Positions 1-64,000 of a DNA stretch of 64,000 bases are shown here, in pieces (within the stretch, counting starts at the first letter, position 1; each line of letters starts with the position of its first letter). The position numbers were made by a program, and so were the translations under genes. The DNA comes from Candidatus Nitrospira kreftii (GTDB lineage Bacteria > Nitrospirota > Nitrospiria > Nitrospirales > Nitrospiraceae): positions 3,580,501 through 3,644,500 of the forward strand of contig CP047423.1 in assembly GCA_014058405.1 (NCBI GenBank), written 5' to 3'. A model generated the notes under the pieces. The model was given only the letters and a program-made list of their open reading frames with translations. It was not told where the DNA came from and searched no databases.

Positions 1-775
1 GGACGGCGAACACCTCGCGACCCTGTTCTAACGCAAGCTTCGCCGTAATGAGCGAGCCGCTGTTGGTTGCGGCTTCGCTCACCAGCACACCCAACGCAAG
101 CCCGCTAATGATCCGATTCCTTCGTGGAAAGTGATGACTGTGGGGTGCCGCACCGATCGCCAGCTCCGAGATGACGACCCCATGCGACTCGATGCTCCGA
201 CGTAGTGCCTGATGTTCCGAAGGGTAGGTTCGGTCGATGCCGCACCCCAGCACGGCAATCGTACGTCCTTTCCCAGCCACCGCTCCTCGATGCGCCGCAG
301 CATCAATGCCTCGCGCTAAGCCACTGACGACGGTGATACCGCGCTCCGACAGGTCTTTGGCAATCTCCTCGGTGAGAATCCTACCGGAAGCGGTCGCCCG
401 TCGGCCACCCACAATCGCAATGGCCACGTCGTCCTGTGGAGTAAACGTTCCGCTCATGTACAACAACGGCGGCGGATCAGGAATGGCCCTCAGACGAGGT
501 GGATAGGATGGATCAAACACCGTGAGTGTTCGGATGTCGAGGCGTTCTGCGATCTTCACTTGGTGATCAATCTGCCGACGGATATTCGCATCGGGGCCTC
601 GCCGAATGGACTCAGCCATTTCCAGGCTGCAGCCGACGCGAATCAACTCATCCGCGGGTGCCGCAAGAGTGGTCTCGGCTGAACCAAACGCTTGAATCAG
701 CTTAACAAGCGTGCGGTCTCCGACACCGTCAATAGCTTGGAGCGTGAGCCACGCAGTCAATGATGCTGTATCCAT
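1..775 (-). CDS. dprA: DNA-processing protein DprA (partial, C-terminus off window)
   Basis: DprA/Smf protects incoming single-stranded DNA and loads RecA during natural transformation. About 258 N-terminal residues are present and the rest lies beyond the left edge. A helical N-terminal part (IDGVGDRT, residues 15-22) precedes a Rossmann-like fold with VGGRRATASG (122-131) and SGLARGID (151-158), both typical of the family. The frame is open to the window edge. The ATG at 775 is the first one that keeps the usual N-terminus; no good ribosome binding site is visible. It lies 99 bases downstream of rng on the same strand. The family call is secure; actual competence of the organism is not shown by this gene alone. 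Confidence 0.93.
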   Translation of the reverse strand, partial: MDTASLTAWLTLQAIDGVGDRTLVKLIQAFGSAETTLAAPADELIRVGCSLEMAESIRRGPDANIRRQIDHQVKIAERLDIRTLTVFDPSYPPRLRAIPDPPPLLYMSGTFTPQDDVAIAIVGGRRATASGRILTEEIAKDLSERGITVVSGLARGIDAAAHRGAVAGKGRTIAVLGCGIDRTYPSEHQALRRSIESHGVVISELAIGAAPHSHHFPRRNRIISGLALGVLVSEAATNSGSLITAKLALEQGREVFAV

Positions 776-874
776 TCGGGTTTCGCAGAAATGATTGGGG
801 ATTCAACTCAGCCGGAGGGCAGAGCCTTGGCAATCACTCTCCTGGCAAGAAACAACGGCGAGCGCAACACAATA

Positions 875-2383
875 CTAAAGAACGACCAGATCGTATTGCT
901 CAAGATGTAACTGACTATCCGGAGTGACGATGATCTTTGCCGAACAATCTCGTTCCAAGACTTCAATTCCATTGCGCTCTTCATCTTGCAGCAACTCCGC
1001 CACCGTCGGATGGGCTCCCACAACGATGCGTTGTTGATCTGAAGTGGGTTCAATCCGCCTGATCTCCCGAAAGATTTCGTACGCCACGGTGGTCGGAGAC
1101 TTCGTATATCCGCGACCTTCGCAGTAGCGGCAAGGCTCTGACAGCGAGCGCAAGAGGTCCTCCCGAACACGCTCGCGAGAAATCTCGATCAAGCCGAGAT
1201 CCGAGATTCTGGAGATCCTCGTCCGTGCCTTGTCTGACGCCATGGCATCCACCAGCGCATGATAGACACGATCTCGATTTTTCTCACGTTCCATATCGAT
1301 AAAATCGACGATGATAATGCCGCCGATTCCGCGCAACTTAAGCTGATAGGCAACTTCCTTCGCCGCCTCCAGATTATTGCGCACGATGGTCTCTTCTTGA
1401 TCGCGCTTCCCGACAAAGCGTCCCGTATTGACGTCGATCACGGTCATGGCCTCGGTATGATCGATGACCAGATAGCCACCCGACTTGAGCCACACTTTCC
1501 GGCTCAAGGCGCGCACAATTTCCTGTTCAACTCCCAGATGATCGAACAATGGCTCTTCCTTGTCGTAGAAATGAATCCGTGCTGTTTGTTCGGGAGAAAA
1601 GCGCTGCACGAACCCACGAATAGCTTCGTATTCCCCCCGCGAATCGATCCAGAGTCGATCAACTTTCTTTCCGAACAAGTCCCGCACCACCCGGAAACTG
1701 AGGCTCAAGTCAGAATGCAGCAACGCAGGAGCCGGTAATTGTTCCCGCTTTGTCAACACGTCCTGCCACAGCACGTGCAGAAAATCGACATCGGATTTGA
1801 GTTCATCCTCTTTGACGCCTTCGCTGACTGTCCGCACGATATAGCCACAGCCCTGGCGCCGAACGCGCCGCATGATCTCCTTCAACCTGGCCCGTTCTTC
1901 ATCGCGCGGAATGCGTCGCGACACTCCGATATGGTCGACGGTCGGCATGAAGACGAGGTAGCGTCCCGGCAGCGAGACGTAGGTCGTCACTCTGGATCCC
2001 TTGGTGCCGATCGGCCCCTTTGAAATCTGCACCATCAGTTCCTGGCCCTCACTCAGAATTTGCTCGATCGGCTTGGCGCTCTGACGCTTGGGTCTGAGCA
2101 TGTCCGAATCTTTTTCATCTTCTTCCGCCTCAACCAGCATATCGCCCGGTTCTGCATCCTCCAGCAGATCAGAGACGTGCATGAACGCCGCTTTTTCCAG
2201 ACCAATATCCACGAATGCAGCCTGCATCCCCGGCAACACCTTGGCGACTCGTCCCTTATAAATATTTCCAACAAAATCCTTATGCTTGGCGCGGTCTCCA
2301 AACAAATCGGTGACCACCCCTCCGTCGAGGACCGCCACGCGAGTTTCTTCGCGCGCGACTGTTATCGCAATTTCAACTCCCAT
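875..2383 (-). CDS. rng: Ribonuclease G (RNase E/G family)
   Basis: Endoribonuclease of the RNase E/G family, acting in rRNA maturation and mRNA decay. The 502-residue protein has an N-terminal S1 RNA-binding region (about residues 38-140, with KGRVAKVLPGMQAAFVDIG), the DNase I-like catalytic core with VIDVNTGRF holding a metal-binding aspartate, and a C-terminal zinc-link (CRYCEGRGY). Length and lack of a long disordered tail fit RNase G rather than RNase E. The ATG at 2383 has a strong AAAGGAG seven bases upstream; an in-frame start at 2443 would add 20 unlikely residues. It follows rodA after a 161-base gap in which I see no signal. Confidence 0.95.
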   Translation of the reverse strand: MGVEIAITVAREETRVAVLDGGVVTDLFGDRAKHKDFVGNIYKGRVAKVLPGMQAAFVDIGLEKAAFMHVSDLLEDAEPGDMLVEAEEDEKDSDMLRPKRQSAKPIEQILSEGQELMVQISKGPIGTKGSRVTTYVSLPGRYLVFMPTVDHIGVSRRIPRDEERARLKEIMRRVRRQGCGYIVRTVSEGVKEDELKSDVDFLHVLWQDVLTKREQLPAPALLHSDLSLSFRVVRDLFGKKVDRLWIDSRGEYEAIRGFVQRFSPEQTARIHFYDKEEPLFDHLGVEQEIVRALSRKVWLKSGGYLVIDHTEAMTVIDVNTGRFVGKRDQEETIVRNNLEAAKEVAYQLKLRGIGGIIIVDFIDMEREKNRDRVYHALVDAMASDKARTRISRISDLGLIEISRERVREDLLRSLSEPCRYCEGRGYTKSPTTVAYEIFREIRRIEPTSDQQRIVVGAHPTVAELLQDEERNGIEVLERDCSAKIIVTPDSQLHLEQYDLVVL

Positions 2384-2544
2384 ACTGACTCCTTTGATCT
2401 GAAAGTCGTTGAGGTATCGGAAGAGCGATGGACGCGAGCCCATGCTCAGGTCCCGAATTCACTCCGTCCATCCTTTCTCGACTTTCAATAGATTATGTGT
2501 GCCGAAAGGCAGATGCTTGTAACTCTGCTTCTCTCGGGGTTCAT

Positions 2545-3666
2545 TCAATAAAACAAGCTCAGTCTCTTCCGTTTGACATTCAACAGTAAGCCTAACGATG
2601 CCATAGTCATGATCGTAGCGCTTCCACCGTAACTCACCAAGGGCAAGGGTATGCCGACGATCGGAAACATTCCAGCCGTCATCCCAATATTGACCACGAC
2701 ACAGAAACAGAGCATCGCCACGATTCCGACAGCAAGCAAGGCACCAAGCTGATCTTTCGCTTTGGACGCAATCTCCAACGAGAGCCAGATCAATCCCACA
2801 AACAGCCCCAGAAGGATCAGGACACCCAGAAATCCCCATTCTTCGGCGAAGACGGCAAACACGAAATCGGTATGACCCTCCGGCAAAAACTTGAGCTGGC
2901 TCTGCGTCCCGCCATGGAGTCCTTTGCCCAAGAGCTGACCAGAACCGATGGCGATCCTTGATTGCAGGGCATGATAGCCTTTTCCACCCGGGTCATAACC
3001 AGGGTCGACGAACGCCATAATGCGCTGTCGCTGATAATCATGCAAGGACCCCCAGACTCCTTCCCAGGCAAATGGGAAGAGCATAATCCCAAACAATAGA
3101 ATAAATCCAATGGCTTGTGAGCGAACCCCTACCATGAGAAGCATCGCTGCGTAGATCGCCACGAAGCTCAAACCGCTCCCCAGATCCGGTTGCTTCAGGA
3201 TGAGGAGCAGACCAGGCAATACCAAAATTCCCGGCACGATGACGCGCTGCAGCCAACCAACACGAGGGGCCTTCGAGTAATAGTGCGCCAAGACCAATAT
3301 GAGAATAAGCTTGGCGAACTCAGAAGGCTGGAAACCAAATGGGCCCAACGCGAGCCATCGTTGTGCCCCTTTACTTGTTCGCCCTTCGAAGAGAACCAAG
3401 ATCAACATCAACAGAATAAATGCATAGGCTGGATACGCAAACCGGGCAAGATGGTGGTAGTCCGACGCCCACATGATCATGAAGGCCGCCGCACCCAATC
3501 CGATCCACATCAACTGTTTGAGATAATAAGGGGTGAGCCCATTGTGCTGTCCCTGCGTCACACTATAGATTGACAACACTCCAATCGCCAGAATAGCGAG
3601 AATCAAGCTCCCATAGCGCATATCGAAGCCGTCGAGACCGCGATGCTCAGTCAATCGATCAATCAT
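2545..3666 (-). CDS. rodA: Rod-shape peptidoglycan polymerase RodA (SEDS family)
   Basis: SEDS-family glycosyltransferase that polymerises lipid II for side-wall peptidoglycan, working with PBP2 at the inner membrane. The 373 residues form about ten hydrophobic segments. Recognisable SEDS signatures are QPDLGSG, LPEGHTDFVFAV and the C-terminal GIPLPLVSYGGSA. Its ATG overlaps the mrdA stop codon as ATGA, so the two are probably translationally coupled in the usual mre-mrd order. RodA is preferred over FtsW because of the mreBCD-mrdA context. Confidence 0.96.
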   Translation of the reverse strand: MIDRLTEHRGLDGFDMRYGSLILAILAIGVLSIYSVTQGQHNGLTPYYLKQLMWIGLGAAAFMIMWASDYHHLARFAYPAYAFILLMLILVLFEGRTSKGAQRWLALGPFGFQPSEFAKLILILVLAHYYSKAPRVGWLQRVIVPGILVLPGLLLILKQPDLGSGLSFVAIYAAMLLMVGVRSQAIGFILLFGIMLFPFAWEGVWGSLHDYQRQRIMAFVDPGYDPGGKGYHALQSRIAIGSGQLLGKGLHGGTQSQLKFLPEGHTDFVFAVFAEEWGFLGVLILLGLFVGLIWLSLEIASKAKDQLGALLAVGIVAMLCFCVVVNIGMTAGMFPIVGIPLPLVSYGGSATIMTMASLGLLLNVKRKRLSLFY

Positions 3667-5537
3667 AAATCTTTAAAAGGCTCCCCATCGGATCGATTCC
3701 TACCGGACAATTCCGATAGGACAACAGGAGCCTGTGGGTTCAGTTTCATATACGTTTCAATAATTTCTTTTGCGAGCGGCGCCGCTGCGGCCCCGCCATG
3801 TCCCATATGTTCAGCCAACACCACCACAGCAATTTTAGGCGATTGCACCGGCGCGAAGGCTACGAACCAAGCGTGATCGCGAAACTTCTTGGGAATATTT
3901 TCCTCAGGCCCCGGTCGGAGCGCCGCCACCTGCGCCGTCCCCGTCTTCCCGCCGATCGTCACCATGGATGACTTTGCTCGTGTCGCGGTTCCCTTCGTGA
4001 CGACGTCAGCCAGGGCATCCTTGATGATACGGAACGTTTCCGGTTTCGCGTTGATTTTCCCACGAGGCACGGCCGGTAATTCTTGGAGATTCCCCGTCGC
4101 TCGATCCATGACGGCGTGCACCAGACGGGGACGATAATTGACACCATCGTTGGCGACGGTGGCCATCATGCTGGCCATCTGTAACGGTGTCACCGTCACA
4201 AAGCCCTGTCCGATGGCCGCCGAAATGGTCTCGCCAGGCAGCCAAGATTCGCGTTTGACCTTCTGCTTCCAGGCAGTAGACGGCATGATCCCGGATCGTT
4301 CAGACGGTAACTCCACACCCGTTGCCCGTCCAAGCCCAAAGTCTTTTCCAAATTCCGCTATCACATCGATACCCATACGCTGACCGACTGAATAAAAGTA
4401 TACGTCGCAGGAATGGACTAGGGCCTCGTGTAGATCGACATATCCGTGCCCGCCGACCTTCCAGTCCCGATAGAGTCGCTTGCCGAACTGATAGCCACCG
4501 GTACAATGAATCGTACTAGACGGTGACATGGTCTTGGTTTCTAGGGCTGCGACAGCCATTGGGATCTTAAAAGTAGAACCAGGGGGATACTGCCCTTGTG
4601 ACGCACGGTTATTCAGTGGACGCCCTTCGTCCTGCACGATTTCAACCCATTGTTTTGCGGTTAGTTCTCGCGACAGGATGTTGGGATCGAAGGCCGGCCG
4701 ACTGGCCATGGCCAGGATGTCACCGTTGTTCGGATCGAGCGCGACGATGGCGCCTTGTTCTCCACCCAGCAGATCTTCTGCAAGCTTTTGGAGCCGCGCG
4801 TCGATCGTAAGATAGAGGTCGTTTCCCGCCTCAGGCTTCTCGACCACCGCAGCTCTCTTTACGTGACCCACTGCGTCGACTTCTACATTCTTTTGGCCTG
4901 CCATGCCTCGCATATGCCGATCATAGGATTTTTCAATCCCATATTGCCCCACAATGCTGCCTTGGTGGAGATCGCCAAATTCCGGTTTCTCAAGTTGATC
5001 CGCTGAAATTTCTCCCACATACCCCAGAATATGCGCTGCAATCAGACCGCCCGGATAGTTGCGCTGCGACTCGACCTGAATCATGACGCCGGGCATGTCT
5101 AGTCGGCGAGATTCAACGAGCGTGGCATCGCGCAGGGTCATCCGGTCTTTGATTTTTCGTGGAAGCAGCTTGCTCCCCTTTGTCTCCAATTTTTTTCTCA
5201 CAACAGCGGGGTCCAAACCCAGCAGTTCAGTAAGCTGGCGAATCAAGGCTTCGCGATCCTTTACGTCTTCCAACGTCACATACAGACTGAAGCTCGGCAC
5301 ATTATTGGCAAGAAGAATGCCATTCCGGTCATAGATCAGACCACGAGCCGGCTCAAGTAAGACCTGCCTGGTGCGATTGTTTTCCGATAAATCTCGATAA
5401 TACGGCCCCTCCAAAATTTGCAGATGCCAGAGGCGAAGGCCCAATAACCCCACTACCAACAACAGCCCCACACGCAGCCCTAAAAGCCTACGATGGAGGT
5501 CGCCAAACTCCGTCTCGGGATAATTCGTCGATACCAT
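3663..5537 (-). CDS. mrdA: Penicillin-binding protein 2 (peptidoglycan transpeptidase)
   Basis: Class B penicillin-binding protein that cross-links side-wall peptidoglycan as RodA's partner. The 624 residues show one N-terminal membrane anchor (VGLLLVVGLLGLRLWHLQIL), a PBP dimerisation domain (EPARGLIYDRNG onward), and a transpeptidase domain with the SxxK serine in YPPGSTFK, SCD as the SxN motif, and KTGTA. The ATG at 5537 begins two bases after the mreD stop. A GTG at 5564, overlapping mreD, is possible but lacks a better ribosome site. The stop overlaps rodA by four bases. Confidence 0.95.
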   Translation of the reverse strand: MVSTNYPETEFGDLHRRLLGLRVGLLLVVGLLGLRLWHLQILEGPYYRDLSENNRTRQVLLEPARGLIYDRNGILLANNVPSFSLYVTLEDVKDREALIRQLTELLGLDPAVVRKKLETKGSKLLPRKIKDRMTLRDATLVESRRLDMPGVMIQVESQRNYPGGLIAAHILGYVGEISADQLEKPEFGDLHQGSIVGQYGIEKSYDRHMRGMAGQKNVEVDAVGHVKRAAVVEKPEAGNDLYLTIDARLQKLAEDLLGGEQGAIVALDPNNGDILAMASRPAFDPNILSRELTAKQWVEIVQDEGRPLNNRASQGQYPPGSTFKIPMAVAALETKTMSPSSTIHCTGGYQFGKRLYRDWKVGGHGYVDLHEALVHSCDVYFYSVGQRMGIDVIAEFGKDFGLGRATGVELPSERSGIMPSTAWKQKVKRESWLPGETISAAIGQGFVTVTPLQMASMMATVANDGVNYRPRLVHAVMDRATGNLQELPAVPRGKINAKPETFRIIKDALADVVTKGTATRAKSSMVTIGGKTGTAQVAALRPGPEENIPKKFRDHAWFVAFAPVQSPKIAVVVLAEHMGHGGAAAAPLAKEIIETYMKLNPQAPVVLSELSGRNRSDGEPFKDL

Positions 5538-5539
5538 GT

Positions 5540-6040
5540 TTAGATCCGATACTCGGAGACCCACTGCTCAAGGCGGAAATGACTGCTGATCAGCCAGTAG
5601 ACTGCGCCGCCGATGATTGCATCAAGAGCGGCTTGAGGCAGCACAATGGTCCAAAGAGCCCACCACAAATTTTGTTGCGCGCTGAGCTTTAATGCGAAGG
5701 GCGTGATAAGCCCAACCAGACAAGAGATGACGAGTAGCCCTAACACCAGTACAACGGGGCTCAGATAGGCAACCTGCCGACCGGCGAGCCCCGCGATAAA
5801 CCCTACCGCTCCTTTAATAGTAGCCGCTGAAAGCATATCTTGGGCGGAAAATAGACTCATCGCCCAGCCCAAAGCCAGCCCGACCAATAATCCCTCGAGC
5901 TCCCCTCCAAACAGTCCGATGAGACATACTGCCACAAAGCCGAGATCCGGCTTCACCCCCCACAAGCTGATGTGAGGCAGCAGTACCGACTGGAACGAAA
6001 CAATTGCGCTAATGAGCGCCATGTAGAGCAGTGTCTTCAC
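5540..6040 (-). CDS. mreD: Rod shape-determining protein MreD
   Basis: Small integral membrane protein of the elongasome, linking MreC to the cell-wall synthesis complex. Its 166 residues are almost wholly hydrophobic, with about five membrane segments. MreD is poorly conserved, so the call relies on topology, length and position between mreC and mrdA. The start overlaps the mreC stop (ATGA), and the stop lies two bases before mrdA. Confidence 0.9.
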   Translation of the reverse strand: MKTLLYMALISAIVSFQSVLLPHISLWGVKPDLGFVAVCLIGLFGGELEGLLVGLALGWAMSLFSAQDMLSAATIKGAVGFIAGLAGRQVAYLSPVVLVLGLLVISCLVGLITPFALKLSAQQNLWWALWTIVLPQAALDAIIGGAVYWLISSHFRLEQWVSEYRI

Positions 6041-6921
6041 GATTTTGGCTTCGGTGCTCCAAGGCGCTCTCCCTCGGTGGGAAATGAGGAGGGTAGGATG
6101 ACCAGTACTTCTTCCACGCGGTTCGGATCGACCTCAGGAGAAAGTTCTGCAGATTGGAACAGCGCTTCGTCCTCTTTATCGATTCTCGTGATTGTGCCGA
6201 TTGCCAGACCACGTGGAAACCCTCCGACCAACCCGGACGTGACGACCCGATCACCGGGTCTCGCAGTGGACAACAGCGGAATGTACTTGAGCCGAGCCAC
6301 GCCGTGCGTGGTCCCTTCAATAATGCCCTCGTCTCTTGTCCGCTGGATCAAACCGGCGATCGCATTGTTGGGGTCCGTCAGAAGCAGCACCACAGCGGTG
6401 GAAGAGGTCGTCTTCACAATCCGACCAACGACTCCGGCTGGGGTAATCACGCCTTGGTCCGACTGCAGACCATCAGATGTGCCTTTGTTCAGGATGATCG
6501 TCTTGTACCAATTGCCGGTATCACGGCCGATCACTTGAGCGGCGACGAGAGTCGGTAGCGCTTGTTTCTTGAATTCCAATAAGGCCGCGAGTCGATCCGT
6601 CGCTGCCGCCGACTCTCGTAGCTGTGCGTTTTGCTCCTGTAGAAGGTCCATCTCCCTTCTCAACTGCCTGTTGTCTTCTTCAACCCCCTGGAGTGCTATG
6701 TACTGGCTCCACACGTCGGCAATCCGATCATGAACGCCGGCGACGGCTTGAAGAGGCCAGCTGATGATCCACCCGAATGGACTTCCTACCGTTTGAAACA
6801 CAGTTTGGAGTTGGCCAGGTAACAGGAGGAAACCGAGGACAAGCATGACAGCGAGCGCGAGGGCTACACGCCGAGCGTTGTAGGAGAGGCGGAAATTGAC
6901 CATCCGCAGGAGGGATGGCAT
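6037..6921 (-). CDS. mreC: Cell shape-determining protein MreC
   Basis: Bitopic inner-membrane protein whose periplasmic part scaffolds PBP2/RodA and couples it to MreB. The 294 residues show a short cytoplasmic N-terminus, one membrane helix (about residues 20-38), a coiled-coil (about 85-115, ending in RREMDLLQEQNAQLRE) and beta-barrel periplasmic domains containing VIGRDTGNWYKTI and NKGTSDGL, typical of MreC. The ATG is one base after the mreB stop, so coupling is likely; a second ATG at 6903 is also possible. Confidence 0.95.
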   Translation of the reverse strand: MPSLLRMVNFRLSYNARRVALALAVMLVLGFLLLPGQLQTVFQTVGSPFGWIISWPLQAVAGVHDRIADVWSQYIALQGVEEDNRQLRREMDLLQEQNAQLRESAAATDRLAALLEFKKQALPTLVAAQVIGRDTGNWYKTIILNKGTSDGLQSDQGVITPAGVVGRIVKTTSSTAVVLLLTDPNNAIAGLIQRTRDEGIIEGTTHGVARLKYIPLLSTARPGDRVVTSGLVGGFPRGLAIGTITRIDKEDEALFQSAELSPEVDPNRVEEVLVILPSSFPTEGERLGAPKPKS

Positions 6922-6922
6922 C

Positions 6923-8035
<1,113 letters not shown>

Positions 8036-8039
8036 TTAC

Positions 8040-8498
8040 TTAGTCCGGAACGGCGAGTTGCCCGGCATCCAATACTTGGGTCCTGGCCACTTCGTCGCCC
8101 AACCGACGACCCTGCTCATTCCCAATGATCAAAAAACTCTCGAACGCTAAAATGGCCAGAGACACAAGCCATCCGATGTATGGGACGGCATATGCGATCT
8201 GTGCTCCACCCAGCGGCAGATTCCGAATGATGGATTCTCGGAAGCCGACTGTGTCTCGACCATCCAATCGCATGGTTTGCAAGCCCACCAACCGTTTGCC
8301 GATACTTTTCCCACCCGCAAACCCATCGGCAATCAAGATGTAGGCCAGACCGGAAAGAAAACCGACCGGAGGAGCAATTTCGCCTGCGGCGACCACGATG
8401 AACAGATCGATCAACTTCGCGATGAATCGATTCAGGACATGGGCCTTCGGATAGACCTGTGATGCCGACGACGTCGAGGTTGGCCCCTCCCCTATCAA
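8040..8498 (-). CDS. RDD-family membrane protein
   Basis: Small inner-membrane protein of the RDD family, whose members have varied or unknown roles. The 152 residues include the family pattern: an R/D pair in the first helix (LNRFIAKLIDLFIV), GGKSIGKRLVGLQ in the middle and about three membrane segments. The TTG at 8498 is the likely start because AAGGAG sits seven bases before it; an upstream frame extension overlaps the promoter. It is the first gene of the mre operon, 85 bases before mreB, so a link to envelope growth is possible but unproven. Confidence 0.8.
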   Translation of the reverse strand: MIGEGPTSTSSASQVYPKAHVLNRFIAKLIDLFIVVAAGEIAPPVGFLSGLAYILIADGFAGGKSIGKRLVGLQTMRLDGRDTVGFRESIIRNLPLGGAQIAYAVPYIGWLVSLAILAFESFLIIGNEQGRRLGDEVARTQVLDAGQLAVPD

Positions 8499-8523
8499 GG
8501 GATCTCCTTCTAATGTGTCGCAA

Positions 8524-8552
8524 AGTATAACAAAACGCATCATATTGCACAA
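8524..8552 (-). promoter_or_regulatory. Sigma70-type promoter for RDD-mre-mrd-rod operon
   Basis: On the minus strand TTGTGC (8547-8552) and TATACT (8524-8529) are separated by exactly 17 bases. Transcription would start near 8517, about 20 bases before the TTG start of the RDD gene and its AAGGAG site. Confidence 0.65.
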
Positions 8553-8751
8553 ACAAAGACCGAATCTTTTTCATAGGTTTCTTTTCAGACTCACATTGAG
8601 CCGATTCAAGACCTTCTCAAAGCATGGGCGGAGGCTACCCGAGCACTAGGAGCGGGCTTTTGAGGCTGTCCCAGGCAATGATGGTTGCACCGCACTTGCC
8701 TTCCACCCTGTGCATCAGTAAACTACCTTTTTTCTGAAGGAAGGGGCTGAG

Positions 8752-9450
8752 ATGATCAAGACGATGCGGGATGCCGCGCACAATTATCCCTGGTTGCTCA
8801 AATCCATCATGATTATTTTGGCCGTAGCCTTCGTCATCACGATGGGCTGGTGGGGATTCGGAGAAGACGCCGGTGGACTGGTGGCCAAAGTTGGAGATCA
8901 AACCGTTTCCCTTGATGAATTTAAACGAACCTACGAGAACATGCGTCGCATCTACAAGGAAAATGTCACCAGTGACTTCAAAGAGGAGGAGTTCAAGGAG
9001 TTCGTGGTCGGGCAACTCGTCGAGAGTCGCGTCTGGATCATCGCTGCAGAAGAGATGGGCGTGAGGGTATCCCAAGCGGATTTGCGCGAAGTCATCATAC
9101 AAACTCCGGTCTTCCAGAAGAATGGAGCGTTCGATCCAGAGTTATACAAGCGGATCCTGGCCGCCAACCATTTAACGCCGGCCTCCTTTGAAGCGATTCA
9201 GCACCAAGAAGTCCTGGCAAATAAAGCTCGCATGATTGTGCGGGATTCAGTCTCGCTGACCCCTGCAGAGATTGAGGAAGGCCAATCTCTCATGACGAGG
9301 CCGCAAGATTCCGATCTCACCAAGGCAACTGAGGCGAAGCAGCGCGTGATGGACGATATGCTGTTGCAGAAGCAACAACGGGCGCTGGTTTCGTTCCAGC
9401 AATCCATGAAAGCCAAGTTACCTATTACCATCCGTCGCGAGCTGCTCTAG
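8752..9450 (+). CDS. SurA/PpiD N-terminal-like membrane-anchored chaperone
   Basis: Likely periplasmic folding factor of the SurA/PpiD type. The 232 residues have one membrane helix near the N-terminus (about 17-33, LLKSIMIILAVAFVITMGWW) and then a SurA-like helical domain: VAKVGDQTVSLDEFKRTYE, VVGQLVESRVW, TPVFQKNGAFDPELYKRIL. The parvulin isomerase domain that follows in full-length PpiD is absent, and the protein ends after an extra helical segment. The start has GGAAGGGG upstream. It is a single gene divergent from the mre operon and convergent with queA. Confidence 0.8.
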   Translation: MIKTMRDAAHNYPWLLKSIMIILAVAFVITMGWWGFGEDAGGLVAKVGDQTVSLDEFKRTYENMRRIYKENVTSDFKEEEFKEFVVGQLVESRVWIIAAEEMGVRVSQADLREVIIQTPVFQKNGAFDPELYKRILAANHLTPASFEAIQHQEVLANKARMIVRDSVSLTPAEIEEGQSLMTRPQDSDLTKATEAKQRVMDDMLLQKQQRALVSFQQSMKAKLPITIRRELL

Positions 9451-9506
9451 AATTGAATTCTCATTGCCTCGCTTAAGCCCGATAGTCGGAATTGACTGGT
9501 CAGCGC

Positions 9507-10526
9507 CTAAACGATCAGCATCGCATCGCCGTAGCTGTAGAAGCGATATCGCTCTTTGAGTGCCTCTCCGTATGCGCTGCGAATTGAATCGATGCCGGCG
9601 AATGCTGAGACCAGCATCAACAGTGTGGTCTTTGGCAGGTGGAAATTGGTCATGAGCACATCGACGATCTTGAACTGAAACCCAGGTGTAATGAAGAGTC
9701 GGCTCTCCCCGGTCATCGGCACGAGCTCTCCATTTTTCTCTGCCACAGTTTCAAGCGTACGGACGACCGTCGTACCGACAGCCACTACTCGGCCACCGGC
9801 CTGCTTGGTCTTCTGGATGGCTTTTACAGCCTCTTCGCTGATTGTGAATCGCTCTGTGCCCATCTGGTGATCCTCGATTCGTTCCGTTGTCACGGGCTTA
9901 AACGTCCCTGGACCGACATGGAGTGTGACGGTGGCAACGGTGATACCCGCTGCATCCACCCGCTCAAATAGTTCTTCCGTGAAATGAAGCCCCGCCGTCG
10001 GTGCGGCAATCGCTCCTCCCTGCTTGGCAAAAACCGTTTGATACCACCGGTGATCCTGTTCAGTCGGTGCGCGCTTGATGTACGGTGGGAGCGGCATCAT
10101 CCCGTGGGTTTCGAAGAGTCGTGTGATCGGTTCCGGACTCTCCACGATTACCTCAGTTCCCGTTGCATCTCGCTTAGAGATCGTGGCACGGGAGTGTTGA
10201 TTGAATTCGATGACGTGCCCGACTCGAAAAGTGCCCTTAACCATAATTTCCCATCGATCTTCGCTGAGCTCCTTCACAAACAGCACTTCAACGGGCTTTC
10301 CAGTCGGCCTCTTGATTCCCGGAACCCGTGCAGCCAAGACTTTGGTGTCGTTCACGACGAGAAGATCGCCTGGCTTCAACAGATTCGGAAGATCAGCGAC
10401 ATAGCGATGGGTAAGTTGCTGCGTCTTTCGGTGGAGGGTCAGCAATCTCGCGCGGTCACGCGGCATGATCGGCTCTGCCGCGATGAGCAAAGGGTCAAAT
10501 GGAAAGTCGAAGTCGGACAGTTGCAT
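9507..10526 (-). CDS. queA: tRNA preQ1(34) S-adenosylmethionine ribosyltransferase-isomerase QueA
   Basis: QueA transfers and isomerises the ribosyl part of S-adenosylmethionine onto preQ1 in the tRNA wobble position, giving epoxyqueuosine. The 339 residues match the family throughout: FDFPFDPLLIA near the start, LVVNDTKVLAAR, and GAIAAPTAGLHF with its following LHVGPGTFKPV. The ATG at 10526 overlaps the upstream stop as TAATG, which explains the missing ribosome binding site. The frame extends upstream into the SpoIID gene but family length supports this start. Confidence 0.96.
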   Translation of the reverse strand: MQLSDFDFPFDPLLIAAEPIMPRDRARLLTLHRKTQQLTHRYVADLPNLLKPGDLLVVNDTKVLAARVPGIKRPTGKPVEVLFVKELSEDRWEIMVKGTFRVGHVIEFNQHSRATISKRDATGTEVIVESPEPITRLFETHGMMPLPPYIKRAPTEQDHRWYQTVFAKQGGAIAAPTAGLHFTEELFERVDAAGITVATVTLHVGPGTFKPVTTERIEDHQMGTERFTISEEAVKAIQKTKQAGGRVVAVGTTVVRTLETVAEKNGELVPMTGESRLFITPGFQFKIVDVLMTNFHLPKTTLLMLVSAFAGIDSIRSAYGEALKERYRFYSYGDAMLIV

Positions 10527-11743
10527 TACGAGGGAGGAAGAAGAGTGTGAGGCATAGGAGGGGCTTGAGTCAATGCTGCGTCCTGAAGTTCTGTCCCGGG
10601 ATAGTAGTAGCGAAGAATGCTCGCAAATGAATACCCCAACTCTGCTAGCTCCTTCGCGCCCCACTGGCAGAGTCCGACCGCATGGCCGGCTCCGTAGCCG
10701 GAAAGAATGAGTTCCTCCCCAATAGACTCGACCGTAAACTGGGTGCTCTGCACAATGGTATATCCGACCGCTCTGCGCAGATCCTCTCCTCGAACGATAA
10801 GCTCCCCCTCAGAATGCACGATCCGCAGCCTCGTCACTCTCCCAGCACGACTATGGGCAACCGGGGAAATAGACTGGATTGTCCCGACCACAAATCCGCG
10901 TTTCTTTAAGTTCTTCTCCAGCACGTCGAGCTTAATGGACGTTTTCCATTGATAAAAGGGAGACTCTAGGTCGAACGGGCATTCGACACCTTTCAAATAG
11001 GGCAGGTCCATGGACCATACATTCATCGCGTCTTCTGTGACACCGGCAGCAGTTGAAGAGAACGCAGCATAGATCGGTGCCCCCTTATGCGTGACGACCA
11101 GTCCGCGGGTAGACTCCACTGCTTGTGCGACTCGCGCATCAAGGCCCCGTCTCCCACGATAGACCTGATCTTGGGTCCCGGCCGCCACGTCATAGTCACG
11201 AGTGACACTCAACATCTGTTGATACAGCGCATACGTTCTTGCAGCGACTGCCTGCACTTTGAGCATCTCGAGATGCCAAGTCGCATTCACTTCAGCAGGC
11301 ACCACACCCTTCACATACTCTTCCAAATCCACATAATTGATGACGTACAGCCCTTTACCTCTCCGGATGAGTTTGATCGCCCCACTGACCTGCAGTGAGT
11401 CTTTTTCATCGCTCGCATGGTGCAAGGTCCGATTACTCTTTTGAGTAAGCCACAGCTTCAGGTCGTGACTCCCTGCCTTCAATGTCAGTTGATCAGTCAC
11501 GACCGATTTTCCGTTAAGCAGCATGGTTCGACCACGAAACTGGATCCGCAGAGCCGACCGATACGACCAGGCTTCATTGTGCCGATCCGTCACCCAAATG
11601 GGCTGATCACTCAAGACTTCCAATTGCTGGACGTCCGAAGCCAACAGAACGCGAATCGATGGCGCTGCTTCGGCATCTGGTATGGCAATAGAGCCGAGCC
11701 AAAGCCCTAATCCAAAGGCGAAGGCCCACGGTCGGGATGCCAT
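10526..11743 (-). CDS. SpoIID/LytB-domain secreted protein
   Basis: Exported protein with a SpoIID/LytB domain, a fold that in SpoIID is a lytic transglycosylase acting on denuded glycan. The 405 residues start with a signal peptide (cleavage likely after AEA). The domain includes YVKGVVPAEV, KVQAVAARTYAL, the cross-domain segment GVTEDAMNVW and the C-terminal GYGAGHAVGLCQWGA. The organism does not appear to sporulate, so wall remodelling is the likeliest role. The ATG at 11743 overlaps the DUF2905 stop (TAATG); an ATG at 11761 is an alternative. Confidence 0.85.
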   Translation of the reverse strand: MASRPWAFAFGLGLWLGSIAIPDAEAAPSIRVLLASDVQQLEVLSDQPIWVTDRHNEAWSYRSALRIQFRGRTMLLNGKSVVTDQLTLKAGSHDLKLWLTQKSNRTLHHASDEKDSLQVSGAIKLIRRGKGLYVINYVDLEEYVKGVVPAEVNATWHLEMLKVQAVAARTYALYQQMLSVTRDYDVAAGTQDQVYRGRRGLDARVAQAVESTRGLVVTHKGAPIYAAFSSTAAGVTEDAMNVWSMDLPYLKGVECPFDLESPFYQWKTSIKLDVLEKNLKKRGFVVGTIQSISPVAHSRAGRVTRLRIVHSEGELIVRGEDLRRAVGYTIVQSTQFTVESIGEELILSGYGAGHAVGLCQWGAKELAELGYSFASILRYYYPGTELQDAALTQAPPMPHTLLPPS

Positions 11744-11997
11744 TATCTGCGAAAGAGCCATCCTATAAAATAGAATAGCAGACTTAGAAGAATGCTGAGG
11801 ACAATACTTGTCCCGATAGGGAAGTAGAAGCTAAAGTTCTCTCGTTTGATGGAAATATCACCGGGAAGCTTCCCGAACCACCCAAACACGTGTCCGAGAC
11901 CGGGAATCCGGTCGACAAGGAGGAACAGAAGACCGAGCGCAACGATTCCAAGCCCGATTCCAATGAAGATCTTGCCAAAGGTGGCCCATTCCGGCAT
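11743..11997 (-). CDS. DUF2905-family small membrane protein
   Basis: 84-residue inner-membrane protein of unknown function. It has two hydrophobic helices (about 6-28 and 58-80) around the conserved loop GKLPGDISIKRENFSFYFP, which is the family signature. The ATG at 11997 follows a TTG by one codon. It is coupled to the SpoIID-domain gene by a TAATG overlap, and that gene is coupled to queA, so all three are probably one transcript. Confidence 0.85.
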   Translation of the reverse strand: MPEWATFGKIFIGIGLGIVALGLLFLLVDRIPGLGHVFGWFGKLPGDISIKRENFSFYFPIGTSIVLSILLSLLFYFIGWLFRR

Positions 11998-12185
11998 CAA
12001 CTTTCATCCCAAATCGGCAGAACGCTGAAACCGCTCGGTCGCTTTGTTCTCGCATCGCTCACAGGCTCAACATACGGCGTGGGTAACCGCTTTTTCCAAC
12101 AGGCGATGGGTGGGCCTGGTAAAAATGGGTTCGCTTCGCATCCGTGCGCATTGCGGCCTTGCTACCAAACAATTCGAGCGTTCTG

Positions 12186-13208
12186 CTAGTTCTGGACTAG
12201 GCATTCCGCGATCTGAATGGCATTCAGCGCCGCGCCTTTCCGAAGATTATCGGAGACGACCCAAAGATTGAGCCCGTTTGCGATTGACTCGTCTTCCCGG
12301 ACCCGACCGATGTAGACCTCATCCTTTCCGGTTGCGTCGAGCGGCATGGGATACAGCTTCTTCACTGGATCGTCGTACACAATCACCCCCGGCATGGCAG
12401 CTAACGCAGCACGCGCCTCATTCGCCTTCAGTGGACGCTCCAATTCGACATTGATTGCTTCCGAGTGGCAACGAAGGACAGGCACTCTCACCGTCGTCGC
12501 TGTGACCCGAAGGTTTGCAGCGCCGAGAATCTTCCTTGTTTCTTGTGCAATTTTGACTTCTTCCGAGCAGTCGCCGGCCTCGCTGAAGGATCCGATGTGC
12601 GGCAGGAGATTGAATGCGATCTGGTAGGGATAGACTTTGGCCGTCACGTCGCGGAACGCCAACAAATCTTTCGTTTGATCCATGAGCTCATCCATCGCCG
12701 CAGCACCGGTGCCCGATACGGACTGAAATGTCGTGACCACCACGCGCTTCACCCCTGCCGCGTCATGAAGCGGCTTGAGCGCCATGACTAATGGAGTGGT
12801 TGTACAGTTCGGAATGGACACAATGCCCCGAGGCATGTCGCGCAAGGCAGAGGCGTTCACCTCCGGAACCACCAAAGGAACTCCATCATCCATACGAAAC
12901 ACGGCGCTATCGTCGATCACGGCAATACCGGCTGCTCCCAAACGATGGCCATATTCTCTGCTAATGGTATCGGTCGCGGAGATAAACGCAACATCTACGC
13001 CGTCAAAGGATGAGGAATCGGTCAACTCCTCAACCGTATACTCTCTACCTAGACAAGTCATCACCTCTCCGGCCGATCGGTTGGACGCGAAGAGCTTCAG
13101 GTCTGTCATCGGGAATTTGCGCTCTTCCAAGATCTCGAGGGTTTCCCTCCCGACTGCGCCGGTCGCACCGAGAATCGCTACTGTATATCCAGACTTCTTC
13201 TTGATCAT
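12186..13208 (-). CDS. asd: Aspartate-semialdehyde dehydrogenase
   Basis: NADPH-dependent reduction of aspartyl phosphate to aspartate semialdehyde, feeding lysine, diaminopimelate, methionine and threonine synthesis. The 340 residues have the nucleotide-binding ILGATGAVGRE at the start, the catalytic cysteine in SIPNCTT, and VLRCHSEAINVEL in the dimerisation domain. Size and motifs fit the usual bacterial enzyme. It sits seven bases after the NHL gene, at the end of the leu cluster; leuB-asd neighbourhoods are common in bacteria. Confidence 0.96.
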   Translation of the reverse strand: MIKKKSGYTVAILGATGAVGRETLEILEERKFPMTDLKLFASNRSAGEVMTCLGREYTVEELTDSSSFDGVDVAFISATDTISREYGHRLGAAGIAVIDDSAVFRMDDGVPLVVPEVNASALRDMPRGIVSIPNCTTTPLVMALKPLHDAAGVKRVVVTTFQSVSGTGAAAMDELMDQTKDLLAFRDVTAKVYPYQIAFNLLPHIGSFSEAGDCSEEVKIAQETRKILGAANLRVTATTVRVPVLRCHSEAINVELERPLKANEARAALAAMPGVIVYDDPVKKLYPMPLDATGKDEVYIGRVREDESIANGLNLWVVSDNLRKGAALNAIQIAECLVQN

Positions 13209-13215
13209 GAAACGC

Positions 13216-14424
13216 CTACTCCAAGGCTAGCACGCGAATACGATGGTTAAAGGTGTCGGCTACCAACAGCGATCCATCGCGATCAGCGGTAATGCCGAAC
13301 GGATAGCATAGACCTGCTTCTTTTGCAGCGCCGTCATCGCCGGAATAAGAGGGAGTACCGTTCCCTGCCAAGCGGAATGCCACTCCCGATCCCCAATCCC
13401 ATTGCCGAATGAGATGATTATCTGAATCGGTCAAGACCAGGCCCCCGCTTTGATCGATCGCAATTCCCGTCGGACGTGAAAGACTTGGCGATGGAGGGTC
13501 GGACGGCGACACATACCGATAGGCTGCACCATCACCCGCCACTGTGGTGATCAGCCCTGACGAGAGTTGGACGCATCGGATTCGACCGTTGAAGGTATCG
13601 GCAATATACAATCGGTCATCCGCCAGAGTCAGACCACCAGGCCCAGCGAGGGCTGCGTCAACCGCGGGCTTCCCATCTCCGTCGTATGTCGCGGCTCCAG
13701 TTCCAGCGACGGTCTGAATCAGACCGGTGTTCAGGTCAACCACCCGTATACGATGACTGGATTGGTCGGCAATATACAGCCGGTTATTTTCATCGATGAT
13801 CAAAGCAACTGGTTCATTGAGAGTCGCGTGATGGGCAGGCCCGCCGTCACCGGAGAACCGGGCTTGACCGGTCCCAGCCAGCGTTGAAATAACCCCGGTC
13901 GCCGCCTCGACCATCCGGACTCTATGATTCATAGTATCGGCGATATAGACATTTCCTTCTCGGCCCACAGCCACCGCACTCGGGAAGTTGAGACGTGCAT
14001 TCAGCGCTGGTCCCTCATCTCCTCCGTATCGCTTTATGGATGATGTCCCATTCGCCCAGTACCGGACCGTTCCACTCAAATCCGACTGTTGGGTGTAGGA
14101 TGATCTGCGCGCCTCCGCAAGGCCATCGTCGTCGAGAGGATCCTCCTCGGTAACGTCTGGTGTGGTGTTTAGCCGCTCAGCCAACTCCTCATCTTCATGG
14201 ACCGGCATGCCTGCGACCGTCGAAATGACCCCGGTCACTCGATCAATCATTCGAACGACATGATTTTCCGAGTCTGCTACGTACACACGGCCGTGACCAT
14301 CGAGTGCGACACCCTTCGGTTCATTCAGACTTGCCAGCACACAAGGTCCACCATCACCCGAAAATCCGGATGTCCCCCTACCGGCCAATGTACGGATCGT
14401 CCATGTGGAACGAATGGCCGCCAT
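13216..14424 (-). CDS. NHL-repeat beta-propeller protein
   Basis: Protein of 402 residues made largely of NHL repeats, a beta-propeller fold used for binding rather than one fixed reaction. At least six units can be read, with the recurring pattern GDGGPA, L..P.GVA, VYVADS.NH..R and TG.I.TVAG. No signal peptide or membrane segment is visible, so it appears cytoplasmic unless the true start is elsewhere. An acidic insert (about residues 75-105) interrupts the first two units. It lies 13 bases after leuB and seven before asd, so it is probably cotranscribed with them. I cannot name its ligand. Confidence 0.85.
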   Translation of the reverse strand: MAAIRSTWTIRTLAGRGTSGFSGDGGPCVLASLNEPKGVALDGHGRVYVADSENHVVRMIDRVTGVISTVAGMPVHEDEELAERLNTTPDVTEEDPLDDDGLAEARRSSYTQQSDLSGTVRYWANGTSSIKRYGGDEGPALNARLNFPSAVAVGREGNVYIADTMNHRVRMVEAATGVISTLAGTGQARFSGDGGPAHHATLNEPVALIIDENNRLYIADQSSHRIRVVDLNTGLIQTVAGTGAATYDGDGKPAVDAALAGPGGLTLADDRLYIADTFNGRIRCVQLSSGLITTVAGDGAAYRYVSPSDPPSPSLSRPTGIAIDQSGGLVLTDSDNHLIRQWDWGSGVAFRLAGNGTPSYSGDDGAAKEAGLCYPFGITADRDGSLLVADTFNHRIRVLALE

Positions 14425-14437
14425 GCCTCAAGACCGA

Positions 14438-15514
14438 TCACTGGCCAAGGTTTTTGATGATTGCATCGCCCATCTCGACGGTCCCGACGATCTGTGCCCC
14501 TGGACTCTGGATGTCTTTCGTGCGATAGCCGAGATCGAGCGTTCTTACAATGGCTTGTTCGATGGCCTCAGCTTCTTTCTCAAGTTGAAAGGCGTACGAC
14601 AGCATCATGCCCGCCGATGCGATGGTCGCAATGGGGTTGGCGATATTTCTGCCTGCAATGTCCGGGGCACTTCCGTGAATCGGTTCAAACAGACCAACTT
14701 TAGCCCCGATGCTGGCTGAGGGCAACATCCCGATCGAACCGGTGAGCATCGCGGCCTCATCGCTCAAAATATCTCCGAACATGTTGTTGCAGAGTAGGAC
14801 ATCGAATTGTCGGGGGTTCCGCACCAATTGCATCGCGGCGTTATCGACATAGATGTGCCCCAGTTCAACGTCCGGATAGGACGCGTGTACATCGATGACG
14901 ACCTTGCGCCACAACTCAGATGACTCCAATACATTGGCCTTATCGACGGACGTGACCTTCTTGCGACGTTTCCGTGCCGCTTCGAATGCGACTTTGGCAA
15001 TGCGTCGAACTTCCTCCGTCGTATAGACTTCCGTATTGAACCCTCGTTCTTGCCCGTTTGGGAGTTTTTCAACGCCTTTGGGCTTACCGAAGTAGATTCC
15101 CCCTGTCAATTCGCGAATCACGAGGATGTCGATCCCTTCGATGACTTCGCGTTTCAATGTGGAGGCATCCACCAGATTGGAGTACACCTTAGCCGGCCTC
15201 AGATTGGCATAGAGCCCTAAGGCTTCGCGGATTCCTAGGAGTGCGCGTTCGGGCCTGAGACTATATTCCAAGCTCTCCCATCGAGGGCCTCCGACTGCTC
15301 CCAATAAGACTGCATCACTTTGTTTGGCAAGTGCCAGGGTATCGTTCGGCAACGGCACGCCGAACTTATCGATCGCCTGCCCGCCGATATCGGCCGTTGC
15401 AAATTCGAACGTATGTCCGTATTTCTGCGCGATCACTTTGAGGACTTTTACGGCTTCAGGAACGATCTCACGCCCGACTCCATCGCCGGCTAACACCGCT
15501 ATCTTGGCCTTCAC
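14438..15514 (-). CDS. leuB: 3-isopropylmalate dehydrogenase
   Basis: Oxidises and decarboxylates 3-isopropylmalate in leucine synthesis. The 358 residues start [18 protein letters not shown] and contain [25 protein letters not shown] and, near the C-terminus, the NAD-binding segment [14 protein letters not shown]. The HGSAPD and NAD-type specificity region separate it from isocitrate dehydrogenase. It lies downstream of leuA and the cupin gene in one direction. Confidence 0.96.
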
Positions 15515-15560
15515 TGCTGCTCCTTTCGATCCTTCAATCGACCATGAAACACCCTATGGC

Positions 15561-15923
15561 CTACTCCAATACCGTTTCATCTTCCTCACGCCAGGCTGGA
15601 TCAACCAGACATAGGAATTCAATATCGACTTCTCCCGTATTTTCGAGAAACTGCTCCCCTCCAGGCTGAACATAGACCGTCAGCCCAGCTTCAATCAGCG
15701 TGACCTGGTCATTGATCGTGAATTGCCCTTGCCCGGTGATAAAATAGTAGACTTCGGACGAGGTCAGGATATGTCGTTTTGACCGTTGCCCTGGACTTAA
15801 TCTTCCGTGAGCAAGGCTATACCCCAGTTCGAGAGGACACTTCGCTGGATGAATGATCTCCCGCAAACGGGTCTGGTCACCGGCCACAAACTCCGGCCGA
15901 TCTCCCAATGCAACCTTCCACAC
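15561..15923 (-). CDS. Cupin-domain protein
   Basis: Single-domain cupin of about 120 residues, resembling the C-terminal cupin of mannose-6-phosphate isomerase-type proteins. The beta-barrel motifs are readable: LSPGQRSKRHIL..SEVYYFITGQGQFTIND and VYVQPGGEQFLENTGEVDIEFL. Metal ligands are incomplete: the first motif has one clear histidine and a glutamate, the second lacks the usual histidine, so the activity is uncertain. I prefer the GTG at 15923 because AAGGGG lies eight bases before it; a TTG at 15959 has no such site. It sits between leuA and leuB. Confidence 0.75.
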   Translation of the reverse strand: MWKVALGDRPEFVAGDQTRLREIIHPAKCPLELGYSLAHGRLSPGQRSKRHILTSSEVYYFITGQGQFTINDQVTLIEAGLTVYVQPGGEQFLENTGEVDIEFLCLVDPAWREEDETVLE

Positions 15924-15989
15924 GCCCAAGCCCCTTTCCAGGGAAGCAACGCAGTTCAAAAAATAAAAACTGTACCGTGCGCATTCGTG

Positions 15990-17537
15990 TCAAATCAAGT
16001 TCACCTTTTGCTCACCTTGCGCCTGTTTCGTCGCGAGGTAAGCGAGCTTGTTCAAGGCGCTGAGATAGGCTCGAGCGGATGCGATAATGATATCGGTATC
16101 GGCCCCATGACCGGTCACCGTCCGGCCATCCTCTTGAACGCGCACTGAAACTTCCCCCTGTGCATCTGTTCCACCGGTAATCGCTTTCACCACATACATC
16201 AGCAGCTTGCTCTTGGTCTGCGTGATCGCCGCAATCGTGCGGTAGACGGCATCGACCGGTCCGTCGCCTGTTCCGGTTTGAGCAACGGCCCTACCGTCGA
16301 CCTCCAGCTCGACTGTAGCAGTGGGAACCTGGTTCGTTCCGCTTGAGACGCGCAGGTTCTTCAATGCGATACGGTCAGCCATCTTCGATAACTCTTCCGA
16401 GACGATGACTTCGAGGTCTTCCTCGAAAATCTCCTTCTTCTGATCCGCAAGTTTTTTGAATCGCTCGAAGGCATGGTTTACCTCTTCTTCACTGAGCGTA
16501 TATCCCAACTCTTCCAAGCGCTGACGAAAAGCATGCCGGCCAGAGAGCTTTCCCATCACCATCTGGCTCTCAACCAATCCGATGGATTCCGGTCGCATGA
16601 TTTCATAGGTCGTCTTGTCTTTGAGTAAGCCGTCTTGGTGAATGCCCGAGGTATGGGCAAAAGCGTTGGCCCCCACAATCGCTTTATTGGGTTGCACAAC
16701 CATGCCTGTGATCTTGCTGACCAAGCGGCTGGTCTTCGCGATCTCTTCCGTCCTAATTCCGGTATCGGCTTGATAGAAATCCTTCCTGGTCCGGAGTCCC
16801 ATGACAATTTCTTCCAGGGACGTATTCCCTGCCCGCTCCCCAATGCCGTTGATCGTACACTCCACTTGGCCGGCGCCATTGATAATAGCCGCTAGGCTGT
16901 TCCCCACCGCGACACCCAAATCGTTGTGGCAGTGGACGGAAATGACTGCCTGGTTGGCATTTGGAACTTCGTTGCAGATTCCCTTGATCAGCGCGCCGAA
17001 TTCCTGAGGAACGGCATATCCCACCGTGTCGGGAATATTGATCGTGCCGGCCCCTGCGGCTATAACCGCCTCAATGACTTCATACAGAAAGGACGGATCC
17101 GAACGACTGGCATCCATCGGAGAAAACTCAACATCATCGACATAGCCGCGAGCCCGCCGGACCATTTCGACGGCACGTTGTTTGGCCTGCTCACGTGTCA
17201 TCCGAAACTGGTGCTTGAGGTGGATATCGGACGTCGATAAAAATGTATGGATACGTACCCTTGGAGCCCCTTTCAAGGCTTCCCAGGCTCGGTCAATATC
17301 CTCCGGGCGCGCGCGCGCAAGACTGCAGATCGTCGGCCCTTCGACCTCTTGAGCGATCCGCCGAACTGCCTCAAAATCTCCGGGTGAGCTATAGGCGAAT
17401 CCTGCTTCGATGATATCGACTCCGAGTCTCGCCAGCTGTTTGGCCACCATAACCTTTTCTTCCACGTTCATGCTGGCGCCAGGCGATTGCTCGCCGTCTC
17501 TCAACGTCGTATCGAAAATTTTGATCATGCGTGCCAT
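15990..17537 (-). CDS. leuA: 2-isopropylmalate synthase
   Basis: Condenses acetyl-CoA and 2-oxoisovalerate, the first committed step to leucine. The 515 residues comprise an HMGL-like TIM barrel ([13 protein letters not shown] near residue 10; [15 protein letters not shown] with metal histidines), a linker, and the C-terminal LeuA dimer domain that senses leucine ([17 protein letters not shown] onward). The ATG at 17537 has GGAGGT just upstream; an upstream frame extension runs into the leader and is not credible. The gene lies behind a leucine T-box, so both leucine-tRNA charging and enzyme feedback probably control it. Confidence 0.97.
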
Positions 17538-17569
17538 GTTTGACCTCCGATAGAAGCTGCGCAAAAAGT

Positions 17570-17708
17570 CCTTCCGGCAAGGCCGCAAGGAGTGAGGACC
17601 CCGAGGAGGTACATACCAAGCTTCGCTTGAACCGCTCGCTTCGATCATATGCGAGCGGAATAAGTACCGTTCCTCCAGGAACTAGCCCCTCCGTGAGAGG
17701 GTTCGAAC
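17570..17708 (-). other. Structured spacer between T-box terminator and leuA
   Basis: The 215 bases between the T-box terminator and leuA carry four inverted repeats: 17570-17590 (eight of nine pairs), 17632-17658 (CCGCTCGC/GCGAGCGG), 17669-17682 and 17687-17701, with a palindrome GTTCGAAC at 17701-17708. No plausible gene is seen here. Such a long folded spacer after a T-box is unusual; it could be a mobile repeat or a second control element. Confidence 0.5.
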
Positions 17709-17752
17709 GACTGAGAACGGCACGGGAAGGCTTTTTGAACAGCTTGAAACAC

Positions 17753-17789
17753 AAAAGCCTTCATCCCATGAGATCCAGGGACGAAGGCT
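17753..17789 (-). terminator. T-box intrinsic terminator before leuA
   Basis: A 12-pair stem with one G-U pair (AGCCTTCGTCCC and GGGATGAAGGCT), a ten-base loop and a short T run on the minus strand. The CGTCCCT sequence in its 5' arm is the part that pairs with the T-box in the antiterminated state. Confidence 0.85.
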
Positions 17790-18020
17790 CGACACGCGCA
17801 TCGTGGTACCACCCTGATTTAGCCCGAAAGCCGACTCGGTCCTTCAGGCCCTTCGTTAGACCCGTTACGAGGGCAAGACGGAATCTCTTACGACCATGTT
17901 CGGAGATTCGGCTCGGAGGCGAGTTCGACGAAATCTAAGCTGGTTTGCACCACCCACCAGCTCTCTATAGGATATGCACTACCCTGGTTCTAGATTGTTC
18001 GCCTACTACTCCTCGTCTTA
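17753..18020 (-). promoter_or_regulatory. Leucine T-box leader (tRNA-sensing riboswitch) of leuA
   Basis: On the minus strand the pieces of a T-box occur in order: GAGGAGTAGTAGG at the base of stem I, the AGAGAGCTGGTGG/CCAGCT apical part (about 17937-17967), a specifier region GAACTCG whose CTC (17922-17924) is a leucine codon, the T-box core AGGGTGGTACCACG (17802-17815), and an intrinsic terminator (17756-17789). AGGG of the core can pair with TCCCT of the terminator arm to form the antiterminator. Uncharged leucine tRNA would stabilise it and let transcription reach leuA. I see no clear promoter between pssA and the leader. Confidence 0.88.
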
Positions 18021-18058
18021 GCCATGCAATGCTTTGGAGTTCCTCCAGCTGTTTACTG

Positions 18059-18865
18059 TTATGATCTTGTCTCGATCGGCGATGGATCGGCTTTCCCAAG
18101 ACCCTTTTTCCCGGCAGACGGAGCAAGCAACCAAAACAACTTTTCGACTGGCCCCATCAATGCGTATCCGGCGAATACGACAAAGAGCATGACGGCCGGC
18201 AAAGCCGCCACCATCATCAACGCGAGAATACCCCAGACAAGATAGGTAATGTGTCTATGCCCTTTGAATTTCAGCTCTTTGAAGCTGCGATACTTGATGG
18301 TACTGACCATCAGGAACGCTAGCATCAATGTCATGATCAACACCACGATCGGCTTGGCTTCCTCTCCCATCTTGAGAATGTAATGATCGAAAACCACCAG
18401 AGAGGCCACCACTCCGGCTGCGGCTGGAATCGCAAGCCCGGTAAAATATTTCCCGTCGGCTAATGCCACTGTGGAGTTGAATCGCGCTAATCGCACAGCA
18501 CCCATCGCCACATAGGCAAACATGACGGCAACGCCGAACGTTCCCTGTCCGCTCAACGCCCAGGAATAGATCAACAGACCCGGTGCGACGCCGAACGACA
18601 CCACGTCAGACAACGAGTCGTACTCCAGACCGAATTGGCTCGTACTGTTGGTCAGACGCGCCGACTTTCCATCAAGGACATCAAAAATCATTGCAACGAG
18701 GATCGCAATGGCCGCTTCCAAATAGTTGGCGTTAAAGACAGAGAGGATGGCATACACTCCGCAAAATAAATTGCCGGTCGTAAACAGATTCGGGATGAGA
18801 TGCATGGCGGCTTTCCGCCGCTTCCCTTCCTTCCCAAACGAATTTTTGAAGCCTGCCGTTTTCAT
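18059..18865 (-). CDS. pssA: CDP-diacylglycerol-serine O-phosphatidyltransferase
   Basis: Makes phosphatidylserine from CDP-diacylglycerol and serine at the inner membrane. The 268 residues contain the CDP-alcohol phosphatidyltransferase motif DG(x2)AR(x8)G(x3)D(x3)D, here starting DGKSARL near residue 64, followed by several membrane helices. The type II (multi-spanning) form and the neighbour psd support serine as the substrate. Its ATG overlaps the psd stop (ATGA). Together with Psd it gives phosphatidylethanolamine. Confidence 0.95.
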   Translation of the reverse strand: MKTAGFKNSFGKEGKRRKAAMHLIPNLFTTGNLFCGVYAILSVFNANYLEAAIAILVAMIFDVLDGKSARLTNSTSQFGLEYDSLSDVVSFGVAPGLLIYSWALSGQGTFGVAVMFAYVAMGAVRLARFNSTVALADGKYFTGLAIPAAAGVVASLVVFDHYILKMGEEAKPIVVLIMTLMLAFLMVSTIKYRSFKELKFKGHRHITYLVWGILALMMVAALPAVMLFVVFAGYALMGPVEKLFWLLAPSAGKKGLGKADPSPIETRS

Positions 18866-19512
18866 GGCAACTCCCCCACAATCGTTTCGCCGCCCTTCAC
18901 TCGATCCCCGATCTCCACACGAACTTTGCTCCCGATCGGAAGAAAGGTATCCATTCGTGACCCAAAACGAATCAATCCGAACCGTTCACCTCGGATCGCC
19001 CGATCTCGAGGAGAGACCCAAGACACGATACGCCGAGCGATCAATCCTGCCACTTGAACGCACAGCACTTTAATCCCTTCGTGAGTCTTGATCATCACAG
19101 CGTTCTGCTCGTTTCTCAATGTCGCCTCTGGCTTGCTGGCCACCATGAAGAGACCTGGCTGATACTGGACATCCTCGATCACCCCATCACAGGGCATTCG
19201 ATTGATGTGGACGTTGAACACATTCAAAAAGATCGTGAGCCTGATACTGCGCTCCTTCAAGTACCGTGGCTCGAACTCCTCCTCGATCGCAATAACCTTC
19301 CCATCGCCGGGAGCAACGACAAGATTTTTGCCTTGTGGCACAACTCTGGCCGGATTCCTGAAGAACCAGGCAGAGAAGAGCGTCGCAATGGCTCCAAGAA
19401 ATGCAACAGCTGGCCAGCCCAACCATCCAGCCAGCAGTGTAACGCCGGCTGGCGCTGCGATGAAGGGAATTCCTTCTTTAGCAAATGGGACACCGACTGC
19501 ACGATCCGCCAC
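18862..19512 (-). CDS. psd: Phosphatidylserine decarboxylase (short form proenzyme)
   Basis: Decarboxylates phosphatidylserine to phosphatidylethanolamine using a pyruvoyl group made by self-cleavage. The 216 residues have two N-terminal hydrophobic stretches, VVAPGDGKV, NVHINRMPCDG and the processing site RFGSRMD near residue 183, where cleavage before the serine forms the pyruvoyl group. The short length and RFGS motif indicate the archaeal-like short form rather than the E. coli type. The start is a GTG at 19512 with TGAGG upstream. The gene lies nine bases after ilvC. Confidence 0.94.
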   Translation of the reverse strand: MADRAVGVPFAKEGIPFIAAPAGVTLLAGWLGWPAVAFLGAIATLFSAWFFRNPARVVPQGKNLVVAPGDGKVIAIEEEFEPRYLKERSIRLTIFLNVFNVHINRMPCDGVIEDVQYQPGLFMVASKPEATLRNEQNAVMIKTHEGIKVLCVQVAGLIARRIVSWVSPRDRAIRGERFGLIRFGSRMDTFLPIGSKVRVEIGDRVKGGETIVGELP

Positions 19513-19521
19513 GAAATTGCC

Positions 19522-20559
<1,038 letters not shown>

Positions 20560-20594
20560 TCAGTATATAACAAAGAATTGCACTCCGCAGGGCA

Positions 20595-21113
20595 CTACTC
20601 GCGAGCCACTTTCTTCGCCTGAGTAGCAGTTGAACGGACTGGTTCACGAGCAACAGCGACCCGCCCGGTGCGGACTAAATCCTTGATTCCAAGAGGCTGG
20701 AGCAGGTTGATGATCGCCTCGATCTTCTTGGGATCACCGGATACTTCGATCGTGTAGGTCGTCGGGGTTGAATCAATTACGTTCGCCCGAAAGATGTCCA
20801 CAATTCTAAGCGCCTCAGCTCGATCCTGGTCTTTCGTATGGACCTTGATGATGGCGGTCTCCCGCGAGACAAACTCCGTTTCATTGAGATCCACTACTTT
20901 GATCACATCAATGAGCTTGTTCAGCTGCTTTACGATCTGCTCGATGATCCGCTCATCACCGGACGTCACAATCGTCATCTGCGACATTGAGGGATCAAGC
21001 GTTGGGGCGACCGACAAACTTTCGATGTTGAAACCTCGCCCGCTGAATAGCCCAGCCACACGGGACAGGACCCCGAACTTATTCTCAACAGTCACTGAAA
21101 TAATATGTTCCAT
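20595..21113 (-). CDS. ilvH: Acetolactate synthase small (regulatory) subunit
   Basis: Regulatory subunit that activates the IlvB catalytic subunit and mediates valine feedback. The 172 residues begin with an ACT domain (HIISVTVENKFGVLSRVAGLFSGRGFNIESL, valine-binding region) and continue with the C-terminal ALS_ss domain (GDPKKIEAIINLLQPLGI and DLVRTGRVA). It is downstream of ilvB with a 79-base spacer that holds short repeats. Confidence 0.96.
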   Translation of the reverse strand: MEHIISVTVENKFGVLSRVAGLFSGRGFNIESLSVAPTLDPSMSQMTIVTSGDERIIEQIVKQLNKLIDVIKVVDLNETEFVSRETAIIKVHTKDQDRAEALRIVDIFRANVIDSTPTTYTIEVSGDPKKIEAIINLLQPLGIKDLVRTGRVAVAREPVRSTATQAKKVARE

Positions 21114-21134
21114 CTTTTTGAGTACTGAGGTTTG

Positions 21135-21189
21135 AGTGCTGAGAGCCGAGTCCGATCATTCAGCACTGAGCATTTCTCGTTCAGCACTT
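21135..21189. repeat. Short inverted and direct repeats between ilvB and ilvH
   Basis: AGTGCTGA (21135-21142) and TCAGCACT (21160-21167) can pair, and TTCAGCACT recurs at about 21180-21188. Flanking bases also read as degenerate GAGTACTGAG-type units. This could form a hairpin in the ilvB-ilvH transcript or be a dispersed low-complexity repeat. Confidence 0.45.
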
Positions 21190-21192
21190 CCT

Positions 21193-22968
21193 CTATGCCG
21201 TCAGCACGGTGTCTTTATCTTCCGGTGTCACCTTGGTTGAGCCGGATTGTTTCTTCTTCAACTCCGGCGGATCTTCCAGAATCATCTCATGATTGCATCC
21301 ACCGGCTGGAATCATTGGATAACAATTTTCAAAGGGATAGGTCGGCACATCTACGATAACGGGTTTGTCCGTCGATAAGGCCTCTTTCAACACCGAGTCG
21401 AGGTCACCGACTTTCTTGACCCGCAATCCCATGGCTCCGTAGGCATCCGCCAGCTTGACGAAATCCGGCGTCGTATCCAAATAACTCGACGCATAGCGCC
21501 CTTCGTAGAAGAGATCTTGCCATTGCCGGACCATGCCGTGAAATCCGTTGTTCAGTATAATGATCTTCACCGGCAACTTGCTTACCACTGCCGTGGCCAT
21601 TTCCTGCATATTCATTTGGATGCTGCCGTCTCCGGCAATACAAAGTACCAGCCGATCCCGGAACGCAGCCTGTGCGCCCATTGCGGCTGGGAATCCAAAC
21701 CCCATCGTGCCAAGTCCGCCTGACGTCAGCCATCGGTTTGGCTTCGCCAACTTGAAATACTGTGCGGCCCACATTTGATGCTGACCGACATCGGTCGCAA
21801 CAATTGGATCGCGGTCTTTCGTCAGCTCATACAACCGCTTGACCACCTCCTGCGGTTTGATCGGCCCATCCTTCTCTTGGTGGTACGTAAGCGGGTGAGA
21901 TTGCTGCCATTCTCTGATCTGATCCCACCACGGTTTCCTAAGCTCTTTTTGTTCACCATTGACCGTCGCGCGTAAGATCTGGTTCAACTCCCGGAGCACG
22001 GTCCTGCAATCGCCGACGATCGGAATATCGACATGGATGTTTTTTCGAATGGATGTCGGATCGATATCGACATGAATGATCTTCGCATAGGGACAGAATT
22101 CCGATACCTTCCCCGTCACCCGGTCATCAAATCGTGCGCCGATAGCGATGACCAAATCAGAATAATGCATGGCCATGTTGGCCTGATACGTCCCGTGCAT
22201 CCCAAGCATACCCATGGAGAGAGGGTGTTCTCCGGGAAATGCCCCGAGCCCCATCAGCGTCATATCCACAGGGATCTGCGTCATCTCCGCTAATTCAATC
22301 AGCTCCTGCGAGGCTGCGGAGAAGACCACACCGCCGCCGACATAGAGAATCGGTTTTTTGGCCTTCATGATCGCTTCGGCTGCCTGCTTGATCTGCCACT
22401 TATTGCCATCGTAGGTTGGGTTGTACCCACGGATCGAGACGGAATTCGGGTAGGTGAATTCTGCTTTGGCCATCGACACATCTTTCGGGATGTCGACAAG
22501 CACTGGCCCCGGGCGACCGGTTGTCGCAATATAAAACGCCTCTTTGATCGTACCGGCGAGATCGTTCACGTCTTTGACGAGAAAATTGTATTTCGTGCAG
22601 GGACGACTCAAACCGACATTGTCCGCTTCCTGGAACGCATCATTCCCGATCAAATTAGTGGGAACTTGGCCGCTGAAACAGACCAGCGGGACAGAATCCA
22701 TATAGGCATCGGCTAACGCCGTAATGACATTGGTCATGCCTGGACCTGACGTGACTAGGCACACGCCGGCTTTCCCGGTAGCTTTGGCGTACCCTTCGGC
22801 CATATGGCCCGCACCCTGTTCATGACGCGTCAAAACCACTTCAACGTCCTTCTGCTGATGGAGAGTATCGAAAATCTTCAAAACGACTCCGCCAGGAAGT
22901 GCGAAGATGGTCTTCACGCCTTCCCGCTTCAGACATTCGATGAAGATTTCAGCACCGGTGAGTTTCAT
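21193..22968 (-). CDS. ilvB: Acetolactate synthase large (catalytic) subunit
   Basis: Thiamine-diphosphate enzyme that condenses pyruvate with pyruvate or 2-oxobutyrate. The 591 residues show the N-terminal TPP domain (FALPGGVVLKIFDTL; RHEQGAGHMAEGYA with the catalytic glutamate in the first domain), the central FAD-binding domain, and the C-terminal TPP domain (IAGDGSIQMNMQEMATA ... NNGFHGMVRQWQ). The start has GGAGGGAGGG upstream. It is the first gene of the ilvB-ilvH-ilvC-psd-pssA series and has its own promoter. Confidence 0.97.
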   Translation of the reverse strand: MKLTGAEIFIECLKREGVKTIFALPGGVVLKIFDTLHQQKDVEVVLTRHEQGAGHMAEGYAKATGKAGVCLVTSGPGMTNVITALADAYMDSVPLVCFSGQVPTNLIGNDAFQEADNVGLSRPCTKYNFLVKDVNDLAGTIKEAFYIATTGRPGPVLVDIPKDVSMAKAEFTYPNSVSIRGYNPTYDGNKWQIKQAAEAIMKAKKPILYVGGGVVFSAASQELIELAEMTQIPVDMTLMGLGAFPGEHPLSMGMLGMHGTYQANMAMHYSDLVIAIGARFDDRVTGKVSEFCPYAKIIHVDIDPTSIRKNIHVDIPIVGDCRTVLRELNQILRATVNGEQKELRKPWWDQIREWQQSHPLTYHQEKDGPIKPQEVVKRLYELTKDRDPIVATDVGQHQMWAAQYFKLAKPNRWLTSGGLGTMGFGFPAAMGAQAAFRDRLVLCIAGDGSIQMNMQEMATAVVSKLPVKIIILNNGFHGMVRQWQDLFYEGRYASSYLDTTPDFVKLADAYGAMGLRVKKVGDLDSVLKEALSTDKPVIVDVPTYPFENCYPMIPAGGCNHEMILEDPPELKKKQSGSTKVTPEDKDTVLTA

Positions 22969-23092
22969 GACAACCCTCCCTCCAACTGCATGATACGATC
23001 TGCCTACAATAGTCAGATATTAAAAAGACACGCCCGGCGAAGGACGCATCATCATGCAGAAATGTCTTTGAAATCAAGGGGAAAGATTTAAG

Positions 23093-23121
23093 ATCCTAAC
23101 ATCCCCCTCAAGACCCGTCAA
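23093..23121 (-). promoter_or_regulatory. Sigma70-type promoter of ilvB
   Basis: TTGACG (23116-23121) and TAGGAT (23093-23098) on the minus strand with a 17-base spacer. The start of transcription would be near 23086, leaving a leader of about 118 bases before ilvB. I see no T-box or leader peptide in it. Confidence 0.6.
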
Positions 23122-23179
23122 TACAGCACTACGTGTATCACCGAGAGTACCCGGCCACGAGGCGTTTCAGAAGAAGCGT

Positions 23180-23608
23180 GAGCGGAAGACCTGTAAGCCG
23201 GATTCTGTCCCGCAAAGAAGTTTCCCTCTTTGCCTGGATGATCATTTCTCTGGGATTCGAGTTACCTCGAACCTCAAGCGACCTACCCGAAGACCTCGAC
23301 CGGGCCAGTCGGTGTGCAACACCCCGTGAGGAGCGCGGCACATGTCTTCCTATTTGGCCTTGCACCGGGCGACGCTTACCGTGCCGGTGATGTCACCACC
23401 ACCGCGGTGGGCTCTTACCCCACCGTTTCACCCTTACCTGAGCCGCAGCGACCAGATGGGATCCCATCGCCTTGGCCATCGGCGGTTTGATTTCTGTGGT
23501 GCTGGTGTCGGATTACTCCGCCTGGGAGTTACCCAGCGCCCTGCCCGTGGAGTCCGGACTTTCCTCCCGATGCGCTAGGCACCGAGCGACCATCCAATCT
23601 TCCACCCA
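23180..23608 (-). ncRNA. rnpB: RNase P RNA (rnpB, bacterial type A)
   Basis: Catalytic RNA that trims tRNA 5' leaders. On the minus strand the conserved GAGGAAAGTCCG (23555-23566) lies near the 5' end, followed by CACGGGCAGGGCGCTGGG, later GAAACGGTGGGGTAAGAGCC, and AGAATCCGGCTTACAGGTC near the 3' end. GGAAGATT at the 5' end pairs with GGTCTTCC at the 3' end to form P1, which sets the limits to within a few bases. The length of about 425 is slightly larger than E. coli M1 RNA. Several short open frames across it are not genes. Confidence 0.95.
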
Positions 23609-23617
23609 CGCCAAATC

Positions 23618-23647
23618 AGTATAAAGAATGAGGCCGGTCGGTAACAA
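23618..23647 (-). promoter_or_regulatory. Promoter of rnpB
   Basis: TTGTTA (23642-23647) and TATACT (23618-23623) on the minus strand, 18 bases apart. Transcription would begin about 23610, matching the P1 helix. Confidence 0.6.
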
Positions 23648-23693
23648 GCGGACTGCTGTCCCTTGCCTAGACTGACCTCAGGTCGCAGAGCCT

Positions 23694-24560
23694 TTACCTT
23701 CCACCGACCTCTGGTAAAGGAGTAGCCGGCATCTGGCTTCTCTTTTGATAAATGGCCATGGCCTCCGGCATCCACTCTTTCAGTTGTTCGATTCGGGTGT
23801 CGTGACTCGGATGAGTCGACAGGAACTCGGACTGGCCCCCACCTCCAGATGCCTGTCCCATCCGCTCCCAGAGCGCAACCGACTCGCGCGGGTCATATCC
23901 TGCATCCGCGGCAAGGAGAATTCCGACATAATCGGCCTCTGACTCATGCTTTCGACTGAATGGCAGCAACACCCCGACCTGCGCTCCTGCACCCAGGGCG
24001 GCCATCGTCGCCTGACCCAGCATCGGATTCCCGCCACTGAGCCCGATCGCGGCACCGACGACCTGCAACCCCACATTCGCCACCTGTCCTTGACTCATCC
24101 GCTCCGCACCATGGCGAGCCAAGGCATGTACCACCTCATGTCCCATCACCGCTGCCAACCCGGCCTCAGTTTTAGCCATCGGGAAAATACCGGTGTAGAC
24201 GGCCATCTTCCCACCGGGTAGCGCAAAGGCGTTGGCCGTCTTATCATCCTTGATGATCGTGACTTCCCACTGAAACTGCTTAGCCATCTCAGCATACTTC
24301 GACCGTTTTGCGGCCTCGACGATTCGAGCCGCTACCCGCTTCACCGGTTCAATCTCACGAGGATCTTGCGACGGTCGCATTTTCGGGTCAGCCTTGACCT
24401 GCTTGTAGGCCTGAGCACCCATTTGCACTTCTTGGCCAACTGACGTCATCAGCAGCTGCTTGCGCCCGGTATAAGGATTGGTCTCACACCCTGCCACGCT
24501 TACCGATAGCGCAAGCAGACAGAGCACCATCGTCGTTGCTGTGAACCGCGACGTACACAT
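23694..24560 (-). CDS. M48-family metalloprotease lipoprotein
   Basis: Zinc metalloprotease of the M48 family, related to LoiP/BepA-type periplasmic proteases. The 288 residues start with a lipoprotein signal ending SVAGC (Cys25), followed by ETNPYTGRKQLLM, a common start for these proteins. The zinc site is HEVVH (141-145) with a glutamate in HESEAD (205-210). No multi-span membrane part is present, unlike HtpX. A role in envelope protein quality control is likely. It is a single gene upstream of rnpB on the same strand. Confidence 0.92.
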   Translation of the reverse strand: MCTSRFTATTMVLCLLALSVSVAGCETNPYTGRKQLLMTSVGQEVQMGAQAYKQVKADPKMRPSQDPREIEPVKRVAARIVEAAKRSKYAEMAKQFQWEVTIIKDDKTANAFALPGGKMAVYTGIFPMAKTEAGLAAVMGHEVVHALARHGAERMSQGQVANVGLQVVGAAIGLSGGNPMLGQATMAALGAGAQVGVLLPFSRKHESEADYVGILLAADAGYDPRESVALWERMGQASGGGGQSEFLSTHPSHDTRIEQLKEWMPEAMAIYQKRSQMPATPLPEVGGR

Positions 24561-24678
24561 CTTCGGTCCTCCCGTTACAACGCGCCCCGATAGATCCAGA
24601 TGGATTGACCACTCTAGATCTGATTGGTAGATTACCGCGCCCCTAGGAATAATTTCCAGAGGGAGAAATACAACCCGT

Positions 24679-25341
24679 ATGACGACACGACCATCTCACG
24701 CAATCGAGCGTATCGGTATCGACGAATCGGGGAAGGGCGACTACTTCGGCCCTCTCGTTATCGCTGCCGTGTTCGTCGATGCCACGACGCAAAGGGAATT
24801 GACGTTGATCGGGGCGAGAGACAGTAAGAAATTGTCCGACGGGCGAGTGCTGGAAATGGCTCACGACATTAAGATCATTTGCCCACACAGCGTCATCGCC
24901 ATTGGGCCACAAAAATACAATGAACTCTATGCCAAGATGAGGAATCTGAATCGCCTGCTCGCTTGGGGCCATGCCAAGGCGTTGGAGAATCTACTGGAAC
25001 GTGGTATCAGGTGTGAGCGGGCTATCTCAGATCAATTTGGGGATGAGCGCTTGATCTTGAATGCCTTACAGGAAAAGGGGCGAACGATCGTGCTCGAACA
25101 ACGAACCAAAGCGGAATCCGACTTGGCTGTCGCCGCCGCCTCGATCTTAGCTCGTGCTGAATTCCTGATCCGGCTGAAGCGCCTCTCCGGCGAAGCCGGC
25201 ACCACTTTACCCAAAGGCGCCTCACCTGCCGTTGAGCTCGCAGCAAAGATGATCATCAAGAAACACGGACGGGAACGATTGGAGTCAGTGGCAAAACTGC
25301 ATTTCAAAACTACCCAAGCCGTGCTGGCTGGGCTAAGCTAA
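24679..25341 (+). CDS. rnhC: RNase HIII-type ribonuclease without N-terminal domain
   Basis: Cleaves RNA in RNA-DNA hybrids. The 220 residues contain IGIDESGKGDYFGPLV (about 12-27), the form seen in RNase HIII rather than HII, followed by DSKKLSDGR, a conserved aspartate in ISDQFGDE and the helix VAAASILARAEFL. Typical RNase HIII has an additional N-terminal TBP-like domain of some 70-90 residues; it is absent here and the upstream bases do not encode it. The gene stands alone, divergent from the M48 protease. An RNase HII label in automated annotation would be understandable. Confidence 0.85.
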   Translation: MTTRPSHAIERIGIDESGKGDYFGPLVIAAVFVDATTQRELTLIGARDSKKLSDGRVLEMAHDIKIICPHSVIAIGPQKYNELYAKMRNLNRLLAWGHAKALENLLERGIRCERAISDQFGDERLILNALQEKGRTIVLEQRTKAESDLAVAAASILARAEFLIRLKRLSGEAGTTLPKGASPAVELAAKMIIKKHGRERLESVAKLHFKTTQAVLAGLS

Positions 25342-25487
25342 ACCCGTTTCCGTAAGCTCGACGGCTGCCTCCCGACAATGAGGCGTCTTGCTAGCTTTCC
25401 TTTCATACTGCGCCTTCCATTTTCTCCTCAATGCCCACACGCCTGGAATGACATCGATATCCATGAAAACATTAAGATTGTCGAGCT

Positions 25488-25511
25488 ACCCGTATCGCAT
25501 TGGATACGGGT
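25488..25511. other. Perfect inverted repeat in convergent intergenic region
   Basis: ACCCGTATC (25488-25496) and GATACGGGT (25503-25511) form a nine-pair stem with a six-base loop. It lies between the convergent rnhC and zinc-ribbon genes, so it may end transcription, but there is no T run on either side. Confidence 0.4.
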
Positions 25512-25598
25512 GTATCAAAATGGATGCTGACACAGCCTTTCCATTTGAATTTGATCGGGTGCGAGGCCAAGCAGGGGGCAGAATATTTTTCGCCGGCG

Positions 25599-26372
25599 TT
25601 AAACTGATTCCCCAACTTCAAGGTCTGAGGACTTAACTCCCGGTACTGAGGGCCCTTCCACAGCCGGTTCTCCTTCCCAGTAGAGCATTCTCCGGCAATA
25701 GGGACAGACATGCAGATCGTTGGAGCGTTTAACCTGCGCGATGAGTTGCGGCGGAATCTGGAGACGGCAACCGGCGCAGATCCCGTCACGCACCGCGGCA
25801 AGAGGTTGATCTTTTCGCGAGGCCTTCGCCTGGTTGTATCGATCGAGTAGACCTTTCTCGATCTTCGCGGACGCCTCCCGATAATGACCTTCGAGTTGTG
25901 CCAGCTCAGTCGCAAGCTCCTTGTCCTGTACGTCCAGCACGTGTTTCTCCTGAGCAAAGACTTTCTCCAAAGCGTTCTTCTTGTCCTGAAGTTCATTGGC
26001 AGTCTTCTGAATCTGGTCGGTCTTGTCCATGGATAACAGAATCTTCTCTTCAAACTCTCCCCGCTTCTTGTTCGCCAACTCCAATTCGAACAGATGCGCC
26101 TGATACTCTTTGTTCGTCTTCAGGTTCGCCGCATGTGATTTCATCTTCTCGGTATGCGCCTCGTGCGCATCGAGATCCTTTTCGTGTGCGCGCCGTTCTT
26201 TGGCAGCAGACTCGACGGCGATTTTCGTTTCGTTCAAGAGTTGGGTCGCCTCTTGAAGAGGAGATTCAGCAATATGGAGCCGTTCGGGAATTTTACGGCG
26301 AGCGTCATTGATCTCCATGATCCGAAGATCGAGTTTTTGCAATTCGATGAGTGGGGAAAGTTTTTGATTCAA
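25599..26372 (-). CDS. Coiled-coil protein with C-terminal C4 zinc ribbon
   Basis: Protein of 257 residues of the CT398/DUF164-like type. A long helical hairpin (about residues 1-190, rich in E, K and L heptads) is followed by a zinc ribbon with CAGC and CPYC pairs (about 199-226). Relatives are thought to be adaptors that bind other proteins or nucleic acid; the precise role is unknown. The start is TTG at 26372 with AAAGGG five bases upstream. It lies just downstream of tRNA-Ile. Confidence 0.87.
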   Translation of the reverse strand: MNQKLSPLIELQKLDLRIMEINDARRKIPERLHIAESPLQEATQLLNETKIAVESAAKERRAHEKDLDAHEAHTEKMKSHAANLKTNKEYQAHLFELELANKKRGEFEEKILLSMDKTDQIQKTANELQDKKNALEKVFAQEKHVLDVQDKELATELAQLEGHYREASAKIEKGLLDRYNQAKASRKDQPLAAVRDGICAGCRLQIPPQLIAQVKRSNDLHVCPYCRRMLYWEGEPAVEGPSVPGVKSSDLEVGESV

Positions 26373-26425
26373 TATACCCTTTCCATCAATGCCGGCGCAT
26401 TGAAGGCGTGAGAAGCCTGCCCGGC

Positions 26426-26502
26426 TGGTGGGCCCACTAGGACTTGAACCTAGGACCAGCTGATTATGAGTCAGCCGCTCTAACCACCTGAGCTATGGGC
26501 CC
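26426..26502 (-). tRNA. tRNA-Ile(CAT), lysidine-modified type
   Basis: A full cloverleaf on the minus strand: acceptor GGGCCCA/TGGGCCC, D arm AGCTCAGGTGGTTAGAGC, anticodon loop CTCATAA (anticodon CAT), T arm TCCTAGGTTCAAGTCCTAG, and an encoded CCA. The acceptor and GACTCATAATC around the anticodon closely resemble tRNA-Ile2, whose C34 is changed to lysidine by TilS to read AUA. An elongator tRNA-Met is the alternative. Confidence 0.9.
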
Positions 26503-26533
26503 GATCGAAAGAGTCGAACTCAAGCGTTGGTTG

Positions 26534-26573
26534 GATGAGGGCCATATACTTGATGGTGGCCATTGCCCTCATC
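26534..26573. other. Inverted repeat between rpoD and tRNA-Ile
   Basis: GATGAGGGC (26534-26542) and GCCCTCATC (26565-26573) form a nine-pair stem. It lies between the end of rpoD and the tRNA on the minus strand and may act as an RNA 3' end or processing site. No T run follows. Confidence 0.4.
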
Positions 26574-26661
26574 GGTATCAACATACGGCTCCACTCATTC
26601 TTAGATTTTAGGCCGACCCTACGAGCGGAGTCAAATCATGCTACCTTGATCGGTGAAACAC

Positions 26662-28476
26662 CTATAAACTCTCGACAAAACTCCTGAGCTTTTTGCTGCG
26701 GCTTGGGTGCCGCAATTTTCTCAACGCTTTCGCCTCGATTTGCCTGATGCGTTCGCGTGTCACTTCGAAATCCTGGCCGACTTCTTCCAACGTATGATCG
26801 GTCGCTTCACCGATGCCGAACCGTTTCCGCAACACTTTTTCCTCACGCGGAGTCAACGTTTCCAATGCGCTGTTGATCTGGCGCTGTAAATCGTAACGAA
26901 TCGCGGCCTCTAACGGAGACACGGCCTTCTTGTCTTCAATAAAATCTCCCAGGTGACTATCTTCTTCTTCCCCGATCGGAGTCTCAAGCGAGATAGGTTC
27001 ACGCGCGATCTTCAGGATCTTCCGAACCTTGTCTAACGGCAGGTCCATGCGCTCGGCGATCTCTTCGGGGAGCGGTTCTCGTCCCAACTTCTGCACAAGG
27101 TGCCTTGACGTGCGAATAAGCTTGTTGATGGTTTCGATCATGTGAACCGGAATGCGGATCGTGCGCGCTTGGTCGGCAATAGCCCGAGTGATCGCCTGCC
27201 TGATCCACCACGTGGCGTATGTGCTGAACTTATACCCACGCCTATACTCGAATTTGTCCACGGCTTTCATGAGGCCGATGTTGCCTTCCTGGATCAAATC
27301 GAGGAATTGCAGGCCTCGATTCGTATATTTCTTGGCGATACTGACCACGAGCCGCAAATTTGCCTCGACCAATTCTGCCTTGCCACGCTTGACCTTTTCT
27401 TCGGCAATATCGAGGTGTTTGACCGCATCCTTGATTTCTTCAGCCGGAGCGAGGGCTTCATCTGTTTCGAGTTGTCGCACCTTCGCTTTTGCGGCTTGAT
27501 AAACTTTTCGAATCTCGAGCAAGCCTTCTTCCGAGACACCGGTCTTCCGCTTGACGGCCAAGAAGTCCTGGCGGCTCCGGCACATCCTTCTCAGCAGCTC
27601 TGCCCCTGCTTCTCCGGCCACTCCGATGCGTCGTTGGCAACTGCTCGCCTCTCGCTCAGCCACCCTGATCTGGAGGGCAAGCTCGCGGACACGCTGCACC
27701 ATTCGCTCTTTCAACACGCCATGGAGATTGACCGATTCAATCTTATTCACTACCTGCTGTCGGATTGCATCAAACTGCTTCTTGAACTTCTTTTGTTTGA
27801 CTGGATCATTACCGAGATGACGGCCCTTCTCCGCGAGCCCCTTCAACGCCAGGGAGACTTTCCTGACGGAGTTCAATGCCTCCAACGTCTTCACTCGCAG
27901 CTCTTCGTAATCCCGTTCTACAGGCTGCTGTTCTTCCTCAAAGTCCTCTTCGGTCTCCTGAATCGGCACGATTTCGCGCACATCGATTTTGCCGTTCTTG
28001 AGTTGATCTCGAAGCGCTAGGACGAACTCAATGGTCATCGGCATCCCGTAGATCACCGAGGCGATATCGAACTTACCTTCCTCAATCCGTTTCGCGATTT
28101 CGATCTCGCCTTCGCGGCTGAGCAGCGCCACACTACCCATTTCTTTAAGGTACAGCCGCACTGGATCGTCGGTTCGGCTCAGTGCCCCAGGTGTCAGATC
28201 AATGGCTTTCTCGTTGTCTTCCTCCGACTCAGACTCGACCTCTTCTGCGTCTTCGCTGACTTCGCCTTCCGATCGTTTTTGCACCCGTTCCCCATCAGCC
28301 GTCTCGACGATTTCAATGTCCATCTCCCCGAACATCGCCATAATGCTCCCGAACTGGTCTGACGACACTACTTCGGCGGGCAAGGTGTTGTTCAGCTCGT
28401 CATAGGTCAGAAAGCCTTTTTCTTTTCCGATTGTAATCAGCTTCTTTACCTCACCGAGCAATTCTTGTTTCGGCAT
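26662..28476 (-). CDS. rpoD: RNA polymerase primary sigma factor RpoD (sigma70)
   Basis: Housekeeping sigma factor that directs RNA polymerase to TTGACA/TATAAT promoters, consistent with those seen here. The 604 residues contain region 1.1 at the N-terminus, an acidic stretch (about 75-95), region 1.2 ([21 protein letters not shown]), the non-conserved region, regions 2.1-2.4 ([30 protein letters not shown]), region 3 and region 4.2 ([20 protein letters not shown]). AAGGAG lies before the start. It follows dnaG by two bases. Confidence 0.98.
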
Positions 28477-28478
28477 GA

Positions 28479-30302
28479 CTACTCCTTCACCAGTGAAACC
28501 ATACCGGCGGTCGGCGTGCCGGCTTTCCGCATCCGTATTTCATTGATCTGTATGTTGAGCAAGTCCACTTCGTCGGCGCGACCGTCCCGCTCGGCCGTTT
28601 TTAATTTCGTAATGAGCGCCCTCATCGTCTTCTCTGATCGCTTGCGGTCTAGGCGATCCAGGCAATCCTTTGCGTGCTCAGATTCGTCATCGAAATGATT
28701 GTCGCGAAGAGATAAGTCCGTCACCAGGGCACCGCAATCCGGATCATCCACCAATTGATCCAGTACCGGCTGGACTTGAACGCGACCATCGCGATCCGCG
28801 TAAGTCAGCGCTACTTCGATGAGCTTGCGGCAGCCTTCGATTGAAAATTGCTCCGGCTGCAGACGTCGTATATCGGCCGCCGAAAGCTTGCCGCGCAGCA
28901 GAAGAATGACGAGGTCTCGTTCTTCAGGTGCACCCTTAAACAGCGTTTCCATTGGAGTAGCTGTGACTGCTTGGCGCAACTGTCCTGAACCAGGCTGTTG
29001 CTGTCGAGTGAGGACAGGATATCGCTCGATCAAACGCGATTGATTGATTCCTAGCCGCTCAGCCACGACTTTGAGACGCTCTTCACGTGCAATCGGATGT
29101 TCGCTCTGCTGCAGGATGCGAAGAATTGCATCCACGCTGCTGATCCGCCCTTCGATCGTGCTCGACTCTGTTGTCTTGAGACTCTGTTCCAGCGCGAAGT
29201 CCAACAAACTTGAGGCTTGTTTCTCCAGACGAAGAAATGCGTCAGGACCTTCCTTCCGGACATAGGTATCGGGGTCTTCTCCCGCTGGCAGTGTCACGAC
29301 CTTGACGCCTAGCCCGCTGTTCACAAACAAATCTAGTCCTCTCAGCGCAGCTCGCACTCCGGCCGCATCGGGGTCGAACAACAACACGACCTTTGACGCA
29401 AATCTCCGCAATACCTGCACATGGTCGGATGTCAAGGCAGTCCCCAAAGTCGCGACGGTATGCGTCAGCCCCGCTTGATGAAGCGCAATCGCATCGAAAT
29501 AGCCTTCGACCACGATGACCGTCTTCGTTCGTACAATCGCTTCCCTCGCATGATCGAGCGCAAACAGCGTCTGCCCTTTCTTAAAAAGAACCGTGTCTGA
29601 CGAGTTGAGATACTTAGGTGTCCCATCGCCAAATACGCGACCGCCGAACCCCACCACACGTTTTCGCAAATCCGTAATCGTGAACATTACACGAGCTCGG
29701 AACCGGTCATAGAATCCCGACTGGTTTGTTCGGGCAATCACCAAACCGGCTGCCGCTAGATCACCTTGTGAGAATCCCTTGCTGGTCAACGCCCGTAGGA
29801 GCCCATCCCATTCGGCAGGCGCCACTCCGACTCCGAACTGGTCGACCATGCGCGATTCGATTCCTCGATGCGCTAAATACTCACGCACCTCGGAGCCGGC
29901 TCTCTCATCCCTCAAGTTCCGCTGAAACCAAACAGCTGCGGCCTGATTAACTCGCTCAACTGTCTGTGCCAGTACGGCCTGATGACCGGAAGTCGCAGCT
30001 CTCTCTTCTACCTCAATCCCGACTGTTCGTCCGAGATCGCGCACCACTTCCGGAAAGCTTGCGCCGGTAAGGCGTGAAAGAAAAGTAAAGACATTGCCAC
30101 CGGCGCCACACCCGAAACAGTGGAAGATCTGTTTAGACGGACTGACTGTAAAGGACGGGGTCTTCTCCTGATGAAAGGGACACAACCCTTTGAGATTCTG
30201 CCCTGCCTTGCTCAAAGAGACGTGTTGATTCACGATGTCGGTAATGTCCACCCGGCTCTTAATACGTTCGATCGTGTCATCGGAAATCAAACCTTGCCCC
30301 AC
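28479..30302 (-). CDS. dnaG: DNA primase
   Basis: Makes RNA primers for replication. The 607 residues have the CHC2 zinc-binding domain ([11 protein letters not shown] ... HCFGCGAGG), the catalytic TOPRIM core ([28 protein letters not shown]) and a C-terminal helicase-interaction region. The start is uncertain: a GTG at 30302 is used here, with AGGAG rather far upstream; a TTG at 30290 is also possible. dnaG-rpoD is the classic macromolecular synthesis pair, here without rpsU in front. Confidence 0.97.
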
Positions 30303-30430
30303 GAGAGTCTCAGCTCCTGGAGTCGCTACTCGTATAACCAGGTAACCAGGCGAATCGGTGCTAAGTTGTTAGAAGAGTTGACCGTTCAGGTTAACAGACG
30401 CGTTGAAAAGCTGTCAATTGTGGAATTACA

Positions 30431-30775
30431 TCAACCGGGAGGCCAACTCATGTGCCGTCCTCCTAATACATGAAAGTGAAGATGGAAGACGGTTTGCCCT
30501 GCATCTCTCCCGGTATTCGTCACAACACGATAGCCGGAGTCCCGTAAGCCTTTCAGGGCCGCGACCTTCGTACAGCTCATCAGCAACCGTGCGAGCAATC
30601 TCTCATCCTCCAACCCCAAGTCTTGCACGGCTGTGATATGCCGTTTGGGGATCACCAGCGTATGGACGGGGGCTTGAGGATTGATGTCATCAAAGGCCAC
30701 CGTGTGCTCATCCTCATGAACAAGCTTCGCCGTAATCTTTTTCTCCACGATCTGACAGAAAAGACAATCGCTCAT
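30431..30775 (-). CDS. HIT-family (HINT-like) nucleotide hydrolase
   Basis: Small histidine-triad protein of 114 residues. Motifs are CLFCQIVEKKI near the start, AFDDINPQAPVHTLVIPKRH, and the catalytic triad HLHFHVLGG near the C-terminus. HINT-type proteins hydrolyse nucleoside phosphoramidates; the cellular substrate is not known. GAGG precedes the start. It follows hisIE on the same strand, a frequent arrangement. Confidence 0.93.
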   Translation of the reverse strand: MSDCLFCQIVEKKITAKLVHEDEHTVAFDDINPQAPVHTLVIPKRHITAVQDLGLEDERLLARLLMSCTKVAALKGLRDSGYRVVTNTGRDAGQTVFHLHFHVLGGRHMSWPPG

Positions 30776-30864
30776 GTTGACCTCAGGATGCGTGGCACCC
30801 CCTATGCGTGCCGATCGAATACCTGATCGGATCGGTGGGCACTCATTGAAAAAGATCCGCTGCT

Positions 30865-31536
30865 CTACTTTTCCATCCGCAATCCGGATTTTCCAAATCG
30901 CCGTCCCAACTCTCCGTAGATGTCCTGCAAGGAGAGATCGTGATACCCCAGAACCATGAGTGTATGAAAGAACAAGTCAGCGACTTCGTAGACGATCTCC
31001 TCTTTCTTACTCCCCTTCGATGCCAACAAGACTTCTCCTGCTTCTTCCGCTACTTTCTTGAGAATTTTGTCCTGGCCACCCTCGAATAACTTCGTGGTAT
31101 AGGAACCGGTCTTGGGATGAGAACGGCGATCTTGAATCGTACGCAGAACACTTTCAAGAATTCCACCTTGAACGTCGTGCGAACTTCCATGAACGAATTG
31201 GCCCTGGTCATCCAGACTCGAAAAAAAACAGGCTCGTTCGCCGGTGTGGCATGTCGGTCCGACTGGTTGCGCCTTGACGAGAATGGTATCGGCGTCACAG
31301 TCGATGAATAGTTCCTTCACCTGAAGCGTATGCCCAGATGTTTCTCCCTTTTCCCACAGCCTTTTTCGAGACCTGCTCCAAAAATGGACTCTCTTGGTAG
31401 CGATGCTCTTGGCCAGTGCCTCTTGGTTCATATACCCGAGCATCAAGACCGTCCCATCGAGCCAATCCTGAATGACCGCTGGGAGAAGACCTTGTCCATC
31501 GAATTTGAGTTGGTCTGTCGTGGTCAGGTTCGCCAT
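30865..31536 (-). CDS. hisI: Bifunctional phosphoribosyl-AMP cyclohydrolase / phosphoribosyl-ATP pyrophosphatase
   Basis: Performs steps two and three of histidine synthesis. The 223 residues contain the HisI domain (about 1-115: MLGYMNQEAL, HFWSRSRKRLWEKGETSG, DCDADTILV, GPTCHTGERACF with zinc cysteines) joined to a HisE domain (about 125-220: GSYTTKLFEGGQDKILKKVAEEAGE). The fused HisIE form is common. It begins one base after the hisF stop. Confidence 0.96.
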   Translation of the reverse strand: MANLTTTDQLKFDGQGLLPAVIQDWLDGTVLMLGYMNQEALAKSIATKRVHFWSRSRKRLWEKGETSGHTLQVKELFIDCDADTILVKAQPVGPTCHTGERACFFSSLDDQGQFVHGSSHDVQGGILESVLRTIQDRRSHPKTGSYTTKLFEGGQDKILKKVAEEAGEVLLASKGSKKEEIVYEVADLFFHTLMVLGYHDLSLQDIYGELGRRFGKSGLRMEK

Positions 31537-31537
31537 G

Positions 31538-32317
31538 TCACGCGACCCCAGAGAGCATGGTCACACGCACGGGGACCCCACGGTCCCGCAAGTACGACTT
31601 GGCCTGAGAGATCGTATAGGTTCGAAAATGGAAAATGGATGCGGCTAAGACCGCATCGGCTTTCCCCTTTACAAAACCATCATATAGATGATCCAGAGTC
31701 CCGACTCCACCCGACGCAATCACCGGAATCGATAGGGTTTCTGACACTGTAGCGGTCAGAGCCAAATCATACCCCGTCTGTCGACCATCCTGGTCCATAC
31801 TAGTCAGTAAAATTTCCCCGGCGCCGTACTGCTCCATCCGTACAGCCCATTCAACGACGTCGACTCCGGTTGCAGTGCGTCCGCCATGCGTGAAGATCTC
31901 CCAACGGCCAGCCGTCGAGCGCTTGGCATCAATGGCCACAACAATGCATTGTGTGCCGAAGCGTTGGGCGGCCTCTTTGACAAACTCAGGTCGTCTGACA
32001 GCTGCGGTATTGATACTGACTTTATCGGCTCCGGCATTCAACAAGGCCCGGATATCGTTGAGCGTCCCCACACCACCGCCGACCGTCACCGGCATAAAGA
32101 CCCGGGCAGCCGTCCGCTCAACCACGTCAATGATCGTCTTCCGATTTTCATGCGAAGCCGAGATGTCGAGAAAACAGAGCTCATCTGCTCCTTCACGATC
32201 GTATCCGGCTGCGGCTTCAACCGGATCACCGGCATCCCGAAGATTGACAAAGCTCACGCCCTTGACCACGCGACCGTCTTTGACGTCTAGGCATGGAATG
32301 ATGCGCTTAGTCAGCAT
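31538..32317 (-). CDS. hisF: Imidazole glycerol phosphate synthase cyclase subunit HisF
   Basis: TIM-barrel subunit that uses ammonia from HisH to make imidazole glycerol phosphate and AICAR. The 259 residues start [19 protein letters not shown] and include [34 protein letters not shown] and [14 protein letters not shown]. The catalytic aspartates are the ones in CLDV and SMDQDG. The start overlaps the hisA stop by 11 bases. Confidence 0.97.
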
Positions 32318-33056
32318 GGCGACCGGCAGACGAGTGAGAGCCTAGAGCCGTTAGGGCCGCCTGATAGTCCAACTTCCCATCGTACAGCGCTTTCCCGACA
32401 ATCGCGCCTTCGATCTTGGCACCGAGAGATTGCACCGCTCTCAGATCTTCCAATCTGGTAATACCCCCCGAAGCAATCACGGGGAATGGCGAACATCCAA
32501 CGATTTCTTTTAGGGCGGACAGATTGGGTCCATTGAGCATCCCGTCTCGTGCGATATCGGTATAGATCACCGCCCCGATCGAACACTCCGAGAGCTCTTG
32601 CAAGAGGTCTATCGCTTTGACTTCCGATACCGCCGTCCAGCCCTTAACCGCTACTCGACCATCCTTGGCATCGAGCCCGAGGAGAACGCGGTGAGGAAAT
32701 TCCTTGCAGGCTTCTTCGAGAAACCTCCGATTCATCAGTGCTGCCGTACCAAGCACCACACGCGATATGCCGGTATTCAGATACTGCCGTACCGTATCCA
32801 GAGTTCTGATGCCGCCACCAACCTGGATGGAGGCGGTGACCGATCTCATGATGGACTGGATATACGCCAAGTTCTTAGGCTCACCGTCGACGGCTCCGTT
32901 TAAATCCACGACGTGGATCAAGGTCGCTCCACTCTCTTGCCACTTGCGTGCGACTTCCGTCACATCGTCAGAGTAGACGGTCTCGGCCGCCATATCTCCC
33001 TGGCGTAGCCTGACACAGCGCCCATCCTTCAAATCAATGGCAGGAATGACCAACAC
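32307..33056 (-). CDS. hisA: ProFAR isomerase HisA
   Basis: Isomerises ProFAR to PRFAR in histidine synthesis. The 249-residue TIM barrel starts [15 protein letters not shown], has VQVGGGIR-type ([16 protein letters not shown]) and FPVIASGGI segments and [15 protein letters not shown] holding the second catalytic aspartate. It begins one base after the lipoprotein gene stop and overlaps hisF. Confidence 0.97.
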
Positions 33057-33057
33057 C

Positions 33058-33795
33058 TTACTGCCCCTCTCTCCTCCCGAACGGAAATTCTTTCAGTACT
33101 TCATCGACGCCGTATTCTGCCAGTTCCCCCGCCGTCACAAATGCCCATCGTTGCAAAAATCCGACAAGGTCTTCGATCATAGGCCGCTGCTGCTCGTAGT
33201 ACCTCCCAACCCAAAGGACTTGCCCATCCGCTGCCACGACCTTGGCCTCGAACCCAACTGTTGCCGGAGGACTCGCCCCCAGTCGACTGCCCACACGTTC
33301 CTGGTATGCCGACACGAGACCCAACAAGACGGCATCTACCTTCAGTCGCTTGGCGGTTTCGGCCGGGGCTTTCTCTGGTTTCCCCTCCGTTGAGTCACCA
33401 TTTCCTACAACGACTCGCGCTGACTCACCTGGAGATAGGACACGAATGCCTTTCCAGTCCTGAAGATGACCCCAGAACAGCTCTGTGACTTTTTCGGCTG
33501 CATATCCCGGTACCACCACAGTCTTCTTCGGCAGGGAGTCCGATTCTTGTGGAATCCCCATAGAGATAGCGGACCGGCGGACACTATCAGGAACCGGAAT
33601 AAAGAAATCGTCATTGTTTCGGGCTTGAGGCGTCGCGATCGACGTAAACGGTAGGAGGGCAATGGAACGAACCTGGTATCGAGACAGCTCAGGAGCCGAC
33701 TTTGTCGCCACTTTTGCACCACTGCAGCCTGTCGCAAGACTTGCGGTCACAAGAGCACTGATCATCAGGATTGTGCGAAGCGGCCTCCCTGGCAT
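33058..33795 (-). CDS. Lipoprotein embedded in his operon
   Basis: A 245-residue lipoprotein: hydrophobic segment TILMISALVTASLATG followed by Cys (lipobox LATGC). The mature part contains RSIALLPF near its start, a cue shared by outer-membrane lipoproteins that assemble GNA1162- or curli-type complexes, plus an alpha/beta region with VDAVLLGLVSAYQERVG. I cannot assign a function. The ATG at 33795 has GGAAG five bases upstream. It starts two bases after hisH and ends two before hisA, so it must be cotranscribed with histidine genes. Confidence 0.85.
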   Translation of the reverse strand: MPGRPLRTILMISALVTASLATGCSGAKVATKSAPELSRYQVRSIALLPFTSIATPQARNNDDFFIPVPDSVRRSAISMGIPQESDSLPKKTVVVPGYAAEKVTELFWGHLQDWKGIRVLSPGESARVVVGNGDSTEGKPEKAPAETAKRLKVDAVLLGLVSAYQERVGSRLGASPPATVGFEAKVVAADGQVLWVGRYYEQQRPMIEDLVGFLQRWAFVTAGELAEYGVDEVLKEFPFGRREGQ

Positions 33796-33797
33796 CT

Positions 33798-34406
33798 TTA
33801 CTTCCATGCTCCAAAGTTCTTCATGAACTGTAACCCGACCGCCTGACTCTTCTCCGGATGGAATTGGCAAGCCACCACATTGTCCTTCCAAATGCTTGAG
33901 GTAAAGGGCATCCCGTAGGTCGTCGTCGTGGCGGTAATCTGCTTATCCTGTGGGTCTACGAAAAAAGAGTGGACGAAGTACCAATCCGCTCCATCGGCGA
34001 TCTTTTCGAAAAGCGGACAAGACCGTTGAACATTAACCTGATTCCACCCCATATGTGGAACCTTCAGGGTACGATCCTTTGAAAATGCTCGAACTTTCCC
34101 TGGCAAGATGTTGAGCCCTTCATGCCTGCCGAACTCCTCGCTTTCCGTAAACAGCAACTGGAACCCCAGACAAATCCCTAAAAATGGCTTTCCCGACTGA
34201 ATCGCGGCTTTGATAGGCTCGACCAATCCATATTGATCCAAGTGCGCCATGCAATCGCCAAACGCCCCGACACCCGGCAACACCACATGGCTGGCATTCT
34301 GAATCGAAGATGGCTCGCGTGTCACGATCGCTTGATGCCCCACTGCCTCAAAGGACTTGGAGACACTGCGCAAATTCCCCATCCCATAATCAATGATAGC
34401 TATCAT
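33798..34406 (-). CDS. hisH: Imidazole glycerol phosphate synthase glutaminase subunit HisH
   Basis: Class I glutamine amidotransferase that feeds ammonia to HisF. The 202 residues start IAIIDYGMGNLRSV and contain the nucleophile cysteine in LGICLGFQLLF and the C-terminal HPEKSQ. The ATG at 34406 fits family length; a longer frame to 34469 is unlikely. It is the first histidine gene after the toxin-antitoxin insertion. Confidence 0.96.
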   Translation of the reverse strand: MIAIIDYGMGNLRSVSKSFEAVGHQAIVTREPSSIQNASHVVLPGVGAFGDCMAHLDQYGLVEPIKAAIQSGKPFLGICLGFQLLFTESEEFGRHEGLNILPGKVRAFSKDRTLKVPHMGWNQVNVQRSCPLFEKIADGADWYFVHSFFVDPQDKQITATTTTYGMPFTSSIWKDNVVACQFHPEKSQAVGLQFMKNFGAWK

Positions 34407-34530
34407 ATGGCCGTCCGCACCGAATGAGTGGTAACAATACCGTAACTGGAGGGTTCCTGCCACTGGCAATCTATGCCCCTACATTCTACCCGGCACCGGG
34501 TTTCCATCTCGGAGTGACCCGGCCTTTCGA

Positions 34531-34559
34531 TTGACAGGATTGGAGTGAACCAGTAGCCT
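34531..34559 (+). promoter_or_regulatory. Possible promoter of mntA-hepT
   Basis: TTGACA (34531-34536) and TAGCCT (34554-34559) with a 17-base spacer, 28 bases before mntA. The -35 box is perfect and the -10 box weak. Confidence 0.4.
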
Positions 34560-34587
34560 GAGCTAACCTAATGACTGCCTATTAGCT

Positions 34588-34983
34588 ATGAACGACTCTT
34601 TATTGATTGCATACATTCAAAAGGCTGTCCCGAACCTCATTGCCATATATCGATTTGGCTCAGCGGAGCGAGGCGCCGTTCGACCTGATAGCGACATTGA
34701 TCTCGCCCTTTTCTCACGAGAGGCCTTGCCGGAACTGCGCCGGTTTGAATTGGCCCAGGACTTAGCAATCCAACTGCATCGTGACGTCGATCTTGTTGAC
34801 CTTCGTTCGGCATCAACGGTCATGCGGATGCAGATTATTTCCACCGGCACCTGCTTGACGAGTGTGGATGAGCAAGCCCGTCGGGAATTCGAAATGTATA
34901 CGTATTCAGACTATGCCAGGCTTAACGAGGAACGGCGCGATATTCTAAAGAGAATCAGTGCGAGTGGGTTAGTCTATGGCTGA
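34588..34983 (+). CDS. mntA: MntA-type nucleotidyltransferase antitoxin
   Basis: Minimal nucleotidyltransferase of 131 residues that, in studied type VII systems, adds AMP to the tyrosine of HepT and so disarms it. The signature GS-x10-DxD is intact: GS at 24-25 and D36/D38. The fold continues with DVDLVDL holding the third acidic residue. It overlaps hepT by eight bases. The pair is oriented against the surrounding his genes, with its own likely promoter. Confidence 0.9.
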   Translation: MNDSLLIAYIQKAVPNLIAIYRFGSAERGAVRPDSDIDLALFSREALPELRRFELAQDLAIQLHRDVDLVDLRSASTVMRMQIISTGTCLTSVDEQARREFEMYTYSDYARLNEERRDILKRISASGLVYG

Positions 34984-35389
34984 CGATGTCATTCTCAACA
35001 AGGCCGCCAGCATTGAGCGATGTCTTCATCGCATTGAAGAAGAATACGCGGGCAATGACCAGAACCTCGTTGAGAATCAAACCAAGCAGGATGCGATCGT
35101 GCTCAATCTTCAGCGAGCCTGTGAAACCACTATCGATCTGGCCATGTACATGGTGAGTCAGCAGAAGCTTGGGGTGCCACAGGATAGCCGTGATGCATTT
35201 ACCCTCCTCCAGACTGCTGGCATCCTATCGGAAGATTTCGCAGCTCGAATGCAACGGATGGTAGGCTTCCGCAATGTGGCTGTGCATGAATACGCTCGCC
35301 TCAATCTGGACGTAGTCCGAACCATCGTCACCAAGCAGTTGGGCGACTTCCGGACGTTCTCATCGACGATCGTAAAGACCTGCGCCTAG
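34976..35389 (+). CDS. hepT: HepT-type toxin (HEPN domain)
   Basis: HEPN-domain ribonuclease toxin of 137 residues. The active-site motif Rx4HxY is complete: R99, H104 and Y106 in RNVAVHEY. The helical bundle with QDAIVLNLQRACETTIDLA matches HepT/DUF86 proteins. The tyrosine is the residue modified by MntA in known systems. Start ATG overlaps the mntA stop region, as is normal for the pair. Confidence 0.9.
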   Translation: MADDVILNKAASIERCLHRIEEEYAGNDQNLVENQTKQDAIVLNLQRACETTIDLAMYMVSQQKLGVPQDSRDAFTLLQTAGILSEDFAARMQRMVGFRNVAVHEYARLNLDVVRTIVTKQLGDFRTFSSTIVKTCA

Positions 35390-35459
35390 ACATTCTCTTT
35401 GACAACACGGTCATTTTGGGGAATAGACTGACGGGCAACTTGATTGGCCGTCCAAAGCT

Positions 35460-35642
35460 TCAATTATGGCTGTCATTTGTATCTGGATTTCCCCAGATTG
35501 CATACGCCAAGGCGAAAAGCCAGCCACCAACTAATAACCCGCCTAGGATATTATTCCAAAGTGGATCCAGCACTTTAGAAACTGGGGCTAGCAACCCAAT
35601 CATTCCTAGCGGAATAAAAGTATAGAGAGCTGTCGCAAACAC
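35460..35642 (-). CDS. Small hydrophobic protein, unknown, perhaps truncated
   Basis: A frame of 60 residues from a GTG at 35642, with two probable membrane helices (about 3-20 and 32-50) and a polar end. The open frame continues about 70 bases upstream (reading ..IPFRAAEPLVAGKYASG) but has no ATG, GTG or TTG there. This may be a remnant of a longer gene or a protein with an unusual start. I do not recognise it. It sits between hisB and the toxin-antitoxin pair. Confidence 0.35.
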   Translation of the reverse strand: MFATALYTFIPLGMIGLLAPVSKVLDPLWNNILGGLLVGGWLFALAYAIWGNPDTNDSHN

Positions 35643-35762
35643 AAACCCTGAAGCATACTTACCCGCAACAAGGGGCTCCGCCGCGCGGAACGGAATGGAC
35701 GCCTGGGGGGATGGGTGCAGTGATCACGGTGAAGCTGCTCACACGAAAGGACCGGAGAAATC

Positions 35763-36371
35763 TTATAGCATCCCCTTTGTCGAGAGAACTCTCCCCGCTA
35801 ACCGTTCTTCCAACATCGTCGCTTGATCTAGCGCCTTAGCAAGCGCCTTAAAGATCGCTTCCATGATGTGGTGGGGATTGCGGCCATAGAGCAGATTCAC
35901 GTGCAGATTCAGACCTCCGTGCGTCACAAAGGCCTGAAAGAAATCCTCGAATAGGCCAAGATCGAACGCTTTGATTTTCCGGTCAGGCAGATTCACGTTG
36001 TAGACCAGGAACGGTCGACCGCTGAGATCCACAGTGACCTGAGCCAATGTTTCGTCGAGCGGTGCTGAGGCAAATCCAAATCGCTTGATACCGGCCTTTT
36101 CACCCATTGCCTGATGCAACACTTTCCCCATGACGATCCCGACATCTTCCACGGTGTGATGCTCATCTATGTCGAGGTCACCCTTTGCCTGTACCGTCAG
36201 GTCGAAAAATCCATGTTTTGCCAGCAGCTCCAACATATGGTCGAGGAAGCGGATGCCGGTATCGATCTTCCCCTGCCCGCGGCCGTCCAAGGCCCATTCG
36301 ACACGGATATCTGTTTCTTTCGTCGCGCGGTGGATATTAGCCCGACGTGGCGCCGGCCCGTTCTTTTTCAT
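35763..36371 (-). CDS. hisB: Imidazoleglycerol-phosphate dehydratase
   Basis: Dehydrates imidazole glycerol phosphate in histidine synthesis. The 202 residues are the monofunctional form without a phosphatase domain. Metal-binding histidine motifs are [13 protein letters not shown] and [11 protein letters not shown] in the first half, and [18 protein letters not shown] with FKALAKAL in the second. The start overlaps the hisD stop (ATGA). Confidence 0.97.
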
Positions 36372-37651
36372 GAGAACCTGCTCTGGGCCGATTTAGCATG
36401 GGCATCAAACCCTTCGATCTGCGCAAGGCGGATGAGAGGGTCCTTCACCTTGGCCAATTCTTGTTTCGTATAGTGCACGATGTTACTGACTTTCACATAG
36501 TCGTTGACGGACAGCGGGGAAAAGAACCGGGCAGTTCCTCCCGTCGGCAAGACGTGATTCGGTCCGGCAATATAATCAGCGACTGACGGCGGTGTGTAAC
36601 GCCCCAAGAAGAGCGCCCCAGCATGACGAATCTTCTCCAAATAATCGAAAGGATTATCTACTGAGAGAGTCAAATGCTCAGCTGCGATTTCGTTGGCCAC
36701 CGCGATGGCATCATCTAGGGTGGGAACGACGAACGCCACCGCATGACGTGCGATCGACTTCGAAGCGATCTTCTCTCTCTGGAGTCCCTTCAATTGACTC
36801 TCGATCAGCTTCGAGACATCCTTCGCTAAACGTTCAGATGTCGTGACGAGGAACACCTGCGCGTCTTCGTCATGTTCGGCTTCACAGAGGAGGTCCGCGG
36901 CCACATGAGCCGGCTTTGCGTCGTCGTCTGCTACCACCAGAAGTTCACTGGGACCGGCGACCATGTCGATCCCAACCGTGCCGTAAAGCAATCGCTTTGC
37001 CGTGGCGACGTAGATATTCCCCGGACCGACGATCTTATCGACCCGGTCGATGGTTTTTGTTCCATAGGCGAGTGCCGCCACCGCTTGAACGCCACCGACT
37101 CGATAAATCTCGGTGACCCCGGCAATGTCGGCTGCAACCAGCAAATACGGGTTGATCCCATCTTTCTGAGGTGGCGTGACCATTACAATTCGAGCAACGC
37201 CTGCAACCTTAGCCGGAATCGCACACATCAGCACAGATGACGGGTAGACAGCTTTCCCACCAGGCACGTACAGTCCGACCGCATCCACTGGCACCACAAC
37301 CTGCCCCAACGTGGCATCACCGTCCTGATACATCCATGTTTTTGTCCGCTGCCGCTCATGAAAAGCCGTAATGCGCTGAGCTGCGAGGCGAAGCGCGTCA
37401 CCCTCGTCCTTCCTGATATGAAAGTAGGCGTTCTTGATCTCCTCCGGCGTGACACGCAGGGCCTCTGCTTTCAGTATGATTTTGTCGAACTGCTTGGTGT
37501 AGCGAAGAACAGCCTTGTCGCCTCCACGTTCCACGACCTGTAAGATCGTCCGTACGGTTTTTTCCACCGCGGCCCCGGTCGTACGCCCTCGGAGCGCGGC
37601 CCTCTTCAAGGACGGAAGAAAGCTGCGATCGGCCTGTGTGATAACTCTCAT
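36368..37651 (-). CDS. hisD: Histidinol dehydrogenase
   Basis: Zinc enzyme that oxidises histidinol to histidine in two NAD-dependent steps. The 427 residues contain [18 protein letters not shown], the family signature [13 protein letters not shown] region, [12 protein letters not shown], and [23 protein letters not shown]-type residues with the catalytic glutamate and histidine (in segments below 20 residues: [22 protein letters not shown]). It overlaps hisG and hisB by four bases each. Confidence 0.97.
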
Positions 37652-38346
37652 GGGCGAGTGACTCTTTTCTTTCGGCTCCTTACCGTCAATGGATGGCCAT
37701 TCCCAGATTCAATTCCCTGACTCAGCACCGCAGATCGAAGTTTTCGAATCAACGTCATGATCGGTTCCTGCTTCAGTCTAAAACTTGCCCGGTTGACGAT
37801 GAACCGCGCCGACGATTTGGCAATCACTTCTACTTCGACAAGGTCATGTGCTTTGAGCGTGCTGCCGGTTTCGACTAAGTCTACAATCCGATCAGCTAGT
37901 CCCACCACCGGCGCCAATTCAATCGACCCATACAGTTTAACGATCTCAACCGGAACCCCGCGCTTGTTAAAGTAGCGCTCCGTGATCCGAGGGTATTTTG
38001 TCGCGATCCGCATCTTCGATGACAGGCGATGATTCGATCCCTCGCCCTGGAGCGCGGCGACGGAGATTCTACACGCTCCGAACCCCAAATCCAATGGTTC
38101 GTATACGTCACTTTCCTGTTCCATCAAGACGTCTTTCCCAACAATGCCGGCATCTGCCCCACCATATTCCACATAGGTCGGAACGTCGCTGGGGCGGACG
38201 ATGAGGAAGGTCATATCGTTCTCGCGACTGACGAAAATCAGTCGCCGGCTATCCCCCGACAACCCGGTAATTGTATAGCCGGCTTGTCGGAAGAGTTCGA
38301 GCGCCGAATCGATGAGCTTTCCTTTGGATAACGCGATCGTCAACAT
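37648..38346 (-). CDS. hisG: ATP phosphoribosyltransferase, short form HisG
   Basis: First enzyme of histidine synthesis, joining ATP and PRPP. The 232 residues lack the C-terminal regulatory domain of long HisG (about 290 residues). Motifs are LTIALSKGKL, ADAGIVGKDVLME and the PRPP-binding VDLVETGSTLKAH. Short HisG normally needs the HisRS-like partner HisZ, which is not in this window. A 25-residue basic tail extends past the usual end. Confidence 0.95.
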   Translation of the reverse strand: MLTIALSKGKLIDSALELFRQAGYTITGLSGDSRRLIFVSRENDMTFLIVRPSDVPTYVEYGGADAGIVGKDVLMEQESDVYEPLDLGFGACRISVAALQGEGSNHRLSSKMRIATKYPRITERYFNKRGVPVEIVKLYGSIELAPVVGLADRIVDLVETGSTLKAHDLVEVEVIAKSSARFIVNRASFRLKQEPIMTLIRKLRSAVLSQGIESGNGHPLTVRSRKKRVTRP

Positions 38347-38364
38347 GGCAGGTTTCTCAGGTTT

Positions 38365-39630
38365 CTAATGAATAGCCCCAGCCGTTCGACGCCGAACATC
38401 AGCCCCTAAGATCCCAAGTTTTTCTTCGATCTGTTCATATCCTCGATCAAGATGATAGACGCGTTGAATTTGGGTTGTCCCCTCTGCTGCCAAGCCCGCC
38501 ACGATCAGACCGGCGCTGGCACGCAGATCGGAGGCCATGACCGGAGCTCCGGTAAGCTGCTTACATCCGGTCACGAGCAGCCGATTGCCTTCCACGCGGA
38601 TATCGGCTCCCATCCGTCGTAATTCTTCTACATGCATAAACCGGCTCTCAAAGACGGTTTCGGTAACGACGCTCGTGCCTTCTGCGAGACTCATTACCGC
38701 AGCCATTTGAGCCTGCATGTCGGTGGGGAATCCAGGGAACGGCAAGGTCTTCACATCGGTTCCTCGTAGGTTGCCGGGCACCGTCAAATGCACCTTGTCC
38801 TTCTCTTCCTGAATTTCCGCACCCGCCTCACGTAATTTCATCAGCACCGCTTCCAGATGGCCAGGGCGGCAGTGAGTCGCCATGACATCACCTCGAGTGA
38901 TGGCAGCCGCTGCCAGATAAGTGCCTGCCTCGATACGATCCGGGATTACTTCGTGATCTCCGCCATGGAGTTCTCGTACCCCCTCTATCGTGATCACATC
39001 GGTTCCTGCACCGTGAATTCTGGCCCCACGCTTGATGAGAAAATCGGCCAAGTCCACGATCTCCGGCTCTTTGGCTGAATTTTCCAGCACAGTCATACCC
39101 TCGGCAAGTGACGCCGCCATCATAAGATTTTCCGTGCCGGTCACCGTCGGCGTATCACTATAAATACGTCCACCTCGTAACCGTTTTGCTTTGGCGGTGA
39201 TGTAGCCATGGTCAATAGAAATGTCGGCCCCCAGTTTTGCCAATCCGGCCAGATGAAGATTGACCGGTCGGGAACCAATCGCACAACCGCCAGGGAGAGA
39301 GACTTTAGCTTCACCCCAACGCGCAAGCAATGGTCCCAACACAAGCACAGATGCACGCATAGTCTTGACAAGATCGTACGGGGCCTCTGTTGATTCAATC
39401 ACATCAGCTTGAATGACCGCGCGATTGCCCTCATGGGACACCTTGGCCCCTAGAATCCCCAGGAGTTTTCCCATCGTCAGGACATCAACAACCCTCGGAA
39501 CATTCGTGATGATACATTCCCCACCGCCCAGAATGGTCGACGCCAGGATCGGGAGCGCCGAATTCTTGGCACCGCTGATCCGCACTTCCCCAGACAGTCG
39601 TTTCCCGCCGACGATGAGGATCTCATCCAT
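38365..39630 (-). CDS. murA: UDP-N-acetylglucosamine 1-carboxyvinyltransferase MurA
   Basis: Transfers enolpyruvate to UDP-GlcNAc, the first committed step of peptidoglycan precursor synthesis and the target of fosfomycin. The 421 residues show repeated barrel motifs, [20 protein letters not shown] at the start, and the active-site cysteine in [15 protein letters not shown]. With that cysteine the enzyme should be fosfomycin-sensitive. It lies 18 bases before hisG. Confidence 0.97.
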
Positions 39631-39640
39631 ATCTAGATAC

Positions 39641-40528
39641 CTAGCCTGCTCGTCGCGCGATTATGACGCGGTCAATACCGGCTTCGTCTTTGACAGTTTG
39701 AAGCCCCGTATAGCCTCCGGCCTGTTCTGCCGCCTGTCGGACGAGCGGAAGCTGCCCCTGACCGATTTCCATTACCAATAATCCGTCAGGAACAAGAAAC
39801 TCTTTCGAGTCATGGAACAATTGTTCATGAAACTCAGTCCCTCTGGGCCCAGCAAGCAAAGCGAGTCGTGGCTCAAAAAGTTTTACTTCTGGTTGGAGTC
39901 GTTCCCATTCTCCATCAGCGATGTACGGAGGATTCGACACAATGACGTCGACTGTTCCAACCGTGATACGGTCTCGCAATGGCGATAAGAGATTTCCCTC
40001 GATCCACACAATCTTTTCTCCCACGCCGTGTCTTGCAGCGTTGCTCTTCGCGACCACTAACGCTTCGGCTGAGCAATCGACCGCGAAGATTCGAGCTTCG
40101 TCCAGAATAGTCGCCAACGTCACGGCGATACACCCAGACCCAGTTCCCACATCGACCAGAGTCGCACCTTCTGCCAGCCCCCCCTCCTTGAGAACCGCAT
40201 GGACTAACAGCTCTGTCTCTGGTCTGGGAATTAACACCGAGGAGGTCACCGCAAAGTCAAGCCCGCAAAATTCCTGCGTCCGTAGAATATATTGTAACGG
40301 TTCTCGTGCCATCCGCCTGGATACCAATGTTTTTGCACGAGCCAACTGTTCAGCAGTCACTACTTGTTCCGTTCGACTGACTAAGGCATGATGTTCCATC
40401 TCGAGCGCGAAGGCCAACAGCCACAAGGCCTCTTGGGCGGCATTCGGTGTTCCAGTGCTATCCAGGGACTGTCGCGCCCAGGCAAGCAGAGTGCCGACCG
40501 TTTTCGGATCACCAGGCATGGAAGCCAT
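39641..40528 (-). CDS. prmC: Release factor glutamine methyltransferase PrmC
   Basis: Methylates the GGQ glutamine of release factors. The 295 residues have an N-terminal helical domain, LIPRPETELLV, the SAM site VDVGTGSGCIAVTLA and the catalytic NPPY (VSNPPYIADGEW). It directly follows its substrate gene prfA by six bases, the usual arrangement. ATG at 40519 is an alternative start. Confidence 0.96.
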   Translation of the reverse strand: MASMPGDPKTVGTLLAWARQSLDSTGTPNAAQEALWLLAFALEMEHHALVSRTEQVVTAEQLARAKTLVSRRMAREPLQYILRTQEFCGLDFAVTSSVLIPRPETELLVHAVLKEGGLAEGATLVDVGTGSGCIAVTLATILDEARIFAVDCSAEALVVAKSNAARHGVGEKIVWIEGNLLSPLRDRITVGTVDVIVSNPPYIADGEWERLQPEVKLFEPRLALLAGPRGTEFHEQLFHDSKEFLVPDGLLVMEIGQGQLPLVRQAAEQAGGYTGLQTVKDEAGIDRVIIARRAG

Positions 40529-40534
40529 CCCTGA

Positions 40535-41614
40535 CTATACCTTCGCGGTTTCGGCTTGCTGTTGTTGAGCTTTCAAGGCCTGGACAATCTCATCGAGATC
40601 GCCTTCCATCACTAGTTCCAGCTTGTGGAGCGTCATGCCGACACGGTGATCCGTCACTCGGTTCTGTGGGAAGTTATAGGTTCGAATCTTTTCACTTCGT
40701 TCCCCGCTCCCCACCTGAGACTTTCTATTCTGAGCGATCTCCGCCTCTTGTCGTTCCCGTTCAGCTTCGACAATACGAGCACGCAAAGTCCGCATGGCTT
40801 TGGTTCGATTCTTTAACTGAGAGCGTTCGTCCTGACACGTCACGACCACACCAGTCGGGATGTGCGTGATACGAACGGCCGAATAGGTAGTATTGACACT
40901 TTGTCCACCCGCTCCAGACGAGCAAAAGGTGTCAATTCGTAAGTCTTTTTGATCGATGTGCACGTCCACTTCATCGACCTCCGGCATGATTGCCACCGTG
41001 ACCGTCGAGGTATGAATGCGACCACTGGCTTCTGTGACAGGAACCCGTTGAACCCGATGCACACCCGCTTCATACTTAAAATGACTGTAGGCGCCCTTGC
41101 CTTCAATTAACGCCACAATGTTTTTATAGCCGCCAATGCCCGTTTCAGACGCTTCAACCGTATCGACTTTGAATCCTTTTTTCTCGGCATATTTGGCGTA
41201 CAATCGAAATAACTCACCAGCAAACAGTCCCGCCTCATCACCGCCAGTCCCAGCCCGAATCTCTATAACCAGGCTCTTCTCATCTCGCGGGTCTTTGGGA
41301 ATTAAGAATTCTCTGACCTGTTCTTCTACCTCCGCCTGCTGTCGTTCCAACTTGCTTCGTTCTTCCGCCGCCAATTTGTGCAATTCACTCCCGGCTGCGG
41401 GATCGGCGAGCATTTGTATCGCATCGTCGAGCTGTTTCCCATAGTCCTGATAGAGCTCAAACAGTTTGGCAGCCGGTTCGAGATCGGTCCGCTCCTTGCT
41501 GAGCTTGTGCAACAAGTTTGGCTGGCTGACGACAGACGGATCCATGAGCTGATCAGTCAGCTCCTGAAATCTCGACGCAAGGCCCTCCCACTTCTTAAGT
41601 AACACGGTTTCCAT
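40535..41614 (-). CDS. prfA: Peptide chain release factor 1
   Basis: Terminates translation at UAA and UAG. The 359 residues contain the codon-recognition PxT motif (RVPVTEASGR), which marks RF1 rather than RF2, and the catalytic GGQ in SGAGGQSVNTT. No programmed frameshift is present. The ATG at 41614 gives the standard length; a GTG at 41644 would extend it into the terminator region. Upstream is the rpmE terminator. Confidence 0.96.
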   Translation of the reverse strand: METVLLKKWEGLASRFQELTDQLMDPSVVSQPNLLHKLSKERTDLEPAAKLFELYQDYGKQLDDAIQMLADPAAGSELHKLAAEERSKLERQQAEVEEQVREFLIPKDPRDEKSLVIEIRAGTGGDEAGLFAGELFRLYAKYAEKKGFKVDTVEASETGIGGYKNIVALIEGKGAYSHFKYEAGVHRVQRVPVTEASGRIHTSTVTVAIMPEVDEVDVHIDQKDLRIDTFCSSGAGGQSVNTTYSAVRITHIPTGVVVTCQDERSQLKNRTKAMRTLRARIVEAERERQEAEIAQNRKSQVGSGERSEKIRTYNFPQNRVTDHRVGMTLHKLELVMEGDLDEIVQALKAQQQQAETAKV

Positions 41615-41647
41615 TGTTTCAGGCCCTACCCCACTAACGGTCACAAA

Positions 41648-41688
41648 AAAAGAGACCCTGCTTCAAACACGAAGCAGGGTCTCTTTTA
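41648..41688 (-). terminator. Intrinsic terminator after rpmE
   Basis: A 13-pair stem (AGAGACCCTGCTT at 41651-41663 with AAGCAGGGTCTCT at 41672-41684), an eight-base loop, and A and T runs on both sides. On the minus strand it ends rpmE transcription, so prfA probably needs read-through or its own start. It could also act on plus-strand RNA. Confidence 0.85.
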
Positions 41689-41703
41689 TACTTGTGTGGG
41701 GCG

Positions 41704-41910
41704 CTACTTACCCTTCTTCGCGTATTTCTTTTTGAACCGTTCGACCCGTCCCTCAGTGTCGACGATCTTCTGCGTACCGGTGAAGAACGGATGACAATTA
41801 GAACAGATATCGACGCTGATGTTACCGATGGTCGTACGAGTCTTGAAGGAATTCCCGCACGCGCAGTGAACGGTGGCCTCCCGATAGACTGGATGAATAC
41901 CCTTCTGCAT
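41704..41910 (-). CDS. rpmE: 50S ribosomal protein L31
   Basis: Ribosomal protein of 68 residues. It keeps the zinc-binding cysteines: C16 and C18 in HCACGN, C37 and C40 in CSNCHPF, so it is the zinc-dependent type. HPFFTGTQK is the family signature. It lies between rho and the terminator, as in many bacteria. Confidence 0.97.
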
Positions 41911-42005
41911 GATTGCCGACTCCTTACCGAAGAGTTACGATCGCGCTAGCCCATTCCCTAATGGGTCCGCACTGTATCTGAAGGACGCACAAGATACAAG
42001 CGTCC

Positions 42006-43277
42006 CTATCGATTCATCGACTGCAGGAACTCTTGATTGTTCTTAGTGCCACCAATCTTATCCATAAGGAATTCCATGGCTTCCATCGTGCCCAAGGGGC
42101 TGAGCACCTTGCGAAGAATCCACATCTTATTAAGCCGATCCTTATCCACCAGCAATTCTTCTTTTCTCGTCCCAGACTGACTGATATCGATGGCCGGGAA
42201 GAGACGCTTATCAGCGAGACGACGATCCAGGTGAACCTCCATATTTCCGGTTCCTTTGAATTCTTCAAAGATGACATCGTCCATTCGACTACCGGTATCC
42301 ACCAGTGCGGTCGCCATGATGGTCAAGCTTCCGCCGTTCTCAATGTTTCGTGCCGCTCCAAAGAAGCGTTTCGGCCGTTGCAGTGCGTTGGAATCGAGAC
42401 CACCGGAGAGCACCTTGCCGCTCGGTGGGGCAATGGTGTTGTAGGCGCGAGCCAGTCGCGTGATGCTATCCAACAGAATGACAACATCCTTTTTGTGCTC
42501 AACCAGCCGCTTTGCCTTCTCTAGTACCATTTCAGCAACTTGGGCATGCCGCTGAGCCGGTTCATCAAAGGTTGAACTGATCACTTCTGCCTTCACTTGT
42601 CTCTGCCAGTCTGTAACTTCCTCCGGCCGTTCATCGATGAGCAAGACAATGAGGGTCACTTCACTATGATTCTTCAGGATGGCGCGAGCGATCGCCTGCA
42701 ACAACATGGTCTTTCCGGTACGCGGAGCCGCCACAATCAATCCTCGTTGGCCTTTACCGATGGGAGTCGTCAAATCCATTACCCGAGTGCAATACTCTTC
42801 GCGGTCAAATTCCAGGTTAAGTCGCTCTTCGGGATACAACGGGGTGAGGTTGTCGAACAAGATTTTATCTCGCGCCACCTCTGGATCTTCGTAATTGACC
42901 TTTTCGACCTTGAGCAGGGCAAAATACCGTTCACTTTCTTTTGGAGGGCGGATTTGGCCTGACACAATGTCGCCCGTGCGGAGGTTGAATCGCCGAATTT
43001 GTGATGGAGAGATATAAATGTCGTCGGGTCCCGGTAAGTAATTGGAGTCAGGGGCACGGAGGAAGCCGAATCCATCAGGAAGAGTTTCGAGCACTCCTTC
43101 GCCGTAAACCGAACCGTTTTTCTCGGTCTGCGCCTGGAGAATCGCGAAGATGAGCTCTTGTTTCCGTAAGTTGGCGGCACCTTCTATTTTTAAGTCACGA
43201 GCCACATCATTCAGGTCGGCAATGGACTTCTGCTTCAATTCTGCGAGATGCATTACTTCCCCCTTAGCTACTGACAT
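42006..43277 (-). CDS. rho: Transcription termination factor Rho
   Basis: Hexameric RNA helicase that ends transcription at Rho-dependent sites. The 423 residues have an N-terminal helical domain, the primary RNA-binding cold-shock-like domain ([20 protein letters not shown]), and the ATPase core with Walker [11 protein letters not shown], Walker [17 protein letters not shown]-loop and R-loop ([20 protein letters not shown]). The start has GGGAGGAG five bases upstream. Confidence 0.98.
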
Positions 43278-43605
43278 ACGACTCCTCCCGAGATTTGGCT
43301 CGGTTACCGTTTAGAAGAATACGCTCGGACTGGGTGACCATGCGAAACGTGTTTTTTACCTTGGCGATGAGCTTGGATCTTGGTCCGTTGGGTTGGAAAA
43401 ACTTATGGAAGTTCGCTATCCGCTTCTTTTTATGTGGAGAACTCGTATCGTCTCAAAATTTCATGGCATCTACGATGCCCCAGCAAAGCCTTTGTTCGGC
43501 TAACTAATCCGGCTTCGTTCTCACTGCTGCCAGGTTTGATTCGAGATAGATTCCGGAGTTGAATTTTTGATGGAGAGAATCAGCTCGCCCTAAGATGTTG
43601 GGGTG
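43278..43605 (-). other. Long untranslated leader of rho
   Basis: About 322 bases lie between the likely start of rho transcription (near 43599) and its ATG. I see no credible leader gene. There is a hairpin GGCATC/GATGCC at about 43466-43482. In other bacteria rho leaders mediate autoregulation by premature Rho-dependent termination, which is plausible here. The remaining bases to 43730 hold the rho promoter and the start of the DUF2203 gene, with nothing else I can support. Confidence 0.5.
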
Positions 43606-43635
43606 ATGATACTCATAGCACCACCCAGATGTCAA
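43606..43635 (-). promoter_or_regulatory. Sigma70-type promoter of rho
   Basis: Perfect TTGACA (43630-43635) and TATCAT (43606-43611) on the minus strand with an 18-base spacer. Confidence 0.65.
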
Positions 43636-43730
43636 CTGGCAACCTGAATTTTGTACATAACCGCATCTGCCGCGTTAGGGTTGTTCAACGAATCTGAACT
43701 GTGTTACACAGTGAGAGAGTAAGTATCACA

Positions 43731-44147
43731 ATGGCACGCGACGAAAACGAAACCAGCCCTGACCGCGTCTTCTCCCTGTTTGAAGCTAACCAGCTGATCC
43801 CCCAACTCCAGTCACACTTATCCACTGTCCAGGGATGTAAAACCGAACTCATACGAACCCGCGATGAAGTAGGCAAAGCCTCAGCCAATGCCCATTTAGG
43901 AGGCGGGACACCAGTGGGTGCACGCTACGTGAAAAGTCTCCAGGACATCAGCGCCCATCTCCATGCTATTCAGGAGATGGGAGTTGTGGTGAAGGATATT
44001 GACCTTGGACTCTGTGATTTCCCACATATCCGCAACGGCCGCGTCGTGTATTTGTGCTGGAAACTTGGCGAGAACGAAATTCGGTGGTGGCACGAAGTCA
44101 CAAATGGCTACAAAGATCGTTGTCCGATTGAAGAAGAACCTATCTAG
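43731..44147 (+). CDS. DUF2203-family protein
   Basis: Small soluble protein of 138 residues, family of unknown function. The start of the domain reads FSLFEANQLIPQLQ, followed by a helical part, then DIDLGLCDFPHIRNGRVVYLC and WKLGENEIRWWHE, the conserved core. The ATG at 43731 is preferred over a GTG at 43701 because it begins near the domain. It is divergent from rho and precedes a YciI-like gene. Confidence 0.85.
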   Translation: MARDENETSPDRVFSLFEANQLIPQLQSHLSTVQGCKTELIRTRDEVGKASANAHLGGGTPVGARYVKSLQDISAHLHAIQEMGVVVKDIDLGLCDFPHIRNGRVVYLCWKLGENEIRWWHEVTNGYKDRCPIEEEPI

Positions 44148-44208
44148 CCAAGCCCCACCCCCACAGTATCTTGCACCTCAGCTCCGAGTATCGTAAGGAT
44201 CCAGAGGT

Positions 44209-44487
44209 ATGAAGTTTGTGATCATCGGCTATGACGGCCCGGAAGGCGAAGCCAAGCGGAAGGTCTATCGGTCGGCCCACTTGAGCAATCTCGAATCGTT
44301 AGATAGCCAAGGCCGCGTCGTTCTCGCTGGCCCTCTTACCGACAAAACCGGAAGTTTGCTGGTGCTAGAGCTCGAAACTCGAGAAGATGCTGAAAATTTC
44401 GTCCGTCAAGACCCCTACGCGGTTCATGGCGTCTTCGATAGAGTTGAAATCCATCCGTTTATGCAGGTTTTTCCAAAACCCGAGTAA
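44209..44487 (+). CDS. YciI-family protein
   Basis: A 92-residue ferredoxin-like alpha/beta protein. KFVIIGYDGPEGEAKRK.YRSAHL, with a conserved histidine, then GRVVLAGPLTD.TGSLLVLE and DPYAVHGVFDRVEIHPF match the YCII fold. Relatives bind small molecules or hydrolyse them; the substrate is unknown. It lies 61 bases after the DUF2203 gene. Confidence 0.9.
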   Translation: MKFVIIGYDGPEGEAKRKVYRSAHLSNLESLDSQGRVVLAGPLTDKTGSLLVLELETREDAENFVRQDPYAVHGVFDRVEIHPFMQVFPKPE

Positions 44488-44577
44488 CAGACCCTCACAC
44501 GCTTGCCAGAAGAGCGACTTCAGCTACCTTCCTTTTGAAGCATTGTCCAACTTCACGCCAGGCGGTATAGTTTTGTT

Positions 44578-45849
44578 ATGGACGTAGGTCATATTGTACG
44601 ATTCCTATCTATCCTCGGTGTCTCTCTCGTTGTTTTCTATTATCCAGCATGCGCTTCAGAAACCACAGTTGAGGCTGAAGCTAGCTACGTTATGGGAGAT
44701 GGTGACACGCTCGCCATAGCCGAAGAACGAGTGCTCCAGCGGGCGCAACGTAGAGCCGTTGAGGAGGCAGGACTGTATATCGAATCAACCTTCCACGACG
44801 TAGAACGGTCTGCGGCAGGCACGAGCATCCAGGCAAGTTCGCTGGAGGTACGGACAATTGCGGCGGCGATCACCAGAACCGAAACTCTAGAAACACGTCG
44901 CGCTTTCTTAAACGATCGACCAAGCTTCTACATCCGTATCCGCGCAGTCGTCGACCTCGACAATCTTCATGCAGCGATCCAGCGATGGCAAACCGAGCAA
45001 CGACTGGGCGACCATTTTCGCCGTCTTCAAAAGGAAAACGCGGAACTCAAAATTCAGCTTGATGAGCTAAGGGCCTCTCGTACTGGAGTGCGGACCCTCG
45101 TCATTGAACCGGTCGGTCGCGCTTCTAACGCCCGTGAACAGGCTCAGAAATTAGTCGAAAAAGCAATACTGACCCAACATCTTCCTCAAAAACTTAGCTT
45201 GGTCTCCGAGGCTGCGCTGCTGGACCCCAATTCCGTCGAGCCTCTGATCGTACGCGGCCAGACCCACTTGAGACTCGCATCCGCAACGTACTCGAGTAGC
45301 TCCAGACCAAGCGAGTATTCCGAGTATGTCGATAATGCGCGAATGGATTTCGACCGCGCGCTCCGCATGGACCCTCAAAATACTTGGGCCCTTCTCGGAC
45401 AAGGTGATGTCAGCACATGGCTCCGTCGTCCTGAGCAGGCAGCCCACTCCTTCGAACAAGCTCTTGAAATAAATCCTTTCTTCGATCTGGCCCGTCATCG
45501 CCTCATTAACCTGTATACCGCTGAGGCCCGAAAGTTGGTAGAGCTGAAACGGTGGGACTCCGCCCTTACAACCTTGAAAAAGTGTTTACCTCCATTCGTT
45601 TCGGATAGTTGGCTTCCTCACCAGAAAGAAGCCTATTTTCTCAGAAGCGAGATCTATAAGGCGTTGAAGCAGCCGACCCTGGCGATCGACGATCTTAGCG
45701 CAATCCTGCGAGTCGACCCAGCCGATGGAGCAGCCCTACTAGCCAGAGCCAAACTGTACCTGGACCAACTTCATGGACGCTTAGCAAAAGACGACTTCGA
45801 ACATGCGTGCATCCTCGGCTCAACAGAGGCCTGCGAACAGCTACCCTAA
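44578..45849 (+). CDS. Exported TPR-repeat protein
   Basis: Exported protein of 423 residues with a signal peptide (cleavage near PACAS, residue 28). The next segment (about 30-130, AEERVLQRAQRRAVEEAGLYIES) resembles the N-terminal domain of flagellar FlgT/LPP20-like proteins. A short coiled-coil (about 138-168) leads to three or more TPR units (about 225-415: NTWALLGQGDVSTWLRRPEQAAHSFEQAL-type helices, ending ACILGSTEACEQLP). Role unknown; a scaffold in the periplasm is likely. It sits before the oxidoreductase operon. Confidence 0.8.
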   Translation: MDVGHIVRFLSILGVSLVVFYYPACASETTVEAEASYVMGDGDTLAIAEERVLQRAQRRAVEEAGLYIESTFHDVERSAAGTSIQASSLEVRTIAAAITRTETLETRRAFLNDRPSFYIRIRAVVDLDNLHAAIQRWQTEQRLGDHFRRLQKENAELKIQLDELRASRTGVRTLVIEPVGRASNAREQAQKLVEKAILTQHLPQKLSLVSEAALLDPNSVEPLIVRGQTHLRLASATYSSSSRPSEYSEYVDNARMDFDRALRMDPQNTWALLGQGDVSTWLRRPEQAAHSFEQALEINPFFDLARHRLINLYTAEARKLVELKRWDSALTTLKKCLPPFVSDSWLPHQKEAYFLRSEIYKALKQPTLAIDDLSAILRVDPADGAALLARAKLYLDQLHGRLAKDDFEHACILGSTEACEQLP

Positions 45850-45937
45850 CGGTTTCCGCATTCCGCACTACGATTCCCAGTTCACATCTTCCTGGCCTTC
45901 ACAACTGATAGCTACCGAGGACTCTTCAAACACTGAT

Positions 45938-45967
45938 TTGACAATCGAAAAGAGCAATACCTATAAT
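45938..45967 (+). promoter_or_regulatory. Consensus sigma70 promoter of oxidoreductase operon
   Basis: Perfect TTGACA (45938-45943) and TATAAT (45962-45967) with an 18-base spacer, the best promoter match in the window. Transcription would start near 45974. Confidence 0.85.
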
Positions 45968-45973
45968 GCGAAA

Positions 45974-46174
45974 GGGTTTGCTAACCACGCCTTACCACTT
46001 CTAATCAACTGCGTGGTGGAAGCAAAGGACCTAAGCTCTCCGTAAAATCATGGCCCGAAAGCTCTTTGAGGTGGGCCTTCTGAGATGTTGCGGAACACCA
46101 AGAGGACAGCTTAGAGTACCTCAGAGGATCGGGTTTTCATCAACCTCAATTTTCTCGGAGTGTAGGATATTGTG
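45974..46174 (+). promoter_or_regulatory. Structured 200-base leader of oxidoreductase operon
   Basis: The leader holds three inverted repeats. The first joins ACCACGC (45984-45990) to GCGTGGT (46011-46017), with outer pairs TTTGCT/AGCAAA (45977-45982 and 46021-46026). The second is GGCCC/GGGCC (about 46052-46077), the third CTGAG/CTCAG (about 46080-46124). I recognise no known riboswitch. It is long for a housekeeping gene and could respond to metabolite or redox state. Confidence 0.5.
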
Positions 46175-46810
46175 ATGAGCGACTATCGCGTGCTGCCAGG
46201 ACCAGAACACTTTCTTCCACCAGCTGCCGCTAGCATGGGAATTCGATTACCGAATCCTGGGGAAGCCCATATTAACGGCGTGATTGCTCCAGAGGAAAGG
46301 GCTTATGAGGAAGCGGCTCGTCAGTTCCTGATGGCCAAGGTGCCGACCATTTTTCCAGGCCCCCTCGTGCTCTGGGCCTGGAATGAGAAGGCTGCAAAGA
46401 AAGCTACTGCCATTCGACATCTTTTTAACACCCTGAAGGAATGTGTACAGGCTGACCAGAAGCCAATGTTGATTCCTATGCCGGACTACCGACCCAAATA
46501 TCCCAAAATTAATCCTGAAGTTGAGATTAACCCGAATCATCCAAATTTGACCATCTGGCACAACAAGATCGACTGCTGCATATTTATCGGCGTGCATTGT
46601 CACCAGGCGAATCTCTCGCTCAAGATCATTCGCGGAGGAACTTCCTGCTATACTATCGCCATGTGTGCACAGGCCGGTCACGAGGATGCCATGCTTTCAT
46701 TCCGTGATGCATCCGTCGATAAAATCATGCGATTGGCCGATACCATTAAACGATTAAAGGGAACAGTCCAACCACGGTTGTCGACGGCTAAGAGTGGGGC
46801 TTCGAACTAA
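46175..46810 (+). CDS. 2-oxoacid:ferredoxin oxidoreductase, accessory fifth subunit
   Basis: First gene of a five-gene oxidoreductase operon, 211 residues. It resembles the extra subunit of the Hydrogenobacter-type pyruvate or 2-oxoglutarate:ferredoxin oxidoreductase, sometimes annotated as a carbon monoxide dehydrogenase beta-like protein. Features are NGVIAPEERAYEEAA, IFPGPLVLWAWNEKA and HNKIDCCIFIGVHCHQANL. Several cysteines are present (CC near 133, C140, C157, C163) but no classical FeS motif. The ATG at 46175 fits the AGGA site; a GTG directly before it is possible. Confidence 0.8.
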   Translation: MSDYRVLPGPEHFLPPAAASMGIRLPNPGEAHINGVIAPEERAYEEAARQFLMAKVPTIFPGPLVLWAWNEKAAKKATAIRHLFNTLKECVQADQKPMLIPMPDYRPKYPKINPEVEINPNHPNLTIWHNKIDCCIFIGVHCHQANLSLKIIRGGTSCYTIAMCAQAGHEDAMLSFRDASVDKIMRLADTIKRLKGTVQPRLSTAKSGASN

Positions 46811-46855
46811 ACTATCATGTTCGATCCCTATATATGTTGAAAGGAGGCTGGGGCC

Positions 46856-48067
46856 ATGGCAGAACCGAAGTCCGTCATTGGAACACAAAATAAGAAGGGC
46901 CAAACATATACTGATACATGGAAAATGATGAACGAGGCACCACGTACGCCATCGTTCTACACAGGCAGCGAGGTTATTAAGGAAGCGATTCGACGAGCCA
47001 GTTGTGACGTGATGATCGCCTACCCGATCACACCACAGAGCGAAGCGGCGGCGCTCATCGGCGAATTATTTGCCGAAGGATATATCGGCGATTACTTCCG
47101 TGGCGAGAGCGAGTTTGCCGTGATGTCGCAATGCGCTGGTGCCGCATTCGGTGGTGCCCGTGTGTTTACGACGACTGCCGGGCCAGGAACGATGCGCGCC
47201 ATGGAAAACTTCCCCATGTGGGCCGGGGCACGATTGCCCATCCAAATGATTGTCACCTGCCGAGGTATCAACTCACCTCTGTCGATTCAGCCGGACACGC
47301 TGGAAATCGCCTATTTGTTAAACACCGGCATGTTGGTCTGGCATGCGGAAACCGCACAGGACTTTTTTGACTGGATTCTGAAAGGCTATATCGTGTCGGA
47401 GGAGCCGGATGTGCATCTTCCTCTCGCCCTCTGCTGTGACGGCTTCTTCGTTACGCACACAAAAGACGTCGTCAACCTGACTCCAGCCGACATGTGCTTA
47501 CCTCCGTACGATCCGTATCGTTCGCCTGTTCCCTGCATGGACATGGAATGCCCGCCAGTTCGCATGATGCGTGATCCGTTCGTCATGAAGAGCAACTACA
47601 TCAGTTATGCGACCCACGCCAGCTGGCAGCAGGAAATCTGGGCCGCAGTAGAACGCTCCAGGAAACATTCCATCCATTGGTTGAATGGTCTGATTGATAC
47701 CGAAAACACCGACGCAGACATTATGATCGTCGCATCCGGCACTGCGGTTTCACAGGGCCGCGAGGCCATCCGTTTGCTGGAAGACGAGGGTGTTCGATGC
47801 GGTCTCGTGAAGGTGAAGACGTTACGTCCATGGCCGGAAGAAGAAATTCGGGAGGCCACGAAGAACGCGAAACATATTTTTGTGCCGGAGTTCAACGTGA
47901 CCGGCTGGTTGGCGAGAGAGATCAAAGCGACGATTCCCAACCATGACCGGGTGCATGCAGGTCCCCATGTCTGCGGAGGTATGACGATGCCGCCTGAAAT
48001 TATCGTGTCAGAAATTAAGACGGCCCTTGGGATGAAATCCTTCTCCCTAGCCGGTCGTGGAAGCTGA
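46856..48067 (+). CDS. 2-oxoacid:ferredoxin oxidoreductase alpha subunit
   Basis: Alpha subunit of a CoA-dependent pyruvate or 2-oxoglutarate:ferredoxin oxidoreductase, reversible and central to the reductive TCA cycle. The 403 residues start the pyrimidine-binding domain with CDVMIAYPITPQSEAA, then SEFAVMSQCAGAAFGGARVFTTT and a transketolase C-like domain (VASGTAVSQGREAIRLLEDEGV). GGAGG precedes the start. Sequence alone does not let me choose between pyruvate and 2-oxoglutarate as substrate. Confidence 0.93.
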   Translation: MAEPKSVIGTQNKKGQTYTDTWKMMNEAPRTPSFYTGSEVIKEAIRRASCDVMIAYPITPQSEAAALIGELFAEGYIGDYFRGESEFAVMSQCAGAAFGGARVFTTTAGPGTMRAMENFPMWAGARLPIQMIVTCRGINSPLSIQPDTLEIAYLLNTGMLVWHAETAQDFFDWILKGYIVSEEPDVHLPLALCCDGFFVTHTKDVVNLTPADMCLPPYDPYRSPVPCMDMECPPVRMMRDPFVMKSNYISYATHASWQQEIWAAVERSRKHSIHWLNGLIDTENTDADIMIVASGTAVSQGREAIRLLEDEGVRCGLVKVKTLRPWPEEEIREATKNAKHIFVPEFNVTGWLAREIKATIPNHDRVHAGPHVCGGMTMPPEIIVSEIKTALGMKSFSLAGRGS

Positions 48068-48120
48068 ACTGTATCGACTGTGAACCTGATCGCTCTCGCG
48101 AGCGATACTGAGGAGGCCAT

Positions 48121-49029
48121 ATGAGCAAAGAGCGCATTCAAATATCTGAAGCCCTGTACGACATCATGCCATCCGATTATCAAGACCTTGTCAAAAGCGC
48201 AACGTACGGCAAGGAGGATCGGGGATGGAAAGACATTGGAACATCGAAAGAACTTATCGAACAACATTCCCTCTGTGCTGGCTGCCCCGAGTCCATGGCC
48301 TTCCGGTACATCCTGGCCTCACTTCCGAACCCAGAAGATACGGTCATGGTTGGTTCGACTGGTTGCACGAGCCTAGTGTTTCCAATGGTGGCAGTCCACA
48401 ATATCCACTCGCTGTTCGGCAACCAGAACGCGATCGCCTCAGGCCTGAAGCGCGCCCTTAGTGTGCGATTCCCGGACCGAGTCAAGGATGTCGTCGTTCT
48501 GGCTGGGGATGGAGCAACCGTGGACATCGGCCTGGATATGACTCTCCAAGCCTGGTTCCGACAAGAAAAATTCACGACCATTTGTTTCGACAATGAACTC
48601 TATGCCAACACCGGTGGTCAGGAGAGCGGACTCATGCAGAAAGGCTTTGTCGCAAAGATGGCACCGGTCGGAAAGTTGTTCGACAAGGTACGGCTGCCTG
48701 AAATTGCCCGCGAGTCCGGCTGCCATTATGTCGTGAATTGTACGGTCAGCAAACCATCATTGGTTGAAAAGGTCATCCGAAACGCAGTACATATTGCCCG
48801 TGAAATCGGCCCAACCTATCTCCAGCTTTACACTCCGTGCATTCTTGAAATTGGGAAGAACAGCATGGAGGGCCTGCAAGAAATGCGCGATTCAGAGAAG
48901 CCAACCGAGCGATTCGCTTACAAGGAATACGTCAGCGAGCCAGCCAAGCAATTGCTTGCCGAATTGGCGGCGAAGGATAAGGAACGGAAGGCAGCGGCCA
49001 AGCAGCTCGCGGGCCAGGCATCAGCATAG
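48121..49029 (+). CDS. 2-oxoacid:ferredoxin oxidoreductase beta subunit
   Basis: Beta subunit, binding thiamine diphosphate and one 4Fe-4S cluster. The 302 residues contain SLCAGCPESMAFR (C52, C55), further cysteines in GSTGCTS and NCTVSKPS that complete the cluster ligands, and the TPP motif AGDGATVDIGLD ... DNELYANTGGQ. A charged C-terminal helix is added. GAGGAGG precedes the start, and it follows the alpha gene by 53 bases. Confidence 0.94.
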   Translation: MSKERIQISEALYDIMPSDYQDLVKSATYGKEDRGWKDIGTSKELIEQHSLCAGCPESMAFRYILASLPNPEDTVMVGSTGCTSLVFPMVAVHNIHSLFGNQNAIASGLKRALSVRFPDRVKDVVVLAGDGATVDIGLDMTLQAWFRQEKFTTICFDNELYANTGGQESGLMQKGFVAKMAPVGKLFDKVRLPEIARESGCHYVVNCTVSKPSLVEKVIRNAVHIAREIGPTYLQLYTPCILEIGKNSMEGLQEMRDSEKPTERFAYKEYVSEPAKQLLAELAAKDKERKAAAKQLAGQASA

Positions 49030-49047
49030 TCAGACCGGAGGCGTGAC

Positions 49048-49755
49048 ATGATTAAAAGACGAATAAATATCCGGATGTCAGGCTTGGGCGGGCAAGGCGC
49101 AGTCACTGCCGCGCACGTCTTGGCCATGGCAGCAAACCGAGATGGTAAGTTTTCCATCTCCAACCCATTCTTCGGTGCCGAGAAACGTATGGCACCAGCA
49201 GAAAGTTATTGTCGGATCGGCATCGAACGAATCTACGATCGCGGTGAGTTGGTATTTCCTGATGTCATTCAGGTCTTTCATCCCCAAGTCATCACTATGG
49301 GGAAGAGTTACACCATGCCCTTTTATTCTGGAGTGAAAGAAGGCGGCGTGGTGATTATCAACTCCGCCCAACCGTTGCTGTCCGAGGAGGATGTGGAACG
49401 GCTTAAAGACTTGAACGTCGCCGTGTTTTATATTGCAGGCACTGAGTTAGCCATTGAGGTAGCTGGCACCGAACTATCGACGAATATGGCTATGATCGGC
49501 TCTGTCTCAGGCATTACGAAATGTGTGTCAATGGAGGCTTTAGACGGTGCTCTCCAAGAGCGGTTCGGCAAGAAATTCGTGGCCTCCGGAGGAACAGCGT
49601 CTTTGGACGAAGCCATCAAGAAGAAATTCGCCAAGAAAGAAATGCTGCTAGCCAAAAACTTGGCGACCGTGAAAGCGGCTTATGAAATCGCCAGCGAATG
49701 GGCTGACAAGAACAAGGTCGAACTGCGTGTCGGGAATCCAGCTGTCGCTGTCTAA
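49048..49755 (+). CDS. 2-oxoacid:ferredoxin oxidoreductase gamma subunit
   Basis: Gamma subunit, the Rossmann-like domain that in these enzymes contacts CoA. The 235 residues open with NIRMSGLGGQGAVTAAHVLA-type glycine motif (GLGGQGAV), then GAEKRMAPAESYCRI and later GGVVIINSAQPLLSEEDVE. The C-terminal helical part is longer than in four-subunit enzymes. GGAGG precedes the start; the gap to the beta gene is 18 bases. Confidence 0.93.
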   Translation: MIKRRINIRMSGLGGQGAVTAAHVLAMAANRDGKFSISNPFFGAEKRMAPAESYCRIGIERIYDRGELVFPDVIQVFHPQVITMGKSYTMPFYSGVKEGGVVIINSAQPLLSEEDVERLKDLNVAVFYIAGTELAIEVAGTELSTNMAMIGSVSGITKCVSMEALDGALQERFGKKFVASGGTASLDEAIKKKFAKKEMLLAKNLATVKAAYEIASEWADKNKVELRVGNPAVAV

Positions 49756-49773
49756 GAGAAGGAATTACGTTGC

Positions 49774-50052
49774 ATGTATAACGTTGCTCAAGTCATCGAC
49801 GAAAAGTGCACTGCCAAGAAGGGGTGCCGCCTCTGTATCATGTATTGCCCAGAGGCGAATTGCCTGGACCTAAATACCAGTAAGATGGTGGCGGAAGTGA
49901 CCATCGATCGCTGCAAAGGCTGCGAACTCTGTGTGATCGTCTGCGACGCAGCCAAACACTTTGCTATCACCATGCAGGCTGTCAGCGCTACAGGACAACT
50001 GATGACCAAAAAGGGTGAGTCGGCTGCGCTCGGGCAAGCCTATCAAGGCTAG
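49774..50052 (+). CDS. 2-oxoacid:ferredoxin oxidoreductase ferredoxin-like subunit
   Basis: Delta (ferredoxin-like) subunit of 92 residues carrying electrons between the beta-subunit cluster and free ferredoxin. Two cysteine groups are present: C12, C18, C21, C25 in a spacing CxxxxxCxxCxxxCP with a further C30, and CKGCELCVIVC (about 47-57), the standard second group. The first group has five residues rather than two between its first cysteines. The gene lies 18 bases after gamma and ends the operon. Confidence 0.9.
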   Translation: MYNVAQVIDEKCTAKKGCRLCIMYCPEANCLDLNTSKMVAEVTIDRCKGCELCVIVCDAAKHFAITMQAVSATGQLMTKKGESAALGQAYQG

Positions 50053-50074
50053 ACAAGTAGATTTAGCATCAATG

Positions 50075-50104
50075 AACCCCATAGCCCTCGCTATGGGGTT
50101 TTTT
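50075..50104 (+). terminator. Intrinsic terminator of oxidoreductase operon
   Basis: An 11-pair stem AACCCCATAGC/GCTATGGGGTT with a four-base loop, followed at once by a T run. It ends the operon cleanly, 22 bases before the next small gene. Confidence 0.93.
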
Positions 50105-50126
50105 ATTGGAATCAAGGAGAGGCAAG

Positions 50127-50396
50127 ATGGAAAACGAAGATAACACGCTGGATCTACTATTGGGTGATATTACCGGCTTGATCAACCAGTATCCAATCGC
50201 CATTGAACGGCAGGCGGCAATCCTTCAAGCGACGGGAAAAGACCCAGAGCTTGTGGAGAAACTCGTCAAAGCTGCTGACACGATGCGGGACAGTGGGAAC
50301 CTCTATCTCACCTGGGCCAAACACTATGCTGCGATGGCTAAGGGCAATACAGATGCATCTTCCGATGAAGATGAAACTGAAGATTTCGATATTTAA
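50127..50396 (+). CDS. Small acidic hypothetical protein
   Basis: An 89-residue soluble protein with two or three predicted helices and an acidic tail (SSDEDETEDFD). AAGGAG lies before the ATG at 50127; a TTG at 50106 overlaps the terminator and is unlikely. I do not recognise the family. It lies between the oxidoreductase terminator and tRNA-Asn, so it needs its own promoter or read-through. Conserved placement beside the operon in relatives would hint at a linked role. Confidence 0.65.
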   Translation: MENEDNTLDLLLGDITGLINQYPIAIERQAAILQATGKDPELVEKLVKAADTMRDSGNLYLTWAKHYAAMAKGNTDASSDEDETEDFDI

Positions 50397-50458
50397 AAAC
50401 TTCCCTATTCTAAGAAAAGTTTTGTTAAAATACGTTTCGCTTCAATGTCTACCGTAGT

Positions 50459-50534
50459 TCCCCGGTAGCTCAGTTGGTAGAGCAGCCGGCTGTTAACCGG
50501 CTGGTCGCAGGTTCGAGTCCTGCCCGGGGAGCCA
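50459..50534 (+). tRNA. tRNA-Asn(GTT)
   Basis: Full cloverleaf: acceptor TCCCCGG/CCGGGGA, D arm AGCTCAGTTGGTAGAGC, anticodon arm GCCGG-CTGTTAA-CCGGC (anticodon GTT), T arm CGCAGGTTCGAGTCCTGC and encoded GCCA end. Confidence 0.96.
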
Positions 50535-50595
50535 GGCAATCTAAAACCTAACCGCCCAGTCTTTGCTCCGCCTCACAGACAAAGGTATTTCACCT

Positions 50596-51237
50596 TCATG
50601 CAGAAGCAGCCTGACGAACTACTCCTCGCGCGCCAACACCACTCTTCAATACGATCTCACAGATATGATCGAGTCGCTCAATGTGTTCGTAGGCTGCCCA
50701 CGGGTCCATTGCAACCGCACATACCCCATGATTGGACTGGCCGACGATATCAAATTCGAGCGTCCCATCTTTTCGAACGTTCAGACACTCGGCTGTGACA
50801 TCAGCCAATTCTCGAGACAATGCGGGGAGGGGAGGAACGGAACGCCCTACTCGCGTGTAACGTGAGAGTTCAGGAAATTCGGCACTGATTGCCTGTAAGT
50901 CTAGGCCTGCATAGATCGCGGCTACCACATGTGTGGCATGGACATGCACAACAGTTCGTGTCCGTTTTGAATCCCGCTGCAAATTCCAATGCATCCAGAG
51001 TTCGCCCGACGGCTTTTGTAGCGCGTTGACTTTCGGTACTCGCAGGCCGGTTGCTGGATCGATAATGATCTCCAGTCGCACGACATGTTCTGGGTGTACG
51101 ATCGTCTTCCGCCAGCCGGATGGAGTAATGTAGAGGAATCTGCCGTCACGCTTTTTCATACTAATATTGCCGTCCCTCGTTGTAATCCACCCTCTCTCAT
51201 AACAACGCCTCATCACATCCCCGATAGCCGTCAGCAT
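50596..51237 (-). CDS. Class II aldolase/adducin-family protein
   Basis: Zinc-dependent aldolase-like protein of 213 residues, related to fuculose- or methylthioribulose-phosphate enzymes. DGNISMKKRDGRFLYITPSG is the family start. Zinc ligands are HVHATH (about 96-101) and a later histidine in QSNHGV. The catalytic glutamate seen in fuculose aldolase is not obvious. Substrate unknown. GGAGG lies before the start at 51237; the gene is divergent from the hydrolase. Confidence 0.87.
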   Translation of the reverse strand: MLTAIGDVMRRCYERGWITTRDGNISMKKRDGRFLYITPSGWRKTIVHPEHVVRLEIIIDPATGLRVPKVNALQKPSGELWMHWNLQRDSKRTRTVVHVHATHVVAAIYAGLDLQAISAEFPELSRYTRVGRSVPPLPALSRELADVTAECLNVRKDGTLEFDIVGQSNHGVCAVAMDPWAAYEHIERLDHICEIVLKSGVGARGVVRQAASA

Positions 51238-51362
51238 GATTCCTCCATGGAAATGGTAAGATAATTCCGGTATTGGTATCTCCTACGGAGCACCGCTCGT
51301 GCTTGAAGCAAATCGCCACGAATCGGTTCCGATCAAGACCCCAGGGTACCATACTGAATCCT

Positions 51363-52364
51363 ATGATGAACCATTCCATGAATGAACTTGCCTCTTCCTT
51401 TCAGCCACCACTTCCTCTCCAGAATGCCCATCTCATGACCCTCATGCCCCGGTACTGGCCACGGGATACGTCGCTACTAGGATTGCCACAGGAAGAACGG
51501 CTGTTCACCGTAGAACCGCACACGCAGCTAAAAGGTTACTGTCATTGGCAAATCGATCGTACATCGTCTCCGACGGCTATTCTGGTTCATGGCCTTGAGG
51601 GCTGCAGCGAATCTGGTTATATGCGAGGTATTGCGGCTAAGGCCTATCGGGTCGGTTTCAACATCATTCGCATGAATCAACGTACATGCGGCGGAACGGA
51701 ACACCTCTCCCCAACTCTTTATAACAGCGGATTGAGCGGGGACTATCGCGCTATCGTCAATGAATTGGTCAACCGTGATGGGCTCGGCCGGATTTGGCTG
51801 GTAGGCTATTCAATGGGTGGCAACCTGGTGCTCAAAGCGGCTGGTGAGCTTGGGCGGAGTCAGTCGGCTCTTGCAGGAGCCGCCGCCGTCTGTCCGAACA
51901 TCAACCCAACCGTTTGCGCTCGCGCACTAGAAGAACCTCGCAATTGGATGTACCATCGCCACTTTGTAACCAGATTAAAATCTCGACTCCGACGAAAAGC
52001 GGCTCTGTTCCCTGGACGATGGGATCTTTCGATGCTTGATCAAATCACCACCATCAGTGAATTTGATGATCGTTATACCGCAAGAGACGGCGGCTATCGA
52101 GATGGAGCCGACTATTACAATCGGTCAGGAGCGCGCCACGTGCTCGACGCAATTGCCGTTCCTACCCTTATCATCACCGCACAGGATGATCCGTTCATTC
52201 CTTACTCGATGTTCACGGAGGCGAAAATCCAGTGGCATCCACAGATTGTCCTGGTGTCACCTCGCTACGGCGGGCACTGTGGCTTCTTCCATCGGAGCCG
52301 GAACGGCGAAGATTCCTACTGGGCTGAGAACCGGATCCTTGATTTCTTGCGAGAACGAATCTAA
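51363..52364 (+). CDS. YheT-type alpha/beta hydrolase
   Basis: Hydrolase of the YheT/EMB8 family, 333 residues from the ATG at 51363. The start HLMTLMPRYWPR, oxyanion segment LVHGLEGCSESGY, nucleophile elbow GYSMGGN, acid DDPFIP and histidine GGHCGFF are all present. Such proteins are putative lipid or acyl esterases. Upstream frame to 51273 has no support; ATG at 51366 or 51378 are alternatives. No ribosome site is clear. Confidence 0.9.
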   Translation: MMNHSMNELASSFQPPLPLQNAHLMTLMPRYWPRDTSLLGLPQEERLFTVEPHTQLKGYCHWQIDRTSSPTAILVHGLEGCSESGYMRGIAAKAYRVGFNIIRMNQRTCGGTEHLSPTLYNSGLSGDYRAIVNELVNRDGLGRIWLVGYSMGGNLVLKAAGELGRSQSALAGAAAVCPNINPTVCARALEEPRNWMYHRHFVTRLKSRLRRKAALFPGRWDLSMLDQITTISEFDDRYTARDGGYRDGADYYNRSGARHVLDAIAVPTLIITAQDDPFIPYSMFTEAKIQWHPQIVLVSPRYGGHCGFFHRSRNGEDSYWAENRILDFLRERI

Positions 52365-52452
52365 CTTAGTTGCGACTGATGCCCCTCAGAAATGACCAGC
52401 CTACTTTGCGTTGCTTGATATGAAACGCGCTCTTCTTCTGAATTGAGGTGAC

Positions 52453-53940
52453 TTAGGCAATCACGTTCTGAAGGTGGGATTGAACATCTTCGACGTAGGT
52501 CTTAAATGGATCCTGCATAGGGAACGGAGCACGGCCACGCACTTGAAAGATCGACCAATTGATAACGTAAGGAGGAAACAACCCGTCTGATTGTGGAAAG
52601 TAATCTGATTCACTGCCGGACCAGACACTGAGGAGATGTTTCACCAACGTACTGCGACCATAGGCTCGTGTATTCTTTGGCGCTTCCTCCATCGCGATCC
52701 GGATCAGAGCGTCCGTCGTCACGCGAGGGACACGCCCCTCCTCCAACAATCCATGATACAGCCCCTTCGCCGGATTTAGGTTGTGATACTCCAGATCCAA
52801 GCTCTTCAGCATCGGATCGTCCCAATTGAGATTTTCCGCCTCTCGAAAAGACTCCAACAACCAAAGCTTAGAAGCCCAATCAACGCGCCCAACAAGTTTC
52901 TGATAATCTCCGTGCAAGTCATGAAGCACTGATGCCCATTGAGCAAGAACCCAATCGGTTTCCTCATCCTGTCCCTTGCAATGCTTCAGCGCACATTCAA
53001 GGAATCGTTCTTGAATCTCAAGAGCAGACATAGTCTCATGAGACTGCAGCTGAACTGACCAACGGCGTTCCTGATCCTGCGAAATTTCCTGAAGAGTTTC
53101 CACAGGTTCGTTGATTTCCAAGTCCTGAGGTGCATGCCCTTCTTCAATGAGCTGCAGCACGAGGCCTGTAGTCCCCAGCTTGAGCGCCGTTGCGTATTCG
53201 GTCATGTTGGAATCGCCCAGCAGCAGATGAATCCGTCGGTATTGATTGGGGTCGGCCAACGGTTCATCTCTCGTATTCACAATCGACCGATTGTGCTGCA
53301 CCCATTCGAAGAAATCGTTCACGATGTAGTCCGCACGCTGAGAGATTTGGAAGGGCAGCTCCGATATATGCTGGGTGCCGGAAGCCGAACGTGGAACAAG
53401 TAACCGGTCCATCTGGATCCAGGCATCCTGAGGGGCTGCTGAACCGACACGTCCAGAGCCGGTAAAAATCTGCCTGGTCACAAGAAACGTCACAAGCGGA
53501 ACCATCCCCCGTCTCGAAAAAGGGAATCGTCGAGACACTAGGTAGTTCTCGTGTGATCCAAAGGTCGCATCCGTCTCATGGTCGATGTTGTTCTTGATCA
53601 ACGATACCTGGTCACAGAATCCGAGAGCTTCGATCGTTCGCTGCAATAAAAGGTCACCGGCACGGTCCGACGCTACCACATCCATGAGGGAATGACATTC
53701 CGGCGAAGCATACTCCAAATGCCCCATGTCTAAATAGATTCGTCCGGCGTTCGTGAGAAATCCTCCATTGCCTGGAGGCTCGTCATGCCCGCGATGATGC
53801 AAGTCCAGCACACCGCGCCGCTGCACCTGGAAGAGATGGTCACGAATCTTATGCGCAAACCACGTCGGGGATAGGTCCGGTCGATCCTCGTGGATTAAGA
53901 GTCCGTATTCAGTCTCCAACCCGAAGATACGTTTCAACAT
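52453..53940 (-). CDS. pafA: UBact/Pup ligase PafA
   Basis: Carboxylate-amine ligase that uses ATP to join the C-terminal glutamate of the Pup-like modifier to target lysines. The 495 residues begin RIFGLETEYGL and contain YLDMGHLEYASPEC, where D71 matches the catalytic base of PafA, and NTRDEPLADPNQYRRIH. It lacks the roughly 40-residue insertion that marks Dop, so it is the ligase. It begins four bases after prcA and is the last gene of the cluster. Partner is the UBact protein at 55625. Confidence 0.95.
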   Translation of the reverse strand: MLKRIFGLETEYGLLIHEDRPDLSPTWFAHKIRDHLFQVQRRGVLDLHHRGHDEPPGNGGFLTNAGRIYLDMGHLEYASPECHSLMDVVASDRAGDLLLQRTIEALGFCDQVSLIKNNIDHETDATFGSHENYLVSRRFPFSRRGMVPLVTFLVTRQIFTGSGRVGSAAPQDAWIQMDRLLVPRSASGTQHISELPFQISQRADYIVNDFFEWVQHNRSIVNTRDEPLADPNQYRRIHLLLGDSNMTEYATALKLGTTGLVLQLIEEGHAPQDLEINEPVETLQEISQDQERRWSVQLQSHETMSALEIQERFLECALKHCKGQDEETDWVLAQWASVLHDLHGDYQKLVGRVDWASKLWLLESFREAENLNWDDPMLKSLDLEYHNLNPAKGLYHGLLEEGRVPRVTTDALIRIAMEEAPKNTRAYGRSTLVKHLLSVWSGSESDYFPQSDGLFPPYVINWSIFQVRGRAPFPMQDPFKTYVEDVQSHLQNVIA

Positions 53941-53944
53941 GTTA

Positions 53945-54754
53945 TTACGAGAGTGATGGGCTCAGATCTTTGGGGAGCATTGTTTTCAGTTCATCGATTC
54001 CAAGGGCTCGATACTTGGAGGGCCCTTGCACATGGCGATCAAGTAAAACACATTCGACCGTCTTTTTGGCAATACAACGCTGCAAATAGGCATACAGTGT
54101 CTCAGAGTCCGTCGCCTGCTGATCAGAGCCGGTCCTTGCCTCATCATGGCCCTCTCCATCGTCCAGTGCTCGTCGTTGCGCTCGATCACCGACCGCCCAC
54201 GTACGAATTGCCGCACCTACAGCGTCCTCGAGAGACGCAATAGACTGTTCTCGGAGATATCCAGCCATCTTCTGCTCGACCGCCGACGTCGCGGCAAGCA
54301 CCGCATACTGGCTCCTTTCCTCAAACGTTCCGTCGTAATTGATCGTCAAGAACCCGTCTTTCCCGGCTTTCTGTCCTAACTCTGCCAGCAAGATTTTTAT
54401 GATGAAGGGAGCTTTGAACACTTCTTCGAACGCCTGCTTGATTGCCGGCGCCATACCGTACTTCACCAGTCGACTTCCGGTCACATCGGAGGCGGAGCGA
54501 TTGAACCCTTCGACGTGAGCCATCTCCAATAGATTGAAGCGCAGCTTCTCAAGATCGGCCGGGTGACCCATCCCTCCAAGGGCAAGACGATCGTAAATCT
54601 CATAAAGCTTAGGTGTACCCTTGCTCATCGTCATGAGCAGAATGCCGCGCGCGCACGTGACGCCGACGACAGGCGCCCCCTCCCTAAACTGCTCATCGAG
54701 ATAGGTCCGGCGATTGCCAACCGCTTCGACCCATTTATATGGTTCTTCATACAT
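53945..54754 (-). CDS. prcA: 20S proteasome alpha subunit
   Basis: Alpha subunit of the bacterial 20S proteasome, forming the outer gated rings. The 269 residues match bacterial PrcA: PYKWVEAVGNRRTYLDE at the start, VTCARGILLM, KLYEIYDRLALGG and VTGSRLVKYG. It has no catalytic threonine, as expected. A polar insert near 205-225 (DDGEGHDEARTGSDQQATD) enlarges a loop. The start overlaps the prcB stop by eight bases. Confidence 0.95.
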   Translation of the reverse strand: MYEEPYKWVEAVGNRRTYLDEQFREGAPVVGVTCARGILLMTMSKGTPKLYEIYDRLALGGMGHPADLEKLRFNLLEMAHVEGFNRSASDVTGSRLVKYGMAPAIKQAFEEVFKAPFIIKILLAELGQKAGKDGFLTINYDGTFEERSQYAVLAATSAVEQKMAGYLREQSIASLEDAVGAAIRTWAVGDRAQRRALDDGEGHDEARTGSDQQATDSETLYAYLQRCIAKKTVECVLLDRHVQGPSKYRALGIDELKTMLPKDLSPSLS

Positions 54755-55520
54755 GGCGGCTAACCTTAGATTCGAATAAGGGCTTCAACTGCGCGTCCGG
54801 CATCGTACGCACGCCGGATGCCGTGATGAATTTGATCACCGGATAGAGACCAGCGTCTCGGTTGACTCCTCCAGTCGCGCTGTCAAACTCTGCAGCGCTC
54901 GTCAATAATCGCAATGCCTGAACGGTGGCCTGCTCTTCAGGTATCACACTCAACGGCTGTTCGCCCCATGTATTCAAGTAATGCATGATTCCGCGAATGG
55001 TCGGTGAACCGGACCCGGATACCGCATAGTCCACTCCTTCGAACTCCGCGCCGAGAATATCGTAAAAATAGATCTTTGCCGCTTCCTGGTCGAAGTCATA
55101 CCCGGCAAAAATCGGCGCCACAGCACCCGTACCCGCCAGCGCCGCGGGGACGTTGTCTTTCAGCAATTTCGAAAGGGCCCTGAGTTTCCCCTCAAAGCTA
55201 AGCTCTTGAAGCTGTGTCCGTCGATAATACTTGAACGAATGTTCAAGGATGCGCGCCATTTCATATGCGGTCGCCGGCACTCCGGCGATTGCCATGACAC
55301 TATGCCGATCGATTTCCAATACCTTGTCAGTGCGGTCGTACATCACCATATTGCCGGCTGTTGCACGCCGATCCCCAGCGACCAACACTCCATCGCGATA
55401 CTTGAAGGCAAGAATCGTCGTAGCCATTGTCAGTTCCTGCCCTCGCGCAGCCTGGCCAGGCAGGCCAAATACATACCCCTGTTCTCTCAACAGCTGATAG
55501 AAATCGCTCTGCATACCCAT
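54747..55520 (-). CDS. prcB: 20S proteasome beta subunit
   Basis: Catalytic beta subunit. The 257 residues start with a 33-residue propeptide; cleavage before T34 (TTILAF) frees the nucleophile threonine. Counting from that residue, the expected D17 and K33 are present in AGDRRAT and RTDKVLEID, so the site is complete. The chain continues with GDYAVSG-like SGSPTIRG residues. AGAGG precedes the ATG at 55520. It lies about 105 bases after the UBact gene. Confidence 0.96.
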   Translation of the reverse strand: MGMQSDFYQLLREQGYVFGLPGQAARGQELTMATTILAFKYRDGVLVAGDRRATAGNMVMYDRTDKVLEIDRHSVMAIAGVPATAYEMARILEHSFKYYRRTQLQELSFEGKLRALSKLLKDNVPAALAGTGAVAPIFAGYDFDQEAAKIYFYDILGAEFEGVDYAVSGSGSPTIRGIMHYLNTWGEQPLSVIPEEQATVQALRLLTSAAEFDSATGGVNRDAGLYPVIKFITASGVRTMPDAQLKPLFESKVSRHV

Positions 55521-55624
55521 TCGTACCTCTTGAGACGTGAACCGTGAAAAATAAAAGGTTTATAGGCTCTCTCAGAAACGATGTTCGTTCTCTACCTTTC
55601 ACCTCTCACTTTTTACTTCTCACA
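55521..55624 (-). repeat. Degenerate GTGARAAGT-type repeats between UBact and prcB
   Basis: On the minus strand GTGAGAAGTAAAAAGTGAG and AGGTGAAAGG form a run of short degenerate repeats, with CACGGTTCACGTCTC nearer prcB. They could be a low-complexity insertion; no promoter is clear. Confidence 0.4.
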
Positions 55625-55816
55625 CTATTCTCCCGTTCGCTGTCGGTACCGCTCTGCCTGCTTCGGATCAACTTTACGCATTCGTTTCATCAGATTATCC
55701 TTATCCGGCGATCCGGTCTCCGGACGACGTGGCCCGTCTCCTTCTCCTTGTTGAGGCGACTTTGGCATGGGGTCGACCGGCCCTTCGCGTCGTTCAGGCA
55801 TCGTACTGTGTCTCAT
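55625..55816 (-). CDS. UBact: UBact ubiquitin-like protein modifier
   Basis: A 63-residue ubiquitin-like modifier, unrelated in fold to ubiquitin but functionally like Pup. It is polar and probably disordered, with a helical part KRMRKVDPKQAERYRQ and an ending RQRTGE. The terminal glutamate means no deamidation is needed before conjugation, unlike Mycobacterium Pup, which ends in glutamine. AAAGGAG lies nine bases before the ATG. The start overlaps the dop stop (ATGA). Identity rests on the tail and on the locus. Confidence 0.92.
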   Translation of the reverse strand: MRHSTMPERREGPVDPMPKSPQQGEGDGPRRPETGSPDKDNLMKRMRKVDPKQAERYRQRTGE

Positions 55817-57339
55817 ACCTGTTTACTCCTTTCGTTATCCCACACCGTCAATGCATCAGTCGGTGAAGACGCCTGTTGGAAGATCTGAGCACATCGTCGT
55901 ATGGCACCCGGGGCAAAAAGATCTCCCATATCGAGCGTTCGTGACCGAAGCCCGCCGGTAAACTGAATTTGTTCCCACTGAATCGACTTGATCTGATCCG
56001 GAAACCGCTGCACACAAAGCCCACGCAGTCCGGCACGCGTATCACTGGGACCGTTTTGGATCGCTTCTTCAATCATGTGGTCGGTTGTGATCCGCCACAC
56101 TTTCCCTTCCGCTTCAAGGCCCAGGTAGAGTCCCTGGTCAGGATTCACATTGTGGTATTCCAGGTCCAGACTGGCTAACCAAGGATCATCCCAACCAATA
56201 CGCTCTTCGCGCATAAACGTCTCGAGCAACCACTGCTTGGTTACCCAATCCAACTTCCCGACTAGCTGTGCGCGGTCTTGCGTCAAAAGGTGCAAGACCG
56301 CTCCCCATTCCTTCAACAGCCAATCCGTTTCCTCATCTAAGCCGGCCAACATCCGCCGTGCCGATTCGTAATAATATTCTTGTATCTCCAGTGCAGAGAG
56401 TCTTCGCCCATTCTGCAACTTCACTGCGATCTTGAGATCAGGATCTCGCGATAACTGTTTCACGGCAACCACCGGCTGATCCAGGGTGAGATCAGGGGCA
56501 GCTCCTCGTTCGAGCAGATCGAGAACAAGGCGTGTTGTCCCAACTTTGAGCGCTGTCGCATACTCGCACATATTGGCATCGCCGATGATGAGATGGAGTC
56601 GACGATACTTCTGGCGATCCGCGTGAGGCTCATCTCTGGTGTTGAGAATTGGACGGTTGTGCATCGTATCAACCCCGAGCTCTGCCTCCATAAAGTCAGC
56701 GCGCTGCGAGAGCTGATACAGCCCTGGGAGATGTCCTGACTCTTGCGCTTCAGTACCGACCTTCCCAGCACCGGCGATGACCTGTCGGCTTACCAGAAAC
56801 GGAACGAGGCCTGTGACAAGAGTTGAAAATGGAACGACTCGCGAGACAAGGTAGTTATCGTGGCATCCGTAGCTGTGGCCATGGAAATCCGTGTTGTTTT
56901 TGTAGAGCCTGACGTGGTCTCCTCCCAGCGCCCTATTGCGCCGTTCAGCAGCGCGAAGAACGATGCGTTCCCCAGCCCGATCCTGCGCGACAAGATCCCG
57001 GAGAGTCCGACATTCAGGGGAGGAGTATTCGGGATGCGTATGGTCATTGTAGAACCTCGCGCCGTTCGGCAATACGAGGTCACTCTTCATTTCATGGAAT
57101 GAAAATGGTCGAGCCGCATCCACCTTTGCAAACTCATCTTCTTCCTGATCCTGCTGCAAGCCGGAAACACGGAAGCCACGGGCATCTTCATGTGGGTCTT
57201 CTCTGGTGTAATCCCACCGCCGCTCGAAGGACTCAACGACATGTGCCCGAACCAATTCCATGGATTCGACGACGGGATCAACTTCGGCCACGTCATCGCG
57301 TGTGATACCGTACTCAGTTTCGATACCGAAAAGACGCAT
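55813..57339 (-). CDS. dop: Depupylase/deamidase Dop
   Basis: Homologue of PafA that cleaves the isopeptide bond between modifier and substrate. The 508 residues begin RLFGIETEYGI and hold YNDHTHPEYSSPEC with the Dop-type D99, and a charged insertion of about 40 residues (about 43-85) that is the Dop loop. NTRDEPHADRQKYRRLH is conserved. Because UBact already ends in glutamate, removal of the modifier is its likely role. The ATG at 57339 is preferred over a TTG three codons upstream. Confidence 0.95.
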   Translation of the reverse strand: MRLFGIETEYGITRDDVAEVDPVVESMELVRAHVVESFERRWDYTREDPHEDARGFRVSGLQQDQEEDEFAKVDAARPFSFHEMKSDLVLPNGARFYNDHTHPEYSSPECRTLRDLVAQDRAGERIVLRAAERRNRALGGDHVRLYKNNTDFHGHSYGCHDNYLVSRVVPFSTLVTGLVPFLVSRQVIAGAGKVGTEAQESGHLPGLYQLSQRADFMEAELGVDTMHNRPILNTRDEPHADRQKYRRLHLIIGDANMCEYATALKVGTTRLVLDLLERGAAPDLTLDQPVVAVKQLSRDPDLKIAVKLQNGRRLSALEIQEYYYESARRMLAGLDEETDWLLKEWGAVLHLLTQDRAQLVGKLDWVTKQWLLETFMREERIGWDDPWLASLDLEYHNVNPDQGLYLGLEAEGKVWRITTDHMIEEAIQNGPSDTRAGLRGLCVQRFPDQIKSIQWEQIQFTGGLRSRTLDMGDLFAPGAIRRCAQIFQQASSPTDALTVWDNERSKQV

Positions 57340-57424
57340 AATCTCCAAGTGCCATGTTTATAAGCAACAGGCTGAAAGATTCGAATCACCTGCATTTTTT
57401 CAGCTTGTTACCGGCAACTATCTC

Positions 57425-59170
57425 TCAAATAATCTGATTCACGACGCGTTCTTCCGTCTGGCGGCCTCGGCGAAATGAGGAAATGCCGACGACCTGTTCC
57501 GGGTGATGATCGAGCAGCTTCAACCATTCCTCAGCTGCATCATCCGGCGGCAACATGTCACCGTCTCGGAATTCTTCCGAGACAGCGTCCATGAGGTCCT
57601 TGGCCAACAATCCAGACGGTTGGCCTGACTGAATTATTCGCTCGATCGCTTTTTCCTTGGCTCGTTGAACGATCGACGCCAAGATGGCTCCACTCATAAG
57701 ATCGCCCCTATAGAGAACCTTAGATTGACCATTCCTGAGCCGGATTGATAGCACCCGGTTGTCGTCTGTTCTGCGGAAGATGGATTCGATCACGTCTTGA
57801 ACCAGCAAGTTCACAGTCCGTGTCGGCTCGTTACCTCGCTCGGTAAGCAACACTGGATCCAGCGGCAAGTCCGTCGTCAAATACACCTTCAGAATTTCAG
57901 CGGCCGAATTCTTATTTGGCCGATTCACTTTGATCTTACGGTCGATGCGGCCGGGTCGGAGTACGGCAGGGTCGATCAAGTCGGGGCGATTGGAGGCGAG
58001 AATAATAACTACATCGCGCAGCGACTCAATGCCGTCCATTTCGCTGCAAAACATCGGCACGAGCGTGTTTGAGATATTGAAGGACCGCATGGCCCGTCGC
58101 GTCCCGAGAATCGACTCGGCTTCGTCGATAAAGATGAAGGGTAGAGCGCCACCTCGGCGCCTTGCACGAGCCTGTTGGAAAAGATCACGGACGATCCGCT
58201 CGGATTCCCCGAGCCACATATTCAAGATTTCTGGGCCTTTTACATGGAGAAATGCTCCGCTCGATACCGGTAGCAGTTTGTCCCCATCGGTCGTGCGCTC
58301 GGGCTTGGCTTCGCTGACCAATTTAGCCAGGCTACCAGCTGCCGCTTGCCCAATGAGTGTTTTCCCACATCCTGGGGGTCCGTAAAGAAGAAATCCTTTG
58401 GGTTGCGAAAACTTGAACTGCTCGAACGTCTCCGGATGGAGTAGTGGATATTCAATCGCCTTCCGAATTGCAGCAATCGCCTCATGCTGCCCGCCGATCT
58501 GCTCCCATGTCACCTTGGGCGTTTCATCGAGCATATGCCGACTGGCTTTGCGATCCACAAGTTTCTCAATCGCGATGCGGTGATTAGGATCGATACGAAT
58601 TTCATCTCCGGCCTTCAGGTCCACACCGAGCAAATCGGTCGATCGCTGCAAGATCAACAACTGTCGGCCCATTTCCTGTTCAAACCGTAACCGCCCGTCG
58701 GGCATGGCCTCAGCCAGTTTCAAGATGGGCCCGTTGCGATCGTACCCTAGCGTTTTAACTACCGCATAGGCTTCATTGACCAGAATCTGTGTTCCAATTT
58801 TGAGATCAGTGTCCGGCACGCGAGGATCCACGTTGGCGTAATACTCAGCCCCACCGACGACGATACGGGCAAGCCCTTCGCCTGGCACATCGACCAAGAT
58901 ACCGATACGGTTCGCCGGTGCCGTAAGCTTGGCGACCACCTCACTGACTTTTTGGAATTCCAGTTCACGCTGCTGAGAGGTGGCCTCAGATAGCATGACG
59001 GCATGACGCACCTTGTACAGCAACTTCTGGCGAGGGTCACCCTCAGGAAAGGAAGCTAAACATTGCTCGATCAGTTCAAGTGGATCTGATCGTCCAGAAG
59101 CCGTGCTCTTCCCCATCTCCGTATCTGGCTGGCTTCCAGCTCTCTTTTCGCCCATTTGATGGTCGCTCAT
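57425..59170 (-). CDS. mpa: Proteasome-activating AAA ATPase ARC/Mpa
   Basis: Hexameric ATPase that unfolds tagged proteins and threads them into the 20S core. The 581 residues show an N-terminal coiled-coil (about 45-85), two OB-fold interdomains (about 90-205) and an AAA module with Walker A GPPGCGKT (264-271), Walker B FIFIDEAE (345-352) and arginine fingers in the LRPGRIDR segment. The C-terminus reads VVNQII, not the QYL docking tail of Mycobacterium Mpa. TGAGG lies before the ATG. It is the first gene of the cluster. Confidence 0.95.
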   Translation of the reverse strand: MSDHQMGEKRAGSQPDTEMGKSTASGRSDPLELIEQCLASFPEGDPRQKLLYKVRHAVMLSEATSQQRELEFQKVSEVVAKLTAPANRIGILVDVPGEGLARIVVGGAEYYANVDPRVPDTDLKIGTQILVNEAYAVVKTLGYDRNGPILKLAEAMPDGRLRFEQEMGRQLLILQRSTDLLGVDLKAGDEIRIDPNHRIAIEKLVDRKASRHMLDETPKVTWEQIGGQHEAIAAIRKAIEYPLLHPETFEQFKFSQPKGFLLYGPPGCGKTLIGQAAAGSLAKLVSEAKPERTTDGDKLLPVSSGAFLHVKGPEILNMWLGESERIVRDLFQQARARRRGGALPFIFIDEAESILGTRRAMRSFNISNTLVPMFCSEMDGIESLRDVVIILASNRPDLIDPAVLRPGRIDRKIKVNRPNKNSAAEILKVYLTTDLPLDPVLLTERGNEPTRTVNLLVQDVIESIFRRTDDNRVLSIRLRNGQSKVLYRGDLMSGAILASIVQRAKEKAIERIIQSGQPSGLLAKDLMDAVSEEFRDGDMLPPDDAAEEWLKLLDHHPEQVVGISSFRRGRQTEERVVNQII

Positions 59171-59532
59171 GGAATCCTCATATCAAAGCGTCCATCATCA
59201 TAACAATAAATCGAAGTTGGGTGCTATCAGCGAGTCTCCGAAGACTTGCATCGAGATTTACAGAGCTAAGCTCACGTTTCTTACCGCTGGGGGCAAAATA
59301 ATAATAGCCAACCGCTACAGCGAATGTACAAGATCTGTATTCATACTATGGCCTTGCTGATGCCACCCGGAAGGGTAACAGACTCGAAAAGCTCTGAATG
59401 AACCCGTGACCCCATACGAACGAGGAGGCCCCTCCCCTCACTGCGGTAATTGCGAGATCCTACAGCGTCGATTATTGTCACGTGAACGACAGCTCTGAGC
59501 CTCACTCAAAGACGGGAAGGAGATTCGCCATA
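59171..59532. other. Divergent intergenic region, no supported element
   Basis: About 362 bases separate the ARC/Mpa gene from the FG-GAP lipoprotein. It must hold promoters for both directions, but I find no box pair good enough to call. AT-rich bases at about 59295-59310 may belong to one. No riboswitch, tRNA or coding frame is supported. Confidence 0.5.
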
Positions 59533-61395
59533 ATGATAAAGAGGAAGATGCCCGATCGTCGGTTTTCGAGACGCTACAGCCATCCTTTGCTCAGCTCATC
59601 CTTATTCGCTAGCAGACTTTTGGTCAGCGGATTCCTATTGCTGGGACTAGCGAGTTGCGGAAACGACGAAGGTGCGACGGTGTCTCCCACCACACCCCCC
59701 ACTGTCAACACCCCAGCCAGTCTTGCCGCTTTGACCCTCTCCAGTGGTCAGCTGAATCCCACCTTCGACCCAACCGTGACCAGCTATAGTACGATGTTTA
59801 TTGGCACTACAACTCTCACACTCACCCCAATAGCACCAGACCAAACCATCACCGTGAATGGAGCAACGGTCGCCAGCGGGAGCCCATCCGCTCCCATCAC
59901 ATTATCACCGGGAACATCCATAATCCCCATCACAGTCACCAGCACAACTGGTCAAACGAAAACCTATACCATCACAGCACACCGACTGGCGCAAGAGTCT
60001 TTCGCCAAAGCATCCAACACGGGGCTAAATGATGAGTTCGGTATTAGTGTCGCCATTGACAGTGACACGCTTGCGGTGGGCGCCTATAGGGAAGATAGCA
60101 ACGGTACGGGTGTCAATAACGGTGCCGAGATCAACAATGCTGCTAGCAACAGCGGGGCCGTCTATGTTTTTACCCGCACCGGTTCTGCCTGGACACAGCA
60201 GGCCTATATCAAAGCCTCTAACACAGGCGCCGGCGATGAGTTCGGCCGCAGTGTAGCGCTCAGTGGCGACACGCTGGCGGTAGGTGCATACCGCGAAGAC
60301 AGTAATGGCATAGGGGTCAATAGCAGCACTGAGGCTGACAATAGTGCTCCCGACAGCGGGGCCGTCTATGTTTTTACCCGCACGGGTTCTGCCTGGACAC
60401 AGCAGGCCTATATCAAAGCCTCTAACACAGGCGCCGGTGATCAGTTCGGCTTCAGTGTGACACTCGAGGGTAATACGTTAGCAGTTGGCGCCTTGGTGGA
60501 AGATAGCAACGCCACAGGTGTGGGAGGAAATGAAAGCGACAACGGCGCCACTGGAAGTGGAGCCGTTTATGTCTTCACGCGCACCGGTACTACATGGACA
60601 CAGCAGGCCTATATCAAAGCCTCTAACACAGGCGCCGGTGATCAGTTCGGCATCAGCGTGGCCCTCGACGGAGACACGCTGGCGGTCGGAGCAAATAGTG
60701 AGGATGGAAATGGGACCGGCGTCAATAGTGGGCCCGAGGCTGACAATAGTCTTCCCGACAGCGGCGCCGTTTATGTCTTCACACGCACCGGCACCACTTG
60801 GGCCCAACAGGCCTACATTAAAGCCTTCAATACAGGCGCCGGCGATCAGTTCGGACGCAGTGTAGCAATCAGTGGCGACACGCTGGCGGTGGGAGCGTTC
60901 CGTGAAGACAGCAGTGGCACAGGAGTCAATAGCGGAGCTGAATCTGACGATAGCGTTGTTGACAGTGGAGCCGTCTATGTCTTTACGCGCACCGGTACCA
61001 CCTGGACGCAGCAGGCCTACATTAAAGCCTCCAATGCAAGTGCAAACAATCGACTCGGTTTCGCCATCGCCCTCACAGGCGATACCCTGGTCGCAGGGTC
61101 ATCCGGTGAGGATGGTGACAGCACCGGTGTCGGCGGCGATCAAAACAACAACAGCGCGACCGATAGCGGTGCGGTATATGTCTTTACACGCACTAGCTCT
61201 AACTGGACACAGCAAGCGTATGTCAAGGCTTCCAATACAGGTGCCGGTGACCAATTCGGTGTTAGCGTCGCCCTTTCCGGTGACACAATAGCGGTGGGTG
61301 CAGCCACAGAGGATAGCAATGGCACTGGAGTCAATAGTGGAGCTGAAGCCGACAATAGCGCGATCGACAGTGGTGCCGTTTATTTGCTGCGCTAA
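59533..61395 (+). CDS. Lipoprotein with cadherin-like domain and FG-GAP-like repeats
   Basis: Exported lipoprotein of about 620 residues. The signal ends GLASC, so it is probably anchored in the outer membrane. After a T/P-rich linker comes a cadherin-like beta-sandwich domain (LAALTLSSGQLNPTFDP to TYTITA), then seven repeats of 67-68 residues with GD.FG.SVAL.GDTLAVGA and DSGAVYVFTRTG, an FG-GAP-like beta-propeller as in PF14312-type proteins. Adhesion or surface binding is likely. ATG at 59548 is an alternative start; the GTG at 59482 seems too early. Confidence 0.85.
   Translation: MIKRKMPDRRFSRRYSHPLLSSSLFASRLLVSGFLLLGLASCGNDEGATVSPTTPPTVNTPASLAALTLSSGQLNPTFDPTVTSYSTMFIGTTTLTLTPIAPDQTITVNGATVASGSPSAPITLSPGTSIIPITVTSTTGQTKTYTITAHRLAQESFAKASNTGLNDEFGISVAIDSDTLAVGAYREDSNGTGVNNGAEINNAASNSGAVYVFTRTGSAWTQQAYIKASNTGAGDEFGRSVALSGDTLAVGAYREDSNGIGVNSSTEADNSAPDSGAVYVFTRTGSAWTQQAYIKASNTGAGDQFGFSVTLEGNTLAVGALVEDSNATGVGGNESDNGATGSGAVYVFTRTGTTWTQQAYIKASNTGAGDQFGISVALDGDTLAVGANSEDGNGTGVNSGPEADNSLPDSGAVYVFTRTGTTWAQQAYIKAFNTGAGDQFGRSVAISGDTLAVGAFREDSSGTGVNSGAESDDSVVDSGAVYVFTRTGTTWTQQAYIKASNASANNRLGFAIALTGDTLVAGSSGEDGDSTGVGGDQNNNSATDSGAVYVFTRTSSNWTQQAYVKASNTGAGDQFGVSVALSGDTIAVGAATEDSNGTGVNSGAEADNSAIDSGAVYLLR
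60007..61380 (+). repeat. Seven 204/201-base coding repeats
   Basis: AAAGCNTCNAAC-type units start at 60007, 60211, 60415, 60616, 60820, 61024 and 61225, that is steps of 204, 204, 201, 204, 204 and 201 bases. Units two to four are almost identical in DNA across GGCCTATATCAAAGCCTCTA, which suggests recent duplication or gene conversion. They encode the FG-GAP-like repeats. Confidence 0.9.
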
Positions 61396-61425
61396 GCGAT
61401 TAATATTGTCGGAAATAGGGCAAAT

Positions 61426-61454
61426 GGAGGGGGAGTGACAATCGCTCCCCCTCC
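61426..61454. terminator. Strong hairpin after FG-GAP lipoprotein
   Basis: A perfect ten-pair stem GGAGGGGGAG/CTCCCCCTCC with a nine-base loop, 31 bases after the stop at 61395. There is no T run, so it may protect the 3' end or end transcription only partly. The remaining bases to the protease stop (61600) show nothing else. Confidence 0.55.
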
Positions 61455-61599
61455 TCTGAAAAGGAACGCTTATTTCGATGGAGGGGAGGGTTCTCCACTC
61501 CGATTCCAAACCCCACCTCGACAAGGAGAGTCGTAGCTCACGAACAACTGGCCAGCCAAACGATAGGTTTCCCTACCAGTATCGCACACTCCCGTCGTG

Positions 61600-62724
61600 C
61601 TAATTGACGGCCTGAAGGATGACCGACACTTTCTCACGCCGTTTTCCACGTAGGATCTCCACGCTCACGTGATCACCGACTTTGTGCTCCTCCATCACAT
61701 CCATCAGATCATCAACCGTGGTCATCGGCTTCCCAGCAACCGATACGATGATGTCACCGAGCTGAATCCGGCCAGCCACAGTTTCACGGGCGCCCTTCAG
61801 GCCTACACGATCAGCCGGTCCCCCGCGTGTGACCTTGCCGATGATCAAACCTTTGATCCCCCAGCGCTTCGCCATCGAATCCGGCACAAGAGAAACACCC
61901 AACCCAGGACGAATGAGTTGTCCGTGCTTGATGAGCTCTGGAACAATACGATTCACGGTATCGACGGGGACGGCAAATCCAATTCCTGCATAGGCTCCGC
62001 TCGGACTCACGATTTGCGTATTCACGCCGATCAGCCGTCCGGCACTGTCTAGCAAGGGACCGCCCGAGTTTCCAGGATTGATTGCCGCATCGGTTTGGAT
62101 TACCCCTTCAATCGTGCGGTTGGACATTGACTTGATTGTTCTGCCCAAGGCGCTCACAACTCCGGTCGTGAGTGTATGATCAAGCCCGAACGGGTTTCCA
62201 ATCGCGAGTACCTTTTGTCCCACGCGCAAGTCATGGGAAGAACCGATAGCCAACGGCTCCAGTTGACTATCCGGCGCCTGAATTTGCAGCACTGCCAAAT
62301 CATGATCAGGATCGGCTCCAACTACCTTGGCTTGGTACTCGGCACGATCAGCCAGTGTCACCTTGATTGAATTGGCTCCATAAATGACGTGAAAGTTGGT
62401 GACAATATGGCCTTGCTTATTCCAGATGAAGCCTGATCCCGATCCTTGTGGAACCTCCATAATGTCGAGTGACCAAAAATCACGCTGTATAGCCGTGTTC
62501 GCAATAAACACAACAGATTTTGTCGCTCGCTCGAAGACAGTGGTGGTGGCCCGTTCGTCGGGTCCCAACTCTGCTGGCGCTGGGGTCACTGGACGGGGTT
62601 TGCCTTCCGGTCCGTCATACACAGCGCCAAGTGGCTTGCCCCATTCGCCTAATGTAATAGCCGGCGCAGCCATTGTTGCGCTGAAAAGCAGCAGGAGGGT
62701 TACGGATCGTACGTGCCTATTCAC
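61600..62724 (-). CDS. Trypsin-like (DegP/HtrA-type) serine protease with PDZ domain
   Basis: Exported protease of 374 residues. A signal peptide (about 1-20) is followed by the trypsin-like domain with H112 (TNFHVIYG), D142 (DPDHDLAV) and S220 (NPGNSGGPLL), and one PDZ domain (about 280-370, RPGLGVSLVP to EILRG). One PDZ makes it DegS/HhoA-like. The GTG at 62724 overlaps the YjbQ stop by eight bases; the longer frame to 62976 lies wholly in that gene and is not credible. Confidence 0.93.
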   Translation of the reverse strand: MNRHVRSVTLLLLFSATMAAPAITLGEWGKPLGAVYDGPEGKPRPVTPAPAELGPDERATTTVFERATKSVVFIANTAIQRDFWSLDIMEVPQGSGSGFIWNKQGHIVTNFHVIYGANSIKVTLADRAEYQAKVVGADPDHDLAVLQIQAPDSQLEPLAIGSSHDLRVGQKVLAIGNPFGLDHTLTTGVVSALGRTIKSMSNRTIEGVIQTDAAINPGNSGGPLLDSAGRLIGVNTQIVSPSGAYAGIGFAVPVDTVNRIVPELIKHGQLIRPGLGVSLVPDSMAKRWGIKGLIIGKVTRGGPADRVGLKGARETVAGRIQLGDIIVSVAGKPMTTVDDLMDVMEEHKVGDHVSVEILRGKRREKVSVILQAVN

Positions 62725-63139
62725 CGAGGACCTGCACAATGAGATCACGCGTTCTTGAGCGGGTATCGAAATCGACCAGGACGATTTGTTGCCAAGTTCC
62801 CAAAAGAAGAGCGCTGCTTGTAAATGGAATGGTGATAGAAGGCCCTTGAAGTTGCCCTCGAAGATGGCTGTGACCGTTGTCTTCTCCAGGATTGACCGTG
62901 TTGTGCTGAAACCGAGGATCAGGAGGAATAACGCGATCCCAGAACGTTTTCGTGTCGGCGCGAATCCCCGGTTCATCTTCGATAATCATTATCGAAGCGG
63001 TCGTATGCTTGACGAACACGGTCACAATTCCATCTCGAACCTTCGACGCCGCGACGGCTTCGGCAACGGACTGTGTAATATTAGCGATATCCGTGCTGCC
63101 TGCCATACGAATCGCCAAGGGAACAGACTGAACGGTCAT
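62717..63139 (-). CDS. YjbQ-family (UPF0047) protein
   Basis: Compact beta-rich protein of 140 residues, family UPF0047/YjbQ; some members have weak thiamine phosphate synthase activity. Motifs are GIVTVFVKHTTASI, NEDEPG-type IEDEPGIRAD, GHSHLRGQLQG and LGTWQQIVLVDFD. Metal-binding histidines are in those motifs. Its start overlaps the HD gene stop (TGATG) and its stop overlaps the protease start, so all three form one unit. Confidence 0.94.
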   Translation of the reverse strand: MTVQSVPLAIRMAGSTDIANITQSVAEAVAASKVRDGIVTVFVKHTTASIMIIEDEPGIRADTKTFWDRVIPPDPRFQHNTVNPGEDNGHSHLRGQLQGPSITIPFTSSALLLGTWQQIVLVDFDTRSRTRDLIVQVLGE

Positions 63140-63996
63140 CAGATCCTCTTGCCCTTGAAATTGCGAAGATAGCGGCGTTCACTTCTTGTGAGCGGTTCGC
63201 CTCGTGCCTGTTTGAGGACGGTGTCAAACACACCCTCTGCCGACAACACCTGTACAACGCTCAAAACCTTGCTGCTGAGAATTCCCTCTTGTTCCAGCTT
63301 CCCGAGATAGGCAAAGGCCTCAGGTAGACTTTCTTTTTTTCGAGCATAATAGTCCTGCCCGCGTCGCCGGTTGCTGTAGGCTTCAAACTGCTCGCACGCC
63401 ACGAGGATTTCCGCCAGCTGTTTTACCCAGGTTTTAGCCTTAGCCAGGCGCTCCGGGTAATAGTAATACAGCATCACCTGTTGCATCCAAGGCTTCCACT
63501 CAACACCAAGTGCTTTCAGCCTAGGTCTCACCTCACGTAATCGCCTGACAAGACGGCGAGCATAACCCAGGCGCATTTCGATCTGTTCGACTGCCCACGC
63601 ATCCATCGGTACGCCGGATGACTCGAGATCCCGACGGTATAGTGAAACGAACGCTTCCGTCTCGCGCCCATACGGCGTCTTTGGGTGAATGGCACGCCAT
63701 TCACGAGGCCTTGTCGGAATACCCCGGTACCTAGCCCAAGACCAGATGGTCCCAAAGAGAGGACGATCGAGTCCGGCGCGGCCCAAATCATGGAGGAGAC
63801 AGGCGACGTGATAGAGCTGCATTCGATCCTGAGGATGCCCTAAGCGGTCGGCAACGGCTACACACATCCTCGCCGTTCTGACCGCATGTGGGCGATCGTA
63901 GCCCCGTATTGTTCGTTTTGGGTGATGCGGATGCGGATAGTCATAGAGTTTCATAAGGGCGTTGACAAGCGAACGCGAGATTGCGGGCGATTTCAA
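63139..63996 (-). CDS. HD-domain protein (start possibly beyond window)
   Basis: Metal-dependent phosphohydrolase-like protein of about 285 residues. HD ligands are in RPHAVRTARM and HVACLLHDLGRAG (about 60-75), followed by YYYYPERLAKA and a charged C-terminal part rich in arginine. Substrate unknown. The TTG at 63996 is the first start in the window, but the frame stays open to the right edge, so the true start may lie outside; ATG at 63954 is another option. Confidence 0.75.
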   Translation of the reverse strand: MKSPAISRSLVNALMKLYDYPHPHHPKRTIRGYDRPHAVRTARMCVAVADRLGHPQDRMQLYHVACLLHDLGRAGLDRPLFGTIWSWARYRGIPTRPREWRAIHPKTPYGRETEAFVSLYRRDLESSGVPMDAWAVEQIEMRLGYARRLVRRLREVRPRLKALGVEWKPWMQQVMLYYYYPERLAKAKTWVKQLAEILVACEQFEAYSNRRRGQDYYARKKESLPEAFAYLGKLEQEGILSSKVLSVVQVLSAEGVFDTVLKQARGEPLTRSERRYLRNFKGKRI

Positions 63997-64000
63997 TCGG

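Follow-up and report, generated by a model that had tools for sequence, protein, structure and literature searches.

The genome of Candidatus Nitrospira kreftii encodes two complete proteasome systems, one built around the modifier UBact and the other around Pup. The UBact operon lies in the window analysed here, a stretch of 64,000 nucleotides, and we judge from sequence, at roughly two chances in three, that it specifies a complete, maintained and functional pathway with a docking code of its own, parallel to Pup. The two gene sets show matched differences at the contact between motor and shredder, so two ubiquitin-like disposal lines probably operate separately in a single cell.

The UBact operon and a second, Pup-type gene set

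All six open reading frames were found on the minus strand between positions 52453 and 59170, in the order ARC-dop-UBact-prcB-prcA-pafA given by the initial annotation. Their main features are as follows:

57425..59170, minus strand: ARC, an Mpa-like AAA+ proteasomal ATPase of the UBact type, 581 aa, with AAA and proteasomal OB domains (pup_AAA 434 bits, under the cut-off of 504.75)
58358..58381, minus strand: Walker A motif of ARC, GPPGCGKT
58205..58219, minus strand: pore loop of ARC, MWLGE (canonical: KYVGE)
57428..57439, minus strand: C-terminal tail of ARC, NQII, with an aliphatic penultimate residue instead of the Tyr of canonical Mpa (GHYL/GQYL)
55813..57348, minus strand: Dop of the UBact type, with Dop-loop; probable start at the ATG at 57339
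57172..57219, minus strand: core of the Dop-loop, RWDYTREDPHEDARGF
55625..55816, minus strand: UBact modifier (NF033388), 63 aa, C-terminus RTGE, in ATGA overlap with the dop stop
55628..55639, minus strand: RTGE, the conjugation end of UBact
54747..55520, minus strand: PrcB, proteasome beta subunit; predicted Thr1 at 55419-55421
53945..54754, minus strand: PrcA, a divergent proteasome alpha subunit, in 8-base overlap with prcB
54608..54610, minus strand: PrcA K49, equivalent to Mtb Lys52 (which contacts the carboxylate of the docking tail), conserved
54401..54403, minus strand: PrcA I118, equivalent to Mtb Glu119 (the Tyr contact in Mtb), aliphatic instead in 40/40
54560..54568, minus strand: PrcA GHP, with His at the Mtb Lys67 position in 40/40 UBact loci
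52453..53940, minus strand: PafA-like ligase of the UBact type, without Dop-loop; catalytic Asp71 at 53728-53730
53290..53328, minus strand: alpha-loop of PafA, YIVNDFFEWVQHN, with Val-Gln in place of the canonical Thr-Thr

The overlaps noted earlier were also recovered, four bases (ATGA) being shared by dop and UBact and eight by prcB and prcA; in the window, prcA and pafA are spaced by 4 bases and UBact and prcB by 104. The tag scored 79.4 bits against a curated cut-off of 35 (NCBIfam UBact, NF033388), and it is not Pup (PF05639). Dop, PafA, PrcA, PrcB and ARC of the window matched the right NCBIfam families, each below an equivalog cut-off that was set on the canonical type. The same gene set, with its order kept, was found again in dozens of species, thus the operon is not a product of chance. 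The assignment to the published UBact type of Gram-negative phyla is supported by the complete operon, the tag score and a G[EQ] end beside Dop/PafA and 20S genes. That the RTGE end would allow ligation without deamidation follows from its C-terminal Glu; the UBact of some close relatives ends in Gln.

The full UBact-type operon agrees with the complete machine first described, but that picture was incomplete since the genome, a single contig, holds a second complete operon of the canonical Pup type 2.5 Mb away. Its five canonical genes (Dop, PafA, PrcA, PrcB and the ATPase) all score above the NCBIfam cut-offs, and its Mpa ends GHYL. No pup lies between dop and prcB in this operon, as would fit one tag common to both operons. 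This idea was rejected: a true Pup gene (77 bits, product ending KGGE) is located 48 kb from the second operon, between hppA and recJ, and is the single PF05639 match in the genome (1063282-1063470). Hence, the canonical Nitrospira operon appears tagless because pup moved away, and UBact is no substitute for Pup.

Distribution of the two systems in Nitrospirota

The UBact survey and all residue counts refer to Nitrospirota loci, and the contig scan returned Nitrospirota alone. UBact was detected in 103 of 295 Nitrospirota genomes; 96 carry both tags, 7 UBact only and 41 Pup only. Within the genus, UBact exceeds the cut-off in 66 of 79 genomes and Pup is found in 74 of 79. The ARC matches of 38 genomes score either >700 bits or 349-472 bits, and a genome usually has one of each kind. 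Mixing of strains in metagenome-assembled genomes as the source of this coexistence is excluded by one-contig genomes, including that of the isolate N. moscoviensis. A pair of UBact genes in G024 proved to be a scaffolding chimera of two strains, joined across 100-base gaps.

Where a tag is absent, the matching ligase pair is absent too, and single-tag genomes retain only the corresponding pair (UBact only: G096, G139 and G146; Pup only: G153, G138, G238 and others). The UBact operon might be a decaying relic beside an active Pup system, given that, across the phylum sample, 41 of the 137 genomes with Pup are without UBact and that one locus, L159, is decaying. This is highly improbable: frames and catalytic residues are intact in nearly all UBact loci examined, and the system is retained in those 66 genomes of the genus.

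UBact-proteasome systems were reportedly the subject of Lehmann et al. 2017. The window locus shares with them (Lehmann et al. 2017; NF033388) the tag family, the C-terminal G[EQ], the gene order with Dop, PafA, PrcB, PrcA and ARC homologs, and a Nitrospirae host. To these we add the complete Pup set coexisting in most hosts, changed motor-core contacts, a Trp pore loop, a shorter coiled coil and an altered ligase alpha-loop, part of which may already be noted there. According to a figure legend for Leptospirillum ferrooxidans (L1/L2), a single genome carries two entire copies that are highly divergent, and the L2 Pup is said to be without GGE (PMC3511204, 2012). This resembles Nitrospira, and a tag without GGE fits UBact. 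In the Leptospirillum-type complete genome G096, the UBact set alone was found. While that report concerns one genome, here coexistence extends across Nitrospirota, losses are matched and the differences at the interface are fixed. More than one core subunit pair in a bacterium also has a precedent; Nitrospira has the whole pathway twice (tag, ligase, depupylase, motor and core), from deeply separated lineages.

The motor and its probable contact with the core

The Thr1, Asp17 and Lys33 pattern is present in PrcB (ATTILA..GDRRAT..DKV). PrcA gave no Pfam match at 1e-4, and phmmer aligned it to Rhodococcus PrcA (8.5e-11). Judged by its AlphaFold2 model (pLDDT 87.7), to which the 20S alpha subunits of Mtb and Rhodococcus are the closest structures, PrcA has the proteasome alpha fold.

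In the Mpa-20S interface of Mtb, the pocket contacts include Lys52, which meets the carboxylate, and Glu119, which meets the Tyr (PMC9599533). Counted against these published contacts (PMC9599533), the two systems separate on both sides of the interface. The motor has Tyr as its penultimate residue in 37/37 Pup loci, against Ile or Val in 39/40 UBact loci. Penultimate Tyr (GQYL/GHYL) occurs in 0/40 UBact loci and in 0/64 further ones, among them N. moscoviensis and N. defluvii; these 64 show ARC endings of the I/V type only. Position 119 of PrcA is Glu in 35/35 Pup loci and Ile, Leu or Val in all 40 UBact loci, and position R26 is basic in 35/35 Pup versus 11/40 UBact loci. Meanwhile, the carboxylate-binding Lys52 is kept in 75/75 loci of both systems, and Asp144 is likewise retained in both core types. 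The change from GK(Y) to GHP had been taken for a loss of the pocket lysine; this was withdrawn after a recount, since the changed site is Mtb Lys67 (PMC9599533). The split between the UBact and Pup types is one deep divergence, so that counts such as 40/40 reflect long maintenance and not 40 independent events.

The motors differ elsewhere as well. The pore loop carries Trp in 40/40 UBact loci and Tyr in 37/37 Pup loci (KYVGE to MW[LV]GE), and the coiled coil of the UBact type is shorter, with different heptads. Comparison with other Nitrospirota loci thus bore out the conserved gene order, but the locus is no plain copy of the canonical machine, with fixed differences in motor-core contacts, pore loop, coiled coil and ligase alpha-loop. 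With the actinobacterial Pup system of M. tuberculosis (Mpa/Dop/Pup/PrcBA/PafA) it shares gene order, domain make-up, catalytic residues and the pocket Lys52; it differs in its tag family, in lacking a GQYL/GHYL tail, in the replaced Glu119 and in proteins that fall under the curated cut-offs. The docking change is apparently undescribed in the accessible literature, with the reservation made above for Lehmann et al. 2017.

The absence of penultimate Tyr from every UBact-type ARC could also mean that this ATPase does not dock, acting as a free unfoldase or segregase with the core supplied otherwise, especially as the GQYL motif is required to open the core in Mtb (PMC8142254). We regard this as unlikely, because the tail is non-random and Lys52 and Asp144 are kept. 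In addition, L159, the sole UBact locus with a collapsed core (an in-frame collapse of prcB-prcA), has a stop codon just ahead of the II tail of ARC, the motor tail being lost as well; and G096, which has the UBact system alone, still pairs a UBact-type ARC with a UBact-type core. A search for the Bpa/PafE activator gave no match, nor did it in control genomes.

Ligase, Dop and the probable separation of the two lines

The initial annotation described every active-site residue that could be checked as intact. This held for PrcB, ARC and Dop, the last with its Dop-loop, catalytic Asp, Thr217 and His231 (A. cellulolyticus numbers; roles in PMC8599861). For the PafA-like protein it held only for the invariant residues: Asp64, Arg207 and His221 (C. 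glutamicum numbers) are present, while the Thr-Thr of the canonical alpha-loop and one His of the active-site region are replaced. Val-Gln occupies the alpha-loop in nearly all 40 UBact loci. PafA is recognised by a helical alpha-loop with conserved Thr-Thr (PMC7947786), and the modelled loop is a strand or loop, at moderate confidence. The ligase role is therefore deduced from the absence of a Dop-loop, from the position of the gene and by elimination.

Instead of a ligase, this protein might be another Dop-like hydrolase or an enzyme with both activities, with a division of labour unlike that of the Pup system. The altered alpha-loop is one point in favour of this. In addition, the protein scores nearly equally with the model for Dop (330 bits) and that for PafA (320 bits), is, like Dop, one residue shorter behind the catalytic Asp, has Dop as the nearest structures to its model, and joins the UBact-type Dop in the whole-length tree (SH-aLRT 97). 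We consider this reading quite unlikely, as the Dop-loop is absent, Dop and PafA sort by enzyme in their N-terminal parts (support 94.9), the full-length test does not reject the PafA|Dop grouping (AU p 0.153), and two hydrolases would leave the system without a ligase. The C-terminal parts group by system (SH-aLRT 99.9), and PafA|Dop is rejected there (AU p 0.0098). One would expect such a pattern where the two enzymes of each line are fitted to a single tag. The whole-length tree might imply that PafA and Dop arose independently within the UBact line, but this is unsupported: orthology is not rejected, and it is the C-terminal part that carries the signal.

The last seven tag residues are alike in UBact and Pup (Y-x-Q-[KR]-x-G-[EQ]), which makes cross-recognition possible. 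Together with the pocket Lys and Asp144 kept by both cores and the invariant ligase residues common to both systems, this would suit one mixed network of interchangeable tags, ligases and cores, in which the second set just adds dose. That reading is rather doubtful given that a tag is lost together with its ligases, that pocket, tail, pore-loop and coiled-coil states stay separate in every genome retaining both systems, and that the C-terminal enzyme parts track the system and not the enzyme.

We propose, in favour of two separate lines, that the PafA-like enzyme attaches UBact to lysines through its C-terminal Glu and that Dop takes UBact off. The shortened coiled coil of ARC would hold tagged proteins and its Trp pore loop would pull them, feeding a PrcA7-PrcB14-PrcA7 core. 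On docking of the aliphatic tail, its carboxylate would meet the conserved pocket Lys (Mtb K52), and the penultimate Ile or Val, at the place of the Tyr of canonical Mpa, would face the Ile, Leu or Val substituting for Glu119. The canonical Pup system, with its GHYL tail, Glu119 pocket, KYVGE pore loop and a GGE-ending Pup encoded elsewhere, would work in parallel. We see about an even chance that Nitrospira and most UBact-bearing Nitrospirota hold two insulated pathways in this sense, each having a tag, a ligase pair, a motor and a core of its own, and with a docking code of aliphatic tail and aliphatic pocket residue for UBact versus tyrosine tail and glutamate pocket for Pup.

In most Nitrospira, both pathways are encoded in full. 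With two homologous disposal lines side by side, such a cell would be a natural setting in which to test how specificity evolves between tag and ligase and between motor and core, and the paired change of docking tail and pocket may offer a ready set of swap mutations.

UBact operon of the window and its canonical counterpart

The initial annotation described six genes on the minus strand of the window (52453-59170), in the order ARC-dop-UBact-prcB-prcA-pafA. Their coordinates and order were borne out, as were the reported overlaps of 4 bases (ATGA) between dop and the tag gene and of 8 bases between prcB and prcA. The tag scored 79.4 bits against the NCBIfam UBact model (cut-off 35), and the identity of the system as UBact, which was reportedly described by Lehmann et al. 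in 2017, is near certain. The five remaining proteins matched Pup-proteasome families, each under its cut-off, these cut-offs being calibrated on the canonical type. PrcA is divergent enough to give no Pfam match at 1e-4; it was aligned by phmmer to Rhodococcus PrcA (8.5e-11), and its AlphaFold2 model (pLDDT 87.7) matched mycobacterial and Rhodococcus alpha subunits. The surroundings of the operon include an alpha/beta hydrolase convergent with pafA (51273-52364, plus strand), a probably secreted protein that combines seven FG-GAP repeats with a cadherin-like domain (59482-61395, plus strand), and an HtrA/DegP-like trypsin-PDZ protease (61600-62976, minus strand).

A Pup-ligase family search of the genome that holds the window (one contig of 4,125,728 bases) revealed four genes rather than two. 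The remaining two sit at approximately 1.111-1.117 Mb in a complete canonical operon encoding Mpa, Dop, PrcB, PrcA, and PafA, each above its curated cut-off, in which Mpa ends in GHYL and the interval between dop and prcB is too small for a tag gene. The sole Pup of this genome (PF05639, 77 bits, C-terminus KGGE) is encoded elsewhere:

G000:C1:1063282-1063470 (8229-8474 of locus L096): orphan pup, between the pyrophosphatase gene hppA and recJ, at a distance of about 48 kb from the canonical operon

This place is constant in the genus, with hppA as neighbour in 30 out of 30 loci checked and recJ wherever the contig extends that far. Outside the order, the pup genes examined lie between dop and prcB; within it, a large distance also separates pup from the Mpa gene in the sister family. 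These placements show that pup was moved and that the canonical operon is not tagless.

Coexistence of the two systems

Both tags are widespread in the genus, with UBact above cut-off in 66 and Pup in 74 of 79 genomes. Among 295 genomes of the phylum, 96 carried both, 7 only UBact, and 41 only Pup. Proteasomal ATPase matches in 38 genomes fell into two classes (>700 bits and 349-472 bits), with one match from each class in nearly every genome. Genomes without UBact had only the canonical ligase pair, and those without Pup, such as the complete genome G096, only the UBact-type pair. Mixing of genomes within MAGs is ruled out as the cause of this coexistence, because the UBact locus occurs in N. 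defluvii and in the isolate N. moscoviensis NSP M-1 (4,589,485 bases; G002, locus L257), the latter carrying both sets.

Four genomes (G020, G052, G142, and G173) each displayed two apparent Pup genes above cut-off. Genome G175 encoded UBact and Pup together with only three ligases and a single ARC; it seems to lack the canonical Dop and Mpa, perhaps through an assembly gap. A second UBact-prcB-prcA segment in another genome (L294, G024:C35:118500-130500) was rejected as a two-strain chimera, with 100-base scaffold gaps and 82% identity.

Pup was reported in nitrospirae by Iyer et al. in 2008 (PMC2588565). The figure legend of a 2012 review credits L. ferrooxidans with two complete copies of the system that differ strongly, the Pup of copy L2 being without GGE (PMC3511204). 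In a 2017 cluster analysis, subunits of Gram-negative bacteria formed a separate group (PMC5666114), and a 2026 review still presents R. erythropolis as apparently unique in having more than one alpha and beta subunit (PMC13022661).

Motor, core, and docking

We compared the two machines in 40 UBact and 37 Pup loci, largely from the same genomes. The fixed differences between them are states of two old lineages and not independent events. All 37 Pup loci carried Tyr as the penultimate residue of the motor, against Ile or Val in 39/40 of the UBact type; Tyr was absent from this position in 64 further UBact loci, whose species partly overlap those of the first set. In the cryo-EM interface of Mtb (PMC9599533), the tail Tyr contacts Arg26 or Glu119 of the alpha subunit, and Lys52 is the contact of the terminal carboxylate. 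Pup-type PrcA displayed Glu119 and a basic residue 26 in 35/35 sequences each. In UBact-type PrcA, Ile, Leu, or Val takes the place of Glu119 in all 40 sequences and only 11/40 have a basic residue 26, while Lys52 (40/40) and Asp144 (39/40) are conserved. Thus, the tyrosine-reading residues of the pocket disappeared or became hydrophobic along with the tyrosine, and those reading the carboxylate were retained.

The motors also differ in the pore loop: all 37 Pup loci encode KYVGE, all 40 UBact loci MW[LV]GE. The tag-binding coiled coil is shorter by exactly one heptad in most UBact loci (48 residues vs 55 in the Pup type). One MAG has an altered locus:

G196:C37:2500-11100 (L159): UBact locus in which prcB and prcA are fused via an in-frame deletion into one short ORF

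Its ARC gene has a stop codon immediately before the codons of the II tail, and the tag, Dop, and PafA genes are intact. The joint loss of core and tail in this single MAG fits a role of the tail in docking on that core. Our search, mainly of open-access papers, retrieved no published account of the altered docking, of the altered pore loop, or of a tag and its ligase pair being lost together.

Ligases and the two pathways

According to the initial annotation, the active-site residues that could be checked were intact. This holds for the invariant catalytic residues (D64, R207, H221, and others, C. glutamicum numbering), which PafA and Dop share in the two systems, and not for the UBact-type PafA throughout, in which the alpha-loop Thr-Thr is replaced by Val-Gln and His211 by Leu. 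Dop retains the Dop-loop and the Thr contacting the tag end, and PafA is devoid of this loop. With these replacements and a modelled alpha-loop that is not helical, UBact-type PafA does not have all the features that determine ligase function in the canonical enzyme (PMC7947786).

In trees of the N-terminal part the proteins clustered by enzyme, with PafA forming one group and Dop the other (94.9). The C-terminal part yielded trees grouped by system (99.9), and grouping by enzyme was rejected (AU p 0.0098); windowed identity displayed the same switch near residue 280. Such a pattern would result from gene conversion within each operon, and equally from joint adaptation of the two enzymes to a single tag.

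The ends of the two tags are alike (Y-x-Q-[KR]-x-G-[EQ]), and cross-talk between the systems is thus possible. Insulation of the two pathways and the docking geometry are what we infer. Most likely, a functional UBact pathway that docks by a code of its own operates alongside a working Pup pathway.
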